Shown piece by piece: positions 1 to 64,000 of a stretch of DNA of 64,000 bases (positions are counted from its first letter, which is position 1; every line of letters begins with the position of its first letter). The position numbers and the translations under genes are program-made. A model generated the notes under the pieces. The model was not told where the DNA came from, searched no databases, and was given only the letters and a program-made list of their open reading frames with translations. Location of the stretch: contig JAUNIS010000003.1 of NCBI GenBank assembly GCA_030523325.1, positions 1 to 64,000 of the forward strand, written 5' to 3'. Source of the DNA: Phascolarctobacterium sp. (GTDB lineage: Bacteria; Bacillota; Negativicutes; Acidaminococcales; Acidaminococcaceae).

Positions 1-48
1 AGGGTTTTACTCTGCAAAATCCATCCCCAATGCTAATTTCTGCTTGAA
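1..48 (-). repeat. Dispersed heptad-hairpin repeat, copy A (partial)
   Basis: Read on the minus strand, the galE stop codon lies in AAATTAGCATT, followed by GGGGAT and an imperfect hairpin GGATTTTGC...GTAAAACC. This matches the layout of the other copies in the window (AT-rich iterations, a GGA-like joint, hairpin with a GATTTTGC-type stem). It is cut by the window edge. Confidence 0.55.
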
Positions 49-1082
49 TTTATTCCATGGGGGTTTTTCTTTTGCCAATTCCACGAGTCGCGGCACATAT
101 CTTCGAGGTTTAGCTCTGCTTTCCAACCAAGCACGCGTGCTGCCTTAGAAACATCGGCCCAAACTACAGGTAAATCGCCCTCACGACGAGCACCAAATTC
201 ATAAGGGATCTTAAGTCCATTTACTTTTTCAAAAGTTTGTACTAAATCGAGCACGGAATAGGGTTCGCCTGTACCAATGTTAAATACATCAAGCCCACAA
301 TTTTTTTCGACAAATTCTATTGCCTTCACATGAGCCTGTGCTAAATCCATAATGTGAATGAAATCTCTTTGACAAGTTCCGTCAGGAGTATTGTAATCGT
401 TACCAAAAATTGTCAGCTTGTCGCGCTTACCAACTGCCACCTGTGAAACATAAGGCATCAAATTATTAGGAATGCCACCTGGATTTTCACCTATCAGCCC
501 ACTTGGATGAGCACCAACAGGATTAAAATAGCGCAACAAAACAATACTCATCTCTTTATGGGCTGCAGCAACATCAACCAAGATTTGTTCGATGAAGGCT
601 TTCGTCATTCCATAAGGATTCGCGCACTTACCCGTACGCATGGTTTCCACACAAGGAGAAGGATTTTCGTCACCGTAAACAGTTGCGGATGAAGAGAAAA
701 CAAGATTCTTCACGCCAAACCTTGCCATGCATTCAAGTAATGTCAAAGTCGTATCCAAATTGTTCCGGTAATACTTGATTGGTAACTTAACTGATTCTCC
801 CACTGCTTTAAAACCAGCAAAATGAATGACGCCCGTTATTTTATTTTCTGCAAAGATTTGTACGAGCTGCTTTTGATCCGCAACATCTACCTCGTAAAGT
901 TTAATTTTTTTACCTGTAATTTGTTCTACGCGGTTAATTGCTTCTGGGCAAGAATTGCTAAAGTTATCGGCAACGATTACATCGAAGCCTGCTTCTAAAA
1001 GAGCAACTGTTGTATGAGTACCAATATAACCTGCTCCACCTGTTAATAGTACTGCCCCGTTTTGTTTCTTCATGTCTGTCAT
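33..1082 (-). CDS. galE: UDP-glucose 4-epimerase
   Basis: Interconverts UDP-glucose and UDP-galactose in the cytoplasm (Leloir pathway and precursor supply for surface polysaccharide). It is an extended short-chain dehydrogenase: the NAD-binding motif TGGAGYIG is at residues ~14-21, the catalytic Ser is in SSSATVYG, and the Tyr/Lys pair is in YGMTK (~residue 156). The 349-residue length is usual for GalE. The start at 1082 is chosen because GAGGG stands 8 nt upstream; an upstream in-frame start at 1115 has no such site. The last codons and stop fall in a dispersed repeat, giving an SSRN tail. It is a single gene ending before the secretion pair; no other galactose genes are in view. Confidence 0.95.
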   Translation of the reverse strand: MTDMKKQNGAVLLTGGAGYIGTHTTVALLEAGFDVIVADNFSNSCPEAINRVEQITGKKIKLYEVDVADQKQLVQIFAENKITGVIHFAGFKAVGESVKLPIKYYRNNLDTTLTLLECMARFGVKNLVFSSSATVYGDENPSPCVETMRTGKCANPYGMTKAFIEQILVDVAAAHKEMSIVLLRYFNPVGAHPSGLIGENPGGIPNNLMPYVSQVAVGKRDKLTIFGNDYNTPDGTCQRDFIHIMDLAQAHVKAIEFVEKNCGLDVFNIGTGEPYSVLDLVQTFEKVNGLKIPYEFGARREGDLPVVWADVSKAARVLGWKAELNLEDMCRDSWNWQKKNPHGINSSRN

Positions 1083-1185
1083 TGAGTATACCCTCGAATT
1101 ACAAATGCTGAACAATTTTTGTTGACGCAGTTATAAATTTTCACGTTCAACAAATTAGCTTAAAGAAAACTTAATTGTCAATTTC

Positions 1186-1191
1186 ATTATA
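1186..1191 (-). promoter_or_regulatory. galE: Probable galE promoter (-10)
   Basis: TATAAT preceded by TATGA (extended -10 like) about 100 nt upstream of galE. No good -35 hexamer is visible at 17 nt, so only the -10 is called. Confidence 0.4.
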
Positions 1192-1271
1192 TCATAGTTT
1201 AAAAGAGAGATGTGAAAATTATCTGAAGTATCTTTTCAGAAAAAATTTATTTTCACAAGCTTAGAATAAGT

Positions 1272-1299
1272 AAAAGCCTGACCAAACGATCAGGCTTTT
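1272..1299 (-). terminator. Intrinsic terminator after the HlyD-like gene
   Basis: A 10-bp perfect inverted repeat (AAAAGCCTGA / TCAGGCTTTT) with an 8-nt loop, directly after the stop of the adaptor gene. The A/T flanks make it usable in both directions. Confidence 0.85.
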
Positions 1300-1303
1300 T
1301 GCT

Positions 1304-2647
1304 TTATCTTTCTCTGAGAGCTTCACTCTTATATGTTTGGAAGGGTTCTAGGAAGAAGTCGATAATCTTCTTCTTGCGTGTCTTGATTTCCGCAGAAACA
1401 TTCATACCAGGATATACGTTAAGTTTCTTGTTATCCATAGAAAGATTTTGTGCGTCAAGCTGAACCATCACGCGATAACGCTGTTCACCTCGTTGGTCTT
1501 CAATGGCGTCGGCGGAAATAGAGTGAACCTCGCCCTGTAGGACACCAAATTTTTGGAAGTTGAAGGCGTCAACCTTAACTTCAACCTTTTGTCCTTCATA
1601 AACGAAGCCAACATCCTTGTTCTCCATCCAGGCTTCAACTTCCATCTGCGTACCTTCAGGCACGATAGAAAGCAAGCCTTGTGCCTCACGCACAACTGCA
1701 CCAACAGTATGAATATCCATTTGATGAACAGTGCCTGCAACCGGAGCCTTGATTTCAATCAAAGTATTCTTTAGTTCGGCCTTGCGCTCTTGTTCCTTGA
1801 GCATGGTTAATTCTTTATAATAACCAAGCATTTCTTGTTGCAAATTTTTGTTCCATTCAGCTAAAAATTGTGCCTTGGCTCCTTCAGCAGAGAGCACATC
1901 GGACTGGGCTGCACTTAATTGTGCTTGACCCATACTAACATTTTGTTCTAATTCAATGCGAGCCGCACGATATTCAAGCATTTGGAAACGACCAACCGCA
2001 TTTTCCTTGTACAATTTCTCACTGGATTCAGCTCTATCGGTAGCAATGGTGAGTAATTGTCTATTTTTTTCGAGAGCTGCCGAAGCGATAGTGACTGCAT
2101 CCTGCTTTTGACGGACCTGGGACTCGAAGTAATCCATCTTAGCATTCTTTTCCGTCATTTGACTATTGTAAAGGCTCATTTGTTGAATGCGATCTTTTTC
2201 GTCGTAATTTTTATCCGCAGGAATAACTAAAGGTTTTCCTTCTAACTCGGAAGTAATACGATCAATATTTAATTCATAGTAAGCAATGTTCTTTTTAACT
2301 GCATTCAAGTCGGATTCGCTCATAGTTCTATCAAGCTCCATGAGAATTTGCCCTTCCGTAACGCGGTCGCCATTTTTGACGAGAATATTGCGGACAATAC
2401 CCTTGTCTTCTGCTTGCAAGGTTTTGGTATAGCCTTTAGGAATAATTTTACCACGAGCTACAACAACCTCGTCAATTTCACCAATGCACGCCCAAACAAG
2501 CGATACAAAGAAGATGCCGATAATCGTCCAGACCAGCACGCGCCCCATGGGAGAGGGTGGTTTTTCCAAAATCTCTAGGGCTGGCGGCAAAAATTCTTGC
2601 TCGTCAGAATTAAGCTTATCCATCCATTCTTCGATTTTCTTTAACAT
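1304..2647 (-). CDS. HlyD-family type I secretion membrane fusion protein
   Basis: Periplasmic adaptor that would link the inner-membrane ABC exporter encoded just upstream to an outer-membrane channel. There is a short cytoplasmic N-terminus and one membrane span at ~residues 36-56 (VLVWTIIGIFFVSLVWA). A biotinyl-lipoyl-like first half follows (VVARGKIIPKG), then a long coiled coil (~100-290), the second lipoyl half (IKAPVAGTVHQMDIHTVG) and a C-terminal beta domain. Length (447 aa) fits HlyD/LktD adaptors. The ATG at 2647 is one nt after the transporter stop, with AGGAGG inside the transporter's 3' end, so the two are translationally linked. No TolC-like channel or secreted substrate is in the window. 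Confidence 0.9.
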   Translation of the reverse strand: MLKKIEEWMDKLNSDEQEFLPPALEILEKPPSPMGRVLVWTIIGIFFVSLVWACIGEIDEVVVARGKIIPKGYTKTLQAEDKGIVRNILVKNGDRVTEGQILMELDRTMSESDLNAVKKNIAYYELNIDRITSELEGKPLVIPADKNYDEKDRIQQMSLYNSQMTEKNAKMDYFESQVRQKQDAVTIASAALEKNRQLLTIATDRAESSEKLYKENAVGRFQMLEYRAARIELEQNVSMGQAQLSAAQSDVLSAEGAKAQFLAEWNKNLQQEMLGYYKELTMLKEQERKAELKNTLIEIKAPVAGTVHQMDIHTVGAVVREAQGLLSIVPEGTQMEVEAWMENKDVGFVYEGQKVEVKVDAFNFQKFGVLQGEVHSISADAIEDQRGEQRYRVMVQLDAQNLSMDNKKLNVYPGMNVSAEIKTRKKKIIDFFLEPFQTYKSEALRER

Positions 2648-2648
2648 T

Positions 2649-4793
2649 TTACGCGCCCTCCTGTTCATGATACATTTGGGCATATAGTCCATTCTTTTCT
2701 AACAAAGCTTGATGATTGCCATGCTCGACGATGTGACCGTCCTTCATAACAAGAATCATATCTGCCTTGCGAACTGCACTCAAACGATGAGCAATCATCA
2801 AAACCGTACGACCCACACGCACGCGATTAATTTGTGCGAGCACTTCCTTTTCGCTCAGTGCGTCCAGGGCGGATGTTGCTTCGTCAAAAATTAAAATTCT
2901 CGGATCAAGAAGCAAAGCACGACTAATAGCTAGCTTTTGTCTTTGACCACCACTTAAAGAATCGCCTCGTTCTCCAACCAAAGTATCGAAGCCATTCTTC
3001 ATTTTCATAATAAAATCGTAAGCACCGCTCATACGAGCAGCCCTTTCAACCTCTTCCTTACTTGCGGAAGGCTTAGCAATGGCAATGTTTTCGTGAATTG
3101 TTCCGTGGAAAAGATAATTTTCTTGCAAAACAGTACCGATTTGTCTTCTATAAGCTGCCGGTGAATATTTGCTAATATCAATATCATCCACAAGAATGCG
3201 ACCTTCTTCTGGATCATAAAGTCTTTGTAATAATTTGGCGAAGGTGGACTTGCCACTGCCTGACGGACCAACAATACCGACCATAACCCCAGGAGCCATG
3301 GACAGTGAGATACTCTTCAAAACCTGTGGATCGTCAACATTATAACGGAAACTTACCTTATCAAAAGTAATTTTACCTTCTTTAATCTCGGCTTTTTCAC
3401 CACGGTTTTCGCCCTCAGTCTTCAGGTTCAAAATATCACCTATACGATCGATAGAGATGCGTACTTGTTGGAATTGTTGCCAAACGCCTACGAGTCTTAG
3501 CACAGGACCAGAGACTTGACCGGAAAGCATTTGGAAGGCTACTAATTGACCAACGGATAAATCGCCGGCGATAACGAGTCTTGCACCAACCCAAAGGATG
3601 AGCAATGTAGAAATTTGTTGCAAAAATCCGCCGAGAGAATTAGCTGCATTAGCCGTATTATTTACATCAAAAGAGGTTTTTACATAATGCCCCAGTAAAT
3701 CTTCCCATCTACGTACGAAGCGTTGTTCAAGCGCCAACGTCTTAACCGTCTCAGCACCAGTTATGGATTCAACAAGGAAGGATTGATTTTCCGCACTCGC
3801 TTCAAATTTTGCAGCGATACGTTTGCGGTAAATCGGAGTTGCAATAATATTCAGGAGCACCATAAAAGGAATAATGGCAAGAGCGACTAAGCAAAGCAGC
3901 TTATTATACCAGAACATGGCAACGATGAATACGAAACAAAATGCTGTATCGAGAATGAGCACCAAAGAAGAGCCAGAGATAAAAGAACGAATATTTTCCA
4001 ATTCCTTGACACGGGCAATGGTTTCACCAACTCGGTGACTTTCAAAATATCTAATAGGAAGACCTGTGATATGGGCAAATAATTTCGCACCTAAAATGAC
4101 ATCCACCTTATTAGTTAGTGATGTAAAAATATAGGTACGCAAATAACCAAGCATCATATTAAAGAAACCAATGAATACAAGCCCAGCGATTAGCACGTCC
4201 AAGGTGCTAAGACCCTTGTGCACCAAAACCTTATCGATGATAACCTGAGTAAAAAGCGGAGAAATTAATGCGAAGATTTGCAGCAAAAAACTTGCGGCTA
4301 AAACTTCGTAAAAATATCTGCGGAACTTCCAAAAGACGGGTAGGAACCAATCGAGGCCGAATTGTTTTGGCAGCTCTTTTAAGTCAATCTTCGGACGCAT
4401 CAAGAGAGCAACTCTATCCCACTTCTCTTTTACCTCTTCACATTTTAAAATGATGGGCTTGCCAACAGCTACGTCCAGCGCCAAAATATCTTCCGTATTG
4501 TTTCTTGCAATAACGTAAAGCCTGCCGTCGACATAAGCAATAAAAGGCATGGGTACTTCTTTGAGCTCTTTATCCTTGGGAAACTCCTTCCATGCAGCTT
4601 TATATTTGGAATCCTTCAAGGCACGCAAAAGTTCCCGGGACCAAGCCTCGTTCTCTAGTCCCTCTACACGAGCAACTAAATCGGATGCTTCCAAAGGTTT
4701 TTCGTGCATTTGCGACACCAAAACAATAGCCTTTAGGTATTCCATTTTCTCTTCATCTGTGTTTAAGATTTGTATACCATTTACAAAGGACAT
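2649..4793 (-). CDS. HlyB-like type I secretion ABC transporter (permease-ATPase)
   Basis: Exports a polypeptide across the envelope using ATP, together with the HlyD-like adaptor. N-terminal ~125 residues form a C39-like domain that lacks the catalytic Cys (first Cys ~residue 118) and His, as in HlyB, so it should bind rather than cleave the substrate. A six-helix ABC membrane domain follows (~155-445). The ATPase has Walker A GPSGSGKST (~508), signature LSGGQ (~612), Walker B ILIFDEA (~629) and the H-loop IAHRLS. The start at 4793 (MSFVNG) has AAGGTG 6 nt upstream; an in-frame GTG three codons earlier overlaps that site. First gene of a two-gene operon. Confidence 0.93.
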   Translation of the reverse strand: MSFVNGIQILNTDEEKMEYLKAIVLVSQMHEKPLEASDLVARVEGLENEAWSRELLRALKDSKYKAAWKEFPKDKELKEVPMPFIAYVDGRLYVIARNNTEDILALDVAVGKPIILKCEEVKEKWDRVALLMRPKIDLKELPKQFGLDWFLPVFWKFRRYFYEVLAASFLLQIFALISPLFTQVIIDKVLVHKGLSTLDVLIAGLVFIGFFNMMLGYLRTYIFTSLTNKVDVILGAKLFAHITGLPIRYFESHRVGETIARVKELENIRSFISGSSLVLILDTAFCFVFIVAMFWYNKLLCLVALAIIPFMVLLNIIATPIYRKRIAAKFEASAENQSFLVESITGAETVKTLALEQRFVRRWEDLLGHYVKTSFDVNNTANAANSLGGFLQQISTLLILWVGARLVIAGDLSVGQLVAFQMLSGQVSGPVLRLVGVWQQFQQVRISIDRIGDILNLKTEGENRGEKAEIKEGKITFDKVSFRYNVDDPQVLKSISLSMAPGVMVGIVGPSGSGKSTFAKLLQRLYDPEEGRILVDDIDISKYSPAAYRRQIGTVLQENYLFHGTIHENIAIAKPSASKEEVERAARMSGAYDFIMKMKNGFDTLVGERGDSLSGGQRQKLAISRALLLDPRILIFDEATSALDALSEKEVLAQINRVRVGRTVLMIAHRLSAVRKADMILVMKDGHIVEHGNHQALLEKNGLYAQMYHEQEGA

Positions 4794-4850
4794 AACTTTC
4801 ACCTTCAGTAATCAAAACATAATTATCAAAAAAACACTTCGATACAGTAT

Positions 4851-4856
4851 ATTATA
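4851..4856 (-). promoter_or_regulatory. -10 box for the secretion operon
   Basis: TATAAT about 60 nt upstream of the HlyB-like start, in an AT-rich gap; the -35 region is weak. Confidence 0.4.
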
Positions 4857-4880
4857 ACACAAAAAACGAAAAGACATCAC

Positions 4881-4918
4881 AAAAAAGAAAAGAGCACCAC
4901 ATAAATGATGTGATGCTC
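4881..4918 (-). terminator. Terminator after dCMP deaminase
   Basis: GAGCATCACAT/ATGTGGTGCTC hairpin followed on the minus strand by a T-rich run (TTTTCTTTTTT). It closes the prfA...glyA-dCMP deaminase block. Confidence 0.8.
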
Positions 4919-5001
4919 GAATGTTAGTAAATGATTAAAATGAATAATAAATCTGCAGATTGAATTTCTGCTTCCTTCCGAACTATCGAGGAAGATTCGC
5001 T

Positions 5002-5454
5002 TCACTTCAAAACCTCAATCTTTATTCCCGACTGCGCCATCATATCTTCGGCGAGCTTATCCGGGTAAGGATTGGCATAAACGATGCGTTCAATACCTGC
5101 GTTGATAAGAATTTTTGTGCAAACGACACAAGGCTGATGCGTACAATAAACAGTGCCACCATTAACAGAGACACCATGATAAGCAGCTTGAACTACAGCG
5201 TTTTGTTCTGCGTGAATTCCACGACACAGCTCATGATTTTTTCCAGAGGGAACCTTTAATTGTTCTCTCAAGCAACCGACTTCAGCACAATGAGGAAGAT
5301 TCTTTGGGGTTCCGTTATAACCAGTAGCAACAATTTGCTTATTTTTAACAATAACTGCCCCAACACTTCTTCTCAGACATGTGGATCTTTTGCTGACAAC
5401 AGTTGCAATCTCCATAAAATATTCATCCCAATCGGGACGGGAAACCTCTGACAC
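5002..5454 (-). CDS. dCMP deaminase (ComEB-type)
   Basis: Zinc-dependent deamination of dCMP to dUMP, supplying thymidylate synthesis. It has the HAE motif (zinc ligand His and proton-shuttle Glu, in [10 protein letters not shown]) and the PCVVC zinc ligands ([11 protein letters not shown]), plus the [12 protein letters not shown] opening typical of the family. About 150 aa is the usual size. The GTG at 5454 is preferred because AGGGG lies 8-9 nt upstream; the GTG at 5463 abuts that site. It stands ~100 nt downstream of glyA across a dispersed repeat; glyA and this gene are both tied to thymidylate and one-carbon metabolism. Confidence 0.9.
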
Positions 5455-5489
5455 ACGAATCACCCCCTGGAAATTAGTTCATAGTGCAC

Positions 5490-5556
5490 AGCGTTAGTTT
5501 TTATCAAAAGATTTTGCGAAAGCAAAATCATCCACAATTACTCATTATTAATTATT
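5490..5556 (-). repeat. Dispersed heptad-hairpin repeat, copy B
   Basis: Minus strand: the glyA stop runs into TAATTAATAATGAG, AATTGTGGAT, then a perfect hairpin GATTTTGC-TTTC-GCAAAATC (5510-5517/5522-5529) and TTTTGATAAAA. The hairpin lacks a T-run at its 3' side, so it is not a standard terminator. Confidence 0.8.
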
Positions 5557-6808
5557 TATCCACTCCCGGGTACATCGGATATGCTTCGCAAAGTTTAGCA
5601 ACGCGTTCTTTCGCTTCAGCAATTGCGCAGCAATCTCCAGGATTTTTCAAAACGAGAGCGATGATTTTACCAATTTCTGTGAAATCCGCTGCATTGAAGC
5701 CACGAGAAGTACCAGCTGCAGAACCTAGACGAATACCAGAGGTAACAAACGGAGAAGCAGGGTCATTAGGAATGGTATTTTTATTACAAGTAATACCAAC
5801 ATCGTCCAGCATTTTTTCTGCTTCTTTACCAGTGAGGCCAATGCTACGAGTATCAACTAAGCAAAGATGGTTATCAGTACCGCCGGATACAAGACGCAAG
5901 CCTTCAGCCATAAGAGAATCGGCTAATGCTTTGCAGTTGTCGATGATGCCCTGTTGATATACTTTGAATTCTGGTTTTAATGCTTCACCAAATGCACAAG
6001 CCTTAGCAGCGATGATATGCATGAGCGGACCACCTTGCAGGCCGGGGAAAATTGCTTTGTCAATTTTCTTTGCATATTCTTCGTTGTTAGTAAGAATAAT
6101 ACCACCACGAGGTCCGCGCAAGGTTTTATGAGTTGTAGAAGTTACAACATCTGCATAAGGAATCGGAGAGGGATGCAAGCCTGCTGCAACGAGGCCAGCG
6201 ATGTGAGCCATGTCGACAAGCAAAATTGCGCCAACACTGTGAGCGATTTCAGCCATGCGTTTGAAATCGATAATGCGAGGATAAGCAGAAGCGCCACCAA
6301 CAATCAGTTTCGGTTTAACTTCCTTAGCCATTTCTTCAAGCTTATCGTAGTCAATTGTTTCAGTTTCATCGTCAACGCCATATTGAACAACGTTATATAA
6401 TTTACCAGAAATATTCACCGGGGATCCATGGGACAAGTGACCGCCTTGGGATAGGTTCATCCCCATAATTGTATCGCCAGGTTGCAGGAAGGCAAGGTAA
6501 ACAGCTGTGTTAGTGTTAGAACCAGAGTGAGCTTGAACATTAGCAAATTTGCAGCCGAATAATTGTTTCAAACGTTCTATAGCCAAGGTTTCAACCTTGT
6601 CAACGAATTCACAGCCACCATAATAACGATGAGCAGGATAACCTTCAGCATATTTATTAGTTAAAATGGTGCCCATTGCTTCCATAACTGCAGGAGTAAC
6701 AAAATTTTCTGAAGCAATAAGTTCGATTTTGTTCCTTTGACGACCAAGCTCTTCATTAATATATGAAGTCAGCTCGGGATCGACAACAGCAAGTTTTTCA
6801 AGATTCAT
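5552..6808 (-). CDS. glyA: Serine hydroxymethyltransferase
   Basis: PLP enzyme converting serine and tetrahydrofolate to glycine and 5,10-methylene-THF, the main one-carbon source. 418 aa with the PLP-lysine motif [13 protein letters not shown] in the form [13 protein letters not shown] (Lys ~227), ELIASENF near the N-terminus, and [11 protein letters not shown]. The start has AAGGAGG 9 nt upstream. It sits after ywlG and rpiB as in Bacillus. The last codon and stop lie at the edge of a dispersed repeat. Confidence 0.97.
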
Positions 6809-6854
6809 GATTATAATCCTCCTTTGAATATCCTTTTAGTGTAGAACATTAAAT

Positions 6855-7403
6855 TTATCTAATTTTCTCCGGGTACGCCGCGCGTTCACCACCGATTAGA
6901 GGCGGGCGGGTGCGAGCAGCCGTTAGGATGGCGTCGCCAATTGTTTTATGTTGGAGGCGAACAGGCACAGCCACACGTTTTAAGTGCATGCCAATTAAAG
7001 TTTGTCCTACGTCAAGACCCAGATGAGCCGTGATTTGTTCTACTACAACTGGCTGAGCAAAATTTTCGTAGGCCGCCGTAGCCATGGAGCCACCTGCATG
7101 AGCAGTAGGACGGACAGTTACTTCTGTTAAATTATATTTATCGCAAGTAGAGGCTTCCACAACGAGAGAACGATTTAAATGCTCGCAGCATTGAATGGCA
7201 AGACAAAGTCCGTGGGCTTCCACAACATCACGCAAGGCCTTGAACATTTCCACTGCTAAATCAGGATTGGCCTTGGACCCAATTTTTGCGCCTTGTACTT
7301 CACTGGTCGAGCAACCCAATACAAAAATTTGCCCCGCTCTTGGCTTAGCAACTTGAATTAACTCTTCCGCTGCTTCGACTAATTGCTTAACTATTTCTTT
7401 CAT
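6855..7403 (-). CDS. ywlG: TIGR01440/DUF436 family protein (YwlG-like)
   Basis: Conserved Firmicute protein of unknown function, 182 aa. Visible family features are the GCSTSEVQGAKIG segment near residue 35, an IQCCEHLNR motif and a RPTAHAGGSMATAAYE segment; the conserved Cys/His suggest a ligand or metal site, but no activity is known to me. The ATG at 7403 (MKEIVKQL) begins 13 nt after the rpiB stop; its SD is weak (GTGGG). Longer in-frame starts would overlap rpiB and have no better site. The rpiB-ywlG-glyA order is that of Bacillus. Confidence 0.85.
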   Translation of the reverse strand: MKEIVKQLVEAAEELIQVAKPRAGQIFVLGCSTSEVQGAKIGSKANPDLAVEMFKALRDVVEAHGLCLAIQCCEHLNRSLVVEASTCDKYNLTEVTVRPTAHAGGSMATAAYENFAQPVVVEQITAHLGLDVGQTLIGMHLKRVAVPVRLQHKTIGDAILTAARTRPPLIGGERAAYPEKIR

Positions 7404-7416
7404 AATAACCCACAAT

Positions 7417-7860
7417 TCATTTTTCCAATGCCATAATCTTATCAATGCGACGTTGATGTCTGCCACCAGCAAACGGAGTTGCTAAGAAAATATCAACCAT
7501 CATCTCGGCAATGCCAATACCAGTAGTACGTTCACCCATGCAAATTACATTTGCATTATTATGTTCAGCTGCCATCTTAGCCGAGAAAACATCAGCTACA
7601 ACAGCAGCTCGAATGCCTTTGCATTTGTTGGCTGCCATGGAGATGCCAATACCAGTTCCACAAACAAGAATGCCTTTCTCGGCTCCGGATGTACCAGAGG
7701 TAATATCATCACAAACTTTTTTTGCAAAATCGGGATAATCACAAGAATCTTCGGTATAAGTACCGTGATCGATTACTTCGTACCCCTTGCCTTCCAAATA
7801 AGCTTTAATATGATTTTTCAGATGAATTCCACCATGGTCAGAGCCAATTGCGATCTTCAT
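7417..7860 (-). CDS. rpiB: Ribose-5-phosphate isomerase B
   Basis: Interconverts ribose-5-P and ribulose-5-P in the pentose phosphate pathway. The 147-aa protein has the GSDHGG phosphate-binding start, the VCGTGIGISMAANK active-site loop with the catalytic Cys, and the conserved HNNANVICMGERTTG segment. A strong AAGGAGG precedes the ATG. The upstream gap (7861-7952) is AT-rich, with a possible -10 TACAAT near 7900. It may therefore have its own promoter, although it reads in the same direction as sua5. Confidence 0.95.
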   Translation of the reverse strand: MKIAIGSDHGGIHLKNHIKAYLEGKGYEVIDHGTYTEDSCDYPDFAKKVCDDITSGTSGAEKGILVCGTGIGISMAANKCKGIRAAVVADVFSAKMAAEHNNANVICMGERTTGIGIAEMMVDIFLATPFAGGRHQRRIDKIMALEK

Positions 7861-7952
7861 AACTAATTTCCTCCTTAAAATTATTTAAGTGGTGATATTG
7901 TACCATATATAATTAAAAATATACACCATTTTTTCTAATTTGTAATTCGTAA

Positions 7953-9065
7953 TTAAGGAATAAAATTTAATTGACTTAGTTTCTCCATAGCAGCCTCTCT
8001 CCCGTTTAACAGGAGAACATCATTTGCCAATGTAACAATCTGAAATCCGGCTGCTTTACGCAGACGATTCATGATGGCAAGGCCGATGCCTTCTTCACAA
8101 ACGCCTTGAGCTAAAATTACGTCTGGATGTGTACGATCAAAATCACGGAGCAAGTAAAATAATTCGTTTGCAAGGGTTTCTTTATCGCAGCCCCAATTAG
8201 CCAAATAAATTTTCTCGCTTGCCGGCAAATTTTTGGCAGTATTTTCGTCGCAAAGCACGCCAACCGTAAGTCCTTTGTTTAATGCTTCCTTGACGCAAAC
8301 AGAAAGATGATGCGTTGCTTCACCTTCAAAAAGATAAACTGGTGCCTTCGGAGCATAGTGACGATACTTCATGCCAGGAGCTTTTGGTTTAAAATTGGGA
8401 TCACCATGGAGAGCCGGGTCGATTTCCACAACACCAAGAACCTCTGTAAGCATTTCGTAAGTAATTCCCCCAGGACGCAAAATCACGGGGATTGCTTCAG
8501 TTGTATCTACGATAGTACTTTCCACGCCAATCTTACATGGTCCTCCATCTAATATGCCTGCTATTTTCCCATCCATGTCTTCCAAAACGTCTTGCGCATT
8601 CGTGGGACTTGGACGACCAGAAATATTTGCAGAAGGTGCCGCAATGGGGCAACCACAAGCAGTAATAAAATCCTGAGCATCCTTATGAGATGGCCAGCGT
8701 ATAGCTACAGTCGGAAGACCAGCACTGACCGCTTCAGGAACAATGTCAGATTTATTAACAATGATTGTAATTGGTCCCGGCATGAAATGTTCCATGATAG
8801 CTTTCGCATTATTATTAAGACCAGTTGTCAGCTGGTCGATAGTTTCTTTTTTGCTTATATGTAAAATGAGAGGATTGTCGTTAGGACGACCCTTGGCCGC
8901 AAAAATTTTTTGGACAGCTTCCTCGTTTAAACCGTCAGCCCCGAGACCATAAACGGTTTCTGTAGGAAAAGCTATACATTCGCCCGCCTTGATGAATGCA
9001 GCCGCTTCTTTGTGAGCGGCTGCATTGTTAGAGCTGGCGACTAGCTTCCAATAACAAGTTTTCAT
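7953..9065 (-). CDS. sua5: L-threonylcarbamoyladenylate synthase (Sua5-type)
   Basis: Makes threonylcarbamoyl-AMP from threonine, bicarbonate and ATP for the t6A37 modification of ANN-decoding tRNAs. N-terminal YrdC domain (~1-205, motifs AFPTETVYGLGAD, PGPITIIV, PSANISGRPSPTN) and a C-terminal Sua5 domain (~235-370), giving the long two-domain form at 370 aa. The start lies inside the 3' end of prmC (38-nt overlap) with GAGGAG upstream, so translation is coupled. The prfA-prmC-sua5 order is conserved in Firmicutes. Confidence 0.95.
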   Translation of the reverse strand: MKTCYWKLVASSNNAAAHKEAAAFIKAGECIAFPTETVYGLGADGLNEEAVQKIFAAKGRPNDNPLILHISKKETIDQLTTGLNNNAKAIMEHFMPGPITIIVNKSDIVPEAVSAGLPTVAIRWPSHKDAQDFITACGCPIAAPSANISGRPSPTNAQDVLEDMDGKIAGILDGGPCKIGVESTIVDTTEAIPVILRPGGITYEMLTEVLGVVEIDPALHGDPNFKPKAPGMKYRHYAPKAPVYLFEGEATHHLSVCVKEALNKGLTVGVLCDENTAKNLPASEKIYLANWGCDKETLANELFYLLRDFDRTHPDVILAQGVCEEGIGLAIMNRLRKAAGFQIVTLANDVLLLNGREAAMEKLSQLNFIP

Positions 9066-9939
9066 ATTTTTTCTCCTCTTGAGATTTTACCGCAAAGACA
9101 TGCCTTTCGATGCCAGCATAATCCTTGCGCATGCTTGTAGCTTTAAAGCCTGCATCTAAGCAAAGCTGCGCAACTTGTTTCGCTTCATTGATGCCAACCT
9201 CAAAGGCAAGCAAGCCGTTGGTTTCCATGTGAGTACTTGCTTCAGCAATAATGCGACGATAAAAATCGAGTCCGTCCTCGCCTCCTAAAAGTGCGGTCAC
9301 TGGTTCTTTCTTGACGTCTTCGTCAAGTCCAGCCATATCCGCTTCAGGAATGTAGGGTGGATTGCTGACAATTATATCAAACTTTTTATCTAAGGGTAAT
9401 TTACTAAAAAGATCGCTACGCATAAACCCACAACGTGACTTTACGCCAATGCGTTCAGCATTTTCTTTGGCGACAATTAATGCATCCACAGAGATATCAA
9501 CGCCAACTCCCTTGGCCTCCGGCAACAAATCTAATAAGGAAACAATAATCGCGCCAGAGCCAGTGCCGATATCTAAAATTTTTACATCGCCCTCGCTCTT
9601 TAAGAGGGGTGCTACACGAACAATTGATTCAACTAAAAGTTCTGTCTCCGGACGAGGAATCAAAGTTGCAGGTGTTACCTTAAAGGTATTATTCATAAAT
9701 GCTTTTTCCCCAAGAATATAAGCGATAGGTTCATGCTTAGCCCTGCGCAAAACATAAGACTTGTATTGACCAAGCTCCTTCTCCACGAGAGGACGGTCTT
9801 GATCCAAGAATAAATCGATGCGTCTGCACCCTAAAACGGCGCAAAGCAAAATCTCGGCATCAAGGCGTGGATTATCCACGCCCTTATCCGTAAAATATTG
9901 CTTTGTCCATTCTAAAATTTTCTTGATAGTCCAAGCCAT
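9028..9939 (-). CDS. prmC: Release factor glutamine methyltransferase
   Basis: S-adenosylmethionine-dependent N5-methylation of the GGQ glutamine of RF1/RF2. It has an N-terminal helical domain (~1-85), then a Rossmann methyltransferase with the SAM-binding ILDIGTGSGAI and the substrate-glutamine motif NPPY (~residue 188, in IIVSNPPYIPEAD). 303 aa, slightly longer than the usual ~280 because of a C-terminal extension that overlaps sua5. Its target RF1 is encoded immediately upstream. Confidence 0.95.
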   Translation of the reverse strand: MAWTIKKILEWTKQYFTDKGVDNPRLDAEILLCAVLGCRRIDLFLDQDRPLVEKELGQYKSYVLRRAKHEPIAYILGEKAFMNNTFKVTPATLIPRPETELLVESIVRVAPLLKSEGDVKILDIGTGSGAIIVSLLDLLPEAKGVGVDISVDALIVAKENAERIGVKSRCGFMRSDLFSKLPLDKKFDIIVSNPPYIPEADMAGLDEDVKKEPVTALLGGEDGLDFYRRIIAEASTHMETNGLLAFEVGINEAKQVAQLCLDAGFKATSMRKDYAGIERHVFAVKSQEEKKYENLLLEASRQL

Positions 9940-9994
9940 GGGAATACAAACCTTTCTGTTAGTAGATAATAACGATAGTTCGAAAAAAACAAGT

Positions 9995-10080
9995 TAAGAA
10001 TTTAGAATTAAGAATTAAGAAAATCGCTACGCGATTTGTAAACGGATTAGCTCTTTGCTAATTGCTAATTTATTTAAGTT
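9995..10080 (-). repeat. Dispersed heptad-hairpin repeat, copy C
   Basis: Between prfA and prmC. Minus strand: AATTAGCAATTAGCAAAGAG, then hairpin AATCGC-GTA-GCGATT (10021-10026/10030-10035), then TTCTTAATTC iterations. The stem sequence differs from copies A, B and D while the flanks are alike. Confidence 0.75.
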
Positions 10081-10102
10081 TACAACTTCAGATCAAATCT
10101 TC

Positions 10103-11170
10103 TTACTTCATCTGTCTCAACTGTTCACTTTGTTTTGCTGTGATAAGTGCGTCGAGAAGTTCGTCCAAATCGCCATTGATGATTTGGTCGAGCTTGTGCA
10201 AGGTTAAGCCAATGCGATGGTCGGTAACGCGACCTTGAGGATAATTATAGGTGCGAATTCTTTCTGAACGGTCGCCGGTACCAACTTGAGATTTACGATC
10301 ATCAGCTGTGGCAGCTCGCTGTTCTTCTTGAACTTTTTCCAAAATTCTTGCACGCAGAACACGTAGACATTTTTCGCGATTTTTCAGCTGAGATTTTTCA
10401 TCCTGACATTGAGCCACAATACCAGTAGGAATATGAGTCATGCGTACAGCCGATTCAGTTTTATTTACATATTGCCCACCTGCACCACCTGCGCGATAAG
10501 TATCAACGCGAATATCGGCAGGATTAATTTCTACATCGACCTCTTCTGCTTCTGGCAGGACGGCAACTGTAACAGTAGAAGTATGAATGCGTCCTTGAGC
10601 TTCTGTTTCGGGAACACGTTGTACCCGATGAACACCGGATTCAAATTTCATGCGGGAGAAAACGGAATCGCCAGAAACCTGAAAGACAACTTCCTTAAAG
10701 CCACCTAATCCAGTCTCAGATGTATCCATAATCTCTACACGCCAACCACGAGTTTCAGCGTAACGAGTATACATTCTAAAAAGAACACCGGCAAAAAGTG
10801 CGGCCTCTTCACCACCTGCTCCGCCACGAATTTCTACGATAACATTCTTGTCATCGTTAGGATCCCCGGGTAAAAGCAAAATGGTTAATTTTTCTTCGTA
10901 AGCCTCGATTTGTGGTTTAACATTTTTTAATTCTTCCTTCGCCATTTCGGTAAGCTCGTCGTCTTCACCGAGGGAAAGAATTTCCTCCGCCTCATCGCGG
11001 GCAGCAATTAAATTTTTATATTCGCGAAAGGTAGTCACAACCGGCTCCAATTTACTATGAGCCTTGGTTAATTTTTGCCACTCATCTTGATTGGCAATCA
11101 TATCCGGATCGGAAATTTTCATTTCCAAATCCATAAATCTATCTTCAACGGCCTGAAGTTTGCTTAACAT
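10103..11170 (-). CDS. prfA: Peptide chain release factor 1
   Basis: Recognises UAA and UAG and triggers peptide release. The 355-aa protein has the catalytic GGQ in [11 protein letters not shown] (~229-231) and the PxT-type stop-codon recognition tripeptide, here PET in [14 protein letters not shown], which marks RF1 rather than RF2. N-terminal coiled coil ~1-100. GGAG precedes the ATG. A dispersed repeat separates it from the DUF1385 gene upstream. Confidence 0.97.
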
Positions 11171-11224
11171 TTATTTTATCTCCTAATATCTTTACTAATT
11201 GCGAATTCTAGTTAAGAGTTACGA

Positions 11225-11287
11225 GTTATAGCGGGATTTTGCTTTAGCAAAATCCCTCCTCAATTGCTCTTTGCTAATTGCTAATTT
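11225..11287 (-). repeat. Dispersed heptad-hairpin repeat, copy D
   Basis: The best-preserved copy. Minus strand: AATTAGCAATTAG (containing the DUF1385 stop), CAAAGAG, CAATTGAGG, then a perfect 11-bp hairpin GGGATTTTGCT-AA-AGCAAAATCCC (11233-11243/11246-11256). There is no T-run after the hairpin. Confidence 0.85.
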
Positions 11288-12221
11288 TTTCTGTGCGTTC
11301 TCCCACAGTAGCTTCCTCTTCATCATTCAGCGCGTACTCCGGAAGTACAGCCTTAAGACTCGCTATTGCTACTTCGATTTGACTATCGTCTGGTTGCCGA
11401 GTGGTTAGCTTTTGCAAGAGAAGTCCCGGCATGATAGAAAAACGGACTAAAGAATTATCTGCGTGAGCACCTGCAAAACGAATAATTTCGTAACTGACTC
11501 CTGCAATCACAGGCATCATAACTACACGAGAGATTATTCTTTCTACAAGATTAGGCCAACCCAGGAAGGTGAAGATGAACATACTGATAAGCATGACAAT
11601 CATTAAAAAATTGGTACCGCAACGAGGATGCAGTGTGCTAAAAGGACGAACGTTTTCTACTTCAAGCGGCAAGCCTGCTTCGTAGGTGTAAATTGTTTTA
11701 TGTTCAGCTCCGTGATATTGAAAGACACGTTGAATGTCATCCATGGAAGAAATTGCCGAAATATATGCAAGGAAGATAAACATACGCATGAAGCCTTCTG
11801 CCAAATTCAACTGCATAGGATCTTTCGTTAGCGTATGTAAAAATCTCATGGACCAGGTCGGAATGATGATGAAAAGAACCACTGCCAGGACCACGCTGAA
11901 GGCGATTGTCATAGCCATCTCCTTAGAGTCCATTTGCTCGTCTTCCTCCCCAGACATTTGTGCAGAATATGCTAAAGCCTTCATGCCGTCAACAAGTGAT
12001 TCAAAGAGAGCAACAACTCCACGTAAAAGTGGTTTTTTTAAGATAGGATATTTATCTCTAATGCTTTCTGAATCTTTTACGTCGACAACAATTTCTCCGT
12101 TGGGTTGGCGCACTGCCACGGCAACCTTTTCAGGTCCACGCATCATAACGCCTTCTATAACTGCTTGCCCGCCTACGTTACATTTTGTCGGACAAGCGCA
12201 ATTTTTATTTTCTTCGCTCAT
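11274..12221 (-). CDS. DUF1385 membrane protein (YqhQ-like)
   Basis: Conserved integral membrane protein of unknown function, 315 aa. It opens with the family signature GGQAVIEGVMMRGP, then has hydrophobic segments at ~102-122, ~145-160 and ~205-245, and the conserved YHGAEHKTIYTYE and LHPRCGTNFL motifs whose His/Glu/Cys suggest a metal site. A Cys-rich N-terminus (NCACPTKC) precedes the signature. The ATG at 12221 has GAGGTG upstream; a TTG five codons earlier is unlikely. In many Firmicutes this gene lies between rpmE and prfA, as here. Its C-terminal ISN is encoded by the repeat. Confidence 0.9.
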   Translation of the reverse strand: MSEENKNCACPTKCNVGGQAVIEGVMMRGPEKVAVAVRQPNGEIVVDVKDSESIRDKYPILKKPLLRGVVALFESLVDGMKALAYSAQMSGEEDEQMDSKEMAMTIAFSVVLAVVLFIIIPTWSMRFLHTLTKDPMQLNLAEGFMRMFIFLAYISAISSMDDIQRVFQYHGAEHKTIYTYEAGLPLEVENVRPFSTLHPRCGTNFLMIVMLISMFIFTFLGWPNLVERIISRVVMMPVIAGVSYEIIRFAGAHADNSLVRFSIMPGLLLQKLTTRQPDDSQIEVAIASLKAVLPEYALNDEEEATVGERTEKISN

Positions 12222-12237
12222 AAGCACCTCAAACAAA

Positions 12238-12275
12238 TTGATAATTAAGGAAGCTTTGCTAAAGCAAAATCCTTT
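12238..12275 (+). repeat. Dispersed heptad-hairpin repeat, copy E (degenerate)
   Basis: Plus strand TTGATAATTAAGGA, then an imperfect hairpin with GCTTTGCTAAAGC at its centre and CAAAATCC on the 3' side. It lies between rpmE and DUF1385. Confidence 0.5.
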
Positions 12276-12387
12276 ATGAAAATTATTTTGCGGGTAATCT
12301 TAACTCACAAAAGCGACAGTCTTCTTAACTAATTAATTATATGCTATTTTGCGAGTTTTTTCCATATATTTATTACGAGAGTGTGTA

Positions 12388-12420
12388 AAGAAAAAAAGCG
12401 GCGTGACAACACACCGCTTT
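12388..12420 (-). terminator. Terminator after rpmE
   Basis: AAAGCGG...CCGCTTT hairpin (12395-12420) followed by a run of seven T on the minus strand. Confidence 0.85.
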
Positions 12421-12434
12421 TAATATTTGATTTA

Positions 12435-12632
12435 TTATTTGCCGTAACGTTTGTTGAATTTTTCAATACGACCACGTGCAGCAAGATTACGTTGTTGACC
12501 AGTGAAGAATGGATGGCATTTAGAGCAAACATCCACACGCATTTCTTTTTTGGTAGACATGGTTTCGAAAGTGTTACCGCAACCGCAGATTGCCATAACT
12601 TTAACATAATTCGGATGAATCTTTTGTTTCAT
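12435..12632 (-). CDS. rpmE: Ribosomal protein L31 (zinc-binding type)
   Basis: 65-aa large-subunit protein. Zinc ligands are visible as ICGCG near the N-terminus and [12 protein letters not shown] in the second half, the C+ form of L31. GAGGTG lies 7 nt upstream of the ATG. It is followed by a strong terminator. It marks the start of the conserved rpmE-prfA block. Confidence 0.97.
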
Positions 12633-12734
12633 TCTTTACACCTCACTTTATAAACGGATTCATGTAGCAATTCGTAGACTGATACCTTGCTATTCTAACA
12701 CAATATAAATCAATAAGCAAGAGACTGACGAAAA

Positions 12735-14051
12735 TTATTTATCAAACTCTAAGACACCTTGAACATAATTGATAAATTGTTGAGCAGTACGACCGGAAAT
12801 ACCACCGTGATTCAACTCGAACTTTTTCGCTTCGGCCTTGAGAGTTTCTTCATCCATTTTCACGCCAGCTTTTTTCGCAAGAGCAAGCACGATTTCGAAG
12901 TATTCCTTTTGAGTCGGTTGACCGTAATAAATGCTGCAGCCGAAACGATTAACGAGGGACATTTTTTCTTGCATGTTGTCAGATTTATAAACGCCGCCTT
13001 CATAAGTAACGTCTTGACGATCCTTCCAGGTTTCGTTAATGAGATGACGACGATTCGAGGTTGCGTAGATAAGAATATTGTCGGGACGAACTTCTAAGCC
13101 GCCTTCGATAATTGCTTTCAAATATTTGTACTCAATTTCAAAATCTTCAAAGGACAAATCATCCATATAAATTACAAAACGATAGTTACGATTTTTAATT
13201 TCGGAAATTACGTTGGACAAGTCGCGGAATTGGTGCTTATAAACCTCGATAGTCCTGAGACCGGAATCATAATACTTGTTAATGATTGCTTTGATGGATG
13301 TAGATTTACCCGTACCAGAGTCACCATAAAGCAGAACGTTATTAGCAGGCAAGCCTCTTACAAATGCTTCGGTATTGTCAATGAGACGTTTCTTTTGGAT
13401 TTCGTAACCAACTAAATCGTCAAAGGTAATGACCTCGGTATTATTAATGGGAACCAGCTCCATGTCACGGCCATCCTCGTGAACGATACGGAATGCTTTA
13501 TTCATGCCCAATTTACCAACGCCGTAGTCCTTGTAAAAATTAGTTACGATGCTGTAAATTTCTTGCTCATTCTTTGCGTCTTCTATTTGCAGCGAAAGCT
13601 TTTGAACTTTTTCAGAAATATTTTTGTTGTAACGACGTTCTTTTTTAGGAACGGAATGATAATTAGTTACAACGTCGAAGCAATTGATTCCCAAAGCTTC
13701 TTCCATAGGTTTGAAATCATAATCGAAAAGCTCTTTGATGATTTTGAAATCGCTTTCAGCAAAAACATTTACCGTGCCATTGAGTGCCCCTTCCTTTTCA
13801 CAGGAAATAGAGAACGGATTCTCACAGGTGCAAAGAATGAAAGCTAAATAATTGTGCCAAAGGTTTTTGTTAAAGCCATAAACAGTTGCAACGTCTAAAA
13901 GATTGTGAATTTGATCGTAGATGCGAGTTACTAAATCTTCACGATTATATTCGCCGCTAGCAAATTCTGCACAGATATCCGCCAGGGGAAAGAGCAGATT
14001 ATCTTCAGGAAGATTACGATAGATTACAAGTTTAGAAACAAGTTTATGCAT
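12735..14051 (-). CDS. DUF815 family P-loop ATPase
   Basis: Predicted AAA-type ATPase of unknown role, 438 aa. It has an N-terminal ~170-residue helical region, then Walker [10 protein letters not shown] (~240), Walker B-like [11 protein letters not shown] and a sensor-like [10 protein letters not shown]. That arrangement is typical of DUF815 (COG2607). The start at 14051 (MHKLVSK) has AAGAGGTG 9 nt upstream; an ATG 33 codons earlier has none. It stands alone between the permease terminator and rpmE. Clear family, unknown function. Confidence 0.85.
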
Positions 14052-14250
14052 GATAGGTACACCTCTTAAAAGTTTTACTCGCTGAATGCGCAGAACTGAA
14101 TTAACGAAAGAATTTGTAAATCGCAAATAAAATTCGTTCAGCGTTAGCATTCAGAATTATTGCTAAACATATAGTTATCTTCTATATGAATATGGCAAAT
14201 AGTATATCTCATTCGTGTTAAACTTTCAAGAAAATCTTCTTCAATATACA

Positions 14251-14286
14251 AAAAATGCTCAAAAGTGTTAACTTTCGAGCATTTTT
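14251..14286 (-). terminator. Terminator after the purine permease gene
   Basis: AAAAATGCTCGAAAG...CTTTTGAGCATTTTT hairpin (14251-14286) with T-rich ends; usable in both directions. Confidence 0.8.
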
Positions 14287-14352
14287 ACATTATTTAATTA
14301 AATTTAAAGAAGAAAAATTGAAGCAAATGCTTCGCTTTTAACGAGTCTAAGC

Positions 14353-15720
14353 TTATACAAAAATATATTTCGCAATAAACAAGAGCGCTAAGACGTAAAG
14401 GATGGTATTAATTTTTTTAGCGCCTGTGAACATATTAATGGCTACATAGGAAATGATACCCCAAGCAATACCTTCGGAGATAGAATATGCAAAAGGCATA
14501 GCAATTGTTGCGAAGAAAGCGGGAATCGCGTCATTGAAATCGTCGAAGTCGACGTTTTTCAAACCACTCATCATCAAAAAGCCTACGATGATAAGAGCTG
14601 GAGCAGTTGCAAAAGCAGGAATTGCTAAAAAGATAGGAGCAAAGAGCAAGCTCAACAGGAAAAGAACTGCAACAGTGATGGAAGTTAAGCCTGTACGACC
14701 ACCTGCTACTACGCCAGAAGAAGATTCTACATAAGTGGATACAGTAGATGTACCAAGCACAGCACCAACACAAGTACCGATGGAGTCGGATAAAAGAGCC
14801 CCTTCAATTTTCGGTAGTTTGCCATCTTTATCAAGCATATCTGCTTTAGATGCGACACCAATCAAGGTTCCTAAGGTGTCAAAAAGATCTACAAACATAA
14901 AGGAAAGCATGATAGCGATAAAGTTAAAGCTAAAGAGAGCGCTGAAATCCATTTGATTAAAAATCGGCGCAAGACTAGGAATAGAAATGCCACCTGAGAA
15001 ATTAGGCATAACAGAGAAAGCGCCAAGCTTCGGATTGGGAACGTAAATACCAGTAGTTTCACAAATCATACCAAGTACCCAAACGATGATGATGCCAAGG
15101 AGAATGCCACCAGGAACTCTTTTATGAAACAGAATTGCGGTAAGGACAACCCCAATCATGCATAGAACTGCACCAATGCCTGTGGACCAAAAAGAGCCGT
15201 CAAGCAGAGCTGCTTTAAAAGGATACAAGCTTACGAGGCAAGGACCATCGACAATAACCTTGGCATTTTGTAAACCAATGAAAGCTATAAAGAGACCAAT
15301 ACCAGCAGTTACACCATATTTTAAAGATGAAGGAATCGCATTGAAAATCGCCTCACGAACTTTTGTCAAAGAAAGAATAATAAAAATTACGCCTTCAACG
15401 AATACAGCTGCCAGAGCAACCTTCCAAGAATATTTCATCGCTCCGCAAACAGTAAAAGCAAAGAATGCATTCAAACCCATACCAGGTGCAAGAGCAAAAG
15501 GATAGTTAGACAAAAGAGCCATCAATATAGTAGCAATTGCTGAGCTAAGTGCGGTAGCCGTAAATACTGCACCAGCATCCATACCAGTTGTTCCTAAAAT
15601 ATTAGGGTTAACAGCTAAAATATAAGCCATCGTCATAAAAGTTGTAAGACCAGCCATTAGCTCTGTCTTAACGCTGGAACCATGTTCAGCTACTTTAAAA
15701 TATTTTGCAAGAAAATCCAT
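14353..15720 (-). CDS. NCS2/AzgA-family purine permease
   Basis: Proton-coupled uptake of adenine, guanine and/or hypoxanthine across the inner membrane; the exact base cannot be told from sequence. 455 aa with 12-14 hydrophobic segments. AzgA-type motifs include LTTFMTMAYILAVNP, ALAPGMGLNAFF and LFDTLGTLIGVASKA. AGGAGG precedes the ATG. I looked for a purine riboswitch upstream and found none; the gap holds a dispersed repeat instead. Confidence 0.92.
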   Translation of the reverse strand: MDFLAKYFKVAEHGSSVKTELMAGLTTFMTMAYILAVNPNILGTTGMDAGAVFTATALSSAIATILMALLSNYPFALAPGMGLNAFFAFTVCGAMKYSWKVALAAVFVEGVIFIILSLTKVREAIFNAIPSSLKYGVTAGIGLFIAFIGLQNAKVIVDGPCLVSLYPFKAALLDGSFWSTGIGAVLCMIGVVLTAILFHKRVPGGILLGIIIVWVLGMICETTGIYVPNPKLGAFSVMPNFSGGISIPSLAPIFNQMDFSALFSFNFIAIMLSFMFVDLFDTLGTLIGVASKADMLDKDGKLPKIEGALLSDSIGTCVGAVLGTSTVSTYVESSSGVVAGGRTGLTSITVAVLFLLSLLFAPIFLAIPAFATAPALIIVGFLMMSGLKNVDFDDFNDAIPAFFATIAMPFAYSISEGIAWGIISYVAINMFTGAKKINTILYVLALLFIAKYIFV

Positions 15721-15834
15721 AAACTCTTCCTCCTAAAAATTTATTTGTATTTTATTAATCAATGCGTAGTGCATAATTAATGAGCAAACTTGGGATTTAA
15801 AAATTGTTCGAAGTAAAGTCTTCGTTTAAAAAGC

Positions 15835-15900
15835 AAATTTTCTGTTTCAATCAAAAGATTTTGTGCAACAAAATCTTTCTCTAATGCAGCATTCATAATT
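15835..15900 (-). repeat. Dispersed heptad-hairpin repeat, copy F
   Basis: Starts at the map stop codon. Minus strand ATTATGAATGCTGCATTAGAGA, perfect 10-bp hairpin AAGATTTTGT-TGC-ACAAAATCTT (15855-15864/15868-15877), then TTGATTGAAA. The rest of the 178-nt gap to the permease is AT-rich with no other clear element. Confidence 0.75.
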
Positions 15901-16759
15901 ACTTAGACAAAATCTCAATCCCCGTATCCGTAATAAGAATCGTGTGTTCAAATTGTGCGGAAAGAGAACCGTCTTGAGTATAAACGGTCCAGTCATTTGC
16001 TTCGTCGACGAAGACTTGAGGCTTACCCATATTAATCATGGGCTCAATGGTAAAAGTCATACCGGGAACAAGTAACATGCCCGTATTTTTTTTGCCAACG
16101 TGACAAACAAAAGGATCCTCATGGAATTCCACGCCACAACCATGTCCACCGAATTCAACTACAACACTATAACCATGCTTACGAGCATATTGATTAATTA
16201 CTGCACCGATATCCCCCAAGTGACCCCAAGGTTTGGCAGCCTCTAAGCCAAGCTTCAAGCATTGACGGGTAACCTCAACCAAATCAACAGCCTTCTTGGG
16301 AGCCTTGCCAATGATAAAGGTACGGGATGCATCTCCGTAATATCCATCTAAAATTGTCGTGCAGTCAACATTAATGATGTCGCCATTTTTTAAAATGTCA
16401 GTCTCGCTAGGAATACCGTGGCAAACTTGATCGTTAATGGATGTGCAGCAGCTCTTCGGAAAACCAAAATATCCAAGGCAAGCAGGAATGCCTCCGTGAG
16501 CGATTGTGTAATCGTAAACGAGACGATCAATTTCTTCCGTGCTTATTCCAGCTCGCATAATTTTCGCAACTTCGTCCAAGACCGCAGTATTTAAAGCACC
16601 AGCCTTACGAATACCCTCGATTTGTTCCTTTGTCTTAAGCATCTCAGGATCAGGAACCTCGTGTCCTTGAGACTGAAGCAGTCTAACCTTTTCGTCATTC
16701 ATTTGGTGACAACTAGCATAAGTTTTGCCACTGCCACACCAACATAATTCTTCTGTCAT
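15899..16759 (-). CDS. map: Methionine aminopeptidase with N-terminal SEC-C motif
   Basis: Removes the initiator methionine. A ~40-residue SEC-C zinc motif opens the protein (CWCGSGKTYASCH, residues ~5-17), followed by the type I MetAP fold. Metal ligands are visible: the two Asp in NVDCTTILDGYYGDASRTF, His in GHGCGVEFHEDP, Glu in FTIEPM and Glu in FEHTIL. Length 286 aa fits the SEC-C-bearing type (MetAP1c). The start at 16759 has GAGGT 6 nt upstream. SEC-C may contact the ribosome, by analogy with SecA. Confidence 0.95.
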   Translation of the reverse strand: MTEELCWCGSGKTYASCHQMNDEKVRLLQSQGHEVPDPEMLKTKEQIEGIRKAGALNTAVLDEVAKIMRAGISTEEIDRLVYDYTIAHGGIPACLGYFGFPKSCCTSINDQVCHGIPSETDILKNGDIINVDCTTILDGYYGDASRTFIIGKAPKKAVDLVEVTRQCLKLGLEAAKPWGHLGDIGAVINQYARKHGYSVVVEFGGHGCGVEFHEDPFVCHVGKKNTGMLLVPGMTFTIEPMINMGKPQVFVDEANDWTVYTQDGSLSAQFEHTILITDTGIEILSK

Positions 16760-16826
16760 TATATACCTCATCTTCCTTAGAATGTAAAAACAATAATACA
16801 CTTTATTTTACCACAAATTAATCTTG

Positions 16827-16844
16827 GTTGAACAAAAATTCAAC
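16827..16844. promoter_or_regulatory. Inverted repeat upstream of map
   Basis: GTTGAA-6nt-TTCAAC, with one arm forming a possible -35 (TTCAAC) 16 nt from TAAAAT on the minus strand. It could be an operator for map; weak evidence. Confidence 0.3.
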
Positions 16845-16994
16845 AAATTTTTCTTCTATATATCTATATAGAAGGGTATTCGCAAATTTTTTTTCTTGCA
16901 TCGTAGCAAAATTCAGAAAAATTAAACCTTGCTTCTTTATAATATTACTCGTTTATTATATAATTGTAATGTTACAAGCAAAAAGAAAATGCTT

Positions 16995-17082
16995 AATTCT
17001 GAATTCAGCATTGATCAAAAGAATTTGCGCAGCAAATTTTATCCTCAATTGCTCATTGCTCTTTGCTAATTGCTAATTATTT
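16995..17082 (-). repeat. Dispersed heptad-hairpin repeat, copy G
   Basis: In the 365-nt divergent gap between map and dedA. Plus strand shows hairpin AATTTGC-GCA-GCAAATT (17022-17028/17032-17038), then TCCTCAATTGCTC and four further 7-bp units (ATTGCTC, TTTGCTA, ATTGCTA, ATTATTT). The rest of the gap is AT-rich promoter-like sequence. Confidence 0.8.
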
Positions 17083-17124
17083 TAATCATCTTCACGTCGA
17101 ATTATTTACTAAAAGGAGATACCA

Positions 17125-17787
17125 TTGGAAACTTTTTTAATGCAGTTCGTAGATTTAGTTTTACATCTTGATAAACATTTGCCAGAGATCATGGCCGCGT
17201 ATGGTTCTTTTATTTATGCAATTTTATTTGTGGTAGTCTTTTGTGAGACAGGTTTAGTTGTTACACCATTTTTACCTGGCGACTCTCTGCTCTTTGCTTG
17301 TGGCGCTCTTGCGGCAGCTGCACCTGAGGGTATGGATATCAAAATCGTTACCATTATCTTTTTAATTGCAGCCATAACAGGTGATGCGTCCAATTATATG
17401 ATTGGTGAACATTTAGGAGAGAAGCTCATCAATATGAACACGTCCCTCATCAAGAAGGAACATATCGATAAGGCCCATGCATTTTATGAAAAGCATGGCC
17501 CCAAAGCAATTTTTCTTTGTCGTTTCGCTCCTATAGTACGTACCTTTGCTCCCTTCGTAGCCGGACTCGGCAAAATGCATTACTTTACTTTTGCAAAATA
17601 TAACGTTGTGGGTGCATTCGCATGGGTGTTCTTATTTGTTGGCGGCGGTTATTTCTTCGGCAACATTCCTGTAATCAAAAAGAACTTCTCCCTGGTAACC
17701 ATGGGCATCGTTGTTTTTTCGCTTATACCCGTTGTTTATGAATGGTATAAGAATAAAAAAGAAAACGAATCGAATAAAGATGTTTAA
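17125..17787 (+). CDS. DedA-family membrane protein
   Basis: Inner-membrane protein of the DedA/SNARE-associated (VTT) superfamily, 220 aa. Family members flip lipids such as undecaprenyl phosphate or support membrane homeostasis; the substrate here is unknown. Signature stretches include FCETGLVVTPFLPGDSLLF (membrane-dipping loop with acidic residue), GDASNYMIGEHLG and FLCRFAPIVRTFAPFVAG (conserved Arg pair). TTG start, supported by AAGGAG 6 nt upstream. First of three plus-strand genes with aldolase and ftsH. Confidence 0.92.
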   Translation: METFLMQFVDLVLHLDKHLPEIMAAYGSFIYAILFVVVFCETGLVVTPFLPGDSLLFACGALAAAAPEGMDIKIVTIIFLIAAITGDASNYMIGEHLGEKLINMNTSLIKKEHIDKAHAFYEKHGPKAIFLCRFAPIVRTFAPFVAGLGKMHYFTFAKYNVVGAFAWVFLFVGGGYFFGNIPVIKKNFSLVTMGIVVFSLIPVVYEWYKNKKENESNKDV

Positions 17788-17823
17788 TAAATGCGCAATT
17801 TCTAAGAAAGAAGGTACTTTATC

Positions 17824-18858
17824 GTGTACAGAATGAATTCTGACTACACTGAGGGTTGTGTAGAACAAGTATTAAAAAAATTAGTCGAAACAAACATGGA
17901 CCAAACAAATGGTTACGGTGAGGACGAATATTGTGATGAAGCGAAGGCTTTGATTAAAAAAACTTTTGCTTGTGAGGATGCTCTTGTACAATTTCTAATT
18001 GGCGGTACCCAAGCCAATTTCACACTGATTTGTGCATCACTGCGTCCCCATCAAGCTGTCATAGCAACTAATCTCGCACATATTGCAACCCATGAAGCAG
18101 GAGCTATTGAACACACCGGCCATAAAGTTTTAGAACAACCTACATCGGATGGCAAGCTCACTGCCGCTCAGATAGAAGCTGCTTACCAAAAATACGTCAC
18201 GGACCCGGCTCGTCCTCATTGGGCACAGCCTAAAATGGTTTACATTTCCCAACCCACGGAAACAGGCTCTCTTTATAGCAAAAAAGAATTAAATGATCTC
18301 TATGCAGTTTGCCAAGAGCACGATTTATATTTATATATCGACGGTGCACGTCTTGCTTATGCTTTTGGTTCCGATGAAAACGATCTAGCAGTCGAGGATT
18401 TAGCTAAAACCTGTGATGCTTTCTACGCAGGCGGTACTAAATGCGGTCTGCTTTTTGGAGAGGCAATGGTAATCATCAACGACAAGTTAAAAGAAGATTT
18501 CTTCTCCATAGCCAAAGCCTCTGGCGGTATTTTAGCAAAAGGTCGTCTTTTAGGTGTGCAATTTGGTGAAATTTTTAAAGACGGTTTATATTTTGCTATC
18601 GGCAAGAAAGCTTGCACTCAAGCTAAACGTATTCGTGAGGCTGTCCTAGCACGTGGTCTCGAACTAGTAACATACACGTCAACCAATCAAATCTTTATTA
18701 AAATGTCTAAAGAACAATTCGAAAAACTCTCCAGTGAATTTGCGCTTTCTCACTCGGGCTATCTACCAGACGGTAGTTATTCCATCCGTATCTGTACTTC
18801 CTGGGCCACAAAAGATGAGGAAGTAGAAAAGATTATCAATATGATCAAAGAACTTTAA
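17824..18858 (+). CDS. Low-specificity threonine aldolase (beta-eliminating lyase family)
   Basis: PLP-dependent cleavage of L-threonine/allo-threonine to glycine and acetaldehyde. 344 aa; fold-type I motifs: glycine-rich FLIGGTQANFTLICA, the PLP Asp in YLYIDGARLAYA, and the lysine in FYAGGTKCGLLFGEA. Begins with GTG, with GAAGG 9 nt upstream; an ATG three codons in is possible. Starts ~35 nt after dedA. The family also contains related lyases, so substrate preference is inferred. Confidence 0.88.
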   Translation: MYRMNSDYTEGCVEQVLKKLVETNMDQTNGYGEDEYCDEAKALIKKTFACEDALVQFLIGGTQANFTLICASLRPHQAVIATNLAHIATHEAGAIEHTGHKVLEQPTSDGKLTAAQIEAAYQKYVTDPARPHWAQPKMVYISQPTETGSLYSKKELNDLYAVCQEHDLYLYIDGARLAYAFGSDENDLAVEDLAKTCDAFYAGGTKCGLLFGEAMVIINDKLKEDFFSIAKASGGILAKGRLLGVQFGEIFKDGLYFAIGKKACTQAKRIREAVLARGLELVTYTSTNQIFIKMSKEQFEKLSSEFALSHSGYLPDGSYSIRICTSWATKDEEVEKIINMIKEL

Positions 18859-18870
18859 GGGAGATAAAAT

Positions 18871-20697
18871 ATGACGGACAACAATAATAAAAGGCCGATA
18901 ATTTATTATTATCTGGTTGCTATGATCATCATCATGGCATTCAACACTTTCATTAAGCCCAACTTTCTCCAAAGCAACGTTCACCAAATTTCTTATTCCA
19001 ATTTCCTGCAAATGGTGGACGATGGCAAGGTTAATAAAGTAGAAATCAGTGATAAACGTATCGCTGGCATGAACAAGGACAACGAAAAAGAAATTTATAT
19101 AACCGGACGCGTAGAAGATCCTCAATTAGCCGAAAGGTTAATGAAATCCAAGGCCGAATTCTCACAAGTTATTCCGCGAGAACCTAGCATGCTCGAAACA
19201 ATTTTAACATCTTGGATTTTGCCAGCATTTTTCTTCTTCTTGATTTGGAAATTGTTAAGCAAATATATGGGTGGGCGTTTCGGTGGTGCTGATAGTATGA
19301 CCTTTGGCAAGAGCAATGCCAAGGTTTATGCCGAGACGGAAACAGGCAAAAGCTTTGCCGATGTAGCAGGTCAAGATGAAGCCAAGGAAGCTTTGATGGA
19401 GCTTGTTGATTTTCTTCACGACCCTTCCAAATATAAAGCAATTGGTGCTAATATGCCTAAGGGTGCTTTGCTTGTTGGACCTCCGGGTACTGGTAAAACC
19501 TTACTTGCTAAAGCAGTTGCCGGCGAAGCAAAAGTTCCCTTCTTCTCCATCTCTGGTTCTGAATTTGTCGAGATGTTCGTAGGCATGGGCGCAGCTCGTG
19601 TACGTGATCTTTTTAAACAAGCACAAGAAAAAGCTCCCTGCATCGTTTTCATCGACGAAATTGATGCCATCGGCAAGAAACGTGATAGCGGACAATTCGG
19701 CGGCAATGACGAACGCGAGCAAACCTTGAACCAATTGCTTTCCGAAATGGACGGCTTTGACGGAGGCAAGGGAGTTGTCATCTTAGCTGCAACCAATAGA
19801 CCCGAAGCGCTCGACGCAGCTCTTTTAAGACCAGGTCGTTTTGATAGACGTGTTCCCGTTGAGCTCCCTGACCTGAAAGGTCGTGAAGCAATTCTTAAGG
19901 TTCACGCAGCTAAAGTAAAGCTTGCTGATGACATTGACTTTAATGCTCTCGCTCGTGCTACGGCAGGTGCATCAGGTGCAGAGCTTGCCAATATTATTAA
20001 TGAAGGTGCTTTACGAGCTGTCCGCATGAATCGTCAAGCAGTTGAGCAAGCCGACCTAGAAGAATCCATCGAAGTTGTCATTGCTGGTTACCAACGCAAA
20101 GGCGCAGTTATTTCTCCCGAAGAAAAACGTGTCATCGCTTATCACGAAATTGGTCATGCTCTTGTAGCTGCCATGCAAAAACATTCTGCACCAGTTCATA
20201 AAATTACCATTATTCCTCGTACTAACGGTGCACTTGGTTACACCATGCAAATTGCCGAAAATGAATCCGTCCTCATGAAAAAGGAAGAGCTTTTCAACAA
20301 GATTGCTACTATCACAGGTGGTCGCTGTGCAGAAGAAATTATTTTCGGCAGCATTACCACTGGTGCGTCCAACGATATTGAGCAAGCAACAAAAATTGCT
20401 CGTGCCATGGTAACTCGTTACGGTATGACGGAAGAATTTGACATGATGGCAACAGAAGTAGTCACCAACCAATATTTAGGTGGCGACTCCTCCCTTGCTT
20501 GCAGCCCTGAGACAGCAACCCAAATAGACCAAAAGGTTCTCGAGCTTATCAAGGCAGCTCATGCAAAGGCTGCCAAGATTCTCACAGAAAATCGTGACAA
20601 GCTTGACGTGCTCGCGGCTTATCTTTTAGAAAAAGAAACTATCACCGGCGACGAGTTCATGAAGATTCTCGAAGACGAAGAAAGCAAAAACACATAA
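18871..20697 (+). CDS. ftsH: ATP-dependent zinc metalloprotease FtsH
   Basis: Membrane-anchored AAA+ protease degrading damaged membrane proteins and regulators. Two membrane spans (~11-27 and ~110-127) flank a small periplasmic domain. Walker A GPPGTGKT is at ~203, followed by FIDEIDAIG, the second region of homology ([20 protein letters not shown]) and the zinc site HEIGH at ~425-429 (the commonest form is HEAGH). 608 aa with a short C-terminal tail. Only 12 nt from the aldolase stop, so co-transcribed. It is not in the usual tilS-hpt-ftsH setting, so a second ftsH may exist elsewhere. Confidence 0.96.
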
Positions 20698-20704
20698 CAA
20701 AATT

Positions 20705-20742
20705 GCTCCTACCTCAATTGTGAAGTAGGAGCTTATTTTTTT
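20705..20742 (+). terminator. Terminator after ftsH
   Basis: GCTCCTAC/GTAGGAGC stem (20705-20712/20725-20732) followed by TTATTTTTTT. Confidence 0.9.
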
Positions 20743-20752
20743 AATGAATCCT

Positions 20753-20858
20753 ACAAAACTCATAGAATATTTAAGATGCGAAGAAGGGTCCCGTCGGTGT
20801 ACGGCTTAGTACTCCTAGGGGCCCTGACAAAGCAGATTACGCGCTATATGAGTTTTGT
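20753..20858. ncRNA. Structured two-copy element, copy 1 (candidate RNA or palindromic repeat)
   Basis: A 12-bp closing stem ACAAAACTCATA/TATGAGTTTTGT (20753-20764/20847-20858) encloses TAAGATGCG, an inner hairpin with GGGTCC/GGGCCC and nested GTAC/GTAC arms, and the block GACAAAGCAGATTACG. A second copy at 43716-43824 keeps the single-stranded blocks and changes both helices with pairing preserved. The strand is unknown. Here it lies just 3' of the pyc stop on the minus strand and after the ftsH terminator on the plus strand. Confidence 0.6.
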
Positions 20859-23800
20859 TATGCTTGACTTGTAATCTCTACTAAGCAATCTCCCGATTCG
20901 ATACGGTCAGCTGCATTAACATGAATTGCACTGATAATACCATCGATAGGCGCAGAAAGTGTGGTTTCCATCTTCATTGCTTCAGTTACAACAAGCGGTG
21001 TACCCTTCTTAACTGCTTGACCCTTTTCAACAAGAACTTTGACAACAGAGCCAGAGAGTGAAGCTCCAACATCGCCCGGTTTAAATTTATCAGCTTTTTT
21101 ACGACTTTGAACAGCAGCCTTGATGTTGCGGTCCTTAATTACTATTTCACGAGGCAGACCATTGAAATCGAAATGAACAGTACGATTACCTTTTAGGTCT
21201 GGCTCAGAAATATGATCCAGTCTGATAACAAGTGTCTTGCCTTGTTCGATTTCTACAACAATTTCCTCGCCAGAAATCATACCGAAGAAGAAGGTCGGAG
21301 TGTCGAGAACAGAAACGTCGCCAAATTGATTGTAACGGGCTACCCAATCGGTGAATACCTTCGGATAGAGACAATAGCTTGATACCGCTTCATCCGTGGT
21401 AGGTGCATCCATTTCTTTAAGCTTAGCACGAACTTCTTCGAAATCAACAGGAGGAAGAACCGCACCAGGTCTTTCGGTAATAACGGGCTTGCCTTTGAGA
21501 ATAATCTCTTGCAGTTTTTGTGGGAAACCTTGATAAGGAGTACCAAGACGTCCTTGGAAAAATTCTACAACGGATGCCGGGAAGTCTAATGTATCTCCCT
21601 TGGCATAAATATCTTCTTCGCAAAGTTCATTTTGCACCATGTAAAGAGCCATATCACCAACAACCTTGGAGGACGGAGTAACTTTAATCAAGTCGCCGAA
21701 CATCATGGATACGCGATGATACATGTCTTTAACATCTTCCCATTTCTCAATGAGACCAAGTGCTTGAGCCTGTTGTTTTAAATTGGTGTATTGACCGCCC
21801 GGCATTTCGTGAACGTAAACCTCTGGGTTCGGGCAGTTCTCAGTTTTATCAGCAGCCTTGTAGTAAGGACGAACGGTTTCCCAATAACGAGACATTTCGT
21901 TCAAGGCGCTAATATCTAGTTGAGGTTGACGAGGATGTCCACTTAATGCGTAATACAAGCTAGAGGTAGAAGGTTGGCTGGTGCCACAGCTCATGGAGCT
22001 CATGGCCGTATCAACGATATCAACACCTGCGTCAATTGCACGAGCATAAGTATAAATTGTATTGCCGCTGCCTTCATGAGAGTGTAGATGAATCGGCAAG
22101 CCGCAATAAGATTTCAGTGCGGATACTAAACGATAAGCAGCTTCAGGTTTCAAAAGACCAGCCATATCCTTAATGCAGATAATATTTGCGCCAGCTTTTT
22201 CTAATTCCTTAGCCATATCAACATAGTAATGCAAATCGTATTTGTCACGACGGGGATCAAGGATATCGCCCGTGTAACATAGAGCGGGTTCTGCAACCTT
22301 GCCACATTCTCTAACAGCGTCAATAGAAAGACGCATATTATCGATTCCGTTCAAGCAGTCAAAGATACGGAAGACGTCGATACCATTTTTTGCAGAAAGG
22401 CGAATGAATTCTTTAACAACATTGTCAGGATAAGAAGTATAACCAACTGCGTTAGCGCCACGTAGAAGCATTTGGAAGAGAATGTTCGGAGCCGCTTGGC
22501 GGAATTTTCTTAAACGTTCCCAAGGACTTTCATCGAGAAAACGATAAGCTACGTCAAAGGTTGCACCGCCCCAACATTCAAAGGAGAAAAGTTCGGGGAG
22601 CTTGCCAGCCGTATCACTCATAACGCGAAGCATATCGGCAGTTCTCAAACGAGTTGCAAATAAAGATTGATGAGCATCACGGAAGGTTGTATCGGTAATG
22701 AGTACTTCTTTTTGATCTTGAATCCATTCGGTCAATGCATCAACTCCATGTTTATCCAGACAATGCTTGCCGCCGAGAGAGATGAAGCCTTTGTAATGTT
22801 TTGGCATTTCTAAAGGAGCAAATTCTGGTTTAGGTACGACACCAACGTTGGAATAACCATTAACGGATACATCAGCGATATAATTTAAAAGCTTGTTACC
22901 GCGGTCCATGGATTTTTCGAAGACGAAAAGACCTGGAGTTGAATCAACAAAGTTAGTTGTATAAGTTCCCTTTTGGAATTGCGGATTTGTCAAAACATTT
23001 TCTAAGAATTGGATGTTGGTTTTTACACCACGAATACGAAACTCTTTGAGGCAACGTAGCATCTTCGTAATTGCGATTTGATGAGTCAGTCCATAAGTTG
23101 TTGCCTTTACGAGCAAAGAATCATAATAAGGAGTGATAACTGAACCAGTAAATGCATTACCACCGTCAAGACGAATACCAAAGCCGCCACCTGAACGATA
23201 AGTAATTAATTTACCAGTGTCAGGCATAAAGTTGTTAGCTGGATCTTCTGTGGTAATACGACATTGAATGGCATGTCCTAACGGATGCAAATCTTCTTGC
23301 TGGGGCAGAGCAATTTCTTCGCCGTGCAAATCGTAACCTTGTGCAATTTTAATTTGTGTTTGCACCAAGTCAACGGAGGTAATTTGCTCGGTAACAGTAT
23401 GTTCTACTTGGATACGCGGGTTAACTTCGATGAAATAGAATTTGCCGTCGGGAGTTGCTAGGAATTCAACAGTACCAGCAGAAACGTAGTCAACGTTCTT
23501 CATTAATTTTACAGCAGCATCGCAAATAGCCTTGCGTTGTTCCATGGGCAGTGCAAAAGCCGGAGCAATTTCTACTAATTTTTGATGACGACGTTGCACA
23601 GAGCAATCACGTTCAAACAAATGCATAAGATTTCCGTGGGTATCGCCGATGATTTGCACCTCGATATGTTTCGGATTTTGTAAATATTTTTCTAAGTAAA
23701 GCTCGTCGTTGCCGAAAGCTTTCTTAGCTTCGCTCTTTGCTAAATCGTAAGCTTGAGGAACATCTTCTGCGCAATTAACTACGCGCATACCACGTCCGCC

Positions 23801-24298
23801 ACCACCATTAACTGCCTTTAAGATAATGGGATAGCCAAATTTTTCGCCAAAATCCAGAGCCTCTTGCATAGAATTAATTGTTCCATCAGAACCAGGAACC
23901 ATAGGAATGCCTGCTTTTTCGGCTTGAATTCTTGCGTTAATCTTATCGCCGAACATAACAAGATGTTCAATGCGAGGTCCAATGAAAATAATATCTTCTT
24001 CCTTACAGCGACGAGCAAGGTCACTATTCTCGGATAAGAAGCCATAACCAGGATGAATGGCATCTACGTTATGTTCTTTAGCAATTTTAATAATGCTTTC
24101 AATATCAAGATAGGCTTCGGTAGGGCTCTTGCCTGCGCCAACTAAATAAGCTTCGTCGGCTTTGTTTCTGTGCAAGGACAGAGTATCTTCCTTAGAATAA
24201 ATTGCAATGGTTTTAATTCCCAGTTCGTTGCATGCTCTAAATACACGAATGGCTATCTCGCCGCGGTTAGCAACAAGAACAGTGTTAATGATCGGCAT
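20858..24298 (-). CDS. pyc: Pyruvate carboxylase
   Basis: Biotin- and ATP-dependent carboxylation of pyruvate to oxaloacetate, an anaplerotic step feeding the reductive branch toward fumarate and succinate. A single 1146-aa chain carries the biotin carboxylase/ATP-grasp domain (~1-455, NGGGGRGMRVV), the carboxyltransferase domain (~530-800, TTFRDAHQSLFATR and metal-site HLHSHEGSGN), the PYC-specific domain and a biotinyl domain with EAMKM (Lys ~1109). Single-chain layout separates it from two-subunit oxaloacetate decarboxylase-type enzymes. It stands alone, with its own promoter 88 nt upstream. Confidence 0.97.
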   Translation of the reverse strand: MPIINTVLVANRGEIAIRVFRACNELGIKTIAIYSKEDTLSLHRNKADEAYLVGAGKSPTEAYLDIESIIKIAKEHNVDAIHPGYGFLSENSDLARRCKEEDIIFIGPRIEHLVMFGDKINARIQAEKAGIPMVPGSDGTINSMQEALDFGEKFGYPIILKAVNGGGGRGMRVVNCAEDVPQAYDLAKSEAKKAFGNDELYLEKYLQNPKHIEVQIIGDTHGNLMHLFERDCSVQRRHQKLVEIAPAFALPMEQRKAICDAAVKLMKNVDYVSAGTVEFLATPDGKFYFIEVNPRIQVEHTVTEQITSVDLVQTQIKIAQGYDLHGEEIALPQQEDLHPLGHAIQCRITTEDPANNFMPDTGKLITYRSGGGFGIRLDGGNAFTGSVITPYYDSLLVKATTYGLTHQIAITKMLRCLKEFRIRGVKTNIQFLENVLTNPQFQKGTYTTNFVDSTPGLFVFEKSMDRGNKLLNYIADVSVNGYSNVGVVPKPEFAPLEMPKHYKGFISLGGKHCLDKHGVDALTEWIQDQKEVLITDTTFRDAHQSLFATRLRTADMLRVMSDTAGKLPELFSFECWGGATFDVAYRFLDESPWERLRKFRQAAPNILFQMLLRGANAVGYTSYPDNVVKEFIRLSAKNGIDVFRIFDCLNGIDNMRLSIDAVRECGKVAEPALCYTGDILDPRRDKYDLHYYVDMAKELEKAGANIICIKDMAGLLKPEAAYRLVSALKSYCGLPIHLHSHEGSGNTIYTYARAIDAGVDIVDTAMSSMSCGTSQPSTSSLYYALSGHPRQPQLDISALNEMSRYWETVRPYYKAADKTENCPNPEVYVHEMPGGQYTNLKQQAQALGLIEKWEDVKDMYHRVSMMFGDLIKVTPSSKVVGDMALYMVQNELCEEDIYAKGDTLDFPASVVEFFQGRLGTPYQGFPQKLQEIILKGKPVITERPGAVLPPVDFEEVRAKLKEMDAPTTDEAVSSYCLYPKVFTDWVARYNQFGDVSVLDTPTFFFGMISGEEIVVEIEQGKTLVIRLDHISEPDLKGNRTVHFDFNGLPREIVIKDRNIKAAVQSRKKADKFKPGDVGASLSGSVVKVLVEKGQAVKKGTPLVVTEAMKMETTLSAPIDGIISAIHVNAADRIESGDCLVEITSQA

Positions 24299-24385
24299 AA
24301 TGTTATCTCCTTAAATATAAGTTAGCAGTTTAATGAATGCGCAATTAATTACCAATTAATCATTGAATTGATTTCTACATTCTAT

Positions 24386-24414
24386 ATTTTAGTCATTTAC
24401 TTTTGATTATTCAA
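24386..24414 (-). promoter_or_regulatory. pyc: Probable pyc promoter
   Basis: TTGAAT (24409-24414), 17-nt spacer, TAAAAT (24386-24391). Just upstream (about 24421-24448) are three near-identical 8-bp units of the type TACTTGTR, which could be a regulator site. Confidence 0.55.
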
Positions 24415-24475
24415 GTGCTTTTGCGCAAGTACACAAGTATACAAGTATTCTTATAGCGTATACACTAAACAATAA

Positions 24476-24509
24476 AAAGCATCTGCCATAGCTTCGGGGC
24501 AGATGCTTT
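24476..24509 (-). terminator. Terminator after the MFS gene
   Basis: AAAGCATCTGCC/GGCAGATGCTTT perfect 12-bp stem followed by TTATTG on the minus strand. Confidence 0.85.
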
Positions 24510-24524
24510 AGGGATAAAGAATTT

Positions 24525-25700
24525 TTATTTTTTATAGTATTTTAAGTATGTGTAACCGCTCACACCAAAGAGTACGAAGGCTGCTGCATAAAAGACACTT
24601 TGCATGGGAAAATATGTTGCTAGCAAGCCGCCTAAAAGCGGACCAATGACAGAGCCAACCTGTTGGAAGCTAAACATGTAAGCATATACCCTGCCTCTTT
24701 CGTTCTTTTCTGTATGAGTTGCAAGAATGGATGTGATTGAAGGCACAACACCAGCAAAGAACAAACCATAAACAAAATTGCAAACGCAAAACAGTGTGAA
24801 GGTTCTAGGCATAGCCGCAAGAATATTTCCGATAGCAGCCAGGAAGGATGCCATCATCAAGCTTATATGAAAGCCCTTCTTTTGTCCAAAGCTTCCCCAT
24901 ATAGGTGCGGTAATTGCCGAAGCAACACCAACAAGGGAGAATGACAAGCCTGAAAGCAGCATAACATTATCAACGCCTTCCAAAGAACCAACGTAAAGAG
25001 TCATAATCGGTTGTATGAAAAGAATAACCATATAAACCAAGCAACAAAGAATCAAGCATTCAAGAATTGCCGGGCGAGAAAGAATACTCCCTTGCTGTTC
25101 TTCTTCCTGCGATTTTGCTTTTGGATCTGCTTCCGGTTCGGGAATGACGAAGATGAATGCAAGAGTAATCATCGTCAAGAAACAGGACGCAACCACAAAG
25201 GACGCGCGCATGCCAAAATATGTTGCCAGCATGCCGCCAATAAGCGGACCGGCAATATTACCGAGGGTTAAGCCTGTTTGAATTATTCCCAGGCCCACAC
25301 CAATTTTACTTGGAGGAACGAAGCTTGATGCCAAGGCGAAGCAAACTGAAATTAGTCCTGCTGCCAAACCTTGAATGGCACGGACAATAAACATTTGCTC
25401 GGGGCTTTGCACTATGGAGCCAAGAAAATACGCAAGCGCAAGACCTGCAGCCGAGCGAATACCCATTAGTCGCTTACCGTATTTATCCGCCATTTTTCCC
25501 CATAAGGGAGCCAAGCAGCCACCAATAAAAAATGTCACGGAAAAAATTGCTCCGTTCCACATTTTTACATCTGCAGGGTCTACACCAAGCTCTTTAATAA
25601 GATACATGGGCAGAAAAGGAATGAGCATAGTATAACCAGCACTCATAAATATTACGACACAGGTCAGAACACCTAGTCGTACTTGCCAAGAATTCATCAT
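24525..25700 (-). CDS. MFS transporter, multidrug-efflux type
   Basis: Drug:proton antiporter-like major facilitator protein with 12 predicted membrane spans, 391 aa. It shows the cytoplasmic loop 2-3 motif (GKMADKYGKRLMGIRS, a variant of GxLxDrxGrkxxl) and the motif-C-like GLTLGNIAGPLIGGMLA in TM5. That motif is typical of 12-TM efflux pumps. The substrate cannot be told. The start at 25700 is chosen because GAGG lies 8 nt upstream and the promoter -10 is at 25746-25751, which excludes the longer reading frame. A TetR-type palindrome overlaps its promoter. Confidence 0.88.
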   Translation of the reverse strand: MMNSWQVRLGVLTCVVIFMSAGYTMLIPFLPMYLIKELGVDPADVKMWNGAIFSVTFFIGGCLAPLWGKMADKYGKRLMGIRSAAGLALAYFLGSIVQSPEQMFIVRAIQGLAAGLISVCFALASSFVPPSKIGVGLGIIQTGLTLGNIAGPLIGGMLATYFGMRASFVVASCFLTMITLAFIFVIPEPEADPKAKSQEEEQQGSILSRPAILECLILCCLVYMVILFIQPIMTLYVGSLEGVDNVMLLSGLSFSLVGVASAITAPIWGSFGQKKGFHISLMMASFLAAIGNILAAMPRTFTLFCVCNFVYGLFFAGVVPSITSILATHTEKNERGRVYAYMFSFQQVGSVIGPLLGGLLATYFPMQSVFYAAAFVLFGVSGYTYLKYYKK

Positions 25701-25745
25701 TTGTATTGCCTCGATATTAATTGTAAAATTTTCGTACGCCACCAT

Positions 25746-25775
25746 ATTATACCACTTATCTGACTAAATGGTCAG
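25746..25775 (-). promoter_or_regulatory. MFS promoter with TetR-type operator
   Basis: TATAAT at 25746-25751. Upstream is the palindrome CTGAC-TAAATG-GTCAG (25760-25775), which covers the -35 area. The TGACNNNNNNGTCA form is common for TetR/AcrR repressors of efflux pumps. No TetR gene is in this window. Confidence 0.5.
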
Positions 25776-25829
25776 AGGCAGCGAGAACAATTTTCAAATT
25801 TATATTTAAAAGAAGTGCACTAATTACAT

Positions 25830-25858
25830 TTGCATTATAGATTAAATTTTGATAAAAT
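25830..25858 (+). promoter_or_regulatory. Promoter of the 510-aa unknown gene
   Basis: TTGCAT (25830-25835), 17-nt spacer, TAAAAT (25853-25858). Transcription would start near 25865, at or just before the ATG at 25867, implying a leaderless message. Confidence 0.5.
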
Positions 25859-25866
25859 ATACTATT

Positions 25867-27399
25867 ATGAATAAAAGAATTTTTGCTTACATCAAAGAAA
25901 ATATGAACGAAGACGATGTTTTTACTAGCTCAGTCTTACCGGACGATCCTCATCCGTCCATCCCCCATCCCTTTGGCAGTGAAGATTCCTTCTTCTACAC
26001 CACGGAAATTCCTTCCGACACAAAAGCTGCTAGCATGCTATTAAAAATATTAAGAGATTATTTAAAGTCTCCTAGTCTAGAAAAACGCGTCAATCTTTAT
26101 CGCAACCTGCAAAGAGCCGTCGTTGTTTCCATTTGTGATCCTATCGTGGATGCTTTTACGGTTGATGATATTACCGACAACACCTTGGAGCTTGCTCGTC
26201 AATTATTTTACAACTCCTCTCATCGCGAGCCTTTGAAATTTGCTTACTTGCTCTTCGGGCTCTACGGTATGGAAGAAATTTATGAGCACAACAAAGATTT
26301 GTGGAACGATTTATTTACTGCGGCCCACTGTGAAGAATTTACTTTCCATTTTCTTTACGCTTGCAGGATCACAAACTTTCTTCCCCAAAAAGAAATTTGG
26401 CAGCTTATCGCTTCTACAAAAGGTTGGGGCAAAGTCTTTGCTATTAGCGAAGCTGTTTGTGACGACGAAGCAAAAGCTTTATGGCTCGTCAAGAATGCTT
26501 ACGATTTAGACATCGAATATCATCCGCTGAGTCTTAAAGTAATCAACACTGTCCGTCTCGACAAAATTCTTCAAGGACCTCAGTTAGACCACGACACCTA
26601 TCGCGGAGCTATGGCTATCGTCAATAGTTATTTAATCCTTATGGACCGTTACCCCGTAAATCTTTTGGAAGAGAATTTTAACATGGGTAACTTTTCCTCA
26701 GGAGAACTCTTGAAGAATCTTCTCAAGCAAGCCCAAGGCTATTGCGATGACCCAGAGGATGTGCTTGATATTATCGGGTTGAGGATTGGCTTAGAAAATC
26801 TTTTGTATGACGATGCAGCATATGCTTTCGGACAAAATACCCTGCACCTTTTAATCGCTGAATGTGAGCGTTTAATTTTTTCTCGTGACTGGACGGACGA
26901 AGTGAAATCTCGTATCATTGTAGATGGCAAGGTTAATTATAATCTTGCAGATTTTGCTTACGAGCTGGAGATTGATATTTGGGACGAGCTCTTTAATTAT
27001 TGGTGCCATCATCCCCGCGAGACAAAGCTTTTCGCTTATCTTTTGAGTTACGAAGGTCAGGATAGAAGCGAGCTTGTCATGCATTCGATTTGCGCTAATA
27101 TTCGTCTCTTCCAAGAGTCAAGCGATGCCCTCTTAGTGCCGCTGAATTATTTGCGTAATCATCCAGGTGAAGGAGAGAGCATTATCATCACAAGTCTCAC
27201 GGGCATGTATGATTGGCCCAGAGGAGTTGCCACTGCCACCCTTGAAGCCTGGGATAGAAACGAAATTACTCCTGCTATTCGCGAGGCACTCATGCAAGGA
27301 CTTGCACTCAGCAACAACCCAGTAGTTTCTGCTCGCATTGAAGCACTCCTGAAGGGCGAAGATTTTTCCATACAAGAACCCGCAGAAGAATTGAATTAA
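25867..27399 (+). CDS. Conserved protein of unknown function, largely helical
   Basis: 510 aa, soluble, no signal peptide or membrane span. The composition is Leu/Glu/Asp-rich with repeating helical segments (from ~65 to the end), resembling a HEAT-like superhelix. An N-terminal segment rich in Pro, Ser and His (DDPHPSIPHPFGSED) precedes it. I recall similar clostridial and negativicute proteins carrying the doubtful label 'limonene hydroxylase'; nothing visible supports a hydroxylase. Start at 25867 (MNKRIF): no SD is present and the promoter lies so close that the mRNA may be leaderless. Divergent from the MFS gene. Confidence 0.75.
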   Translation: MNKRIFAYIKENMNEDDVFTSSVLPDDPHPSIPHPFGSEDSFFYTTEIPSDTKAASMLLKILRDYLKSPSLEKRVNLYRNLQRAVVVSICDPIVDAFTVDDITDNTLELARQLFYNSSHREPLKFAYLLFGLYGMEEIYEHNKDLWNDLFTAAHCEEFTFHFLYACRITNFLPQKEIWQLIASTKGWGKVFAISEAVCDDEAKALWLVKNAYDLDIEYHPLSLKVINTVRLDKILQGPQLDHDTYRGAMAIVNSYLILMDRYPVNLLEENFNMGNFSSGELLKNLLKQAQGYCDDPEDVLDIIGLRIGLENLLYDDAAYAFGQNTLHLLIAECERLIFSRDWTDEVKSRIIVDGKVNYNLADFAYELEIDIWDELFNYWCHHPRETKLFAYLLSYEGQDRSELVMHSICANIRLFQESSDALLVPLNYLRNHPGEGESIIITSLTGMYDWPRGVATATLEAWDRNEITPAIREALMQGLALSNNPVVSARIEALLKGEDFSIQEPAEELN

Positions 27400-27412
27400 C
27401 AAAATTAAAAAC

Positions 27413-27451
27413 GGCCGCCGATTTACTTAATAAATCAGCGGCCTATTTTTT
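27413..27451. terminator. Bidirectional terminator between the unknown gene and purC
   Basis: GGCCGCCGATTTA/TAAATCAGCGGCC stem with a T7 run on the plus strand and A-rich sequence on the other side; it separates convergent genes. Confidence 0.9.
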
Positions 27452-27454
27452 TAA

Positions 27455-28330
27455 TTAAATACTAAATTTTTTACCAGTCAAGAGCTCGTAAGCTTCTTGA
27501 TATTTAGCAGCTGTCTTAGCAATGATTTCTTCGGGAAGAGTCCAGTCACTACCTGGGTTTTCTTTGAGCCAATTACGTACGAATTGTTTATCGTAGGAAG
27601 GTTGGTCATGACCAACTTCGTATTCAGCCAAAGGCCAGAAGCGAGAGCAGTCAGGAGTAATCATTTCATCGCCAAGAATAACCTCGCCCTTTTCGTTGAG
27701 ACCAAATTCAAATTTAGTATCGGCAATGATGATGCCTCTTTCCAATGCATAGGCTGCGCATTTTTTATAAAGAGCCAAAGTATAATCACGCAATTTGTTG
27801 GCCAACTCTTCACCGCGACCAGGATAAATTTTTTCTAGCATAGCGGCGCCTTCTTCAACAGAAATATTTTCGTCATGCGTGCCAATCTCAGCTTTGGTGC
27901 TAGGAGTGAATAAAACTTCTGGAAGCTTTTGACATTCTTGTAGACCTTCCGGCAATTTAATGCCACATACTTCACCGCTTTCCTTATAGGAAGACCAACC
28001 ACCGCCAGTAATGTAGCCGCGTACGATGCATTCCATAGGCAACATTTCTAATTTTTTGCATTTCATAGCATTGCCTTTGAATTGTTCCTGTTGGAAAAAT
28101 TCAGGCATATCGTTATTGTCCACGCTAATCATGTGGTTAGGAACTATGTCAGAAGTAAAATCGAACCAGAATTTAGAAATTTGTGTCAGAACTGCTCCCT
28201 TAGTCGGAACATCGTTCTTCAAAATTACGTCAAAGGCAGAGATACGATTTGTAGCAACCATAATAATGCTATCGCCAATGTCATACATTTCACGTACTTT
28301 GCCAGACTTAAAAGGTTTGTAAGTTTCCAT
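27455..28330 (-). CDS. purC: Phosphoribosylaminoimidazole-succinocarboxamide synthase
   Basis: SAICAR synthase: ATP-dependent joining of aspartate to CAIR in purine synthesis. 291 aa, the longer form. Motifs are SGKVREMYDIGDSIIMVATNRISAFD, the VRGYITGGGWSSY substrate loop and DTKFEFGLNEKGEVILGDE. AGGAGG is 9 nt upstream of the ATG. It follows pyrG by only 14 nt, across a remnant of the heptad repeat, so it is probably co-transcribed with pyrG. Confidence 0.96.
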   Translation of the reverse strand: METYKPFKSGKVREMYDIGDSIIMVATNRISAFDVILKNDVPTKGAVLTQISKFWFDFTSDIVPNHMISVDNNDMPEFFQQEQFKGNAMKCKKLEMLPMECIVRGYITGGGWSSYKESGEVCGIKLPEGLQECQKLPEVLFTPSTKAEIGTHDENISVEEGAAMLEKIYPGRGEELANKLRDYTLALYKKCAAYALERGIIIADTKFEFGLNEKGEVILGDEMITPDCSRFWPLAEYEVGHDQPSYDKQFVRNWLKENPGSDWTLPEEIIAKTAAKYQEAYELLTGKKFSI

Positions 28331-28344
28331 AGTAAATATTCCTC

Positions 28345-29949
28345 CTAATTGCTAATTGTCTGCAGCGCTGCTTCCACCAAGCCTTTGAAGAGAGGATGAG
28401 GAGCATCGGGACGGGACTTGAATTCTGGATGAGCTTGGGTTGCAATGAAATATGGATGACCAGGAAGCTCAATCATCTCCACTATGTGTCCGTTGGGAGA
28501 AAGTCCGGATAAGGACATCCCGTTTGCTTCGAGAACTTCTCTGTAATCATTGTTTACTTCATATCTATGTCTATGACGCTCAGAAATTTCTTTGGAGTCA
28601 TAAACCTTTTGTGCTAAAGAGCCTTCCTTAAGAACGCAAGGATAGGCACCCAGCCTTAAGGTACCACCAAGATTTACCACACCATTTTGTTCTGGCATCA
28701 AAGCAATCACTGGATATTTTGTATCGGGATCAAGCTCGATGCTGTTAGCACCCTCAAGCTTGCAGACATTGCGTGCAAATTCTACGATGGAAAGCTGCAA
28801 GCCTAAACATAAACCTAGGAAGGGTATCTTATGGGTACGTGCAAAATGAATTGCCTTAATTTTACCTTCCGTTCCGCGAGTACCAAAGCCACCAGGAACG
28901 ATGATGCCCTGCAAATGCCCCAGTAATTTAGCTGCAGTTTCACTTGTTACGTCTTCCGCGTCAATCCATTCGATTTCAACTTCGGCTTTATTCGCAATGC
29001 CACCATGCTTCAAGGATTCGACAACAGAAAGATACGCATCGTGCAAAGTGATATATTTACCAACTAAACCAATTTTCACCTTATGCTCAGGATGATTGTA
29101 GTCATCAACCATTTTCTTCCAAGCAGTCAGGTCGGGTTCTGGGCAAGGCAAATGCAGGCAATCGCATACCGCCTTAGCAAGATTTTCTTCTTCCAACATC
29201 AAAGGAACCTCGTAGAGAGATTTTGCGTCCAAATTTTGTAAAACATGTTCTGGTTTAACGTTACAGAACAAAGCAATTTTTTTACGCATGCCTTCATCAA
29301 CGGGATAGTCGGAGCGGCAAACAAGAATGTCGGGCCAAATGCCCATGCTTTGCAAGGACTTGACAGACATTTGTGTGGGCTTGGTCTTCATTTCCCCGCT
29401 TGCTTTTAGATAAGGAATCAAGGTCACTTGAATCATGATCGCATTTTCACGACCAACCTCGGCTTGGAATTGACGAAAAGCTTCAAGAAAAGGTTGGGAT
29501 TCAATGTCACCTACCGTACCACCAATCTCGATGATGGAAATAGTATCGTCGTTCGCATCCTTCGCTTGGTAAATATTGCTCTTAATTTCGTTGGTGATAT
29601 GAGGAATTACTTGCACCGTACCTCCGCCGTAATCACCATGTCTTTCTTTATTTAAAACAGACCAATAAATTTTACCAGTTGTAACATTGGCGTTCCTACC
29701 AAGATTCTCGTTGATGAATCTTTCGTAGTGTCCCAGGTCCAGGTCGGTTTCAATGCCATCTTCTGTAACAAAAACCTCGCCATGTTGCACGGGATTCATT
29801 GTTCCTGGATCCATATTGATGTATGGATCAAATTTTTGCATGGTAACCTTGTAGCCCCTCGCCTTCAAAAGACGTCCGAGGCTAGCTGCAGTTATGCCCT
29901 TGCCCAGTCCGGATACAACGCCGCCAGTTACGAATACATACTTAACCAT
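28345..29949 (-). CDS. pyrG: CTP synthase (glutamine-hydrolysing)
   Basis: ATP-dependent amination of UTP to CTP. N-terminal synthetase domain (~1-265; [23 protein letters not shown], the P-loop) and C-terminal class I glutamine amidotransferase domain (catalytic Cys in [10 protein letters not shown]; His/Glu in QAHPEF). 534 aa from the start at 29949, which has GGGAG upstream; the five-codon longer frame overlaps this SD. It lies 20 nt after carB. The C-terminal ISN and stop are made of the heptad repeat unit. Confidence 0.97.
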
Positions 29950-29969
29950 AATAATCTCCCTCATACAAA

Positions 29970-32900
29970 CTAAAAAATTCTTGATACACTAATCGTCAGT
30001 TCTTCCAGTACGTCAAGCAAAACCTTCACCGTGTCTAGGCTTGTGAAAAGCGGCACATTGTTTTCGATAGCGCATCTACGAATAGCAACGCCATCTTCAT
30101 AATGCACGCCTGATAAAATTGCCCGGGTGTTGATAACGTAGCTTACATAACCAGCGCGGATGGATTGAAGAATTTCATCGCTGCCCTCGGAAGGTTTATG
30201 TAAAAGTCTTGTCTTAATGCCATGCTCCTTCATGTATTGAGCTGTAACAGTTGTAGCTTCAATATTAAAGCCCATATCATAGAAGCGTTTAACTAAAGGA
30301 AAGGCCTCGGGCTTATCTTCATCAGCCAAGGTAAAGATTACCGTTCCATAATTCTGCAAATTGCAACCAGAAGCAATCAAAGCTTTATAAGCAGCTCGAT
30401 GCAGCTTCTTATCATAACCAATGGCTTCACCGGTGGATTTCATTTCCGGAGAAAGATACGCATCCATACCTTTTAATTTACTAAAGGAGAAGGCTGGAGC
30501 TTTGACATACCACATATCCTTTTCATCAGGATAAATGGAGAAGAAACCTTGTTCTTTTAAGCTGACACCTAAAATTACCAGGGTTGCAATATCTGCCAAA
30601 GGATAACCTGTTGCTTTGCTTAAGAAAGGAACTGTTCTTGAAGAACGAGGATTTACTTCTATAATATATACGTCTTCATGCTCATCAACAATAAATTGAA
30701 TATTGAAGAGACCAACTATACCGATGCCGATACCTAATTTTTTTGCATATCTTAAAATAGTTCCTTTAACCTTATCAGAAATGCTAAAGGGCGGGTACAC
30801 GCTCATGGAGTCTCCAGAATGAACACCCGTTCTTTCCACCAGCTCCATGATGCCAGGCACGAAGACATCCTTGCCATCGCAAATCGCATCGACCTCGACT
30901 TCCTTACCTTTTATATAACGGTCAACTAAAACCGGCTTGTCCACGTCAACTTCAACAGCATATTTTAAGTAATGACGCATATCTGCTTCCTTGGAAACGA
31001 TTTGCATCGCACGTCCACCAAGCACAAAGCTAGGACGCACAAGCACAGGATAACCAATTTCACTAGCAGCCTTGACGCCATCTTCAATATTGGTAACAGC
31101 CATACCCTTAGGTTGAGGAATATTCAGTTCTAACAAAAGTTTTTCAAAAGCATCTCTGTTCTCGGCTTTTTCAATAGCGTCGCAGTCGGTGCCAATAATT
31201 TTTACATCATATTCTTTTAAGGGCTCAGCAAGATTAATTGCCGTTTGTCCGCCTAAGATGGCAATGATACCTTCCGGTTGCTCTTGCTCGATGATATTCA
31301 TAACGTCTTCAACGCAAAGAGGCTCGAAATATAATTTGTCACTTGTTGTATAATCAGTGGAAACAGTCTCAGGGTTATTGTTGATGATAATCGCTTCATA
31401 GCCGGCTGCCTTTATCGTTTTAATGGCATGAACCGTAGAATAGTCAAATTCAACGCCTTGACCTATTCTAATGGGACCGGATCCCAAAACGATTATCTTC
31501 TTTTTGTCAGAAATAATTGTTTCGTTCTCGTCTTCGTAAGTGGAATAGAAGTAAGGAACATAGCTTTCAAATTCGCTAGCGCAGGTATCAATCATCTTGT
31601 ATACGGGGAAGATATTGTTAGCTTTGCGCATGTCCCAAATATTTCTTGCGGTCTTGCCCCAGAAATCACCAATGACTCTATCGCAGAAGCCCATCTTTTT
31701 GGCTTCCTTGAGCACGTCAAGATTGTCAACATTCGCCTTAAGAACTTCTTCCATGCGAATAATATTATGGAGACTACGAGTAAAGAACGGATCGATCCAA
31801 GAAATTTTATAAATTTCTTCTTCACTTACTCCTCGACGCAAAAGCTCGGCCAAAGCATAAATTCTATCGTCGGTGCCATCCTTGATATAAATTTTCAGAG
31901 CATCCGTCTCGAAAGAGTCAAACTTAGGAGAATGTAAATGGTAAAGACCAATCTCCAAAGAACGAATCGCTTTTAAAATACTTTCTTCGAAGGTTCTGCC
32001 CACGCTCATAACCTCTCCGGTTGCCTTCATCTGAGTTCCCAGCGAATTATTTGCGTCGTAAAACTTATCAAAGGGGAAACGCGGCATCTTCGAAACTACA
32101 TAATCAAGTGCAGGCTCAAAGCTTGCCAATGTATTTGCTAAAGGAATCTCATCAAGCCTGAGGCCAACGGCAATCTTTGCGGATACTCTAGCAATAGGAT
32201 AACCGCTAGCTTTGGAAGCCAGTGCAGAAGAACGACTTACACGAGGGTTTACTTCGATTAAAAAATATTGGAAGGAATTAGGATCTAAAGCAAATTGTAC
32301 GTTACAGCCACCCTTAATCTTTAAAGCTCTGATAATTTTCAAAGCGGAATCACGGAGCATGTGATATTCCTTGTTGGTTAAGGTTTGGGATGGACAAACA
32401 ACAATGGAATCACCCGTATGTACGCCAACGGGATCCATGTTCTCCATATTACAAATCGCAATGGCTGTGTCATTAGCATCGCGCATTACTTCGTATTCGA
32501 TTTCCTTGTAGCCCTTGACGGATTTTTCGATGAGGGCTTGATGAACAGGTGAAAGCACGAGAGCATTCTTTAAAATTTCCCTGAGCTCTGCTTCATCATC
32601 TGCAAAGCCACCGCCTGTTCCTCCGAGAGTAAAAGCAGGACGAATTACTACGGGGTAGCCAATATTTCTTGCAGCCTTAATCCCATCCTCCATACTTTCA
32701 GCAATTAAGGACGGTAGGATTGGTTCGCCAATCTCCATGCATAACTCTTTAAAGAGCTCTCTGTCTTCGGCCTTCTCAATACTTTCTCCATCCGTACCGA
32801 GCAACTCTACGCCACATTCATGCAGAATACCTTTTTTTTCTAATTGCATGGCGAGGTTGAGACCTGTTTGCCCGCCGATACCAGGCAGGATTGCGTCCGG

Positions 32901-33146
32901 TCTTTCCATGCGAATTACCTTAGCCATAAACTCTAAGGTAAGCGGTTCCATATAAACTTTATCTGCAACAGTATCATCGGTCATGATGGTTGCAGGGTTG
33001 GAGTTACAAAGCACAACTTCGTAGCCTTCTTCTCTAAGGGCGAGGCAAGCTTGCGTTCCTGCATAGTCAAACTCTGCTGCTTGTCCGATAACGATAGGAC
33101 CGGAGCCAATAACTAATATCTTGTGGATATCTGTACGCTTAGGCAT
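29970..33146 (-). CDS. carB: Carbamoyl-phosphate synthase large subunit
   Basis: Makes carbamoyl phosphate from bicarbonate, ATP and ammonia delivered by CarA, for pyrimidines and arginine. 1058 aa with two homologous ATP-grasp halves (carboxy phosphate ~1-400; carbamoyl phosphate ~550-930), an oligomerisation region between them and a C-terminal MGS-like allosteric domain. Repeated motifs such as [20 protein letters not shown] and [16 protein letters not shown] show the duplication. Its start overlaps carA by 8 nt. Confidence 0.97.
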
Positions 33147-34245
33147 TAGCTTGTCCTCCTTTCCATTCGTCCATCATTTGTGTGAAGATATCAAACAAAT
33201 AAGCACTATCTTGTGGTCCAGGTGCAGATTCTGGATGATATTGCACACTGGTAACAAAATCTTCCTTACAGCGCATACCTTCAACAGTATTATCAAGCAA
33301 ATTAATATGAGTAATTTCTAGCTTAGTGTTCTTGATGCTTTCAACATCAACCGCATAAGAATGGTTTTGAGAAGTAATTTCCAGCTTGTCGGTCAATAAA
33401 TTTTTAACAGGATGATTGCCTCCCCTATGTCCGAATTTTAATTTATAAGTTTTCGCACCATAAGCAAGAGCAAGCATTTGATGACCGAGACAAATACCAA
33501 AGATTGGTTTCTTGCCGATTAATTTTTTCAAATTGTTAATTAAAACTTCTACATCTGTCGGATCTCCAGGGCCATTGGACAAGAAAATTCCGTCAGGCTT
33601 TAAAGATAAAATTTTTTCTGCAGATGTATCGTAGGGCACAATAGTTACGTAGCAATTTTTTTTCGCCATCATGCGAGGAATGTTCAGCTTCATACCACAG
33701 TCCACAGCAACAACATGGTATTTACTTTCCGGCTTACCCATGCTATGAATTTCTGTTGCAGTTACGCGAGGCACTTGGTCGTGAGGCATAGTATATTTTT
33801 TTAAATAAGCTAAGGCTTCAGCCGTATCTTTTTGTGCAGAAGTAATGATTGCCTTGCAACTACCATAATTACGAATATGTCTTGCTAATTTTCTTGTGTC
33901 TAAGCCATAAACCCCGACGATACCATATTTTTTCATGATTTCGCTTAAGGTATGACTCGAACGGAAATTGGAAGGCTCGTCATTGTATTGACGCACAATT
34001 AAACCTGCGATGCTAGGCAGCTTTGTTTCGTAGTCGTCATCATTAATACCGTAGTTACCGATGAGCGGATAAGTCATAACAACTGCTTGGTCGGTATAAG
34101 AAGGATCGGAAATAATCTCTTGATAGCCAACCATGGACGTATTGAAAACCAATTCCACAACTGCTTCTCTCTCGCTACCAAAAGCATAACCGAGAATTTC
34201 AGTACCGTCTTCGATTACTATTTTTCTATTAAATGTCTCCCTCAT
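33139..34245 (-). CDS. carA: Carbamoyl-phosphate synthase small subunit
   Basis: Glutaminase subunit providing ammonia to CarB. N-terminal CPSase small domain (~1-150) and a class I amidotransferase domain with catalytic Cys in [11 protein letters not shown] (~residue 248) and His/Glu in [11 protein letters not shown]. 368 aa, usual length. AGGGGG stands 9 nt before the ATG and lies in the loop of a small TGTTAC/GTAACA hairpin. First gene of carA-carB-pyrG-purC. Confidence 0.97.
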
Positions 34246-34291
34246 TATTGTTACCCCCTAAGTAACAGTAAAACTTTTAGGCATTTTACCT

Positions 34292-34375
34292 AAAAAAAGG
34301 GCGCCTCGGGCACAAGCCCAAAGCACCTTTGCTTTTTCCACAATACATTTTATTACATTCGCTATTCGTTGTCAA
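34292..34375 (-). promoter_or_regulatory. carAB promoter and leader terminator (candidate attenuator)
   Basis: TTGACA (34370-34375), 17-nt spacer, TAAAAT (34347-34352). The predicted start is ~34340. Directly after it is the hairpin GGTGC..GGGC-TTGT-GCCC..GCGCC (34300-34327) with a T7 run (34292-34298), before carA. It may serve both as terminator for the upstream permease and as an attenuator of carAB. No PyrR-binding consensus is evident. Confidence 0.6.
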
Positions 34376-34445
34376 TTTTCTTTATATGTATACATAAAAC
34401 TTTTGTGAAATGTATCAATTTGCACAGTTATTTATTTATAAAAAA

Positions 34446-35819
34446 TCAATTTACTCCAATAGCACAACCGATAATAACGAGAATTGTCGCTACTAGAGTC
34501 CAAATGCCAAAGAGAGGCACCATCCATTTCAACCATTTGTCAAAGCGAACGCCTGCAACTGCAACCGACGCAATCATTACCCCGTTAGTTGGGAAAATGG
34601 AGTTGGATAAACCATCACCATATTGGAAAGCGCAGATAGCCATTTGACGAGAAATACCAACCACGTCTGATAAAGGAGCCATGATAGGCATGACGACAGC
34701 GGCTTGACCTGAGCCAGAGGATACAAAAAAGTTGAAAATAATATTAGCATAGAACATCACAGGCCCAATTAAAACCTCGGGAAGCTTAGACATGCCCGCT
34801 GCCACGTAATAGATGAGTGAATGCAAAATATTTCCTTCGGTTAAGATGACACTGATGGATGTAGCAAGACCAATCAGGAGAGCAGAGAATGCCATCTTTT
34901 GTGCACCAGCTACAAGATTTTTCACAAAGCCTTCTGCACCCATACCGCTGACGAGAGCTCCCCATACAGCGATTAAAAGAAAAGTTGCAGCCATATGATC
35001 AAGGCCCCACTTAAAAGCGAAGGAACCATAAGTATAAACGGCAAGTCCTACCGCAAGGCCAGCTAGAACGAGGAAGTCTCGTATGCCAAAATTATCATCG
35101 ATCTCTACCTTTTGGTCTTCGATAACAAATTCGTCTCCCATGACACTCGCCTCAGGATTCTTTAAAATTTTCGCAGCATAACGCATAACATAAAGAATGG
35201 TAATTGCAAGAAGCACGAGCCAACCAAAGGTTCTAAAGGCAAAGCCAGACATTAAAGGAACATCGGCAATTTTTTGAGCCGTTTGCACTGTCATAGCACA
35301 CATGGGACTCATGGAATAACCCGTATAAGCCGCACAATAAGTTAAAGCAAGGGCGCAAATTTGATCAAGATGCAAGGATTTAGCCAAAATTAAACCAACA
35401 GGAACAACAGCCACAACTGGATTAGCCATGATACCAACCGCACCAAGGATGGACATGACAATCATCATCAAGGGAATGATAACAAGCTCGCGACCGCCAA
35501 GTTTTTTTACCAAGAATCCTATGAGTCTATCGAAGGCTTTCGTTTCGATGAGCACGTAAAAATATCCGCCGACTAAAAAGGTAAAGAGGATGATGGGTCC
35601 GCTACGTTTCATCCCACCAAAAACAGAATTGATGAAGCCCCACAAGGTTGTGGAACGGGAAGCTACGAAATGAAAAGTGTTAGGATCGATAATCTTTGTG
35701 CCTTTGACGAATTCATACTTGCCCGCAGGAATGATATAAGTTAATGCTGCGACGAGTACCATGAGCATAAAGACGATAATAAATGAGTTGGGCACTTTAA
35801 AGCCTGTTTTAGAATTCAT
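34446..35819 (-). CDS. YfcC-family permease (arginine/ornithine-antiporter-like superfamily)
   Basis: Integral membrane protein, 457 aa, ~11-13 spans, of the YfcC/DcuC-related ion transporter superfamily. Visible conserved parts are an N-terminal TYIIPAGKYE loop, the SGSGQAAVVMPIMAPLSDVVG re-entrant segment and QYGDGLSNSIFPTNG. Members are predicted amino-acid or carboxylate transporters; the substrate is not known. The start at 35819 (MNSKTGF) has AGAGGT 8 nt upstream; the longer frame reads back into the T-box leader. The T-box upstream, with a likely UGG specifier, suggests control by uncharged tRNA-Trp. Confidence 0.85.
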   Translation of the reverse strand: MNSKTGFKVPNSFIIVFMLMVLVAALTYIIPAGKYEFVKGTKIIDPNTFHFVASRSTTLWGFINSVFGGMKRSGPIILFTFLVGGYFYVLIETKAFDRLIGFLVKKLGGRELVIIPLMMIVMSILGAVGIMANPVVAVVPVGLILAKSLHLDQICALALTYCAAYTGYSMSPMCAMTVQTAQKIADVPLMSGFAFRTFGWLVLLAITILYVMRYAAKILKNPEASVMGDEFVIEDQKVEIDDNFGIRDFLVLAGLAVGLAVYTYGSFAFKWGLDHMAATFLLIAVWGALVSGMGAEGFVKNLVAGAQKMAFSALLIGLATSISVILTEGNILHSLIYYVAAGMSKLPEVLIGPVMFYANIIFNFFVSSGSGQAAVVMPIMAPLSDVVGISRQMAICAFQYGDGLSNSIFPTNGVMIASVAVAGVRFDKWLKWMVPLFGIWTLVATILVIIGCAIGVN

Positions 35820-35873
35820 TTTTAATACCTCTGAGAAAAAATTTAAAGCTAATATCAAGTAGTTTTGAACAAT

Positions 35874-36143
35874 AAAAAAGTCCCTGACAGTAAAAACTGT
35901 CAAGGACGAATATAATCCGCGGTGCCACCTTGATTCGTGATTTGACTCACACACTTGCGAGATACCAACATATCCCCGGCAACTTACGTATGCCCTACGT
36001 CGTAGAATACTCTCGCTCTCGCGATTTGACTACGCCCTCCGCGGTCCATTTGATGATTTGTTTCCCATCCGGCTCCCAGCTACCCGAACTCTCTGTGCAG
36101 TCATCGTCACCTTTATCTCCGCTTCAACGGTTTGATATGAACT
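35874..36143 (-). promoter_or_regulatory. T-box riboswitch leader
   Basis: Canonical elements on the minus strand: AGAGAG and AGCTGGGAGC of stem I, the T-box AAGGTGGCACCGCG (35917-35931), and a terminator GTCCTTGACAG/CTGTCAGGGAC with a T6 run (35874-35907). The stem I base pairs as GCGG (36119-36122) with CCGC (36041-36044). The triplet before the conserved purine is UGG (36046-36048), so a Trp specifier is most likely; AUG one nt earlier would need an A-A mismatch. Confidence 0.92.
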
Positions 36144-36151
36144 TCTCTCAT

Positions 36152-36180
36152 AGGATACTACGCCAAAAGAATTTAGTCAA
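36152..36180 (-). promoter_or_regulatory. Promoter of the T-box transcript
   Basis: TTGACT (36175-36180), 17-nt spacer, TATCCT (36152-36157), just upstream of the T-box leader and 35 nt after the purF stop. Confidence 0.6.
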
Positions 36181-36214
36181 CAAATTTTTTCAAGAGTGGC
36201 TTTGTCTTTACAAA

Positions 36215-37585
36215 TCATAGCACGGGATAATTATTGTTAAAGCAAGCTTTACACAAAGGCAATCCTTCTGCCATGTCATCCAAATCCTCTAAAGCCATGT
36301 AGCCAAGTGAATCGGCTCCGATTGTTTTGCGAATTTCTTCTACAGAATGTTCATTAGCAATAAGTTGGGAATTATCAGGCACATCAGTTCCATAGTAACA
36401 AGGATACAAAAAGGGCGGTGAGCTAATGCGTACATGAACCTCTTTAGCTCCAGCATTACGCATCATCACGATTAGATTAGCCATGGTCGTGCCACGCACA
36501 ATGGAGTCGTCAATAAGTACAACGCGTTTATCCCTTACAACATCAGCAAGCACAGCTAACTTCATGTGAACTGCGTTGGCACGTTCCTTTTGAGATGGTT
36601 TGATAAACGTACGACCCACGTAAGAATTTTTGTAAAATGCGGGAACGAAGGGAATGCCTGCGGCTTTGGCATAACCAACTGCTGCGGTTAAGCCGGACTC
36701 AGGCACACCCGTAACGATATCTGCTTCAACTGGATACCGTTTTGCCAAAGCCATGCCGCCTCGCACTCGAGCTTCATAAACACTAATGCCGTCAATTTTG
36801 GAGTCCAGGCGAGCAAAATAAATATATTCAAAAACGCAATGTGCTTGTCTTTCAGAACGCAAACGCATTTCCGATTGAATACCTTCTTCAGTTATCGTAA
36901 TAATTTCTCCAGGTAAAATGTCGCGCACAAATTCTGCATTAACAGCTGTAAGGGCAGCGCTTTCTGAGGCAAGCACGTACGTTTCGTCAATCTTACCGAG
37001 ACAAAGAGGCTTGAGGCCCCAAGGATCGCGTACGCCTACGAGTTTTTGTGGACTCATAATTAAAAGTGCGTAGCCACCTTTAATTTTTCCAGCAATATTG
37101 CAGACAGCGTCCTCGATGGAATCAGTCGACAATCTTTCTTTAGCAATTGCGTAAGTTAAAACCTCGGAATCGGCCGTGCCCATAAAAACAGCACCCTCTT
37201 GTTCCAATTCTTTACGCAAATCGCTAGCGTTAAGAATATTACCATTGTGAGCTAAAGCAATGATGCCTTTAATATAATTGTAGAAAATCGGTTGAGCATT
37301 TTCTACGCAGCTTCCTCCAGCAGTAGAATAACGCACGTGACCAATACCAATATTTCCGTGCAATTTTTCAAGTGTTTCCTTACGGAAAACTTCACTCACA
37401 AGACCCATGCCTTTGTGACAACAAATATTACCGATAGGTCCCTTGGAATCACAAACAACTATGCCGGCTGATTCTTGTCCTCGATGCTGCAGGGCAGTCA
37501 ATCCATAATAAATCATTTGAGCAGCGTCAATATTTTGCATGCTCCAGATACCAAAAACACCACATTCTTCATGTAATTTATCCAT
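36215..37585 (-). CDS. purF: Amidophosphoribosyltransferase
   Basis: First committed step of purine synthesis: PRPP + glutamine to phosphoribosylamine. 456 aa with a 7-residue propeptide before the catalytic Cys8 (MDKLHEECGVFGI), the Ntn glutaminase half (~1-235) and a PRTase half (VVLIDDSIVRGTTM). Cys residues in HCVFEYIYF, FLYPCYYG and LCKACF match the [4Fe-4S] ligands of the Bacillus-type enzyme. Strong AAAGGAG upstream. Not linked to purC in this genome. Confidence 0.96.
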   Translation of the reverse strand: MDKLHEECGVFGIWSMQNIDAAQMIYYGLTALQHRGQESAGIVVCDSKGPIGNICCHKGMGLVSEVFRKETLEKLHGNIGIGHVRYSTAGGSCVENAQPIFYNYIKGIIALAHNGNILNASDLRKELEQEGAVFMGTADSEVLTYAIAKERLSTDSIEDAVCNIAGKIKGGYALLIMSPQKLVGVRDPWGLKPLCLGKIDETYVLASESAALTAVNAEFVRDILPGEIITITEEGIQSEMRLRSERQAHCVFEYIYFARLDSKIDGISVYEARVRGGMALAKRYPVEADIVTGVPESGLTAAVGYAKAAGIPFVPAFYKNSYVGRTFIKPSQKERANAVHMKLAVLADVVRDKRVVLIDDSIVRGTTMANLIVMMRNAGAKEVHVRISSPPFLYPCYYGTDVPDNSQLIANEHSVEEIRKTIGADSLGYMALEDLDDMAEGLPLCKACFNNNYPVL

Positions 37586-37613
37586 TCAAAAATCTCCTTT
37601 GGGGAAATCGCAA

Positions 37614-37645
37614 TACCGCCCGAGGCAAAACGCCAACGCGCGGTA
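37614..37645 (-). promoter_or_regulatory. Hairpin in the purF leader
   Basis: TACCGC/GCGGTA arms with an inner GGC/GCC pair, lying 30-60 nt upstream of purF. There is no T-run, so it is not a simple terminator; role unknown. Confidence 0.35.
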
Positions 37646-37752
37646 CTACGAATGTATAGGGAGTATTAGGGAGACAAAATTAATTCGGAATTCGGAATGC
37701 AGATTTAAATCAAAATCGACATTGGGCAAATAAATCGAAGTCCGAATTCGTT

Positions 37753-37770
37753 CAAGCCATCGTCGGCTTG
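37753..37770. repeat. Variable hairpin near amtB stop (possible copy K)
   Basis: CAAGCC-ATCGTC-GGCTTG with neighbouring AATTCGGAATTCGG and AATTCG iterations (37679-37750). Resembles the dispersed family in layout but not in sequence. Confidence 0.4.
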
Positions 37771-37777
37771 GGGAAAT

Positions 37778-39436
37778 TTATCCTTCTACGGGATAATCCT
37801 GAAGAGCATCAAAGCCTGTTTCTCCAGTTCTGATTTTGATTACATCTTCAACATCATAAACGAATATCTTGCCATCACCATATTTACCGGTATAGAGAAC
37901 AGATTTTGCTGTATTAACTACATCGGCAACAGGTATTGCGCTAACAATCATTTCTACCTTAACCTTGGGAAGAAGATGAGAAGCAACCTCTGCGCCACGA
38001 TACATTTCGGTAGAACCTTTTTGCAGGCCGTAGCCTAAAACCTTTGTTACAGTCATACCAGTGATACCAAGCTTATCTAAAGCAATCTTAAGAGATTCAA
38101 ATCTCGGCTGAGATGTAATGATGACAACCTTGCTCATCTTAACTGCTCCAGAAGGTTTAACTGCTTCAGTATGAACAGGAGTAACATAATCGTTGAAAAC
38201 TTGTGGAACAGGAACGAAATCTGCATAGCTTGAAGGAAGACCATGCTCTTCCATATCGAGGCCTTTTATTTCTTCTTCCTCGCTAACTCTTAGACCAAGA
38301 GCGGAATCAAGAATACTAAACACAACGAACATTGCTACAGCAACATAAGCCATAACAGAGACAACGCCGAGAGCCTGCACGCCTAAAAATTTTGCACCAG
38401 CTCCGTAAAGCAAGCCTTCTTTTAAATGGAAGAAGCCAGTTAAGATTGTTCCAGCTGCACCGCATACACCATGTACACTGATCGCACCAACAGGATCATC
38501 AATCTTCAAAACCTGGTCAAAAAATTCAACACTTACAACGACGAGGACACCACAAATTCCACCGATGATGATAGAGCCTAAGGGACTAACAACATCACAG
38601 CCTGCTGTAATACCAACGAGACCTGCAAGTACGCCGTTTAAAGTCATAGAAACATCTGGCTTACCATATTTAACCCAAGTATAAACCATAGTTGCAGTTG
38701 CACCAGCGCAGGCAGCCATATTGGTGGTAATAAAAATCTCGCCCATTGATACGAGAGCCTCGTCACCAGTTGCACAAACTGTTGACGCACCGTTGAAACC
38801 GAACCAACCAAACCAAAGTAAGAAAACTCCAAGAGCACCTAGAGGAATGCTGTGACCTGGGATTGCATTAACGGTTCCATCCTCGTTATATTTACCAATA
38901 CGAGGACCGATCATTGCTGCACCAACGATTGAGGCAACGCCACCAACCATATGTACGGCAGTAGAGCCAGCAAAATCATGGAAACCTAGTTCGGCAAGCC
39001 AACCGCCGCCCCAAATCCAGTGACCACTGATAGGATAAATAATTGCGGAAATAACCATAGAGTAAATGCAATAAACCATAAAGTTTGTTCTTTCGGCCAT
39101 TGCACCAGATACAATTGTTGCTGCTGTAGCACAGAACATAGTTTGGAAGATGAAGAAGGCAGGTGACGGATAAGAGTCGCCATAATCTCCTGTTACGAAA
39201 AAGTCAGGAGTACCGATAAACCCACCAATGCTATCGCCAAACATCAAACCAAAACCGATAAGCCAAAAAACTAAAGAACCAAGGCTAATATCCATAACAT
39301 TTTTCATGACGATATTAGCTGCATTCTTTGCTCTAGTGAAACCAGTCTCGACCATTGCAAAGCCAGGCTGCATGGAAAAAACTAAGAAAGCACCAATCAA
39401 AACCCAAATTGTGTCGGCAGATACATATTTACCCAT
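37778..39436 (-). CDS. amtB: Ammonium transporter AmtB fused to a C-terminal P-II (GlnB/GlnK) domain
   Basis: Ammonium channel and its own regulator on one 552-aa chain. Residues ~1-385 form the 11-span Amt channel (FQTMFCATAATIVSGAMAER, twin-His region HMVGG and SVHGVCG). After a ~50-residue linker, a P-II domain starts at ~434 (MSKVVIITSQPRF). It has the T-loop GYGLQKGSTEMYRGAE and the C-terminal signature GKIFVYDVEDVIKIRTGE. The residue at the Tyr51 uridylylation position is Val (RGAEV). GGAGG precedes the ATG. It lies downstream of GS III. P-II normally blocks Amt in response to 2-oxoglutarate/ADP; a tethered version would act in cis. Confidence 0.95.
   Translation of the reverse strand: MGKYVSADTIWVLIGAFLVFSMQPGFAMVETGFTRAKNAANIVMKNVMDISLGSLVFWLIGFGLMFGDSIGGFIGTPDFFVTGDYGDSYPSPAFFIFQTMFCATAATIVSGAMAERTNFMVYCIYSMVISAIIYPISGHWIWGGGWLAELGFHDFAGSTAVHMVGGVASIVGAAMIGPRIGKYNEDGTVNAIPGHSIPLGALGVFLLWFGWFGFNGASTVCATGDEALVSMGEIFITTNMAACAGATATMVYTWVKYGKPDVSMTLNGVLAGLVGITAGCDVVSPLGSIIIGGICGVLVVVSVEFFDQVLKIDDPVGAISVHGVCGAAGTILTGFFHLKEGLLYGAGAKFLGVQALGVVSVMAYVAVAMFVVFSILDSALGLRVSEEEEIKGLDMEEHGLPSSYADFVPVPQVFNDYVTPVHTEAVKPSGAVKMSKVVIITSQPRFESLKIALDKLGITGMTVTKVLGYGLQKGSTEMYRGAEVASHLLPKVKVEMIVSAIPVADVVNTAKSVLYTGKYGDGKIFVYDVEDVIKIRTGETGFDALQDYPVEG
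38135..38149 (-). promoter_or_regulatory. Internal ribosome binding site for a free P-II
   Basis: GGAG (38146-38149) stands 8 nt before the in-frame ATG (38135-38137) of MSKVVIIT inside the amtB fusion. Use of this start would give a 119-aa stand-alone P-II ending at 37778. Confidence 0.4.
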
Positions 39437-39559
39437 AAGTCATACCTCCAATCCTGATGTTGAATACGGAATTCTCAATTACGGAACTCATATCAACTAA
39501 ATTTATTTCTTTTAACGCAAATGAGAGGTAAACTTATTATCTCTTAGCTAAAAACAATT

Positions 39560-39597
39560 AGAGGTGTAGGGTTATTCGGAGAATACCCTGCACCTCT
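39560..39597 (-). terminator. Hairpin between GS III and amtB
   Basis: AGAGGTG-AGGGT.../ACCCT-CACCTCT stem followed on the minus strand by AATTGTTTTTAG. Probable GS III terminator, or an attenuator in an amtB leader. Confidence 0.6.
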
Positions 39598-39619
39598 TTG
39601 TGCGAATAATTTTTAATTA

Positions 39620-39662
39620 AAAATTGATAATTGTGGAATGATTGCCTCGCAATCATAATTTA
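39620..39662 (+). repeat. Dispersed heptad-hairpin repeat, copy L
   Basis: Plus strand AATTGATAATTGTGGA, perfect hairpin ATGATTGC-CTC-GCAATCAT (39638-39645/39649-39656), AATTTAAAA. Shares the AATTGTGGA joint with copy B, with a different stem. Confidence 0.65.
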
Positions 39663-39680
39663 AAACTTGTCATGTAAATT

Positions 39681-41777
39681 TTATTCGTTAACACCGAAGA
39701 GTAATTCGCCGTAGGTCGGATACGGTAAGTACTTGCCACCGGTCAAAGCTTCTGCACTGTCAGCTGCTTCTCTGAGCTCGGTCATTGCTGAGAAAACTTT
39801 TTCGAAGAATGCTTCTGCTTTAGCTTTGGGGCATTCTATCTTTTCACATTCCTCAAGAGCAGCGGCAAGCTTCAAGCTTGCTTTATACATAGCATCGGTG
39901 TAACTAGAAAGTCTCTTTGCCAAATCAACTTCCGCACCAGGTTCGATGCCAAGAGATTTTTTCTCCATAGCGATACGAATAAGGTCCTTGGTATAACAGC
40001 TAACTGCAGGAAGAATATCTTTGTGGAGCATCTCTAACATAGTTGCACCTTCGATGCCTAGAACAGTTGTATAATTCTCGAGCAGAATATTTACACGAGA
40101 TTTAGTCTCGGCTGCAGTAAAGATTCTATATTTTTCAAAGAGAGCAATGTTCTTATCGCTTGCCATATACGGAAGAGCTTCCGGAGTATTTTTCAAATTG
40201 AGCAGGCCGCGCTTCTCAGCTTCAACAACCCATTCATCTGCATAACCATTGCCGTTGAAAATGATGCGCTTGTGTTCTGTATAAATTTCTTTAACAAGAT
40301 CGTAAACATCAGCTTCAAGGTCAGCAGAATCCTCGAGTTTTCCTGCTACGTAATCGAGCGCTTCGGCTACGATGGTATTGATGACGATGTTCGGACCAGC
40401 GATGGAGAACATGGAACCGAGCATACGGAATTCAAATTTATTACCAGTAAATGCGAACGGGGATGTTCTGTTACGGTCAGTATTATCTTTAACGAGAGCC
40501 GGAATGGTATCATCGCTAACTTTAATATAAGTTTGCGGGTTGCCATCATAAACCTCGCCTTTAGCGATTGCTTCTAAAACAGCTGTTAATTCGTCACCTA
40601 AGAAAATGGAAACGATTGCCGGGGGAGCTTCGTTAGCGCCGAGACGATGATCGTTACCAGCGGACGCAACGGATACGCGGAGCAAATCTTGGTATTCATC
40701 AACTGCTTTAATGATTGCTGCCAAGAAAACTAAGAAGCGAAGATTTTTATAAGGGGTCTTACTAGGATCTAAAAGGTTCAAGCCTTCTTCAGTAGACAAT
40801 GACCAGTTATTATGTTTACCACTGCCATTAACACCTGCAAAGGGTTTTTCATGAAGCAAGCAAACGAGACCATGTTTTAAAGCGATGCGTTTCATGAATT
40901 CCATTGTTAATTGGTTGTGGTCAGAAGCAACATTAGTGAAACTATAAATAGGAGCAAGCTCGTGCTGAGCAGGAGCAACCTCATTATGTTCAGTTTTAGC
41001 AAGGACGCCCAGCTTCCAAAGTTCTTCGTCCAAATCTTTCATGAAGCCAAGAACTCTTTGTTTGATGATGCCAAAGTAATGGTCGTCAAGTTCTTGTCCA
41101 CGAGGAGTTTTAGCACCGAATAAGGTACGTCCTGTGTAAACCAAGTCTTTACGTTTTGCCCACATTTCTTTATCAACCAAGAAATATTCTTGTTCGGGCC
41201 CAACGGTGCTGTTAACTCTAATTGTATCAATGCCAAATACTTTCAGTACGCGGCAGGCTGCTTTGCTAATTGCATTCATAGAACGAAGCAGTGGAGTTTT
41301 CTTATCAAGTACGTCACCAGTGTAGGAACAGAAAGCTGTAGGAATGCACAAGCAATTATCTTTGATAAATGCATAGCTAGTCGGATCCCAAGCTGTATAG
41401 CCACGAGCTTCGAAGGTAGCACGTAAACCACCGGACGGGAAGCTAGAAGCATCGGGTTCGCCTTGGATTAATTCCTTGCCGGAGAAGCTCATGATAACAC
41501 GACCTTCAGCGGTAGGTGCGATAAAGCTTTCATGTTTTTCAGCTGTGATACCGGTCATGGGTTGGAACCAATGGGTGAAGTGAGTGCAGCCATGTTCTAA
41601 AGCCCAATCCTTCATTGCATTCGCAATAATGTTGGCAATCTCAAGATCTAAGGGTTTACCTTCTAAAACTGCCAGCTTGTAAGCCTTGTAGGTTGCTATG
41701 GGCAGACGATCTTTCATTGCAGTTTCGTTAAATACCAAGCTGCCAAATAATTTCGGAACTTCATTAGTCATAGTCAT
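39681..41777 (-). CDS. glnN: Glutamine synthetase type III
   Basis: ATP-dependent synthesis of glutamine from glutamate and ammonium. The 698-aa length and sequence are those of the large GlnN/GS III class (dodecamer of ~75-80 kDa chains), not GlnA. GS III features: HWFQPMTGITAEKHESFI near the N-terminus, VGPEQEYFLVD (metal-binding Glu), the NEVAPAQHELAPI segment, EKPFAGVNGSGKHNNWSL (ATP/glutamate site) and RLGANEAPPAI. GGGAGG is 8 nt upstream of the first ATG. It shares orientation with amtB-PII downstream and has a structured leader. Confidence 0.96.
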   Translation of the reverse strand: MTMTNEVPKLFGSLVFNETAMKDRLPIATYKAYKLAVLEGKPLDLEIANIIANAMKDWALEHGCTHFTHWFQPMTGITAEKHESFIAPTAEGRVIMSFSGKELIQGEPDASSFPSGGLRATFEARGYTAWDPTSYAFIKDNCLCIPTAFCSYTGDVLDKKTPLLRSMNAISKAACRVLKVFGIDTIRVNSTVGPEQEYFLVDKEMWAKRKDLVYTGRTLFGAKTPRGQELDDHYFGIIKQRVLGFMKDLDEELWKLGVLAKTEHNEVAPAQHELAPIYSFTNVASDHNQLTMEFMKRIALKHGLVCLLHEKPFAGVNGSGKHNNWSLSTEEGLNLLDPSKTPYKNLRFLVFLAAIIKAVDEYQDLLRVSVASAGNDHRLGANEAPPAIVSIFLGDELTAVLEAIAKGEVYDGNPQTYIKVSDDTIPALVKDNTDRNRTSPFAFTGNKFEFRMLGSMFSIAGPNIVINTIVAEALDYVAGKLEDSADLEADVYDLVKEIYTEHKRIIFNGNGYADEWVVEAEKRGLLNLKNTPEALPYMASDKNIALFEKYRIFTAAETKSRVNILLENYTTVLGIEGATMLEMLHKDILPAVSCYTKDLIRIAMEKKSLGIEPGAEVDLAKRLSSYTDAMYKASLKLAAALEECEKIECPKAKAEAFFEKVFSAMTELREAADSAEALTGGKYLPYPTYGELLFGVNE

Positions 41778-41837
41778 GATTCAGACCTCCCTAAAACTTA
41801 TTTTCTTCTCCCTTTTATTTTTTCTACGGGAGCGCTT

Positions 41838-41855
41838 GGTTACAATTTTGTAACC
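41838..41855. promoter_or_regulatory. Perfect palindrome in the GS III leader
   Basis: GGTTACAA-TT-TTGTAACC, 60 nt upstream of the start codon and downstream of the promoter. Could be a protein operator or an mRNA hairpin. Confidence 0.45.
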
Positions 41856-41868
41856 CCTCATTTGGCAT

Positions 41869-41905
41869 AAAACAATCAAAGCAGCTGACCTGCTATGATT
41901 GTTTT
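41869..41905 (-). promoter_or_regulatory. Second leader hairpin upstream of GS III
   Basis: AAAACAATCA/TGATTGTTTT outer stem and AGCAG/CTGCT inner stem. It follows the leader terminator and ends in a short T-run, so it may be a second attenuator or a competing structure. Confidence 0.5.
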
Positions 41906-41912
41906 AGAAAAT

Positions 41913-42003
41913 AAAAAAAGCAACTTAGAGGTTAGGAGTACTCTCCAACAACCTCGTTGTTGCTTTATGGGGACATTATAAACCTGCTTTTTTTACTTGT
42001 AAA
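41913..42003 (-). promoter_or_regulatory. glnN: GS III promoter with promoter-proximal terminator
   Basis: TTTACA (41998-42003), 17-nt spacer, TATAAT (41975-41980). The expected start is ~41968. A long hairpin AAAGCAAC..GAGGTT..GGAG/CTCC..AACCTC..GTTGCTTT (41917-41966) begins at once and ends in T7 (41913-41919), 135 nt before the gene. Transcripts must pass this terminator, so attenuation is likely; the signal is unknown. Confidence 0.65.
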
Positions 42004-42079
42004 GTGTTTTTTTACAAAATTTTCATAAATTTATAGCAAGTATCCTCAAGTTGTTAAATTGTTAACAAGATTATTTAAT

Positions 42080-42139
42080 TTATTTCTGTTGCAAGCCGTT
42101 TTTTTCAGGTGTATATGTGGTAGAATTAAGCTGATCCAT
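42080..42139 (-). CDS. Possible 19-codon small protein or leader peptide
   Basis: ATG with a perfect GAAAGGAGG 6 nt upstream opens a 19-codon frame (MDQLNSTTYTP...) that ends in TAA. It lies in the 507-nt gap between the M20 peptidase and GS III, about 75 nt before the GS III promoter. The peptide is hydrophilic and matches nothing I know. Two CCATAATGG-like palindromes lie at and upstream of its start. The SD is the only real support. Confidence 0.35.
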   Translation of the reverse strand: MDQLNSTTYTPEKNGLQQK

Positions 42140-42284
42140 AATGGACCTCCTTTCAGTAGTATTTTGTGTGGTAACTTTATTCTACCAAAAAGAATCCATT
42201 ATGGGTCATTTTTTTGTTTAGTTGTTCAATTTCATTTTACAATTTAAGAATTTATATTTTTTATGTTTTAATCAAAATTTTCGT

Positions 42285-43445
42285 TTAAAAATCATCAGGG
42301 AGGGCAAGAATGGTTGCCACAATTTTCTTGGCTTGCAGTTTGATGCTCTCAATCAAAGCATATTCTTGCAGGGTATGATTGAATTCACCGAGAATACCTA
42401 CGCCGCAAAGAGTGGGCACGCCTTCCATCGTCGTATAGGCAGCATCCGAGCAACCGCCAGAATATACCGATTTAGGAGCTGCGCAGCCAAGCTCAACTGC
42501 AGCCTTGCTGTATAGATCGAAAAGAACTTGGGTTTTGGGTAATTCTTCCATAGCGTTAAAGATTGCCTCCACGCTATATTCTGCTTTAATGCGTTCGTCT
42601 TCATTGTCAGCAGCGATTGCGTTAACGTTTTCCACTGCCTTAACGTAGTCGTCGTTGGTAGCAAAACGAATGCCAACAGTTACATCGCAGAAATCGGGAA
42701 TAATATTGGAGCCACTGCCACCTGCAATTTTACCACAGTTAAAATAGGCGCCCTCGTAATCGTTCAACCCTTCGATTTGTTGCATCTTCTTGGCTGCGGC
42801 CATGATCGCAGAAGCACCAGCCAGAGGTGCATTACCTGCGTGAGATGCCTTGCCCCAAACCTTGAGACGAGTTACACCGCCTCCCTTACGACGAGTAATA
42901 ATGTCACCATTCACAAGCCCTGACTCACAGTTAAAAGCAACAGCCGTATGTTTGGCTGCATCCTTGTAGGCTTGAATCGCTTGACCTTTAGATAATGCGT
43001 GAGCAACCTCTTCGTCACCAGCGAGGCACAGCTTGAATTGACGCTTGTTATAGCCTGCATGTTGCAGAGCCTTAATCGCTAAGAGAGCAATGACTATACC
43101 GCCCTTCATATCGTAAGCGCCGGGTCCACGTACGATTCCGTCTTTAATAGAAAAAATATTTTCCCAGGAACCAATTTTATGAACCGTATCCATATGACCC
43201 ATAAAAAGAACTGCCGGAAGCTCGGTAGGAGCTGTCTGGGCATAAAGACAAGGGCCAGCATTTTCGAACTCATATTTTTTTGTAGTCATATCCATGGCAC
43301 GCACGTAGGTATCTAAATGAGCTGCCATTTTTTTTACGCCTTCAATCTCTGCAGAAGGACTCTCGATACGCACTAATTCTTCTAGTACGCTCACCATATT
43401 TTCGTATTGGTTGTCAATGTATTGAAAAATTTCTTGCTTATCCAT
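42285..43445 (-). CDS. M20 family metallopeptidase (carboxypeptidase G2-like)
   Basis: Zinc-dependent amidohydrolase/exopeptidase, 386 aa, cytoplasmic (no signal peptide). Metal ligands and catalytic residues: His and Asp in LFMGHMDTVH, bridging Asp in GAYDMKGG, catalytic and ligand Glu in DEEVAH, and a C-terminal His in EFNHTL. A dimerisation domain (~180-290) interrupts the catalytic domain. Closest type is glutamate carboxypeptidase/CPG2, which removes C-terminal glutamate from peptides or folates; the substrate is inferred. Start chosen for AAGGGG 9 nt upstream. Confidence 0.88.
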   Translation of the reverse strand: MDKQEIFQYIDNQYENMVSVLEELVRIESPSAEIEGVKKMAAHLDTYVRAMDMTTKKYEFENAGPCLYAQTAPTELPAVLFMGHMDTVHKIGSWENIFSIKDGIVRGPGAYDMKGGIVIALLAIKALQHAGYNKRQFKLCLAGDEEVAHALSKGQAIQAYKDAAKHTAVAFNCESGLVNGDIITRRKGGGVTRLKVWGKASHAGNAPLAGASAIMAAAKKMQQIEGLNDYEGAYFNCGKIAGGSGSNIIPDFCDVTVGIRFATNDDYVKAVENVNAIAADNEDERIKAEYSVEAIFNAMEELPKTQVLFDLYSKAAVELGCAAPKSVYSGGCSDAAYTTMEGVPTLCGVGILGEFNHTLQEYALIESIKLQAKKIVATILALPDDF

Positions 43446-43715
43446 AGCGTAAATCCCCTTTATGATAAATTTTGAAGCATACAAGAATATTTTATGTCAT
43501 TTTTAAAAATTTCACAAGGGCGCGCGAAAATTTTCATCTTCTACTCAGCTCAACAAATCTTGATACACGAGCTCCAGCTAAATTCTTGTATGATTCGTCG
43601 AACCTTCTCATTGCTAAATCTTTTCACGCCGAATCCCTTAAACGCCGAACTCTGAAAACTGGAAGATTCGTGTTTAGACGAGGCGTATGAAAAAAATCTC
43701 GTGGGGACACAGCTA
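43446..43715. other. Gap upstream of the M20 peptidase
   Basis: No credible gene. There are several short dispersed matches around ATTCGTCG/ACGAATC and ACGAG/CTCGT that could pair, adjoining the structured element. An 82-codon minus-strand frame across 43550-43798 starts with TTG, lacks an SD and runs through the element, so it is not called. Confidence 0.5.
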
Positions 43716-43824
43716 AAAATCCATAGAGTGCGTAAGATGCGCGAAACCAGACCCGAAAGCGTACTTAGGTGAAGCGTACGTCGAGGGTCTGGTGACAAAG
43801 CAGATTACGTGCTATATGGATTTT
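43716..43824. ncRNA. Structured two-copy element, copy 2 (candidate RNA or palindromic repeat)
   Basis: Closing stem AAAATCCATA/TATGGATTTT (43716-43725/43815-43824), then TAAGATGCG. An inner 9-bp stem ACCAGACCC/GGGTCTGGT (43746-43754/43785-43793) carries a nested GCGTAC/GTACGT hairpin, followed by GACAAAGCAGATTACG. Compared with copy 1 (20753-20858) both stems differ with pairing kept, while the unpaired blocks are nearly identical. Confidence 0.6.
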
Positions 43825-43827
43825 CAG

Positions 43828-43870
43828 AAAAAAACAGCCTCGGGAAACAGCAAACTGTTTCACGCGAGGC
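43828..43870 (-). terminator. Terminator after the LCP gene
   Basis: GCCTCG..GAAACAG-4nt-CTGTTTC..CGAGGC stem followed by T7 on the minus strand (43828-43834). Confidence 0.88.
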
Positions 43871-43972
43871 CAAATGAGGGGCACAATTTATGTATGCTAA
43901 TTGTAGCATAAACGTATACTAATTGCAAGCGATTTTTGTAAAATTTTTATAAATTAAGAAAATATTTTTAAT

Positions 43973-45229
43973 CTATTGAATATTATTCTGTTGCGTAACT
44001 GTTGCTGCGTTAATAGCTGCTTTTTTGGTTTCGCGAGCGTCCTTTTCAACCTTGAGTTTCTTCTCTTCAACCTTTTGTTGTTTAAGCAAAGCCTTCTCTT
44101 CAGCTTTTTGTTTCTTAAGTAAAGCTTTTTGTTCTGCCTTAGTCATGCTATCCTTAACAGTTGTGCCAGATTTTTTTGCTTTAGCCTTTTCTTCAGCTTC
44201 CAAGAGCTCCTTCTTGGCCTTTTCTGCTTTGTTAGTTTTCTTCTCGTTTTCGATAGAGGCTTTGTTTTCACCGGACTTGTCACCGCTAGAAACTTTCTTA
44301 ATTGCGGAATCGTATTCATTAGCCATTAAATCGGCTGCAGATTTATAACGGTCCGTCATCTGGGCACCCTGCATCTTGGCCATTTGCTCACGCATAGCAC
44401 GTACGTCAGGAATATAGTAAGAAATTTCGTCAATATAGCGACCTTCACCAGGAACAGTTGCCACAGCAAGTCCTTTTTCTTTAACCATGGAATGCAAAGC
44501 ACTGCCTAAAGAAATCATGTCTTTAATCGGTAAATCTGTCTTCACCATGCTCGTCAATTGCTTGGCAAGTCCAGGAACCTTTAAAAGCATGTCCGCACTA
44601 GCAATTTTTTCGTAGGCAGCCATAAGGAAACGCTGCTGACGGCGTACGCGACCGATGTCTCCCTCTTCATCGCGATAACGCACGTACTGAATAGCAGTCT
44701 TCCCGTCCAAATGTTGACGGCCTTTCTTAAGGTCAACGGTAAAGCCGTCCCAGGTATCCTTGTAATACATGTCTTCTTCGACATCAATATCCACGCCGCC
44801 AATTGCATCTACAAGACCCGTAAAGCCTTTGAAATCTACAGTAACATAGTTGTTGATGTGTAGGCCCAAAAATTCTTCTGTTGTCTTTTGTGTGAGCTCA
44901 CGACCGCCAAAAGCATAAGCATGGTTAATTTTATCCCAACCGTGTCCAGGAATACGTACGCGAGTATCACGAGGGATGGAAAGAAGCGATGCGTTCTTGG
45001 TGGCTGTATCAAACATAACTACGAAGAGAGTATCCGAGCGGCCTACGTCGTATTCTTCAGGTCTTTCGTCAACTCCTAGCACAACAATATTCTTTTTCAA
45101 ATTCAAGCGTTCGGCAGGCGGCAATTGGTCTACTCCCTTTTCCGGAAAAAAGGTTTGCATGATAACATAACTAATGACACATAGCACACCTAGGATTGCC
45201 AAAAGCTTACCTGTAATAAATCCTCTCAT
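43973..45229 (-). CDS. LytR-CpsA-Psr (LCP) family protein with lysine-rich tail
   Basis: LCP proteins transfer glycopolymers from undecaprenyl carriers to peptidoglycan at the outer face of the inner membrane. One N-terminal span (~6-26), then the LCP domain (~45-280) with pyrophosphate-binding residues (GVDERPE, RSDTLFVVM, SIPRDTRV, DKINHAYAFGG, QYVRYRDEEGDIGRVRRQQ). After ~300 comes an unusual ~110-residue charged tail rich in Lys, Glu and Ala, probably coiled coil. The start at 45229 has GAGG 6 nt upstream; an ATG at 45241 overlaps the Nudix stop as ATGA and is also possible. Confidence 0.9.
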   Translation of the reverse strand: MRGFITGKLLAILGVLCVISYVIMQTFFPEKGVDQLPPAERLNLKKNIVVLGVDERPEEYDVGRSDTLFVVMFDTATKNASLLSIPRDTRVRIPGHGWDKINHAYAFGGRELTQKTTEEFLGLHINNYVTVDFKGFTGLVDAIGGVDIDVEEDMYYKDTWDGFTVDLKKGRQHLDGKTAIQYVRYRDEEGDIGRVRRQQRFLMAAYEKIASADMLLKVPGLAKQLTSMVKTDLPIKDMISLGSALHSMVKEKGLAVATVPGEGRYIDEISYYIPDVRAMREQMAKMQGAQMTDRYKSAADLMANEYDSAIKKVSSGDKSGENKASIENEKKTNKAEKAKKELLEAEEKAKAKKSGTTVKDSMTKAEQKALLKKQKAEEKALLKQQKVEEKKLKVEKDARETKKAAINAATVTQQNNIQ

Positions 45230-45237
45230 AGTATTCC

Positions 45238-45879
45238 TCATTTCACAGCAAACAAATTATCTTTATGTCGTCTTAAAAATCCATAGATAAAGCGTGCTGT
45301 TAATCCCCAGATAACCCGTCCTGCATATTCGTAAAAATAAACCTTGTACGTGCCTAATTTTCTTTGGCCAACGTATCGAGCAGGCACAAGCTCGTAGGGA
45401 TAACCTACTTGCGGTTCGTCAAGAAGATCCACAAGACCAACGCGTGGCTCGGTCTCCAAGAAAAATTTCAGAGGAACCGTAAAGATTTCATCCACCTCAC
45501 TGGGTGAAGCATTAATCTTTTCAGGATGCTTGATGACGCCAACAAAAACATGGATGACGGGTCCTCGGTATGTCACAAGACTATCTTGCTCACCTAAGAC
45601 TTCAATATCCTCTGGTTCAATGCCTAGCTCCTCACATGTTTCTCTTACACATGTAATCTCGTAACTTTCGTCCTTGCATTCGTGCTTACCTCCAGGGAAA
45701 CAAATCTCTCCCGGCTGACGCCTCAAATTTTTAGCACGCACTTCAAAAAGAATATGGGGCCCGTCCTCCTTCATGACTAAGGGCAAAAGCACGGCAGCGG
45801 TCCAAAGCGAGTCAAACATATCGATGCCTGCAGGTCGTTTATTAAATTCTTCGCGTAAAATTTTTTCTAAGCTTTTCAT
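45238..45879 (-). CDS. Nudix hydrolase, CoA-pyrophosphatase (NudL) type
   Basis: Hydrolyses a nucleoside diphosphate derivative, most likely CoA or its esters, to phosphopantetheine and 3',5'-ADP. The 213-aa protein shows the NudL-style lead-in LRRQPGEICFPGGKHE and a Nudix box ending RETCEELGI. The box is one residue longer between Gly and Arg than the classical motif, as in NUDT7/8-like enzymes. A UPF0035-like region precedes the box. Directly upstream of and overlapping the LCP gene. Confidence 0.85.
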   Translation of the reverse strand: MKSLEKILREEFNKRPAGIDMFDSLWTAAVLLPLVMKEDGPHILFEVRAKNLRRQPGEICFPGGKHECKDESYEITCVRETCEELGIEPEDIEVLGEQDSLVTYRGPVIHVFVGVIKHPEKINASPSEVDEIFTVPLKFFLETEPRVGLVDLLDEPQVGYPYELVPARYVGQRKLGTYKVYFYEYAGRVIWGLTARFIYGFLRRHKDNLFAVK

Positions 45880-45949
45880 CTTAACAAAATCATATCATTT
45901 ACGAAAATTTTTGCAAGAAATTTTTTCTTATAGGTGCGAGCAGCAAATA

Positions 45950-45981
45950 GAAAAAGGGTGCTAGGCTTCCCCAACACCCTT
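45950..45981 (-). terminator. Terminator after the DAACS symporter
   Basis: AAGGGTG/CACCCTT stem with extra inner pairs, then TTTTT on the minus strand. Confidence 0.8.
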
Positions 45982-45994
45982 AGGTTATTGATAA

Positions 45995-47182
45995 TTATTT
46001 AGTTTCGGTTTTGTCAACGAGCAAAGATACGCAAACGTCACCAGTTACGTTAACAGAAGTACGCGGCATATCGAGGATACGGTCGATACCAGCGATAAGA
46101 GCGGATGCTTCGAGAGGAAGACCAAGAGCAGTAAGAATCATAGTTAACATGATAAAGCCTGCGCCAGGAACACCTGCAGTACCGATGGATGCTAATGTAC
46201 CGGTTACGATAATGGTAAAATATTGAGCACCAGTTAGTTCAATACCATATACTTGTGCGATAAACAGTGCGCATACGCCTTGGTAAGCCGCAGTACCATC
46301 CATGTTGATGGTAGCACCAAGAGGAAGTACAAAGGAAGAAATTTCTTTAGAAACGCCAAGTTTACGAGCGCAAGTCATGGTCAAAGGAAGAGTGCCGCCA
46401 GAAGAACAAGAGGAGAATGCCATAAGGGATGCAGGAGCAACACCTTTAACGAACTCGCTCAGGCTAAAGCCAGCAATCTTAACGAGGGAACCATAAACAA
46501 CAACTGCGTGAACTAAGCAAGCAAGATATACAGCGAGAATAACTTTCAGAAGAGGCAGTAAAACTGCAGGACCATTAGCAGCTACAACAGGAGTAATCAA
46601 GCCGAACACGCCAAGAGGAGCCAGAGTCATAATGAAGCCAACGATCTTGTAGCAAACTTCAGCAAGACCATCAATTGCGTGCTTGAAGTAGTCAGCTTTT
46701 TCGCCAACAGCAGTAATACCGCAACCAACAAAGAGAGAGAAAACGATGATTTGGAGCATATTAGCTTTAACCATTGCCTCAAGAGGATTGGTCGGGAAAA
46801 TGTCGGTGATAACTTTCATCAGAGGAGGAGCTGCTTTAGCTGCAACCTTTGCGTTAACACCTGCCATACTCATGCCAGCACCAGGTTGGAACATAGTACC
46901 GAATGCTAAACCGATTACGATTGCAAATGCGGTAGTTAAGAGATAAAGAGCAACGGTTTTAACGCCAATGCGACCAACTTTTTTGATGTCGCCAAGGGCA
47001 GTACAACCGATTACTAAGCTAGAGAATACGAGAGGAACAATGACCATCTTGATCATGTTCATGAAGATGGTACCTAAAGGTCCAATATAAGTCTTAGCAA
47101 ACGCAGTGCCTTCAGCACCAAGTTGCAGGCCGGCAATGATACCAAGAGCCAAGCCGATTAAAATTTTTGTAGATAGATTCAT
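45995..47182 (-). CDS. Dicarboxylate/amino acid:cation symporter (DAACS family)
   Basis: Na+- or H+-coupled uptake of glutamate/aspartate or C4-dicarboxylates, inner membrane, 395 aa. Family marks: the serine-rich re-entrant loop SSCSSGGTLP (HP1), TINMDGTAAYQG in TM7 (NMDGT, cation/substrate site), and GIDRILDMPRTSVNVTGD in TM8, including the Asp/Asn substrate contacts. RTSVNVTGD fits both GltP and SdcS-like members, so the substrate is left open. Strong promoter just upstream (47236-47264). Confidence 0.92.
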   Translation of the reverse strand: MNLSTKILIGLALGIIAGLQLGAEGTAFAKTYIGPLGTIFMNMIKMVIVPLVFSSLVIGCTALGDIKKVGRIGVKTVALYLLTTAFAIVIGLAFGTMFQPGAGMSMAGVNAKVAAKAAPPLMKVITDIFPTNPLEAMVKANMLQIIVFSLFVGCGITAVGEKADYFKHAIDGLAEVCYKIVGFIMTLAPLGVFGLITPVVAANGPAVLLPLLKVILAVYLACLVHAVVVYGSLVKIAGFSLSEFVKGVAPASLMAFSSCSSGGTLPLTMTCARKLGVSKEISSFVLPLGATINMDGTAAYQGVCALFIAQVYGIELTGAQYFTIIVTGTLASIGTAGVPGAGFIMLTMILTALGLPLEASALIAGIDRILDMPRTSVNVTGDVCVSLLVDKTETK

Positions 47183-47235
47183 AACAAAACCCCCTAAGTT
47201 AACAAAATTACTAATTCTACAAATCTATTGTTGAA

Positions 47236-47264
47236 ATTATAACAGAGAAAAACAATTCTGTCAG
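47236..47264 (-). promoter_or_regulatory. Promoter of the DAACS gene
   Basis: CTGACA (47259-47264), 17-nt spacer, TATAAT (47236-47241), 54 nt upstream of the ATG. Confidence 0.7.
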
Positions 47265-47374
47265 ATTGTATACAGTATTATTGAAGAAACTTAAAAATTT
47301 ATATAATTTTCCTTACTTTATTACAAAGAAATATATAATTATTTACACTTTATGAAATGATTCCACAAAAATAA

Positions 47375-47398
47375 AAGGCCTGACGAAAATCAGACCTT
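47375..47398 (-). terminator. Terminator after bofA
   Basis: AAGGTCTGA/TCAGGCCTT stem (one wobble) followed by TTATTTTTG; closes the dnaX-ybaB-recR-bofA operon. Confidence 0.75.
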
Positions 47399-47426
47399 CG
47401 TAAACAAAACTTTTAGTTAGTGAGTT

Positions 47427-47708
47427 TTATTTTGCAAATATTTCAAAGGCAACTACTGCAATGGCACCAGGAATCCCGAACATACCTGCAATAATCGCTT
47501 TAATAATAGTAATTTTCATGCTAAAGCCAAGAAAACCGCCGATTAAATTGACAATCCAGAGCATAATCGCACCAAAGATGCCGTTCCAAACTAATTTAAA
47601 AGGCAGAGAAAGAACTTTAACAACGATGAATAAAATTAACACACCGAGAGCAAGCTCACCGATAATACCGAAGCTTGCAAAAAATGCCGTAATCGCTTCC
47701 ATATTCAT
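47427..47708 (-). CDS. BofA-like (pro-sigma-K processing inhibitor family) membrane protein
   Basis: 93-aa protein with two to three hydrophobic spans (~15-35, ~42-62, ~65-90). In Bacillus, BofA holds the SpoIVFB protease inactive in the mother cell. The small size, the Gly-rich hydrophobic pattern (IGGFLGFSM, GIPGAIAVVAF) and the position right after recR fit this family. Whether this organism sporulates cannot be told, so the role here may differ. Confidence 0.75.
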   Translation of the reverse strand: MNMEAITAFFASFGIIGELALGVLILFIVVKVLSLPFKLVWNGIFGAIMLWIVNLIGGFLGFSMKITIIKAIIAGMFGIPGAIAVVAFEIFAK

Positions 47709-47721
47709 TAAACCTCTTTTC

Positions 47722-48321
47722 TTATATTTGGCGTCTGTTTTCCAGAGCCCTAGAGAGTGTTACTTCGTCCGCGTATTCTAAGTCGCCGCCCACAGGCAAG
47801 CCGTGCGCGATACGAGTAACCGTAATGCCAATTGGTTTCAAAAGCTGAGCAAGATAGGTTGCTGTTGCTTCGCCTTCCACATCGCTATTTGTTGCGATAA
47901 TAATTTCTTGAATGGCTTCAGTTTGCAAGCGACGAAAAAGCTCAGCGATTTTTAATTTGTCAGGGCCAATGCCGTCGAGAGGGCTGAGCACCCCGTGCAA
48001 GACGTGGTACAAACCATTATACCCCCTGCTTCGTTCCATAGCCGCAATATCCTGAGGCTGTTCAACGACGCAAATAGTAAAATGGTCCCTACGTTCATCG
48101 CTGCAAATTTCACAAACGTCGCCGTCCGTAAGATTAAAACATTTAGAGCAGTAATGAATTTCTCGCTTGGCGTTCATTAACGCTTGAGCTAGCTGAGCAA
48201 CATCGGCCTGAGGCATGTCAATGATGTGATAGGCCAGACGCATGGCAGACTTCGAGCCAATGCCCGGGAGACGACGCAATTGGTCGTACAGTGCTGTCAG
48301 CGGTCTGATCATCCGAGCCAT
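47722..48321 (-). CDS. recR: Recombination protein RecR
   Basis: Part of RecFOR loading of RecA at gaps. 199 aa with the helix-hairpin-helix near the N-terminus ([18 protein letters not shown]), the Cys4 zinc finger ([16 protein letters not shown], ~57-72) and a Toprim domain ([17 protein letters not shown]). It begins 1 nt after the ybaB stop, and the dnaX-ybaB-recR order is the common bacterial one. Confidence 0.97.
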
Positions 48322-48322
48322 C

Positions 48323-48652
48323 TTACATGCCAGGCAGCTTCATGCCACCAGTAATTTTAGCCATTTCTTTTTCGCTGTAGTCGTCCATTTGTCTCATGCC
48401 ATCATTAATTGCCGTGATGAGCATGTCTTGTAACATTTCAACGTCTTCAGGATCGCAAGCTTCTGGTTTAATATTAATGGAAACAATTTCCTTCTTACCA
48501 TTAACCACTACTGTAACCGCACCACCACCTGCTGTAGTTTCAATAGTTTTGGATTTGATTTCTTCCTGTTTCTTCATCATATCCGCTTGCATTTTTTGTA
48601 CTTTTTTCATCATTGCTTGCATGTTACCCATGCCGCCACCGGGAAAGCCCAT
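48323..48652 (-). CDS. ybaB: YbaB/EbfC nucleoid-associated protein
   Basis: Small DNA-binding dimer, 109 aa. Gly/Met-rich N-terminus ([10 protein letters not shown]), a helix of Met/Lys/Gln ([18 protein letters not shown]) and the conserved [15 protein letters not shown] strand region. AGGAGG upstream. Between dnaX and recR as usual. Confidence 0.95.
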
Positions 48653-48745
48653 TTTAAGTTCCTCCTAAAAATAAAATAGTTAAAAGTTAAAAGTTAAAAG
48701 TTTAAAAAAATGCTAGGTGCTAAATTATTGATTTTTATAAATTGC

Positions 48746-48785
48746 ATCGTGCCACAGGCTCGATTCCTTAATTATCAATTTTTTC
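48746..48785 (-). repeat. Dispersed heptad-hairpin repeat, copy M
   Basis: Minus strand AAATTGATAATTAAGGA (with the dnaX stop inside), then the hairpin ATCGAGCC-TGT-GGCACGAT (one mismatch; 48746-48753/48757-48764). Nearby (48678-48702) AGTTAAA is iterated four times. Confidence 0.55.
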
Positions 48786-50768
48786 TATCGTTCCACCGAG
48801 TAAATCCTGAGCTTTTTTTAGGTTGCTCGGCAGGTCGTTAAAGTTAACACTTTGTTGAGTTGATTTGGGTGCTTCTCGCTTTGATTTGGATGCTGGCTTT
48901 GAGGCATTGCCCTCTTCCACCACGTTTATTTTGATAGGAATACGCGCAACCTTTAAGAGCGCGTCCTCAATCATGACCTTGTAGTCAGGCTTCATGATGC
49001 GATCGCAGAAAAATTTTGATTTACAAGCCAGCGTTAAAACATTATTAACAAAGCTGAATGCCCTGCCATTTTTTACGCAAGAGACAAGAGCCGTCTTCTT
49101 TTCTCCTGCAAGATATTCAATAGCTTCCTTCCAATACTCTTCGCCTTGGGCGAAGTCTCCACCAAACTCTTCCACAATATTTTGCTGAGCCACTTGCTTA
49201 GCTTCGACCTCTCGCTTTGTATTCTCTTGATCAACAGCAAGCTGAGGTTTCGTCAGCTCGACCCCAACCTCACTCTGCGATTTTGCAGGTTCACTAAATA
49301 CAGGCTGAGTTCTTGCAGGTTCTGCATGACTCGCAGACTGAGTATTTGTAATTTCTTCGGGAGCAGACTGATTCTCTATATCTTGTGCTGAACTTACAAA
49401 TTGAGTCTTTGCGAATCCGTTAGTTTCAACTTGAATCCTTGCAGATTCAACCGGACTTGCAGTTTGTTGTTTAGCGAAATCTTTAGGTTCAGCTTGACTC
49501 TCAGACTGAGTATTTGTGAAGCCTTTTTGTTCAAACTGTTTCCTTGCGGATGCCACTTGACTTGTGGGCTGCTGATTTGCAGTGTGAACATCATGTGCCG
49601 AGAAATGCCCTAGGTCCTGTGAGGCTTGTGCAGTTGCAAGCTTTCGTTCGAGCTTTTCTACCCGAGCTGCTAGGGCTACAAGAGTGCTGCCCTCTTCTCT
49701 GCATAAATCGAAGAGACAAAGCTCAAGAGTGATACGAGGACGCATGCTATTTTTTAGTTCCCAGGCAGCGGTATGCAATCGTTCTTCGGCAGCCATTAAG
49801 CGATCGCGACCGAATAGCGGCGCATTTTCCTTGAGAGCCTCTTCTGTGTCTGTTAGATAAACCTCGCTGTAGCTTGGAGCTGCCTTGTATAACAAGATAG
49901 CACGTAAATATTCCGCAAGCTCAGTAACGATTTGGCGCGGATCCTTGCCATGGGACAATAATTCGTTAACACTTGCAAGGGCGCTTGTCAGATCGTTCTT
50001 ACCGATTTCGCTAACTAGCTTACGCAAGGTTTCGCGCCCTACAATGCCTAAGACTTCACGCACGGACTGCGCACTCACGTGCTTGTCCATAACCCCGCAT
50101 TGGTCCAACAAACTTAAGGCATCACGCATGCCGCCTTCAGCTTGGATGGCGATAAGACGCAAAGCATCTTTATCGGCTTCAAGACCGCTGGCGCTTGCGA
50201 CCATATCAAGATGGTCTGCAATTTCATCAACTGTGACGCGACGAAAATCGTAACGTTGACAACGAGAATGAATTGTCGCGGGAATTTTGTGTGGATCCGT
50301 CGTTGCCAAAATAAAAATAACATGAGCTGGCGGTTCTTCCAAACTTTTTAGCAGAGCATTAAATGCTTCTGTTGTGAGCATGTGAACTTCGTCGATAATA
50401 TAAACCTTATATTTACCATTTACAGGAGCAAAGGCAAGCTGTTCGCGCAAAGCTTTGATTTCGTCAATGCCACGGTTCGAAGCTGCATCTATTTCGAAGA
50501 CGTCCATAGACGTACCTTCCGTAATGCGCTGACAATTAGTACATACGCCACATGGATTAGCCGTGGGACCATGCTCGCAGTTTAACGCTTTCGCTAAAAT
50601 GCGGGCCGTACTTGTCTTACCTGTTCCCCTTGGACCAGAGAACAAATACGCGTGAGCAATGCGACCAGTAACCAAAGCATTGGTCAGAGCGGTCTTTACT
50701 GCTGCTTGACCAACCAAGGTGTCAAAGTTTTGCGGTCTCCATTTACGGTATAAAGCTACGTAGGCCAT
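48768..50768 (-). CDS. dnaX: DNA polymerase III subunits gamma/tau
   Basis: Clamp-loader ATPase of the replisome. AAA+ core (~1-370) with Walker A SGPRGTGKTS, zinc-binding Cys in CEHGPTANPCGVCTNC, DEVH and ILATTDPHKIP. A ~145-residue low-complexity linker (~390-535) has degenerate repeats around 'NTQS.S.AEPA', and a C-terminal tau-like domain follows. 666 aa. The start at 50768 has AAAGGAG upstream; the longer frame runs into a repeat. Stop and IDN tail come from repeat copy M. Confidence 0.95.
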   Translation of the reverse strand: MAYVALYRKWRPQNFDTLVGQAAVKTALTNALVTGRIAHAYLFSGPRGTGKTSTARILAKALNCEHGPTANPCGVCTNCQRITEGTSMDVFEIDAASNRGIDEIKALREQLAFAPVNGKYKVYIIDEVHMLTTEAFNALLKSLEEPPAHVIFILATTDPHKIPATIHSRCQRYDFRRVTVDEIADHLDMVASASGLEADKDALRLIAIQAEGGMRDALSLLDQCGVMDKHVSAQSVREVLGIVGRETLRKLVSEIGKNDLTSALASVNELLSHGKDPRQIVTELAEYLRAILLYKAAPSYSEVYLTDTEEALKENAPLFGRDRLMAAEERLHTAAWELKNSMRPRITLELCLFDLCREEGSTLVALAARVEKLERKLATAQASQDLGHFSAHDVHTANQQPTSQVASARKQFEQKGFTNTQSESQAEPKDFAKQQTASPVESARIQVETNGFAKTQFVSSAQDIENQSAPEEITNTQSASHAEPARTQPVFSEPAKSQSEVGVELTKPQLAVDQENTKREVEAKQVAQQNIVEEFGGDFAQGEEYWKEAIEYLAGEKKTALVSCVKNGRAFSFVNNVLTLACKSKFFCDRIMKPDYKVMIEDALLKVARIPIKINVVEEGNASKPASKSKREAPKSTQQSVNFNDLPSNLKKAQDLLGGTIEKIDN

Positions 50769-50817
50769 GAGGAGGCTCCTTTCTGAGGCGATAATAACGT
50801 TAGGCAGGCGGTTTAAA

Positions 50818-50878
50818 TAATTAGTAATGAGCAATTGAGGAAAAAATTTGCGAAGCAAATTTTTTGATTAAAAATTTT
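50818..50878 (+). repeat. Dispersed heptad-hairpin repeat, copy N
   Basis: Plus strand AATTAGTAATGAGCAATTGAGG, perfect 11-bp hairpin AAAAAATTTGC-GAA-GCAAATTTTTT (50841-50851/50855-50865), then TTGATTAAAAA. In the dnaX 5' region. Confidence 0.8.
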
Positions 50879-51118
50879 TACAAAACTTTCCATCAATATC
50901 TATAACGTTACTATTATATTATATTTGAGAGGAATTGGGAAGAAATATAAATGTAAATTTAAAATGGTTTTTTGGGGAATGGGTTGATTGATTCTCTCAT
51001 CGCAGGTCACTTAACATTAATCTAACATTTTTATTTTCATTATAACTTTATTATGTTAGAATATCATTTTTTATGTTAATTTAGGCTAAAAGTTTTGATA
51101 TCAGGAAAAATTTTCTTA
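50879..51118. other. AT-rich gap between dnaX and the DUF4143 gene
   Basis: No reading frame with an SD and no clear RNA. It must hold the dnaX promoter; several TATA-like words are present (TTATATTATATTTGAG near 50910), none convincing. Confidence 0.4.
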
Positions 51119-51221
51119 AAGTTTGAAAGTTTAACTTTCAAAACTAGAGAAATTTTTAAAATTTTGAAATGTTAACTTTCAGAGCCAGCGAATTTTTTAA
51201 AAGTTTGAAAATTTAACTTTC
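51119..51221 (+). promoter_or_regulatory. Three 41-bp-spaced palindromic sites upstream of the DUF4143 gene
   Basis: GAAAGTTTAACTTTC (51125), GAAATGTTAACTTTC (51166) and GAAAATTTAACTTTC (51207), exactly 41 bp apart within similar flanks (AGTTTGAAA; AATTTTTTAAA). The third overlaps a weak -35 (TTTCGT) 17 nt from TAAAAT at ~51239. Looks like a phased operator array. Confidence 0.6.
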
Positions 51222-51278
51222 GTTTTTTTAGAAAATGTTGTAAAATTAGGGCAGATACATGCAAGGAGGGTGAGGATA

Positions 51279-52493
51279 ATGCTTTTAAAACGTGAAACCT
51301 ACCTGCAGCAGCTACGTCCCTATTACGATGTGGATCTAATCAAGGTCATCACCGGTGTACGCAGAGCTGGTAAATCTGTGCTTTTAGCCACGGTAAAGGA
51401 TGAGCTCGTGGCACGAGGAGTAGGGGAAGACCATATTATTTATATTAATTTAGAGGATATGGACTACGAATATATCCGTACGGCTACAGATTTGCACCAA
51501 GAAATCAAAGCACGCATTATGGATAATGAAAAATATTACATATTTTTAGACGAGATTCAGCATGTGGAAAGCTTTGAAAAGGCGCTCGCTTCTTTTAGAG
51601 CTACGCTTAACGCATCCATCTTTGTAACCGGCAGTAATTCTACCTTGCTCTCCGGTGAATTGGCTACCTTGCTAACTGGTCGTACAGTAGAATTTGAAGT
51701 GCTACCCTTTTCCTTTGCCGAAGCATGTGCTTATCTCGAGCTTAAAGGTATCCCCTATACAGAAGATTTTATTTACGACTATCTCAAATGGGGTGGCTTT
51801 CCCCTGCGCTTCAATTTTCGCGACGAAGCTGCCATCAGGCGCTACCTAAAAAATCTTTATGACAGCATTCTTGGTAAGGATATCCTTTCTAAAAGCCTCA
51901 ATAAGAAAAATTTCCTAGCAATTTCTTTATATGTCCTTGCGAATGCGGGCAAGGAGCTTTCCGCTGCCAGCCTAGTTGAATATTTTCATAAGCAAAACAA
52001 GGTGCAATTAACGGAGCGAACTATTTATAATTATCTTGAGAAAATGCAAAAGGCCTATCTTATCCACGCCACTTTGCGTTACAACATTGTTGGTAAGGAA
52101 GCACTCAAGGCTAAACCAAAATATTACGCTACCGATATGGGCCTGCGTACCATTAACACGAATACCATCAACTACGAGGACACCTTCTTTTTGGAAAATG
52201 TTATCTACAACGAGCTCATTACTCAAGGCTTTACGGTGTTTACGGGCAAGACTTATAAGGGCGAGGTAGATTTTGTCGCTATCAAGGACGGAAAGAAGTG
52301 CTTTATCCAAGTGACCTATCTTTTGGCTAGCCCCCAAACCATTGCCCGAGAATTCGGTGCTTATGGACCCATCTCAGATTCCTCACCCAAATATGTGCTT
52401 TCCCTAGATAAAATTGACATGAGTCAAAACGGTATTATCCATCTCAACATTGTGGATTTCCTGCTGCATAAAAAACAGTTAATGTTATCGTAA
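51279..52493 (+). CDS. AAA_14/DUF4143 ATPase
   Basis: 404-aa P-loop ATPase of the widespread bacterial/archaeal AAA_14 + DUF4143 group, function unknown. Walker A TGVRRAGKSVL (~27-37), Walker B YYIFLDEIQHVE, sensor VTGSNSTLL, then a winged-helix-like middle and the DUF4143 C-terminus with a nuclease-like GEVDFVAIKDGKKCFIQVTY (PD-(D/E)xK-like E..D..Q pattern). Such genes are often mobile or accessory. Start ATG at 51279, behind AGGAGG and GAGG; GTG at 51270 is too close to the SD. Opposite in direction to dnaX, between dnaX and ffs. Confidence 0.88.
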   Translation: MLLKRETYLQQLRPYYDVDLIKVITGVRRAGKSVLLATVKDELVARGVGEDHIIYINLEDMDYEYIRTATDLHQEIKARIMDNEKYYIFLDEIQHVESFEKALASFRATLNASIFVTGSNSTLLSGELATLLTGRTVEFEVLPFSFAEACAYLELKGIPYTEDFIYDYLKWGGFPLRFNFRDEAAIRRYLKNLYDSILGKDILSKSLNKKNFLAISLYVLANAGKELSAASLVEYFHKQNKVQLTERTIYNYLEKMQKAYLIHATLRYNIVGKEALKAKPKYYATDMGLRTINTNTINYEDTFFLENVIYNELITQGFTVFTGKTYKGEVDFVAIKDGKKCFIQVTYLLASPQTIAREFGAYGPISDSSPKYVLSLDKIDMSQNGIIHLNIVDFLLHKKQLMLS

Positions 52494-52572
52494 TAGCGCG
52501 TGAGGTTTTGCAGATAAACGTTAGCTATTCTATAATCGGCAAATCCCCAAATTTTAATACAAAAAAATTAAT

Positions 52573-52612
52573 TAGCGGTCGAGTTTCAAAGAAGCTCGGC
52601 CGCTATTTTTTT
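52573..52612 (+). terminator. Terminator after the DUF4143 gene
   Basis: TAGCGGTCGAG/CTCGGCCGCTA 11-bp stem with one wobble, then TTTTTTT. The remaining gap to 52754 shows no gene. Confidence 0.88.
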
Positions 52613-52754
52613 AATTTCTGAGGTAAATTTTACTTTTACAGGACAGCCCTAAAATCTCGTCCCCTGCTTCAAAAAAAGTGCTCAAAATGCGGTTGACTTT
52701 TAAGGGACAAAAGAAAATCTACCTTTACGTAAATGAAGATGGATTAAAAATTTT

Positions 52755-53309
52755 TTATTTAAGCTTTACACCATCGGAGAAAGCATTACCTGCTTTTTCG
52801 CCTATAGCATAATAATTATGCCCAAAGGCATCGAAAATGATGGGATGGAACTTGTCGTAGGAAAGCTTGCCTGCTTCGTCAAGAACATTTTCCTCAACAC
52901 TGACATTGACGATTTCTGCCAGATAGAGCTCATCTTCTAAAATTTTCAGCAGCTTGCATTCTAAGGTAAGTGGGAGCTCGTTAATGATTGGAGCGTTAAC
53001 GTGAGGAGCTTTGGTTGTAGTAAAACCAGCCCTAGCCACTTTATCCGGAACCTTATGGCCAGAGACAATACCAACAAAGTCGCAGGCAACAACTTGTTCT
53101 TTTGTGCCAACACTTACGGTAAAATCGGGACATCTCTCGAGATTGTCCGTTGTTTTATGAGGACCTAGGCAAATAATGATTTGGTTTTCTTCGGCAATGC
53201 CTGCCCAAGCAGCATTCATCGCATTGGGTACACCATTTTCATCATAGGTTGCAATAATACAGACCGGTTGAGGAACCAGAAGAGGTTTTGCACCAAAATC
53301 TTTACGCAT
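52755..53309 (-). CDS. Flavin reductase-like (FMN-binding split-barrel) protein
   Basis: 184 aa of the flavin_reduct/DIM6 group: MRKDFGAKPLLVPQPVCIIATYDENG, NAMNAAWAGIAEENQIIICLG and a C-terminal HNYYAIGE. Family members bind FMN and act as NAD(P)H:flavin oxidoreductases or as redox partners in anaerobes. The partner is unknown here. Start ATG 53309 with GGAG 8 nt upstream; its own promoter is ~40 nt upstream. Confidence 0.85.
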   Translation of the reverse strand: MRKDFGAKPLLVPQPVCIIATYDENGVPNAMNAAWAGIAEENQIIICLGPHKTTDNLERCPDFTVSVGTKEQVVACDFVGIVSGHKVPDKVARAGFTTTKAPHVNAPIINELPLTLECKLLKILEDELYLAEIVNVSVEENVLDEAGKLSYDKFHPIIFDAFGHNYYAIGEKAGNAFSDGVKLK

Positions 53310-53344
53310 AATTATCACTCCTTAAATTTAATTTTTGCAAATTC

Positions 53345-53373
53345 ATCATATAACTAAAATTCAGGCATGTCAA
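53345..53373 (-). promoter_or_regulatory. Promoter of the flavin reductase gene
   Basis: TTGACA (53368-53373), 17-nt spacer, TATGAT (53345-53350). Confidence 0.7.
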
Positions 53374-53404
53374 ATAGAAAAAAATTGCAAACGAAACAAA
53401 CCGC

Positions 53405-53517
53405 TTCACTCGACAAACTAAAAAATCGCAAGCGAAGTAAAAATTCACTAAGCAGGTAAAAAATATATGAGCGAAGTCAATCTGTTCACTCGACAAACTA
53501 AAGACTTTGCAAGTGAA
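53405..53517. repeat. Tandem array of three ~40-bp hairpin units
   Basis: Units begin with TTCACT at 53405, 53444 and 53485 and end with AGCGAA, AGCGAA and AGTGAA. The first and third share TTCACTCGACAAACTAAA. Each unit can fold (TTCACT with AGTGAA or AGCGAA). Located upstream of the flavin reductase promoter and after ffs. Confidence 0.6.
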
Positions 53518-53520
53518 TCA

Positions 53521-53544
53521 AAAAAACGCCAGACCCTTGTCCGA
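53521..53544 (-). terminator. Terminator of ffs
   Basis: GTCGGAC-AAGG-GTCTGGC stem with wobble pairs, followed by CGTTTTTT on the minus strand. Confidence 0.8.
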
Positions 53545-53555
53545 CGTTCTCGTTT

Positions 53556-53691
53556 ACTTCCTTGTAAGATCGCACCCCCGAGCACCCCGCGGCACAGCAG
53601 AGTATCCGCTTAAGGCTGCTACCTTCCGGTCCTGACCTGGTTCACAGGCTCCACTTGCGCAGGACCCGGAGGTACGACCTTACAAAGAAGT
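53556..53691 (-). ncRNA. ffs: Signal recognition particle RNA, small (4.5S) type
   Basis: RNA scaffold of SRP. The Ffh-binding domain IV is clear: GTGAACCAGGTCAGGACCGG, then GAAGGTAGCAGCC. The ends pair as a long helix, ACTTCTTTGTAAGGTCG with CGATCTTACAAGGAAGT, giving ~136 nt and no Alu domain. A -10 TATAAT lies at 53697-53702. In Bacillus this gene directly precedes dnaX; here two genes intervene. Confidence 0.93.
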
Positions 53692-53703
53692 ACATTATTA
53701 TAT

Positions 53704-53724
53704 TAAAAAAGCCGCATCGCGGCT
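53704..53724 (-). terminator. Terminator after tRNA-Ser
   Basis: AGCCGC-GAT-GCGGCT hairpin followed by TTTTTTA on the minus strand. Confidence 0.85.
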
Positions 53725-53735
53725 GATTTTTTAAG

Positions 53736-53825
53736 TGGCGGAGAGAAAGGGATTCGAACCCTTGGTACGGGTTACCGTACACACGCTTTCCAGGCGTGCA
53801 CCTTCAACCACTCGGTCATCTCTCC
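53736..53825 (-). tRNA. tRNA-Ser (anticodon GGA)
   Basis: 90-nt class II tRNA with encoded CCA (53736-53738). Acceptor GGAGAGA pairs with TCTCTCC, the anticodon loop is CTGGAAA (GGA, reads UCC/UCU), there is a long variable arm, and the T-arm GGTTCGAATCC is present. Confidence 0.97.
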
Positions 53826-53860
53826 AATAGGTTGTAGTTCATAAAAACTATATGTTATTA

Positions 53861-53905
53861 AGTATAATATATACCCGCAGTGAACACTGCGAGATATATT
53901 ATACT
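53861..53905. repeat. 45-bp near-perfect palindrome upstream of tRNA-Ser
   Basis: Outer arms AGTATAATATAT/ATATATTATACT (12 bp) and inner GCAGTG-AA-CACTGC. TATAAT words occur in both arms, so it may include promoters, or be a cruciform or operator; there is no T-run for a terminator. Confidence 0.6.
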
Positions 53906-54002
53906 AGTTTGAATTTTATTTGTCAATAACTTTTTTATTATTTATTCGAAAGTTTTCCAAAGCACAAGTTCTTTCATCCAAAAAGCACCGTCACATCTCT
54001 GC

Positions 54003-55412
54003 TTAAAACTGAGAGAAAGCAGGTATGTAACGCATGATCACGTAACCGATGACAGTCGTCAAAATTATATTCAAAAGTGTAAGCCTCAGGCCGTAACGAA
54101 AAAGATTGCTAGGATTTAGCCCGTAGCTAACCGGAATAGCCCTGGTTGATAACGGTAAAATGTAGGCACAATTAACAGCAACTATTACCGCCATAATATA
54201 AGGAATAGGATTCAGTGCCATCTGCTGAGCAATACTTTGTACTACTGGAATAGCAATGGAGGCAGCTGCCGTGTTGCTAGAAATTTCGCTCAAAAAAGTC
54301 GAGAACACAACAAAAATACTTATGGTCTCAATCCCACCAGCAAGAGGCAGGATAGTAATAAGTTCTGCCAAACGTTGAGCTGCCCCAGTCTCCGTAACAA
54401 GACGTCCCAAAGCCAGACCGCCAGCAAACAAGAAGAACATACCCCACATAAGTCCTTTCTCAGCCTGCTTCCATTTAAGTAACACCTCACTATGTTCGTC
54501 CTTTAATACAAAAGTTAGAAGACCAGCAATAAAAAACACATAAGCAGGACGCATAGCAGGTAGTGATGCAGCAAAAAGTGGTCTTGCAAATGCTAGAACC
54601 GTAGCTCCAGCAAAGAGCACGAAGCTAATAGCCTCGCCTCGACCAACCTTAGGTAACTCACTGTTAAGCTTATCAAAATATTCTTTAGTATCCGCCAAGC
54701 GTTTGATGGGTTGGGGCATCATAAGTAAAATAGCTATATTCAAAAGCATTACGATGAACAAAAGGGGTAAAAAGCGCACCATCCAGTCAATATACATAAA
54801 CTCATGACCAATAATGCGTTCTAAATAACTAATAGCCGTCAAATTAGCCGCGCCGCCTAAGGGAGAGCCAAAGCCTCCGATACCAGAGCCCCAAGCCACT
54901 GCCAAAAGAATCGGTATCGCTACCTTACTAGTGCTAATGTCCTCTTCGCCGACAAATTTAAGCATGGAAACTGCAATAGGACACATTAACATGGCAACCA
55001 CAACATTGGGCAACAAAGCACTAAGTAGCGTGCAAGCTACCAGCCAAACTATAATCTGTTGCTTCATGGAAGGTCCGATAAAACACAATGCCTTAATAGC
55101 TAGTCGTTTGTCCAGACCCGTATTGGTCCAAGTAAGACTCACCAAGTCAGAGCCCACCAACAAAACAACAATTTCCGAAAAATATTGGCTAATTATATGC
55201 GATGCGGGTACTAAATTAAATAGTGCATTTACCCCAATGGGCAGCAGAGCAGTTACTGCAATATCCACCGGGTGCAGGATCCACCACAAGCCCATCCACG
55301 CAGTAAGTCCTATCGCAACTGCAGCTTTAAAACTAAAAAGCGGATGCAAAAAAAGTAAGCAAAAACCAAAAATCACAGGTCCTAGGAAAATATGTAATGT
55401 TTTTTTATCCAT
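54003..55412 (-). CDS. DASS/SLC13-family anion permease
   Basis: Sodium- or proton-coupled uptake of a di- or tricarboxylate, tartrate or sulfate; substrate not readable. 469 aa, ~12 spans. The two family 'SNT' regions appear as GFGSPLGGAANLTAISY (variant) and SEISSNTAAASIAIPV, the Na+/substrate loops. It is divergent from a LysR-type gene that probably controls it, as is common for carboxylate transporters. GGGAGG lies 13 nt from the ATG, rather long. Confidence 0.88.
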   Translation of the reverse strand: MDKKTLHIFLGPVIFGFCLLFLHPLFSFKAAVAIGLTAWMGLWWILHPVDIAVTALLPIGVNALFNLVPASHIISQYFSEIVVLLVGSDLVSLTWTNTGLDKRLAIKALCFIGPSMKQQIIVWLVACTLLSALLPNVVVAMLMCPIAVSMLKFVGEEDISTSKVAIPILLAVAWGSGIGGFGSPLGGAANLTAISYLERIIGHEFMYIDWMVRFLPLLFIVMLLNIAILLMMPQPIKRLADTKEYFDKLNSELPKVGRGEAISFVLFAGATVLAFARPLFAASLPAMRPAYVFFIAGLLTFVLKDEHSEVLLKWKQAEKGLMWGMFFLFAGGLALGRLVTETGAAQRLAELITILPLAGGIETISIFVVFSTFLSEISSNTAAASIAIPVVQSIAQQMALNPIPYIMAVIVAVNCAYILPLSTRAIPVSYGLNPSNLFRYGLRLTLLNIILTTVIGYVIMRYIPAFSQF

Positions 55413-55539
55413 ATTAATTTATATGCCTCCCTAGTCATAAAATAATACTCATTAAGAACATGCTAATACCGTTTCCACATTAAAATCTTGCTTTTCATAT
55501 GAATATATTCTACAATAAAGTCAAAACTATATAAAATAC

Positions 55540-55560
55540 TATTATTTAATTAATATAATA
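55540..55560. promoter_or_regulatory. Candidate LysR operator
   Basis: TATTAT...ATAATA inverted repeat in the 173-nt divergent region between the permease and the LysR gene. AT-only composition makes chance likely; weak call. Confidence 0.3.
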
Positions 55561-55585
55561 ACTTTTTGTTATGATAGGAGCGCCT

Positions 55586-56485
55586 ATGAATCTCGATTTT
55601 TACAAAAATTTTATTGTGGTGGCCCAAATCGGTAATATTACTGAGGCAGCCAATAAACTCAATCTCGTGCAACCCGCTCTTAGTAAACAGCTGACTGCCC
55701 TTGAAAATTATTATGGGGCAAAGTTTATCGAAAAACAGCGTGGCAAGAGGCAAATTATTCTTACGGATGCGGGCATGGACTTTCTACGACGGGCTAAAGA
55801 GATTTGTCAAGCAGAAGAATCCATCGCCTTAGACCTAGAATGTTACAAAGCAGGGGCAGGCGGCTCGTTGCGTCTGAGTATCTCCCAGGCAGCAGTCAAT
55901 AGTTTTATGGATAAATACCTGCTGCCCTTTGCCAGGCTCTACCCCAATATTAGTTACCAAATCCGCGAAGAAGCCGTCGCCGAACAAATCACTAGCTTAA
56001 AGCATGACCACATCGACCTTGCCTACGCCAATGCTCCCCTGCCCGAGGCAGCTAGCTACAACTATTTAACCCTCGAATACGAACCCTTTTATGCTGTTTA
56101 CCATGTTAGCAACACCTTTGGTTTTAATCCGGACGCACCCATTACTTTACAAGACTTAGCCGATAAACCGATTTGCTGTAATTATGGATGCTTTACACTC
56201 TTAAGCACGCTCTGTACTGCCTGCGGCTTTACCCCCGACGTACGGCTTATCGCTACTACGGGAGGTGCCGCCGTAAAATTTGCAGCTTGCGGCAATGTCA
56301 TCGCCGTTGTCTCGAAGGCCTGCTGCCAAGACTTGCCTCCGTCCTTACGCCTCGCCCTCATCGAGGAAAAACAGCTTGCCTTTAACCAAACCCTCTTTTG
56401 GTCCAAGCAAAAACAACCTTCACCCCAAGCACAACAGTTCATCAGCTTCGTCACGACTAAGGAAAAACAAAACATCATACGGTGA
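55586..56485 (+). CDS. LysR-family transcriptional regulator
   Basis: 299 aa. N-terminal winged helix (~1-60; NITEAANKLNLVQPALSKQLTALENYYGAKFIEKQ) and a periplasmic-binding-protein-like effector domain (~90-290). Start 55586 has AGGAG 6 nt upstream. Divergent from the DASS permease, so probably its activator or repressor responding to the transported anion. Confidence 0.92.
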   Translation: MNLDFYKNFIVVAQIGNITEAANKLNLVQPALSKQLTALENYYGAKFIEKQRGKRQIILTDAGMDFLRRAKEICQAEESIALDLECYKAGAGGSLRLSISQAAVNSFMDKYLLPFARLYPNISYQIREEAVAEQITSLKHDHIDLAYANAPLPEAASYNYLTLEYEPFYAVYHVSNTFGFNPDAPITLQDLADKPICCNYGCFTLLSTLCTACGFTPDVRLIATTGGAAVKFAACGNVIAVVSKACCQDLPPSLRLALIEEKQLAFNQTLFWSKQKQPSPQAQQFISFVTTKEKQNIIR

Positions 56486-56606
56486 TTCTGTCGACCTATA
56501 AATTCGCAACCTTGTCCGCGAAGCAATCAACCTTCTTAAGAATTCGCAGTTCTATCCGCCAAGCAATTTACTTCGCAAATTATTCGTAAGCGCACAAAAA
56601 AATTAA

Positions 56607-56641
56607 GGGACTGAACCCAAACGTTCAGTCCCATTTTTTAT
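56607..56641. terminator. Bidirectional terminator between the LysR gene and usp
   Basis: Perfect 10-bp stem GGGACTGAAC/GTTCAGTCCC then ATTTTTTATT; convergent genes on both sides. The preceding ~120 nt holds only loosely repeated TTCGC/GCGAA words. Confidence 0.85.
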
Positions 56642-56700
56642 TCAGTTATAGCTTAACCAAATCAAAGTCCAGCCACAAATTGCAGAAAAACCTTTTGATT

Positions 56701-57549
56701 TTACTCTTCGTCATTGCCTGGGAGTAAAAGTGTTGCGCAGTCAACATTGAGCACAACGTTCTCGGCAGTGCTGCCAAGACTCATAGGCTCGTCCATATCC
56801 GCACCAGTTTTGCCCATCATGATGAGCGTAATCTTTTCTTTATCGCAAACTTCTTCTATGCGTTTAGAAGCAGTACCCTTTTCGATGCTGTATTCCGCTT
56901 CAATACCAAAAATTTTCAATTCGTCGCAAAGCTCTTGTAGGAAGGTTTCGGCATCATCACGTTTTGCCTTGTAATCTTCCTTGTTGCGGCTGTGCTCGAT
57001 AACATGCAGAAAATGCACAGTACCAACATATTCGTGAAGATTACGAATAACGTTTAATGCGTCAAGAGACATCTTAGAAAAATCCGTTGCCACAAGCACG
57101 CGGTCCAGCAAATCTTCCTCGTCCTCTTCATCCTCTTCGTCTTTAGAAATGAAGAGTGGTACGTCGGTTTCTCTTGCCAGGTCAAAGGTGGTACTACCCT
57201 GCAGAGCGCGTTTTAAAAAGCTCTTATTATGAGAAGCTACGAGAATCATGTCGATATCGTTGTCTTCCGTAACCTTGATCAAAGCGTCGCAAGGATCATC
57301 TCCCTTAGGAGTGATAATAGAAATTTCTTCGTATGCGGATTCAAGCAAATCTTTTTTGTATTCAGCAAGTTCGTCTTGAATCTTTTGGTATTTACTACCG
57401 TGGGGGTCGGCATCATCGTCACTATCAATGACGTGTGCCAAAACGATTTCAGTGTCAGTATCGGGACACAAGCTAACCAGACAGCCAGTTAACTTGGCGG
57501 CATGTGCGGACATATCAGTTGCCAGCAGTACCTTCGAAAATGTACTCAT
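56701..57549 (-). CDS. Tandem-domain universal stress protein
   Basis: 282 aa made of two UspA folds (~4-135 and ~147-278) joined by an acidic linker (KDEEDEEDEEDL). The first domain starts VLLATDMSAHA, the second VLVATDFSKMS. The second keeps MGKTGADMDEPMSLGSTAENVV, close to the ATP-binding G-2x-G-9x-G(S/T) pattern; the first (ASHNKSFLKRALQGSTTFDLA) is more degenerate. Probably a nucleotide-binding stress or energy sensor. Single gene with a good promoter. Confidence 0.9.
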   Translation of the reverse strand: MSTFSKVLLATDMSAHAAKLTGCLVSLCPDTDTEIVLAHVIDSDDDADPHGSKYQKIQDELAEYKKDLLESAYEEISIITPKGDDPCDALIKVTEDNDIDMILVASHNKSFLKRALQGSTTFDLARETDVPLFISKDEEDEEDEEDLLDRVLVATDFSKMSLDALNVIRNLHEYVGTVHFLHVIEHSRNKEDYKAKRDDAETFLQELCDELKIFGIEAEYSIEKGTASKRIEEVCDKEKITLIMMGKTGADMDEPMSLGSTAENVVLNVDCATLLLPGNDEE

Positions 57550-57621
57550 CTAATTCTCCTTCAAAAAGTGTACAAATAGTTTTGCTAATATCCTTGTCAA
57601 AAAAGTATGACAGTTACAATA

Positions 57622-57651
57622 ATTATATATGTTTTGTGGGCCTTGTGTCAA
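57622..57651 (-). promoter_or_regulatory. Promoter of the universal stress gene
   Basis: TTGACA (57646-57651), 18-nt spacer, TATAAT (57622-57627). Confidence 0.75.
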
Positions 57652-57662
57652 ATATTTGCACG

Positions 57663-57700
57663 AAAAATTATGCTCCCAGAAAAAATTTCCGGGAGCATAA
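57663..57700 (-). terminator. Terminator after the three FAD-oxidase genes
   Basis: TTATGCTCCC/GGGAGCATAA perfect 10-bp stem followed by TTTTT on the minus strand. Confidence 0.85.
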
Positions 57701-57746
57701 AGTAAATTATTCTTTCTATATATATACGAGTAGGTTAATTGTAAAA

Positions 57747-59153
57747 TTAATCAGCAGATGCGTCGATTAATTTCATGGGGTTCAGAACGTTATTGGGATC
57801 CATTGCTTTTTTGATGGTCTTCATTATATGCATTTCTACAGGATCGCAGTAATCTTCCAACGCTTTAACCTTCAATGCACCAATGCCATGTTCACCGGAC
57901 AGGCGACCACCCAAACTATATACATACGGATAAGCAATAGCATGGAAACGAGCTACTTCGCTCTCCCATTCCTCATCAGTCATATCCATCTTGAGCATAT
58001 TAAAGTGGAGATTTCCATCGCCTGCATGTGCCAAAGCCAAAATTTTGAACTTGAAGTCTTTAGCAACCTCGCCAAGATGATTCAGGCAAATAGCAATTTT
58101 ATCAACAGGAACAACTAAGTCGTCAGATACGCAAACCTTGGACAGAGCCTTGGAGCCTTCGAGGCAATTACGACGCACCTTCCAAACGCGCTCATCTGCT
58201 TCAACAACGTCGGTTGCACCGGCTTCAGTACAAATTTCATCAAGCTTTTCCATCTTCATTTCCAGCTCGTCTTCGTTATAAGTCTCCACGGTTACGATAA
58301 CGTAGCTGCCATCTTCATAATGAGGTAGACGCAACTCGGAGTAATCGGAAGCAGCACGGACGAAGCCATTATCCATAAACTCGATGGATGTAGGGTTCAA
58401 GCCTGCTTTTACCAGCATGGGCACCAAATTAACAGCTTTTTGCACATCAGTAAAGATTGCGAGAATATCAATGCGATAGGGGCACATGGGCAAAAGCTTT
58501 AAGGTTGCACCGGTAATAATACCAAGAGTACCTTCGCTGCCCATAATTAATTGTTCCAGGCAGTAACCAGTGGAGCATTTTTTCAAGCGAGAACCGAGGG
58601 TTGTAATTTCGCCAGTAGGAGTAACAACCTCGATAGAATATACTTGGTGACGAGTTGTGCCATAACGAACTGCTTTGTTGCCGCCTGCATTCGTCGCCAG
58701 GTTGCCACCGATTAAGCAGGACTCAGCGGAGCAGGGATCACCTGCGTATAATAAGCCATGTTTATTGGCTAATTGTTGAATCTCCACGGTACGAGCGCCT
58801 GCTTGCACCTTCATGTACATAGCATCCGGGTCGATTTCCAAAATTTTGTCCATGCGCTCGATCATCAACACAATACCACCGCAGACAGGTATTGCGCCAC
58901 GAGATACGGAGGTGCCACCGCCACGAGGAGTAACGGGTACTAAATATTTATTAGCCAATTTCATAACGGCAGCAACCTCTTCGGTGCAGCCGGGCCATAC
59001 TACAACCTCGGGAAGATGATGGAACTTAACGTCCGGCTCTTCGTCGGTTTTGTAACGATTCAAAGTCTCTTCGTCACATTTTACAAATTCTTCGCCCAAT
59101 GCAGCGCGAAGCTCGGCTAATAACTCTTCTGTTACGGGGTTAAATTTTGTCAT
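57747..59153 (-). CDS. FAD-linked 2-hydroxyacid dehydrogenase (GlcD/D-lactate dehydrogenase type), copy 3
   Basis: Flavoprotein oxidising a D-2-hydroxyacid (lactate, glycolate or 2-hydroxyglutarate); acceptor unknown. 468 aa. FAD_binding_4 domain (~35-215: TPRGGGTSVSRGAIPVCGG, GDPCSAESCLIGGNLATNAGG) and the FAD-oxidase C domain (~215-460: LAHAGDGNLHFN, GRLSGEHGIG). It is the most diverged of the three (PRGGGTSVSRG versus RAGGTSLADG). ATG at 59153 with AAAGGA ~9 nt upstream. Third gene of the tandem set; no glcE/glcF Fe-S partners are present. Confidence 0.9.
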   Translation of the reverse strand: MTKFNPVTEELLAELRAALGEEFVKCDEETLNRYKTDEEPDVKFHHLPEVVVWPGCTEEVAAVMKLANKYLVPVTPRGGGTSVSRGAIPVCGGIVLMIERMDKILEIDPDAMYMKVQAGARTVEIQQLANKHGLLYAGDPCSAESCLIGGNLATNAGGNKAVRYGTTRHQVYSIEVVTPTGEITTLGSRLKKCSTGYCLEQLIMGSEGTLGIITGATLKLLPMCPYRIDILAIFTDVQKAVNLVPMLVKAGLNPTSIEFMDNGFVRAASDYSELRLPHYEDGSYVIVTVETYNEDELEMKMEKLDEICTEAGATDVVEADERVWKVRRNCLEGSKALSKVCVSDDLVVPVDKIAICLNHLGEVAKDFKFKILALAHAGDGNLHFNMLKMDMTDEEWESEVARFHAIAYPYVYSLGGRLSGEHGIGALKVKALEDYCDPVEMHIMKTIKKAMDPNNVLNPMKLIDASAD

Positions 59154-59195
59154 TTGTTTCAATCCTTTCTTATCTACTATGCTTCCATGCTTCTC

Positions 59196-60599
59196 TTAAG
59201 CATTGAATACATTACCAGGAGCCAAAATTAAATTAGGATCCCAGGCTTTTTTGATTTTACGCATTAGTTCTAATTCCGCAGGGGGAGTAAAGCGTTCCAT
59301 ATAGTGAGCCTTGCGATGGCCTATACCATGTTCACCACTTAAACGTCCTCCATTAGCATATGCGTAGGTATATACCTCTTCCGTGAAGGCAGTGAGTTTT
59401 TCTTCCCACTCCTTGTCGGACAAATCCATTTTGCAAAGGACGATGTGTAAATTACCATCGCCTATATGTGCGTTAATACGCAGGGGGAAGGGATAGCGAG
59501 CTACGAGCTTAACGATATACTCCATAGCCTCGCCAATTTTATCTACGGGCACTACTAAATCGTCAGTTGTTGCAACTAGGCTGACGAGTCTGACGGATTC
59601 CCAGCAAACCCTACGCATATTCCAAATGCGTTCGTCGGCTTCGAGAACCTCCACAGCACCACAAGCCTCGCAAATGTCGTTGGCTTGTTCCAGCTTTAAG
59701 TCCAGCTCATCCTCGCTAAAGGCTTCGATGGACATAATAACGTAAATGCCGTCTTCCAAATGAGGTGCACCAGTAAACTCCAGGAACTCACTTGTTGTTC
59801 TGACGTTAGGGTTATCCATATATTCGATGCTCGTGGGGTTAATCCCTGCTTTGGAAATTTTCGGAACCACACTAATTGCCTTGAGCGGGTCGGTAAAAAT
59901 CGCAAGTAAGTCAATCTTGTACGGAGGCAGGGGTTGAAGCTTTAATGTTACCTTCGTAATAATACCAAGGGTTCCTTCACTGCCGATAACTAATTGCTCC
60001 ATGCAATAACCAGTGGAGCATTTTTTCAAGCGTCCCCCTAGCTCAACAATTTCCCCGGTCGGGGTAACCATTTCGAAACCATAAACCTGATGACGAGTGA
60101 CGCCATAACGAACTGCCTTGTTGCCACCTGCGTTTGTCGCCAGATTGCCGCCTATCTGACAGCTCTCGGCAGAACAGGGATCGCCTGCGTAGAGCATACC
60201 ATTTTTATTAGCCATTTTCTGAATGTCAATGGTACGGGCGCCAGCCTCAGCAATGCAGTACATGCCTTCAACGTTCATCTCGAGAATTTTATTCATGCGT
60301 TCCATAAGTAAAACGATGCCGCCGTGATTTGCGATAGCGCCACAGTTTAAGCCGGAGCCCCCCCCTCTTACAACAAGGGGAACGAGGTATTTATTGCATA
60401 GCTTGACAACGCCCGCGATTTCTTCGCTACTCGCCGGAGCAACAACGACCTCAGGCACGTGGAAAAATTTTGGATCGGGTTCGTCGTCAGTTTTATATCT
60501 ATCTAGAGTCGGTTCGTCCGTATAAACGAAATCAGCTCCTAAAATATTTTTTAATTCGTCCAGCATTGCTGTCGAAACTTTGTTATATTGTTGACTCAT
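59196..60599 (-). CDS. FAD-linked 2-hydroxyacid dehydrogenase, copy 2
   Basis: 467 aa, same two-domain layout as its neighbours. FAD site VRGGGSGLNCGAIANHGG and GDPCSAESCQIGGNLATNAGG; C-terminal INAHIGDGNLHIVL and GRLSGEHGIGHRKAH. Very similar to copy 1 through the middle (FEMVTPTGEIV, CSTGYCMEQLVIGSEGTLGIITKVTLKL). The SD is weak (GGTG). Eight nt after copy 1, so co-transcribed. Confidence 0.9.
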   Translation of the reverse strand: MSQQYNKVSTAMLDELKNILGADFVYTDEPTLDRYKTDDEPDPKFFHVPEVVVAPASSEEIAGVVKLCNKYLVPLVVRGGGSGLNCGAIANHGGIVLLMERMNKILEMNVEGMYCIAEAGARTIDIQKMANKNGMLYAGDPCSAESCQIGGNLATNAGGNKAVRYGVTRHQVYGFEMVTPTGEIVELGGRLKKCSTGYCMEQLVIGSEGTLGIITKVTLKLQPLPPYKIDLLAIFTDPLKAISVVPKISKAGINPTSIEYMDNPNVRTTSEFLEFTGAPHLEDGIYVIMSIEAFSEDELDLKLEQANDICEACGAVEVLEADERIWNMRRVCWESVRLVSLVATTDDLVVPVDKIGEAMEYIVKLVARYPFPLRINAHIGDGNLHIVLCKMDLSDKEWEEKLTAFTEEVYTYAYANGGRLSGEHGIGHRKAHYMERFTPPAELELMRKIKKAWDPNLILAPGNVFNA

Positions 60600-60607
60600 A
60601 ATACACC

Positions 60608-62014
60608 TTACGCGTTAATAACTTTACCAGGATTGAGAATGTTGTTAGGATCCCAAGCGCGTTTGATTTTCTTCATGAGGTCTAATTCGCCAGCAGGAGT
60701 GAATTTTTCCATGTAGCCGATCTTTTTCGCGCCGATACCGTGTTCGCCAGCGAGACGTCCGCCTTGCTCGTAAGCATAAGCGTAGCATTCGTTATGGAAT
60801 GCCTCCACATATTTATCCCAGTCCTCGTCGGACAAATCGCATTTGCAGAGAACGATATGTAAATTGCCGTCGCCGATATGTGCATTAATGAGTGCAGGCA
60901 CCTTGAAGGGATATTTGGTGGAGATTTCCATAATCTTGAGGATGGTAGTAACGATTTTATCTACAGGAACAACAACGTCGTCGGTTAAGGAAACCTTGGA
61001 GATAAGCTTCAAACATTCTTGACAGTTGCGGCGCATATCCCAAATGCGTTCATCTGCTTCCAACACGTCAAGCGCACCAGCTTCTTCACACAGCTCGGAT
61101 AATTGTTCCATTTTCATATCCAGTTCATCTTCGGTAAATGTCTCAACGGTAACAATAACGTAAATGCCATCTTCCATGTGAGGAGCACCGTTGAAGTTCA
61201 AATATTTAGAAGTGTAACGCACGTATTGATTGTCCATGTATTCGATAGAAGTCGGATTAATGCCAGCTTTATTAATGCGCGGCACCATGGAGAGTGCATC
61301 CGCTGCGTTATCGAAAATAGCAAGCAGGTCAAAATGACAAGGAGGCTTCGGAACAAGTTTTAAGGTAACTTTGGTAATAATACCGAGAGTCCCTTCGCTG
61401 CCGATTACTAATTGCTCCATGCAATAACCAGTAGAGCATTTTTTCAAGCGACCGCCTATGTTCACAATTTCACCTGTGGGAGTAACCATTTCAAAACCAT
61501 AAACCTGGTTACGAGTTACACCATAACGAACAGCCTTGTTGCCACCCGCATTAGTCGCCAGGTTACCACCGATAGTGCAGCTTTGTGCGGAACAAGGATC
61601 GCCTGCGTATAAAAGACCTTCTTTATTAGCTAATTGTTGAATGTCGATGGTACGTGCGCCTGCTTCAGCAACAATGTAGAGACCATCTGTATCAATTTCC
61701 AAAATTTTGTTCATGCGTTCCATTAAAAGAACAAGCCCACCACATACAGCAATTGCTCCATCAGCAAGACTTGTTCCTCCTGCACGCACGGTCAAAGGAA
61801 CATTATATTTATTGCAAAGCTTGACAATTTCTGCAACCTCCTGTGCATTTGCCGGTTTTACGGCTGCGTCAGGAACGCGAAAACGTTTCGGATCGTATTC
61901 TTCGTCAGTTTTATATTGGTCCAAAATACCTGCATCGGTAACAACCCACTCTTTGCCAACAACAGCTTCTAAATCCGCAATAAATTCCGGACTAATTTGT
62001 GCGTATTCTTTCAT
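60608..62014 (-). CDS. FAD-linked 2-hydroxyacid dehydrogenase, copy 1
   Basis: 468 aa, first gene of the tandem set, with a strong AGGAGG. FAD site VRAGGTSLADGAIAVCGG and GDPCSAQSCTIGGNLATNAGG; C-terminal INAHIGDGNLHIVL and GRLAGEHGIGAKKIG. Electrons could go to an electron-transfer flavoprotein or quinone, as in related anaerobe enzymes; no EtfAB is encoded here. In acidaminococci 2-hydroxyglutarate or lactate would be plausible substrates (inference). Confidence 0.9.
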   Translation of the reverse strand: MKEYAQISPEFIADLEAVVGKEWVVTDAGILDQYKTDEEYDPKRFRVPDAAVKPANAQEVAEIVKLCNKYNVPLTVRAGGTSLADGAIAVCGGLVLLMERMNKILEIDTDGLYIVAEAGARTIDIQQLANKEGLLYAGDPCSAQSCTIGGNLATNAGGNKAVRYGVTRNQVYGFEMVTPTGEIVNIGGRLKKCSTGYCMEQLVIGSEGTLGIITKVTLKLVPKPPCHFDLLAIFDNAADALSMVPRINKAGINPTSIEYMDNQYVRYTSKYLNFNGAPHMEDGIYVIVTVETFTEDELDMKMEQLSELCEEAGALDVLEADERIWDMRRNCQECLKLISKVSLTDDVVVPVDKIVTTILKIMEISTKYPFKVPALINAHIGDGNLHIVLCKCDLSDEDWDKYVEAFHNECYAYAYEQGGRLAGEHGIGAKKIGYMEKFTPAGELDLMKKIKRAWDPNNILNPGKVINA

Positions 62015-62108
62015 AGGGAACCTCCTAATTTTAATACTTAATTACAATTCACTATTTTATATTATAGTACAAATGATATGTTTTGTCTTAAAAAAGTTCG
62101 CAAAGACG

Positions 62109-62140
62109 CAAAAATCCGACCGAAAAAATCGGTCGGATTT
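62109..62140 (-). terminator. Terminator after the outer-membrane protein gene
   Basis: AAATCCGACCG/CGGTCGGATTT perfect 11-bp stem followed by TTTTTGCG on the minus strand. Confidence 0.88.
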
Positions 62141-62164
62141 AACACTTGTGAATTTATTTGTAAA

Positions 62165-63385
62165 TTAGAAGAAACGAGTGTAACCAATGGACCAAATTTT
62201 GGCGTAATTATTATGGGAAGTAGCTGTAACCAATGGTTCCATGGAGCCCATATGTTTGTCACCGAGAGCCATATAAGCAAGAGTACCCGTAAGCATTTGT
62301 TTTTTATCTTTGTAGGAACAACCAATGCTATAAGTTCTACGATTACCTGTAGGAATCATAAAATCAGCAGTAGAAGTAGGAATACCTGCTTGGTCATAGG
62401 AATAACCTAAGTAACCAATATATTTATTACTGAATTTGTGTTCAAGGCCAATTGCATAGCGCCAACCATCGGACCAATTCTTAGGAGATGCGATTTTTCC
62501 CAATACATCAGTAGTTATGTCAAAGCTTTCATATGTATGCCAATTGGTACGCATAGCTTGAACTTCTACACGAGTCTTGTCGTTAAACTTATGACCGTAA
62601 CCAATCGTATAAGTATCAGGAAGAACTACTTTGCCATTGGCTTTACCAACAATCGGACCAAATACGAAATTAGCGTTTTGCATATTTTGGCTAATCTTGG
62701 AACGATATACAAAACCTACTTGGTTCTTTTGGTCGAAATTATATTCCATAGCTACATTCCAACCTGCAGCCCAGGTGTCACCTTTAACATTCATATTTCC
62801 GGACATTTTTTTGAGTATTGGAGCATTGTTTCTAACATCTAAGTTTACGTAGTTCAATTCTGCACCTACAGCCGCAGAGAATTTGTTAGAGATTTTACGA
62901 GCATATACAGGGGTAATGCTCAAGCCAGTCATTTTAGATTTGTATGCACTGATAGAGAAAATAGAACTTTTTTCGAATTCAGAAATCATGCCATAACGAG
63001 TAAAGGTACCAATGCCCCAAGCAGATTTATCGTCGATTTTTTGTGCGTAGTACAGGCCAGGTACCATACCCGGAGCAATCCTATTAGATCTATCCGTTTC
63101 GTTTTTGAAGCCCACAGCATTTAACATACCAGTGTTATCAGTTGCACTAAATTTACCATGCGGACTAATAGAAGTTACATGAAAAGATGCAGCTTTCTTT
63201 TCTATAGAAGTAATATGAGCAGGATTGTAAGAGATCATTGCAGGATCGTTATCTGCAAACATACGAGCACCGCCCATACCAACACCTTCAGCAGACCATT
63301 CAACAATACCGAAGCCTTCTGCACCAGCAACAGCCGGAACTAAAAGCATGGAAGCAGCAGCTAATGCTAACAATTTCTTTTTCAT
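62165..63385 (-). CDS. OmpP1/FadL/TodX-family outer-membrane protein
   Basis: 14-strand barrel with an N-terminal hatch, for uptake of hydrophobic compounds in Proteobacteria; substrate unknown here. Signal peptide MKKKLLALAAASMLLVPAVAGA cleaved before EGFG, the FadL-like hatch motif SAEGVGMGGARMFADNDPAMISYNPA, alternating beta-strand pattern, and a C-terminal GYTRFF ending in Phe as barrels assembled by BamA do. 406 aa. GGAGGAG precedes the ATG at 63385. It is direct evidence for an outer membrane. Confidence 0.92.
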   Translation of the reverse strand: MKKKLLALAAASMLLVPAVAGAEGFGIVEWSAEGVGMGGARMFADNDPAMISYNPAHITSIEKKAASFHVTSISPHGKFSATDNTGMLNAVGFKNETDRSNRIAPGMVPGLYYAQKIDDKSAWGIGTFTRYGMISEFEKSSIFSISAYKSKMTGLSITPVYARKISNKFSAAVGAELNYVNLDVRNNAPILKKMSGNMNVKGDTWAAGWNVAMEYNFDQKNQVGFVYRSKISQNMQNANFVFGPIVGKANGKVVLPDTYTIGYGHKFNDKTRVEVQAMRTNWHTYESFDITTDVLGKIASPKNWSDGWRYAIGLEHKFSNKYIGYLGYSYDQAGIPTSTADFMIPTGNRRTYSIGCSYKDKKQMLTGTLAYMALGDKHMGSMEPLVTATSHNNYAKIWSIGYTRFF

Positions 63386-63448
63386 AGGAAAACTCCTCCA
63401 TAAAACACATAATATTTCCCTCTCCATCAATCGAAACAATCTCGACCT

Positions 63449-63481
63449 ATCAATTGATGAATAAATGCATAAACATTTATT
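63449..63481. promoter_or_regulatory. Palindromes upstream of the outer-membrane gene
   Basis: ATCAATTGAT (63449-63458) and AATAAATG-6nt-CATTTATT (63460-63481), 65-100 nt before the start. Either could be an operator; TATACT at ~63484-63489 on the minus strand is a possible -10. Confidence 0.35.
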
Positions 63482-63761
63482 AGTATACACTTATTGTATC
63501 AGAGATTTGTATTCTATGCACAAAAACCTTTAATCATTCATTTTAAACACTCATTTAAAAGTATTTGTAAAAAATTCTAAAAGGTAATGAAGATAACTTT
63601 ACAACAAAGTATAATTTTTTCATTTAGTTTTCTGCAGGATTTTTGTCGAAACAGTTGTCTAGTAATATCAGGAATTTGCTCTAACAAAATAAACCTAGTG
63701 TTACCAAAATCGGTTTCACTATGTCTGTTGAATTTAAACTCTTCATTGTACATAAAGTACT
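63482..63761. other. Non-coding stretch upstream of the outer-membrane gene
   Basis: AT-rich; no credible gene on either strand. The only longer frame (63587-63781, plus) has no SD and low-complexity translation. Confidence 0.4.
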
Positions 63762-63960
63762 TTGCAAAATTTAAATTTTAAGTACACTTGCCGAGTCTTT
63801 GCAAATCTATGGCTTGAAGCTTATTCCTGACATCTTAACTGGTCTGCAAAGTCTTACTGTAAGTGAACTTTTTATTCTGTAAAAACTGTTCTGCACAAAT
63901 TCAATTTTAAGCAGACTACCAAGTCCTTGCAAATCCAAGACTTGAAACCTATTCCTTATC
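63762..63960. repeat. Two imperfect ~69-bp direct repeats
   Basis: 63762-63830 and 63892-63960, 130 bp apart, share TTTTAAG, CAAGT/CGAGT, CTTTGCAAATC/CCTTGCAAATC, GACTTGAA/GGCTTGAA and CTATTCCT/TTATTCCT. The second copy runs into the 3' end of the partial gene at the window edge. Confidence 0.55.
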
Positions 63961-64000
63961 CTTTTGCTCGGCCTTTAAAATATCAGCACCCACGCCTTCA
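63949..64000 (-). CDS. C-terminal end of a gene cut by the window edge
   Basis: Minus-strand frame of 16 codons (EGVGADILKAEQKDKE) ending in TAG at 63949. Composition and orientation look coding, but the fragment is too short to identify. Confidence 0.35.
   Translation of the reverse strand, partial: EGVGADILKAEQKDKE

Follow-up and report, generated by a model that had tools for sequence, protein, structure and literature searches.

What does a terminator hairpin do when it lies directly behind the promoter of a glutamine synthetase gene? The question is raised by a locus in the window, by which we mean the whole stretch of 64,000 nucleotides analysed here. An earlier note on this DNA described a TTTACA/TATAAT promoter, a hairpin followed by seven T's, a second hairpin and a palindrome ahead of the gene for glutamine synthetase III (GS III), and it suggested transcription attenuation, perhaps by glutamine, a P-II partner or an ANTAR-type antiterminator. 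All of these elements are indeed present on the minus strand, and the features needed for the argument are as follows.

39681-41777, minus strand: GS III, the gene predicted to be controlled (domains GSIII_N, Gln-synt_C and Gln-synt_C-ter)
41975-42003, minus strand: GS III promoter, TTTACA-17-TATAAT, with 11 of 12 matches; also found directly before the hairpin in relatives
41919-41964, minus strand: intrinsic terminator hairpin (hairpin 1), exclusive with P1 by fold and covariation
41948-41963, minus strand: P1, predicted antiterminator hairpin GCAAC-AACGAG-GTTGT, with an A1/G4 hexaloop (loop 41958-41953), from the sequence and alignment A1
41913-41919, minus strand: T7 run of the terminator, from the sequence
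41869-41905, minus strand: hairpin 2, AAAACAATCA..TGATTGTTTT, specific to the window's own genome
41838-41866, minus strand: GCCAAATGAGGGG followed by the palindrome GGTTACAAAATTGTAACC (41855-41838), a GAGGGG plus GGYTTAC..GTAARCC hairpin conserved at genus level

Two exclusive folds at the start of the GS III transcript

The boxes of the promoter (TTTACA at 42003-41998, a 17-nt spacer and TATAAT at 41980-41975) make it the best-matching of three promoter-like sites in the region, a number equal to that expected by chance (mean 3.3). Judging from the -10 box, transcription likely starts at the A at 41968. The terminator hairpin begins 11 nt past the -10 box; it does follow the promoter directly, as had been described, and its beginning has to be moved from about +2 to about +5. 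The leader as a whole (41778-41975) folds with -68.9 kcal/mol, compared with -41.05 (sd 3.9) for shuffled sequences (z = -7.14), and none of 200 shuffles was as good. A simple terminator scan misses hairpin 1 because of its internal loops; its only results are the core of hairpin 2, found on each strand, and a single site on the plus strand. No translated short open reading frame fits into the roughly 5 nt between the likely start and the hairpin, and a leader-peptide attenuator was rejected for the GS III leader, as there is no space for one ahead of the terminator.

Inside the 5′ arm of hairpin 1, at about +6, lies an element that the earlier description of this hairpin did not mention. P1 is a 5-bp stem closed by the six-base loop AACGAG, and thus an A1/G4 hexaloop as we define it here, that is, a six-base loop with A at position 1 and G at position 4 on a stem of at least three pairs. 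These two bases are reported as the signature of ANTAR target hairpins (PMC3369931). In the terminator fold, the 5′ arm of P1 pairs with the distal 3′ arm instead, so that P1 and the terminator are mutually exclusive; the 5′ arm of the terminator consists of the 5′ arm of P1 and, in most relatives, of the loop as well, and the terminator therefore overlaps the hexaloop and excludes it. Averaged over 27 leaders, the terminator region has a stability of -22.6 kcal/mol versus -4.7 kcal/mol for P1 alone, and this large difference suggests that termination is the default outcome.

We consider it probable that the 5′ end of the GS III mRNA acts as a transcription attenuator and that a response regulator with an ANTAR domain opens it by way of one hexaloop. 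The analysis shows that there are two exclusive folds, that both are conserved, that G4 never varies in the aligned leaders, that a second hexaloop is missing and that ANTAR proteins co-occur with the leader; ANTAR binding, readthrough, the signal and the sufficiency of a single hexaloop are what we infer. By default, the nascent RNA would fold into the intrinsic terminator, and transcription would stop at about +50 to +56. A PdtaS-like kinase would phosphorylate the ANTAR regulator, probably under nitrogen or glutamine shortage, and the phosphorylated dimer would catch the A1/G4 hexaloop of P1 once this is clear of the polymerase. Bound by the regulator, P1 would retain its 5′ arm, so that the terminator would be blocked and the polymerase could read through into GS III.

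Induction on nitrogen shortage is proposed here because NitR of Clostridium saccharobutylicum is reported, in the passages of PMC6316151 drawn on here, to induce GS/GOGAT genes on nitrogen limitation. The likeness consists in an ANTAR protein that governs the expression of glutamine synthetase when nitrogen is limiting. The two systems nevertheless differ, as NitR has been reported for GS/GOGAT genes together with an antisense RNA (PMC6316151), whereas here the candidate regulator belongs to an unlinked PdtaSR-like pair.

Conservation of the leader and the distribution of ANTAR regulators

The regions upstream of GS III were collected from relatives by DNA match (32 of 61 genomes) and by protein domain (41 of 59 genomes of the family and 65 of 260 genomes of the class). 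Ten loci that repeated a genome were dropped before alignment, and three identical leaders were also left out. The 64 regions yielded 48 distinct leaders: 27 belong to the GCAAC type found in the window, and 21, from other Negativicutes families, to a GAGTC-AAYGAN-GACTC type. The former make up alignment A1 (26 leaders from the window's own family and one from another), and 20 of the latter make up alignment A2, from which one leader with tandem hexaloops (L089) was excluded. Thirteen of the 64 regions show neither pattern: nine belong to genus g14, which we read as cases in which GS III lies behind glmS, and four, with a different leader, to genus g17. In genus g17, a hairpin AAGGC-AATGGC-GTCTT with a terminator precedes GS III (for example, G022:C6:10822 and 12116; L021, L025, L075 and L076), and a second ANTAR gene lies directly beside GS III on the other strand.

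The comparison of leaders for covariation, which the earlier note had recommended, favours the terminator: 6 of the 11 pairs of its helix in alignment A1 change on both sides, loop positions 1 to 3 and their partners among them, and none of 500 shuffles reaches that number. Since the P1 stem is at the same time paired in 97.8% of the cells of this alignment, the same columns must obey two structures. In alignment A2, the terminator uses the 3′ arm of P1 and is paired in 95% of cells, while P1 itself is paired in 100% of cells and is nearly invariant, so that a stem that hardly varies gives no covariation support.

The loop, too, has a signature. G4 is present in all 27 leaders of alignment A1 and in all 20 of A2, and although the pattern by which the leaders were collected itself required this base, a search without that requirement found no leader with another base at position 4. 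Position 3 is fully variable in alignment A1 (C, T and A in nine leaders each). The A at position 1 is kept in 20 of 20 leaders of A2 and in 18 of 27 of A1; the other nine have G, which counts against an ANTAR switch. Among hexaloop hairpins followed by a T-run, those with the A1/G4 signature account for 44 of 88 in 61 Negativicutes regions and for 34 of 68 in 80 regions of a wider, mostly clostridial set, for a flat expectation of 1 in 16. In the reported structure of EutV, G4 stacks on Tyr164 and A1 makes no contact (PMC8934654), and a loop in which G4 is fixed and A1 less so would fit that structure.

The wider set was obtained by scanning genome contigs with the GS III protein, which gave 80 loci; judged by their titles, most are from Clostridia, some from spirochaetes and one from Acidaminococcaceae. 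Requiring an A1/G4 hexaloop on at least five pairs and a T-run within 75 nt, we found a leader at 28 of the 80 loci, compared with a mean of 0.48 in shuffled sequences; by the same scan, 52 of the 80 have none, and this, too, speaks against the switch. A promoter matching 10 to 12 of 12 positions, with a -10 box ending 9 to 21 nt before the stem, precedes 22 of the 28. Negativicutes and Clostridia leaders thus have a common layout of a start, one hexaloop and a terminator.

If an ANTAR protein opens these leaders, the genomes that carry them should encode one. The window's genome has a single ANTAR match (PF03861), a protein with REC and ANTAR domains (L077:3845-4426), whose gene begins 2 nt after a kinase gene that encodes GAF_PdtaS and HisKA_2 domains. 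Its nearest relatives in the PDB are 1s8n (E 3.4e-56), which we take to be PdtaR (Rv1626), and then EutV (6wsh and 6ww6, E 1.7e-42). When positions are counted along the EutV alignment and shifted by two, R142, K143, Y164, M172 and R175 of EutV and its phosphorylated D54 are retained, while K147, R168, N173 and R177 are replaced by R, Q, S and S; these four changes count against the switch. In its closest solved relative and in its kinase type, the pair resembles PdtaS/PdtaR of Mycobacterium tuberculosis. The difference is that the mycobacterial targets are reported to lie at ribosome binding sites and to act on translation (PMC8164766), whereas here the target lies at a terminator.

Across the 59 genomes of the family, GS III and ANTAR proteins are both present in 40 and both absent from 12, all of the latter belonging to genera g13 and g16. 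Six genomes, all less than 87% complete, have an ANTAR protein alone, and one has GS III alone. Matches to the leader model R1 were found in 38 of 46 genomes with an ANTAR protein versus 2 of 13 without; one of these two matches is marginal (E 0.008), and the other comes from G013, an assembly of 400 contigs in which GS III has the leader and no ANTAR match was found. Both this genome and the 8 of 46 ANTAR-positive genomes without an R1 match weigh against the switch. Outside the family, the leader was found in 28 of 66 GS III genomes with an ANTAR protein versus none of 13 without (p = 0.0018 in a one-sided Fisher test, which, like the comparisons within the family, ignores phylogeny); in this count, L226 was left out, and L181, from the window's family, was scored as leaderless, its loop having G at position 1. 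Because most genomes of the class encode an ANTAR protein (217 of 260), it is the absences that carry the weight in these comparisons. For many gut Negativicutes, the leaders suggest a target set for their single ANTAR regulator. Taken with the exclusive folds and their conservation, this co-occurrence gives good support to the proposal of transcription attenuation before GS III, and together with the A1/G4 hexaloop it agrees with the suggestion of ANTAR-type control.

A controller of another kind could in principle operate the same pair of folds. When 41700-42300 was compared with all 4227 families of Rfam 15, which we assume to include the glutamine riboswitch families, no match was found up to E 1, and glutamine riboswitches (both the cyanobacterial glnA type and the Downstream-peptide type), the T-box and other known RNAs were rejected for this leader on these grounds. 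The resemblance to the cyanobacterial glutamine riboswitch that had been denied from the sequence is thus also missing at the level of covariance models, and direct control by glutamine finds no support here. The RAT antiterminator of BglG/LicT proteins was rejected as well, since the window's genome, the one searched, encodes no CAT_RBD protein, while 4 of 14 controls were positive. To our knowledge, no known metabolite aptamer is as small as a stem-loop of some 16 nt, which counts against a ligand. We thus regard it as unlikely that the P1/terminator pair is run by another RNA-binding protein or by a small ligand such as glutamine: it can be said for this reading that the binding of an ANTAR protein to P1 is a prediction, that P1 is highly conserved for so small an element and that glutamine riboswitches are reported for other genes related to glutamine synthetase (PMC6316151), but the empty Rfam search, the missing LicT-type protein and the A1/G4 signature combined with ANTAR co-occurrence all point the other way.

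One hexaloop or two

The GS III leader shares much with the dual-hexaloop attenuators of Enterococcus eut (EutV), nasF (NasR) and amiE (AmiR): a six-base A1/G4 loop on a short stem that excludes an intrinsic terminator in the leader of a nitrogen gene and, as for eut, a REC-ANTAR regulator of the EutV type with an adjoining histidine kinase. It differs in having one hexaloop, placed at about +6, and in that the terminator of the window's family takes the 5′ arm and loop of P1 rather than overlapping a second hairpin. Glutamine-synthesis genes are listed among the dual-hexaloop matches in PMC3369931, and antitermination by EutV is reported to require both hexaloops (PMC3369931; PMC8934654), so that the presence of only one here counts against an ANTAR switch. 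According to passages of PMC8934654, however, the minimal binding motif is one hexaloop, EutV has micromolar affinity for single hexaloops, and the paper asks whether these are functional anywhere.

Could a second hexaloop have been overlooked? It seems improbable to us that this is an ordinary dual-hexaloop leader with a second hexaloop that has degenerated or is so weak that our scan misses it. No A1/G4 hexaloop of at least three pairs lies downstream of P1 in any of the 27 leaders of the A1 group, and upstream the promoter leaves only about 5 nt of RNA, which gives no space for another. The clostridial leaders are alike: among those of the wider set that were inspected, none has a transcribed second hexaloop upstream, and the lone upstream match (L197) sits at the promoter. 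What favours a hidden second hexaloop comes from the GAGTC-type group, in which 7 of 21 leaders have one; L089 is a true tandem, and the other six have weak, G-U-rich A1/G4 loops in the 3′ arm of the terminator.

Thus, the GS III leader is most likely a natural single-hexaloop attenuator, a variant that stands outside the dual-hexaloop class and probably works like it; we do not file it in that class because the tandem hairpin, one of its defining features, was looked for and is absent from the GS III leader. Searches of the open-access literature turned up neither a description of this GS III leader nor one of transcription attenuators with a single hexaloop. Searches for two-hairpin motifs would miss such leaders. 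With natural candidates in dozens of species, the question of whether one hexaloop is sufficient can be tested on ready-made templates.

A more trivial reading, in which hairpin 1 merely terminates an upstream transcript and the promoter lies ahead of it by chance, appears very improbable. An M20 peptidase gene of the same orientation (42285-43484) does end 281 nt ahead of the GS III promoter, as this reading would need. Nevertheless, promoter, short distance and hairpin are kept as a unit in relatives and in Clostridia, and a plain terminator would not keep a nested hexaloop with its G4 while other loop bases vary.

Other candidate targets and neighbouring elements

Within the window, a leader of the same design (34375-34292) precedes carAB.

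29970-34245, minus strand: carA (33139-34245) and carB (29970-33146), identified from their protein sequences as a glutamine-hydrolysing carbamoyl-phosphate synthase
34347-34375, minus strand: carAB promoter, TTGACA-17-TAAAAT, from the sequence
34292-34335, minus strand: candidate single-hexaloop attenuator of carAB, with P1 AAAGC-AAAGGT-GCTTT (34335-34320), terminator GGTGC..GCGCC (34327-34300) and a T7 run, from the sequence
G000:C17, about 28245-28050, minus strand: intergenic structured RNA with the core GGCCAAATGAGGGGACTTTTGG; also at L161 3246-3000 and in the relatives L162-L166

Scanned over its full length, the window has the motif at 7 places against a control mean of 1.1, so that the motif alone is weak evidence, and the carAB case rests on promoter, terminator and gene together. 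With a 5-bp limit, the carAB leader was found in the family only in the window's own genome (1 of 30 rows, two of the rows being the same genome). Nine carAB regions were inspected: in five from genus g14, a terminator is preceded by an AAC-AAAGGY-GTT hexaloop with a stem of 3 bp; this is missing from L291, and L280, L288 and L292 have none. With five regions of shorter stem in favour and four others not, the carAB leader is less well supported than that of GS III. Model R1, which has two matches in the window's genome, misses it because the terminator of R1 is built on the other arm of P1.

Other genes preceded by model matches, among the 20 loci whose contexts were inspected (a minority of the weak matches to model R2), are glmS (L167, L169 and L078), the gene for LL-diaminopimelate aminotransferase (dapL; L078) and, in other families, a second glutamine synthetase of about 635 aa (L173-L175, L178 and L180; in L179, a 660-aa frame). 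In L078, glmS and GS III adjoin, and the leader match precedes glmS. Two R2 matches lie elsewhere, namely L176 (G100:C105:528-593), before a gene of the trimethylamine methyltransferase family (MTTB), and L177 (G088:C21:11408-11462), before a gene for an EAL-domain protein.

The second R1 match of the window's genome (G000:C17:28177-28245, E 9.6e-6) is intergenic. There, a structured RNA of about 190 nt, which has a terminator of its own, lies downstream of a promoter and a single-hexaloop attenuator. Six genomes of the genus share this RNA, including an outer stem and the core GCCAADTGAGGGGA; no reading frame common to the six was seen, and no Rfam family reaches its gathering score at the locus, nearby tRNA genes aside. 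Its 14-base core also occurs in G018 and at a second place in the window's genome, both of which were rejected as further copies, having neither the attenuator nor the flanks of the RNA. In being a non-coding RNA that goes with an ANTAR hexaloop, it recalls EutX/Rli55 (PMC8934654), but here the single-hexaloop terminator stands before the structured RNA, as a gate, and not within it.

EutX also provides the model for a last alternative, in which the short attenuated RNA of about 50 nt is itself functional, for example by titrating the ANTAR protein as a decoy. EutX is reported to sequester EutV, and single hexaloops bind that protein at micromolar concentrations (PMC8934654); a strong terminator would likewise suit a decoy. 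However, almost all of the matches inspected are linked to a gene of nitrogen or glutamine metabolism or to one further RNA, a linkage that a decoy does not need, and we hold this alternative to be scarcely credible.

Returning to the ANTAR-operated attenuator, we lean slightly towards a broader proposal, according to which ANTAR antitermination needs no more than one hexaloop, provided that this is located at the start of the transcript and overlaps the terminator. Throughout the Negativicutes and in part of the Clostridia, GS III would usually be controlled by this minimal switch, which would also gate a nitrogen regulon (GS III, the second glutamine synthetase, glmS, carAB and dapL) as well as, in the window's genus, the structured RNA.

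The remaining folds of the GS III leader had been read as a stack with hairpin 1. Of the three, only hairpin 1 is conserved beyond the genus; hairpin 2 and the palindrome were rejected as parts of the switch since they are not conserved with it outside the genus, and they seem to lie outside it. In four relatives from the genus (L002-L005), the region of hairpin 2 holds another terminator-like hairpin, overlapped by a GTGC-AACGAA-GCAC A1/G4 hexaloop about 150-170 nt upstream of GS III, and these leaders are perhaps tandem attenuators. The GAGGGG and GGYTTAC..GTAARCC hairpin lies upstream of the GS III ribosome site, with a paired insertion in L001-L004 and only roughly preserved in L005. GS III leaders of the genus, that of the window among them, thus have a GAGGGG similar to that of the intergenic RNA, with a hairpin behind it, and GCCAAATGAGGGG is common to the GS III leader (41866-41838) and that RNA.

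Further upstream, an 18-codon open reading frame with a strong ribosome site lies within inverted repeats (42256-42096, minus strand). It was rejected as a leader peptide or switch RNA and is instead the truncated end of an insertion sequence, several copies of which lie at contig ends of the genome; copies of 42256-42096 continue into what resembles the N-terminus of a transposase (HTH_38, a weak match with E 0.001), and HTH_38 together with rve is encoded in a relative, a pair that is presumably IS30-like. Nearer to the promoter, about 48 nt upstream of the -35 box, a near-perfect inverted repeat, TTGTTAAATTGTTAACAAG (42051-42069), is a possible operator. At the other end of GS III, the transcript probably terminates downstream of the gene at a hairpin whose tail is rich in T, and so ahead of the gene for an ammonium transporter fused to a P-II domain in one protein (amtB-PII, 37778-39436, minus strand).
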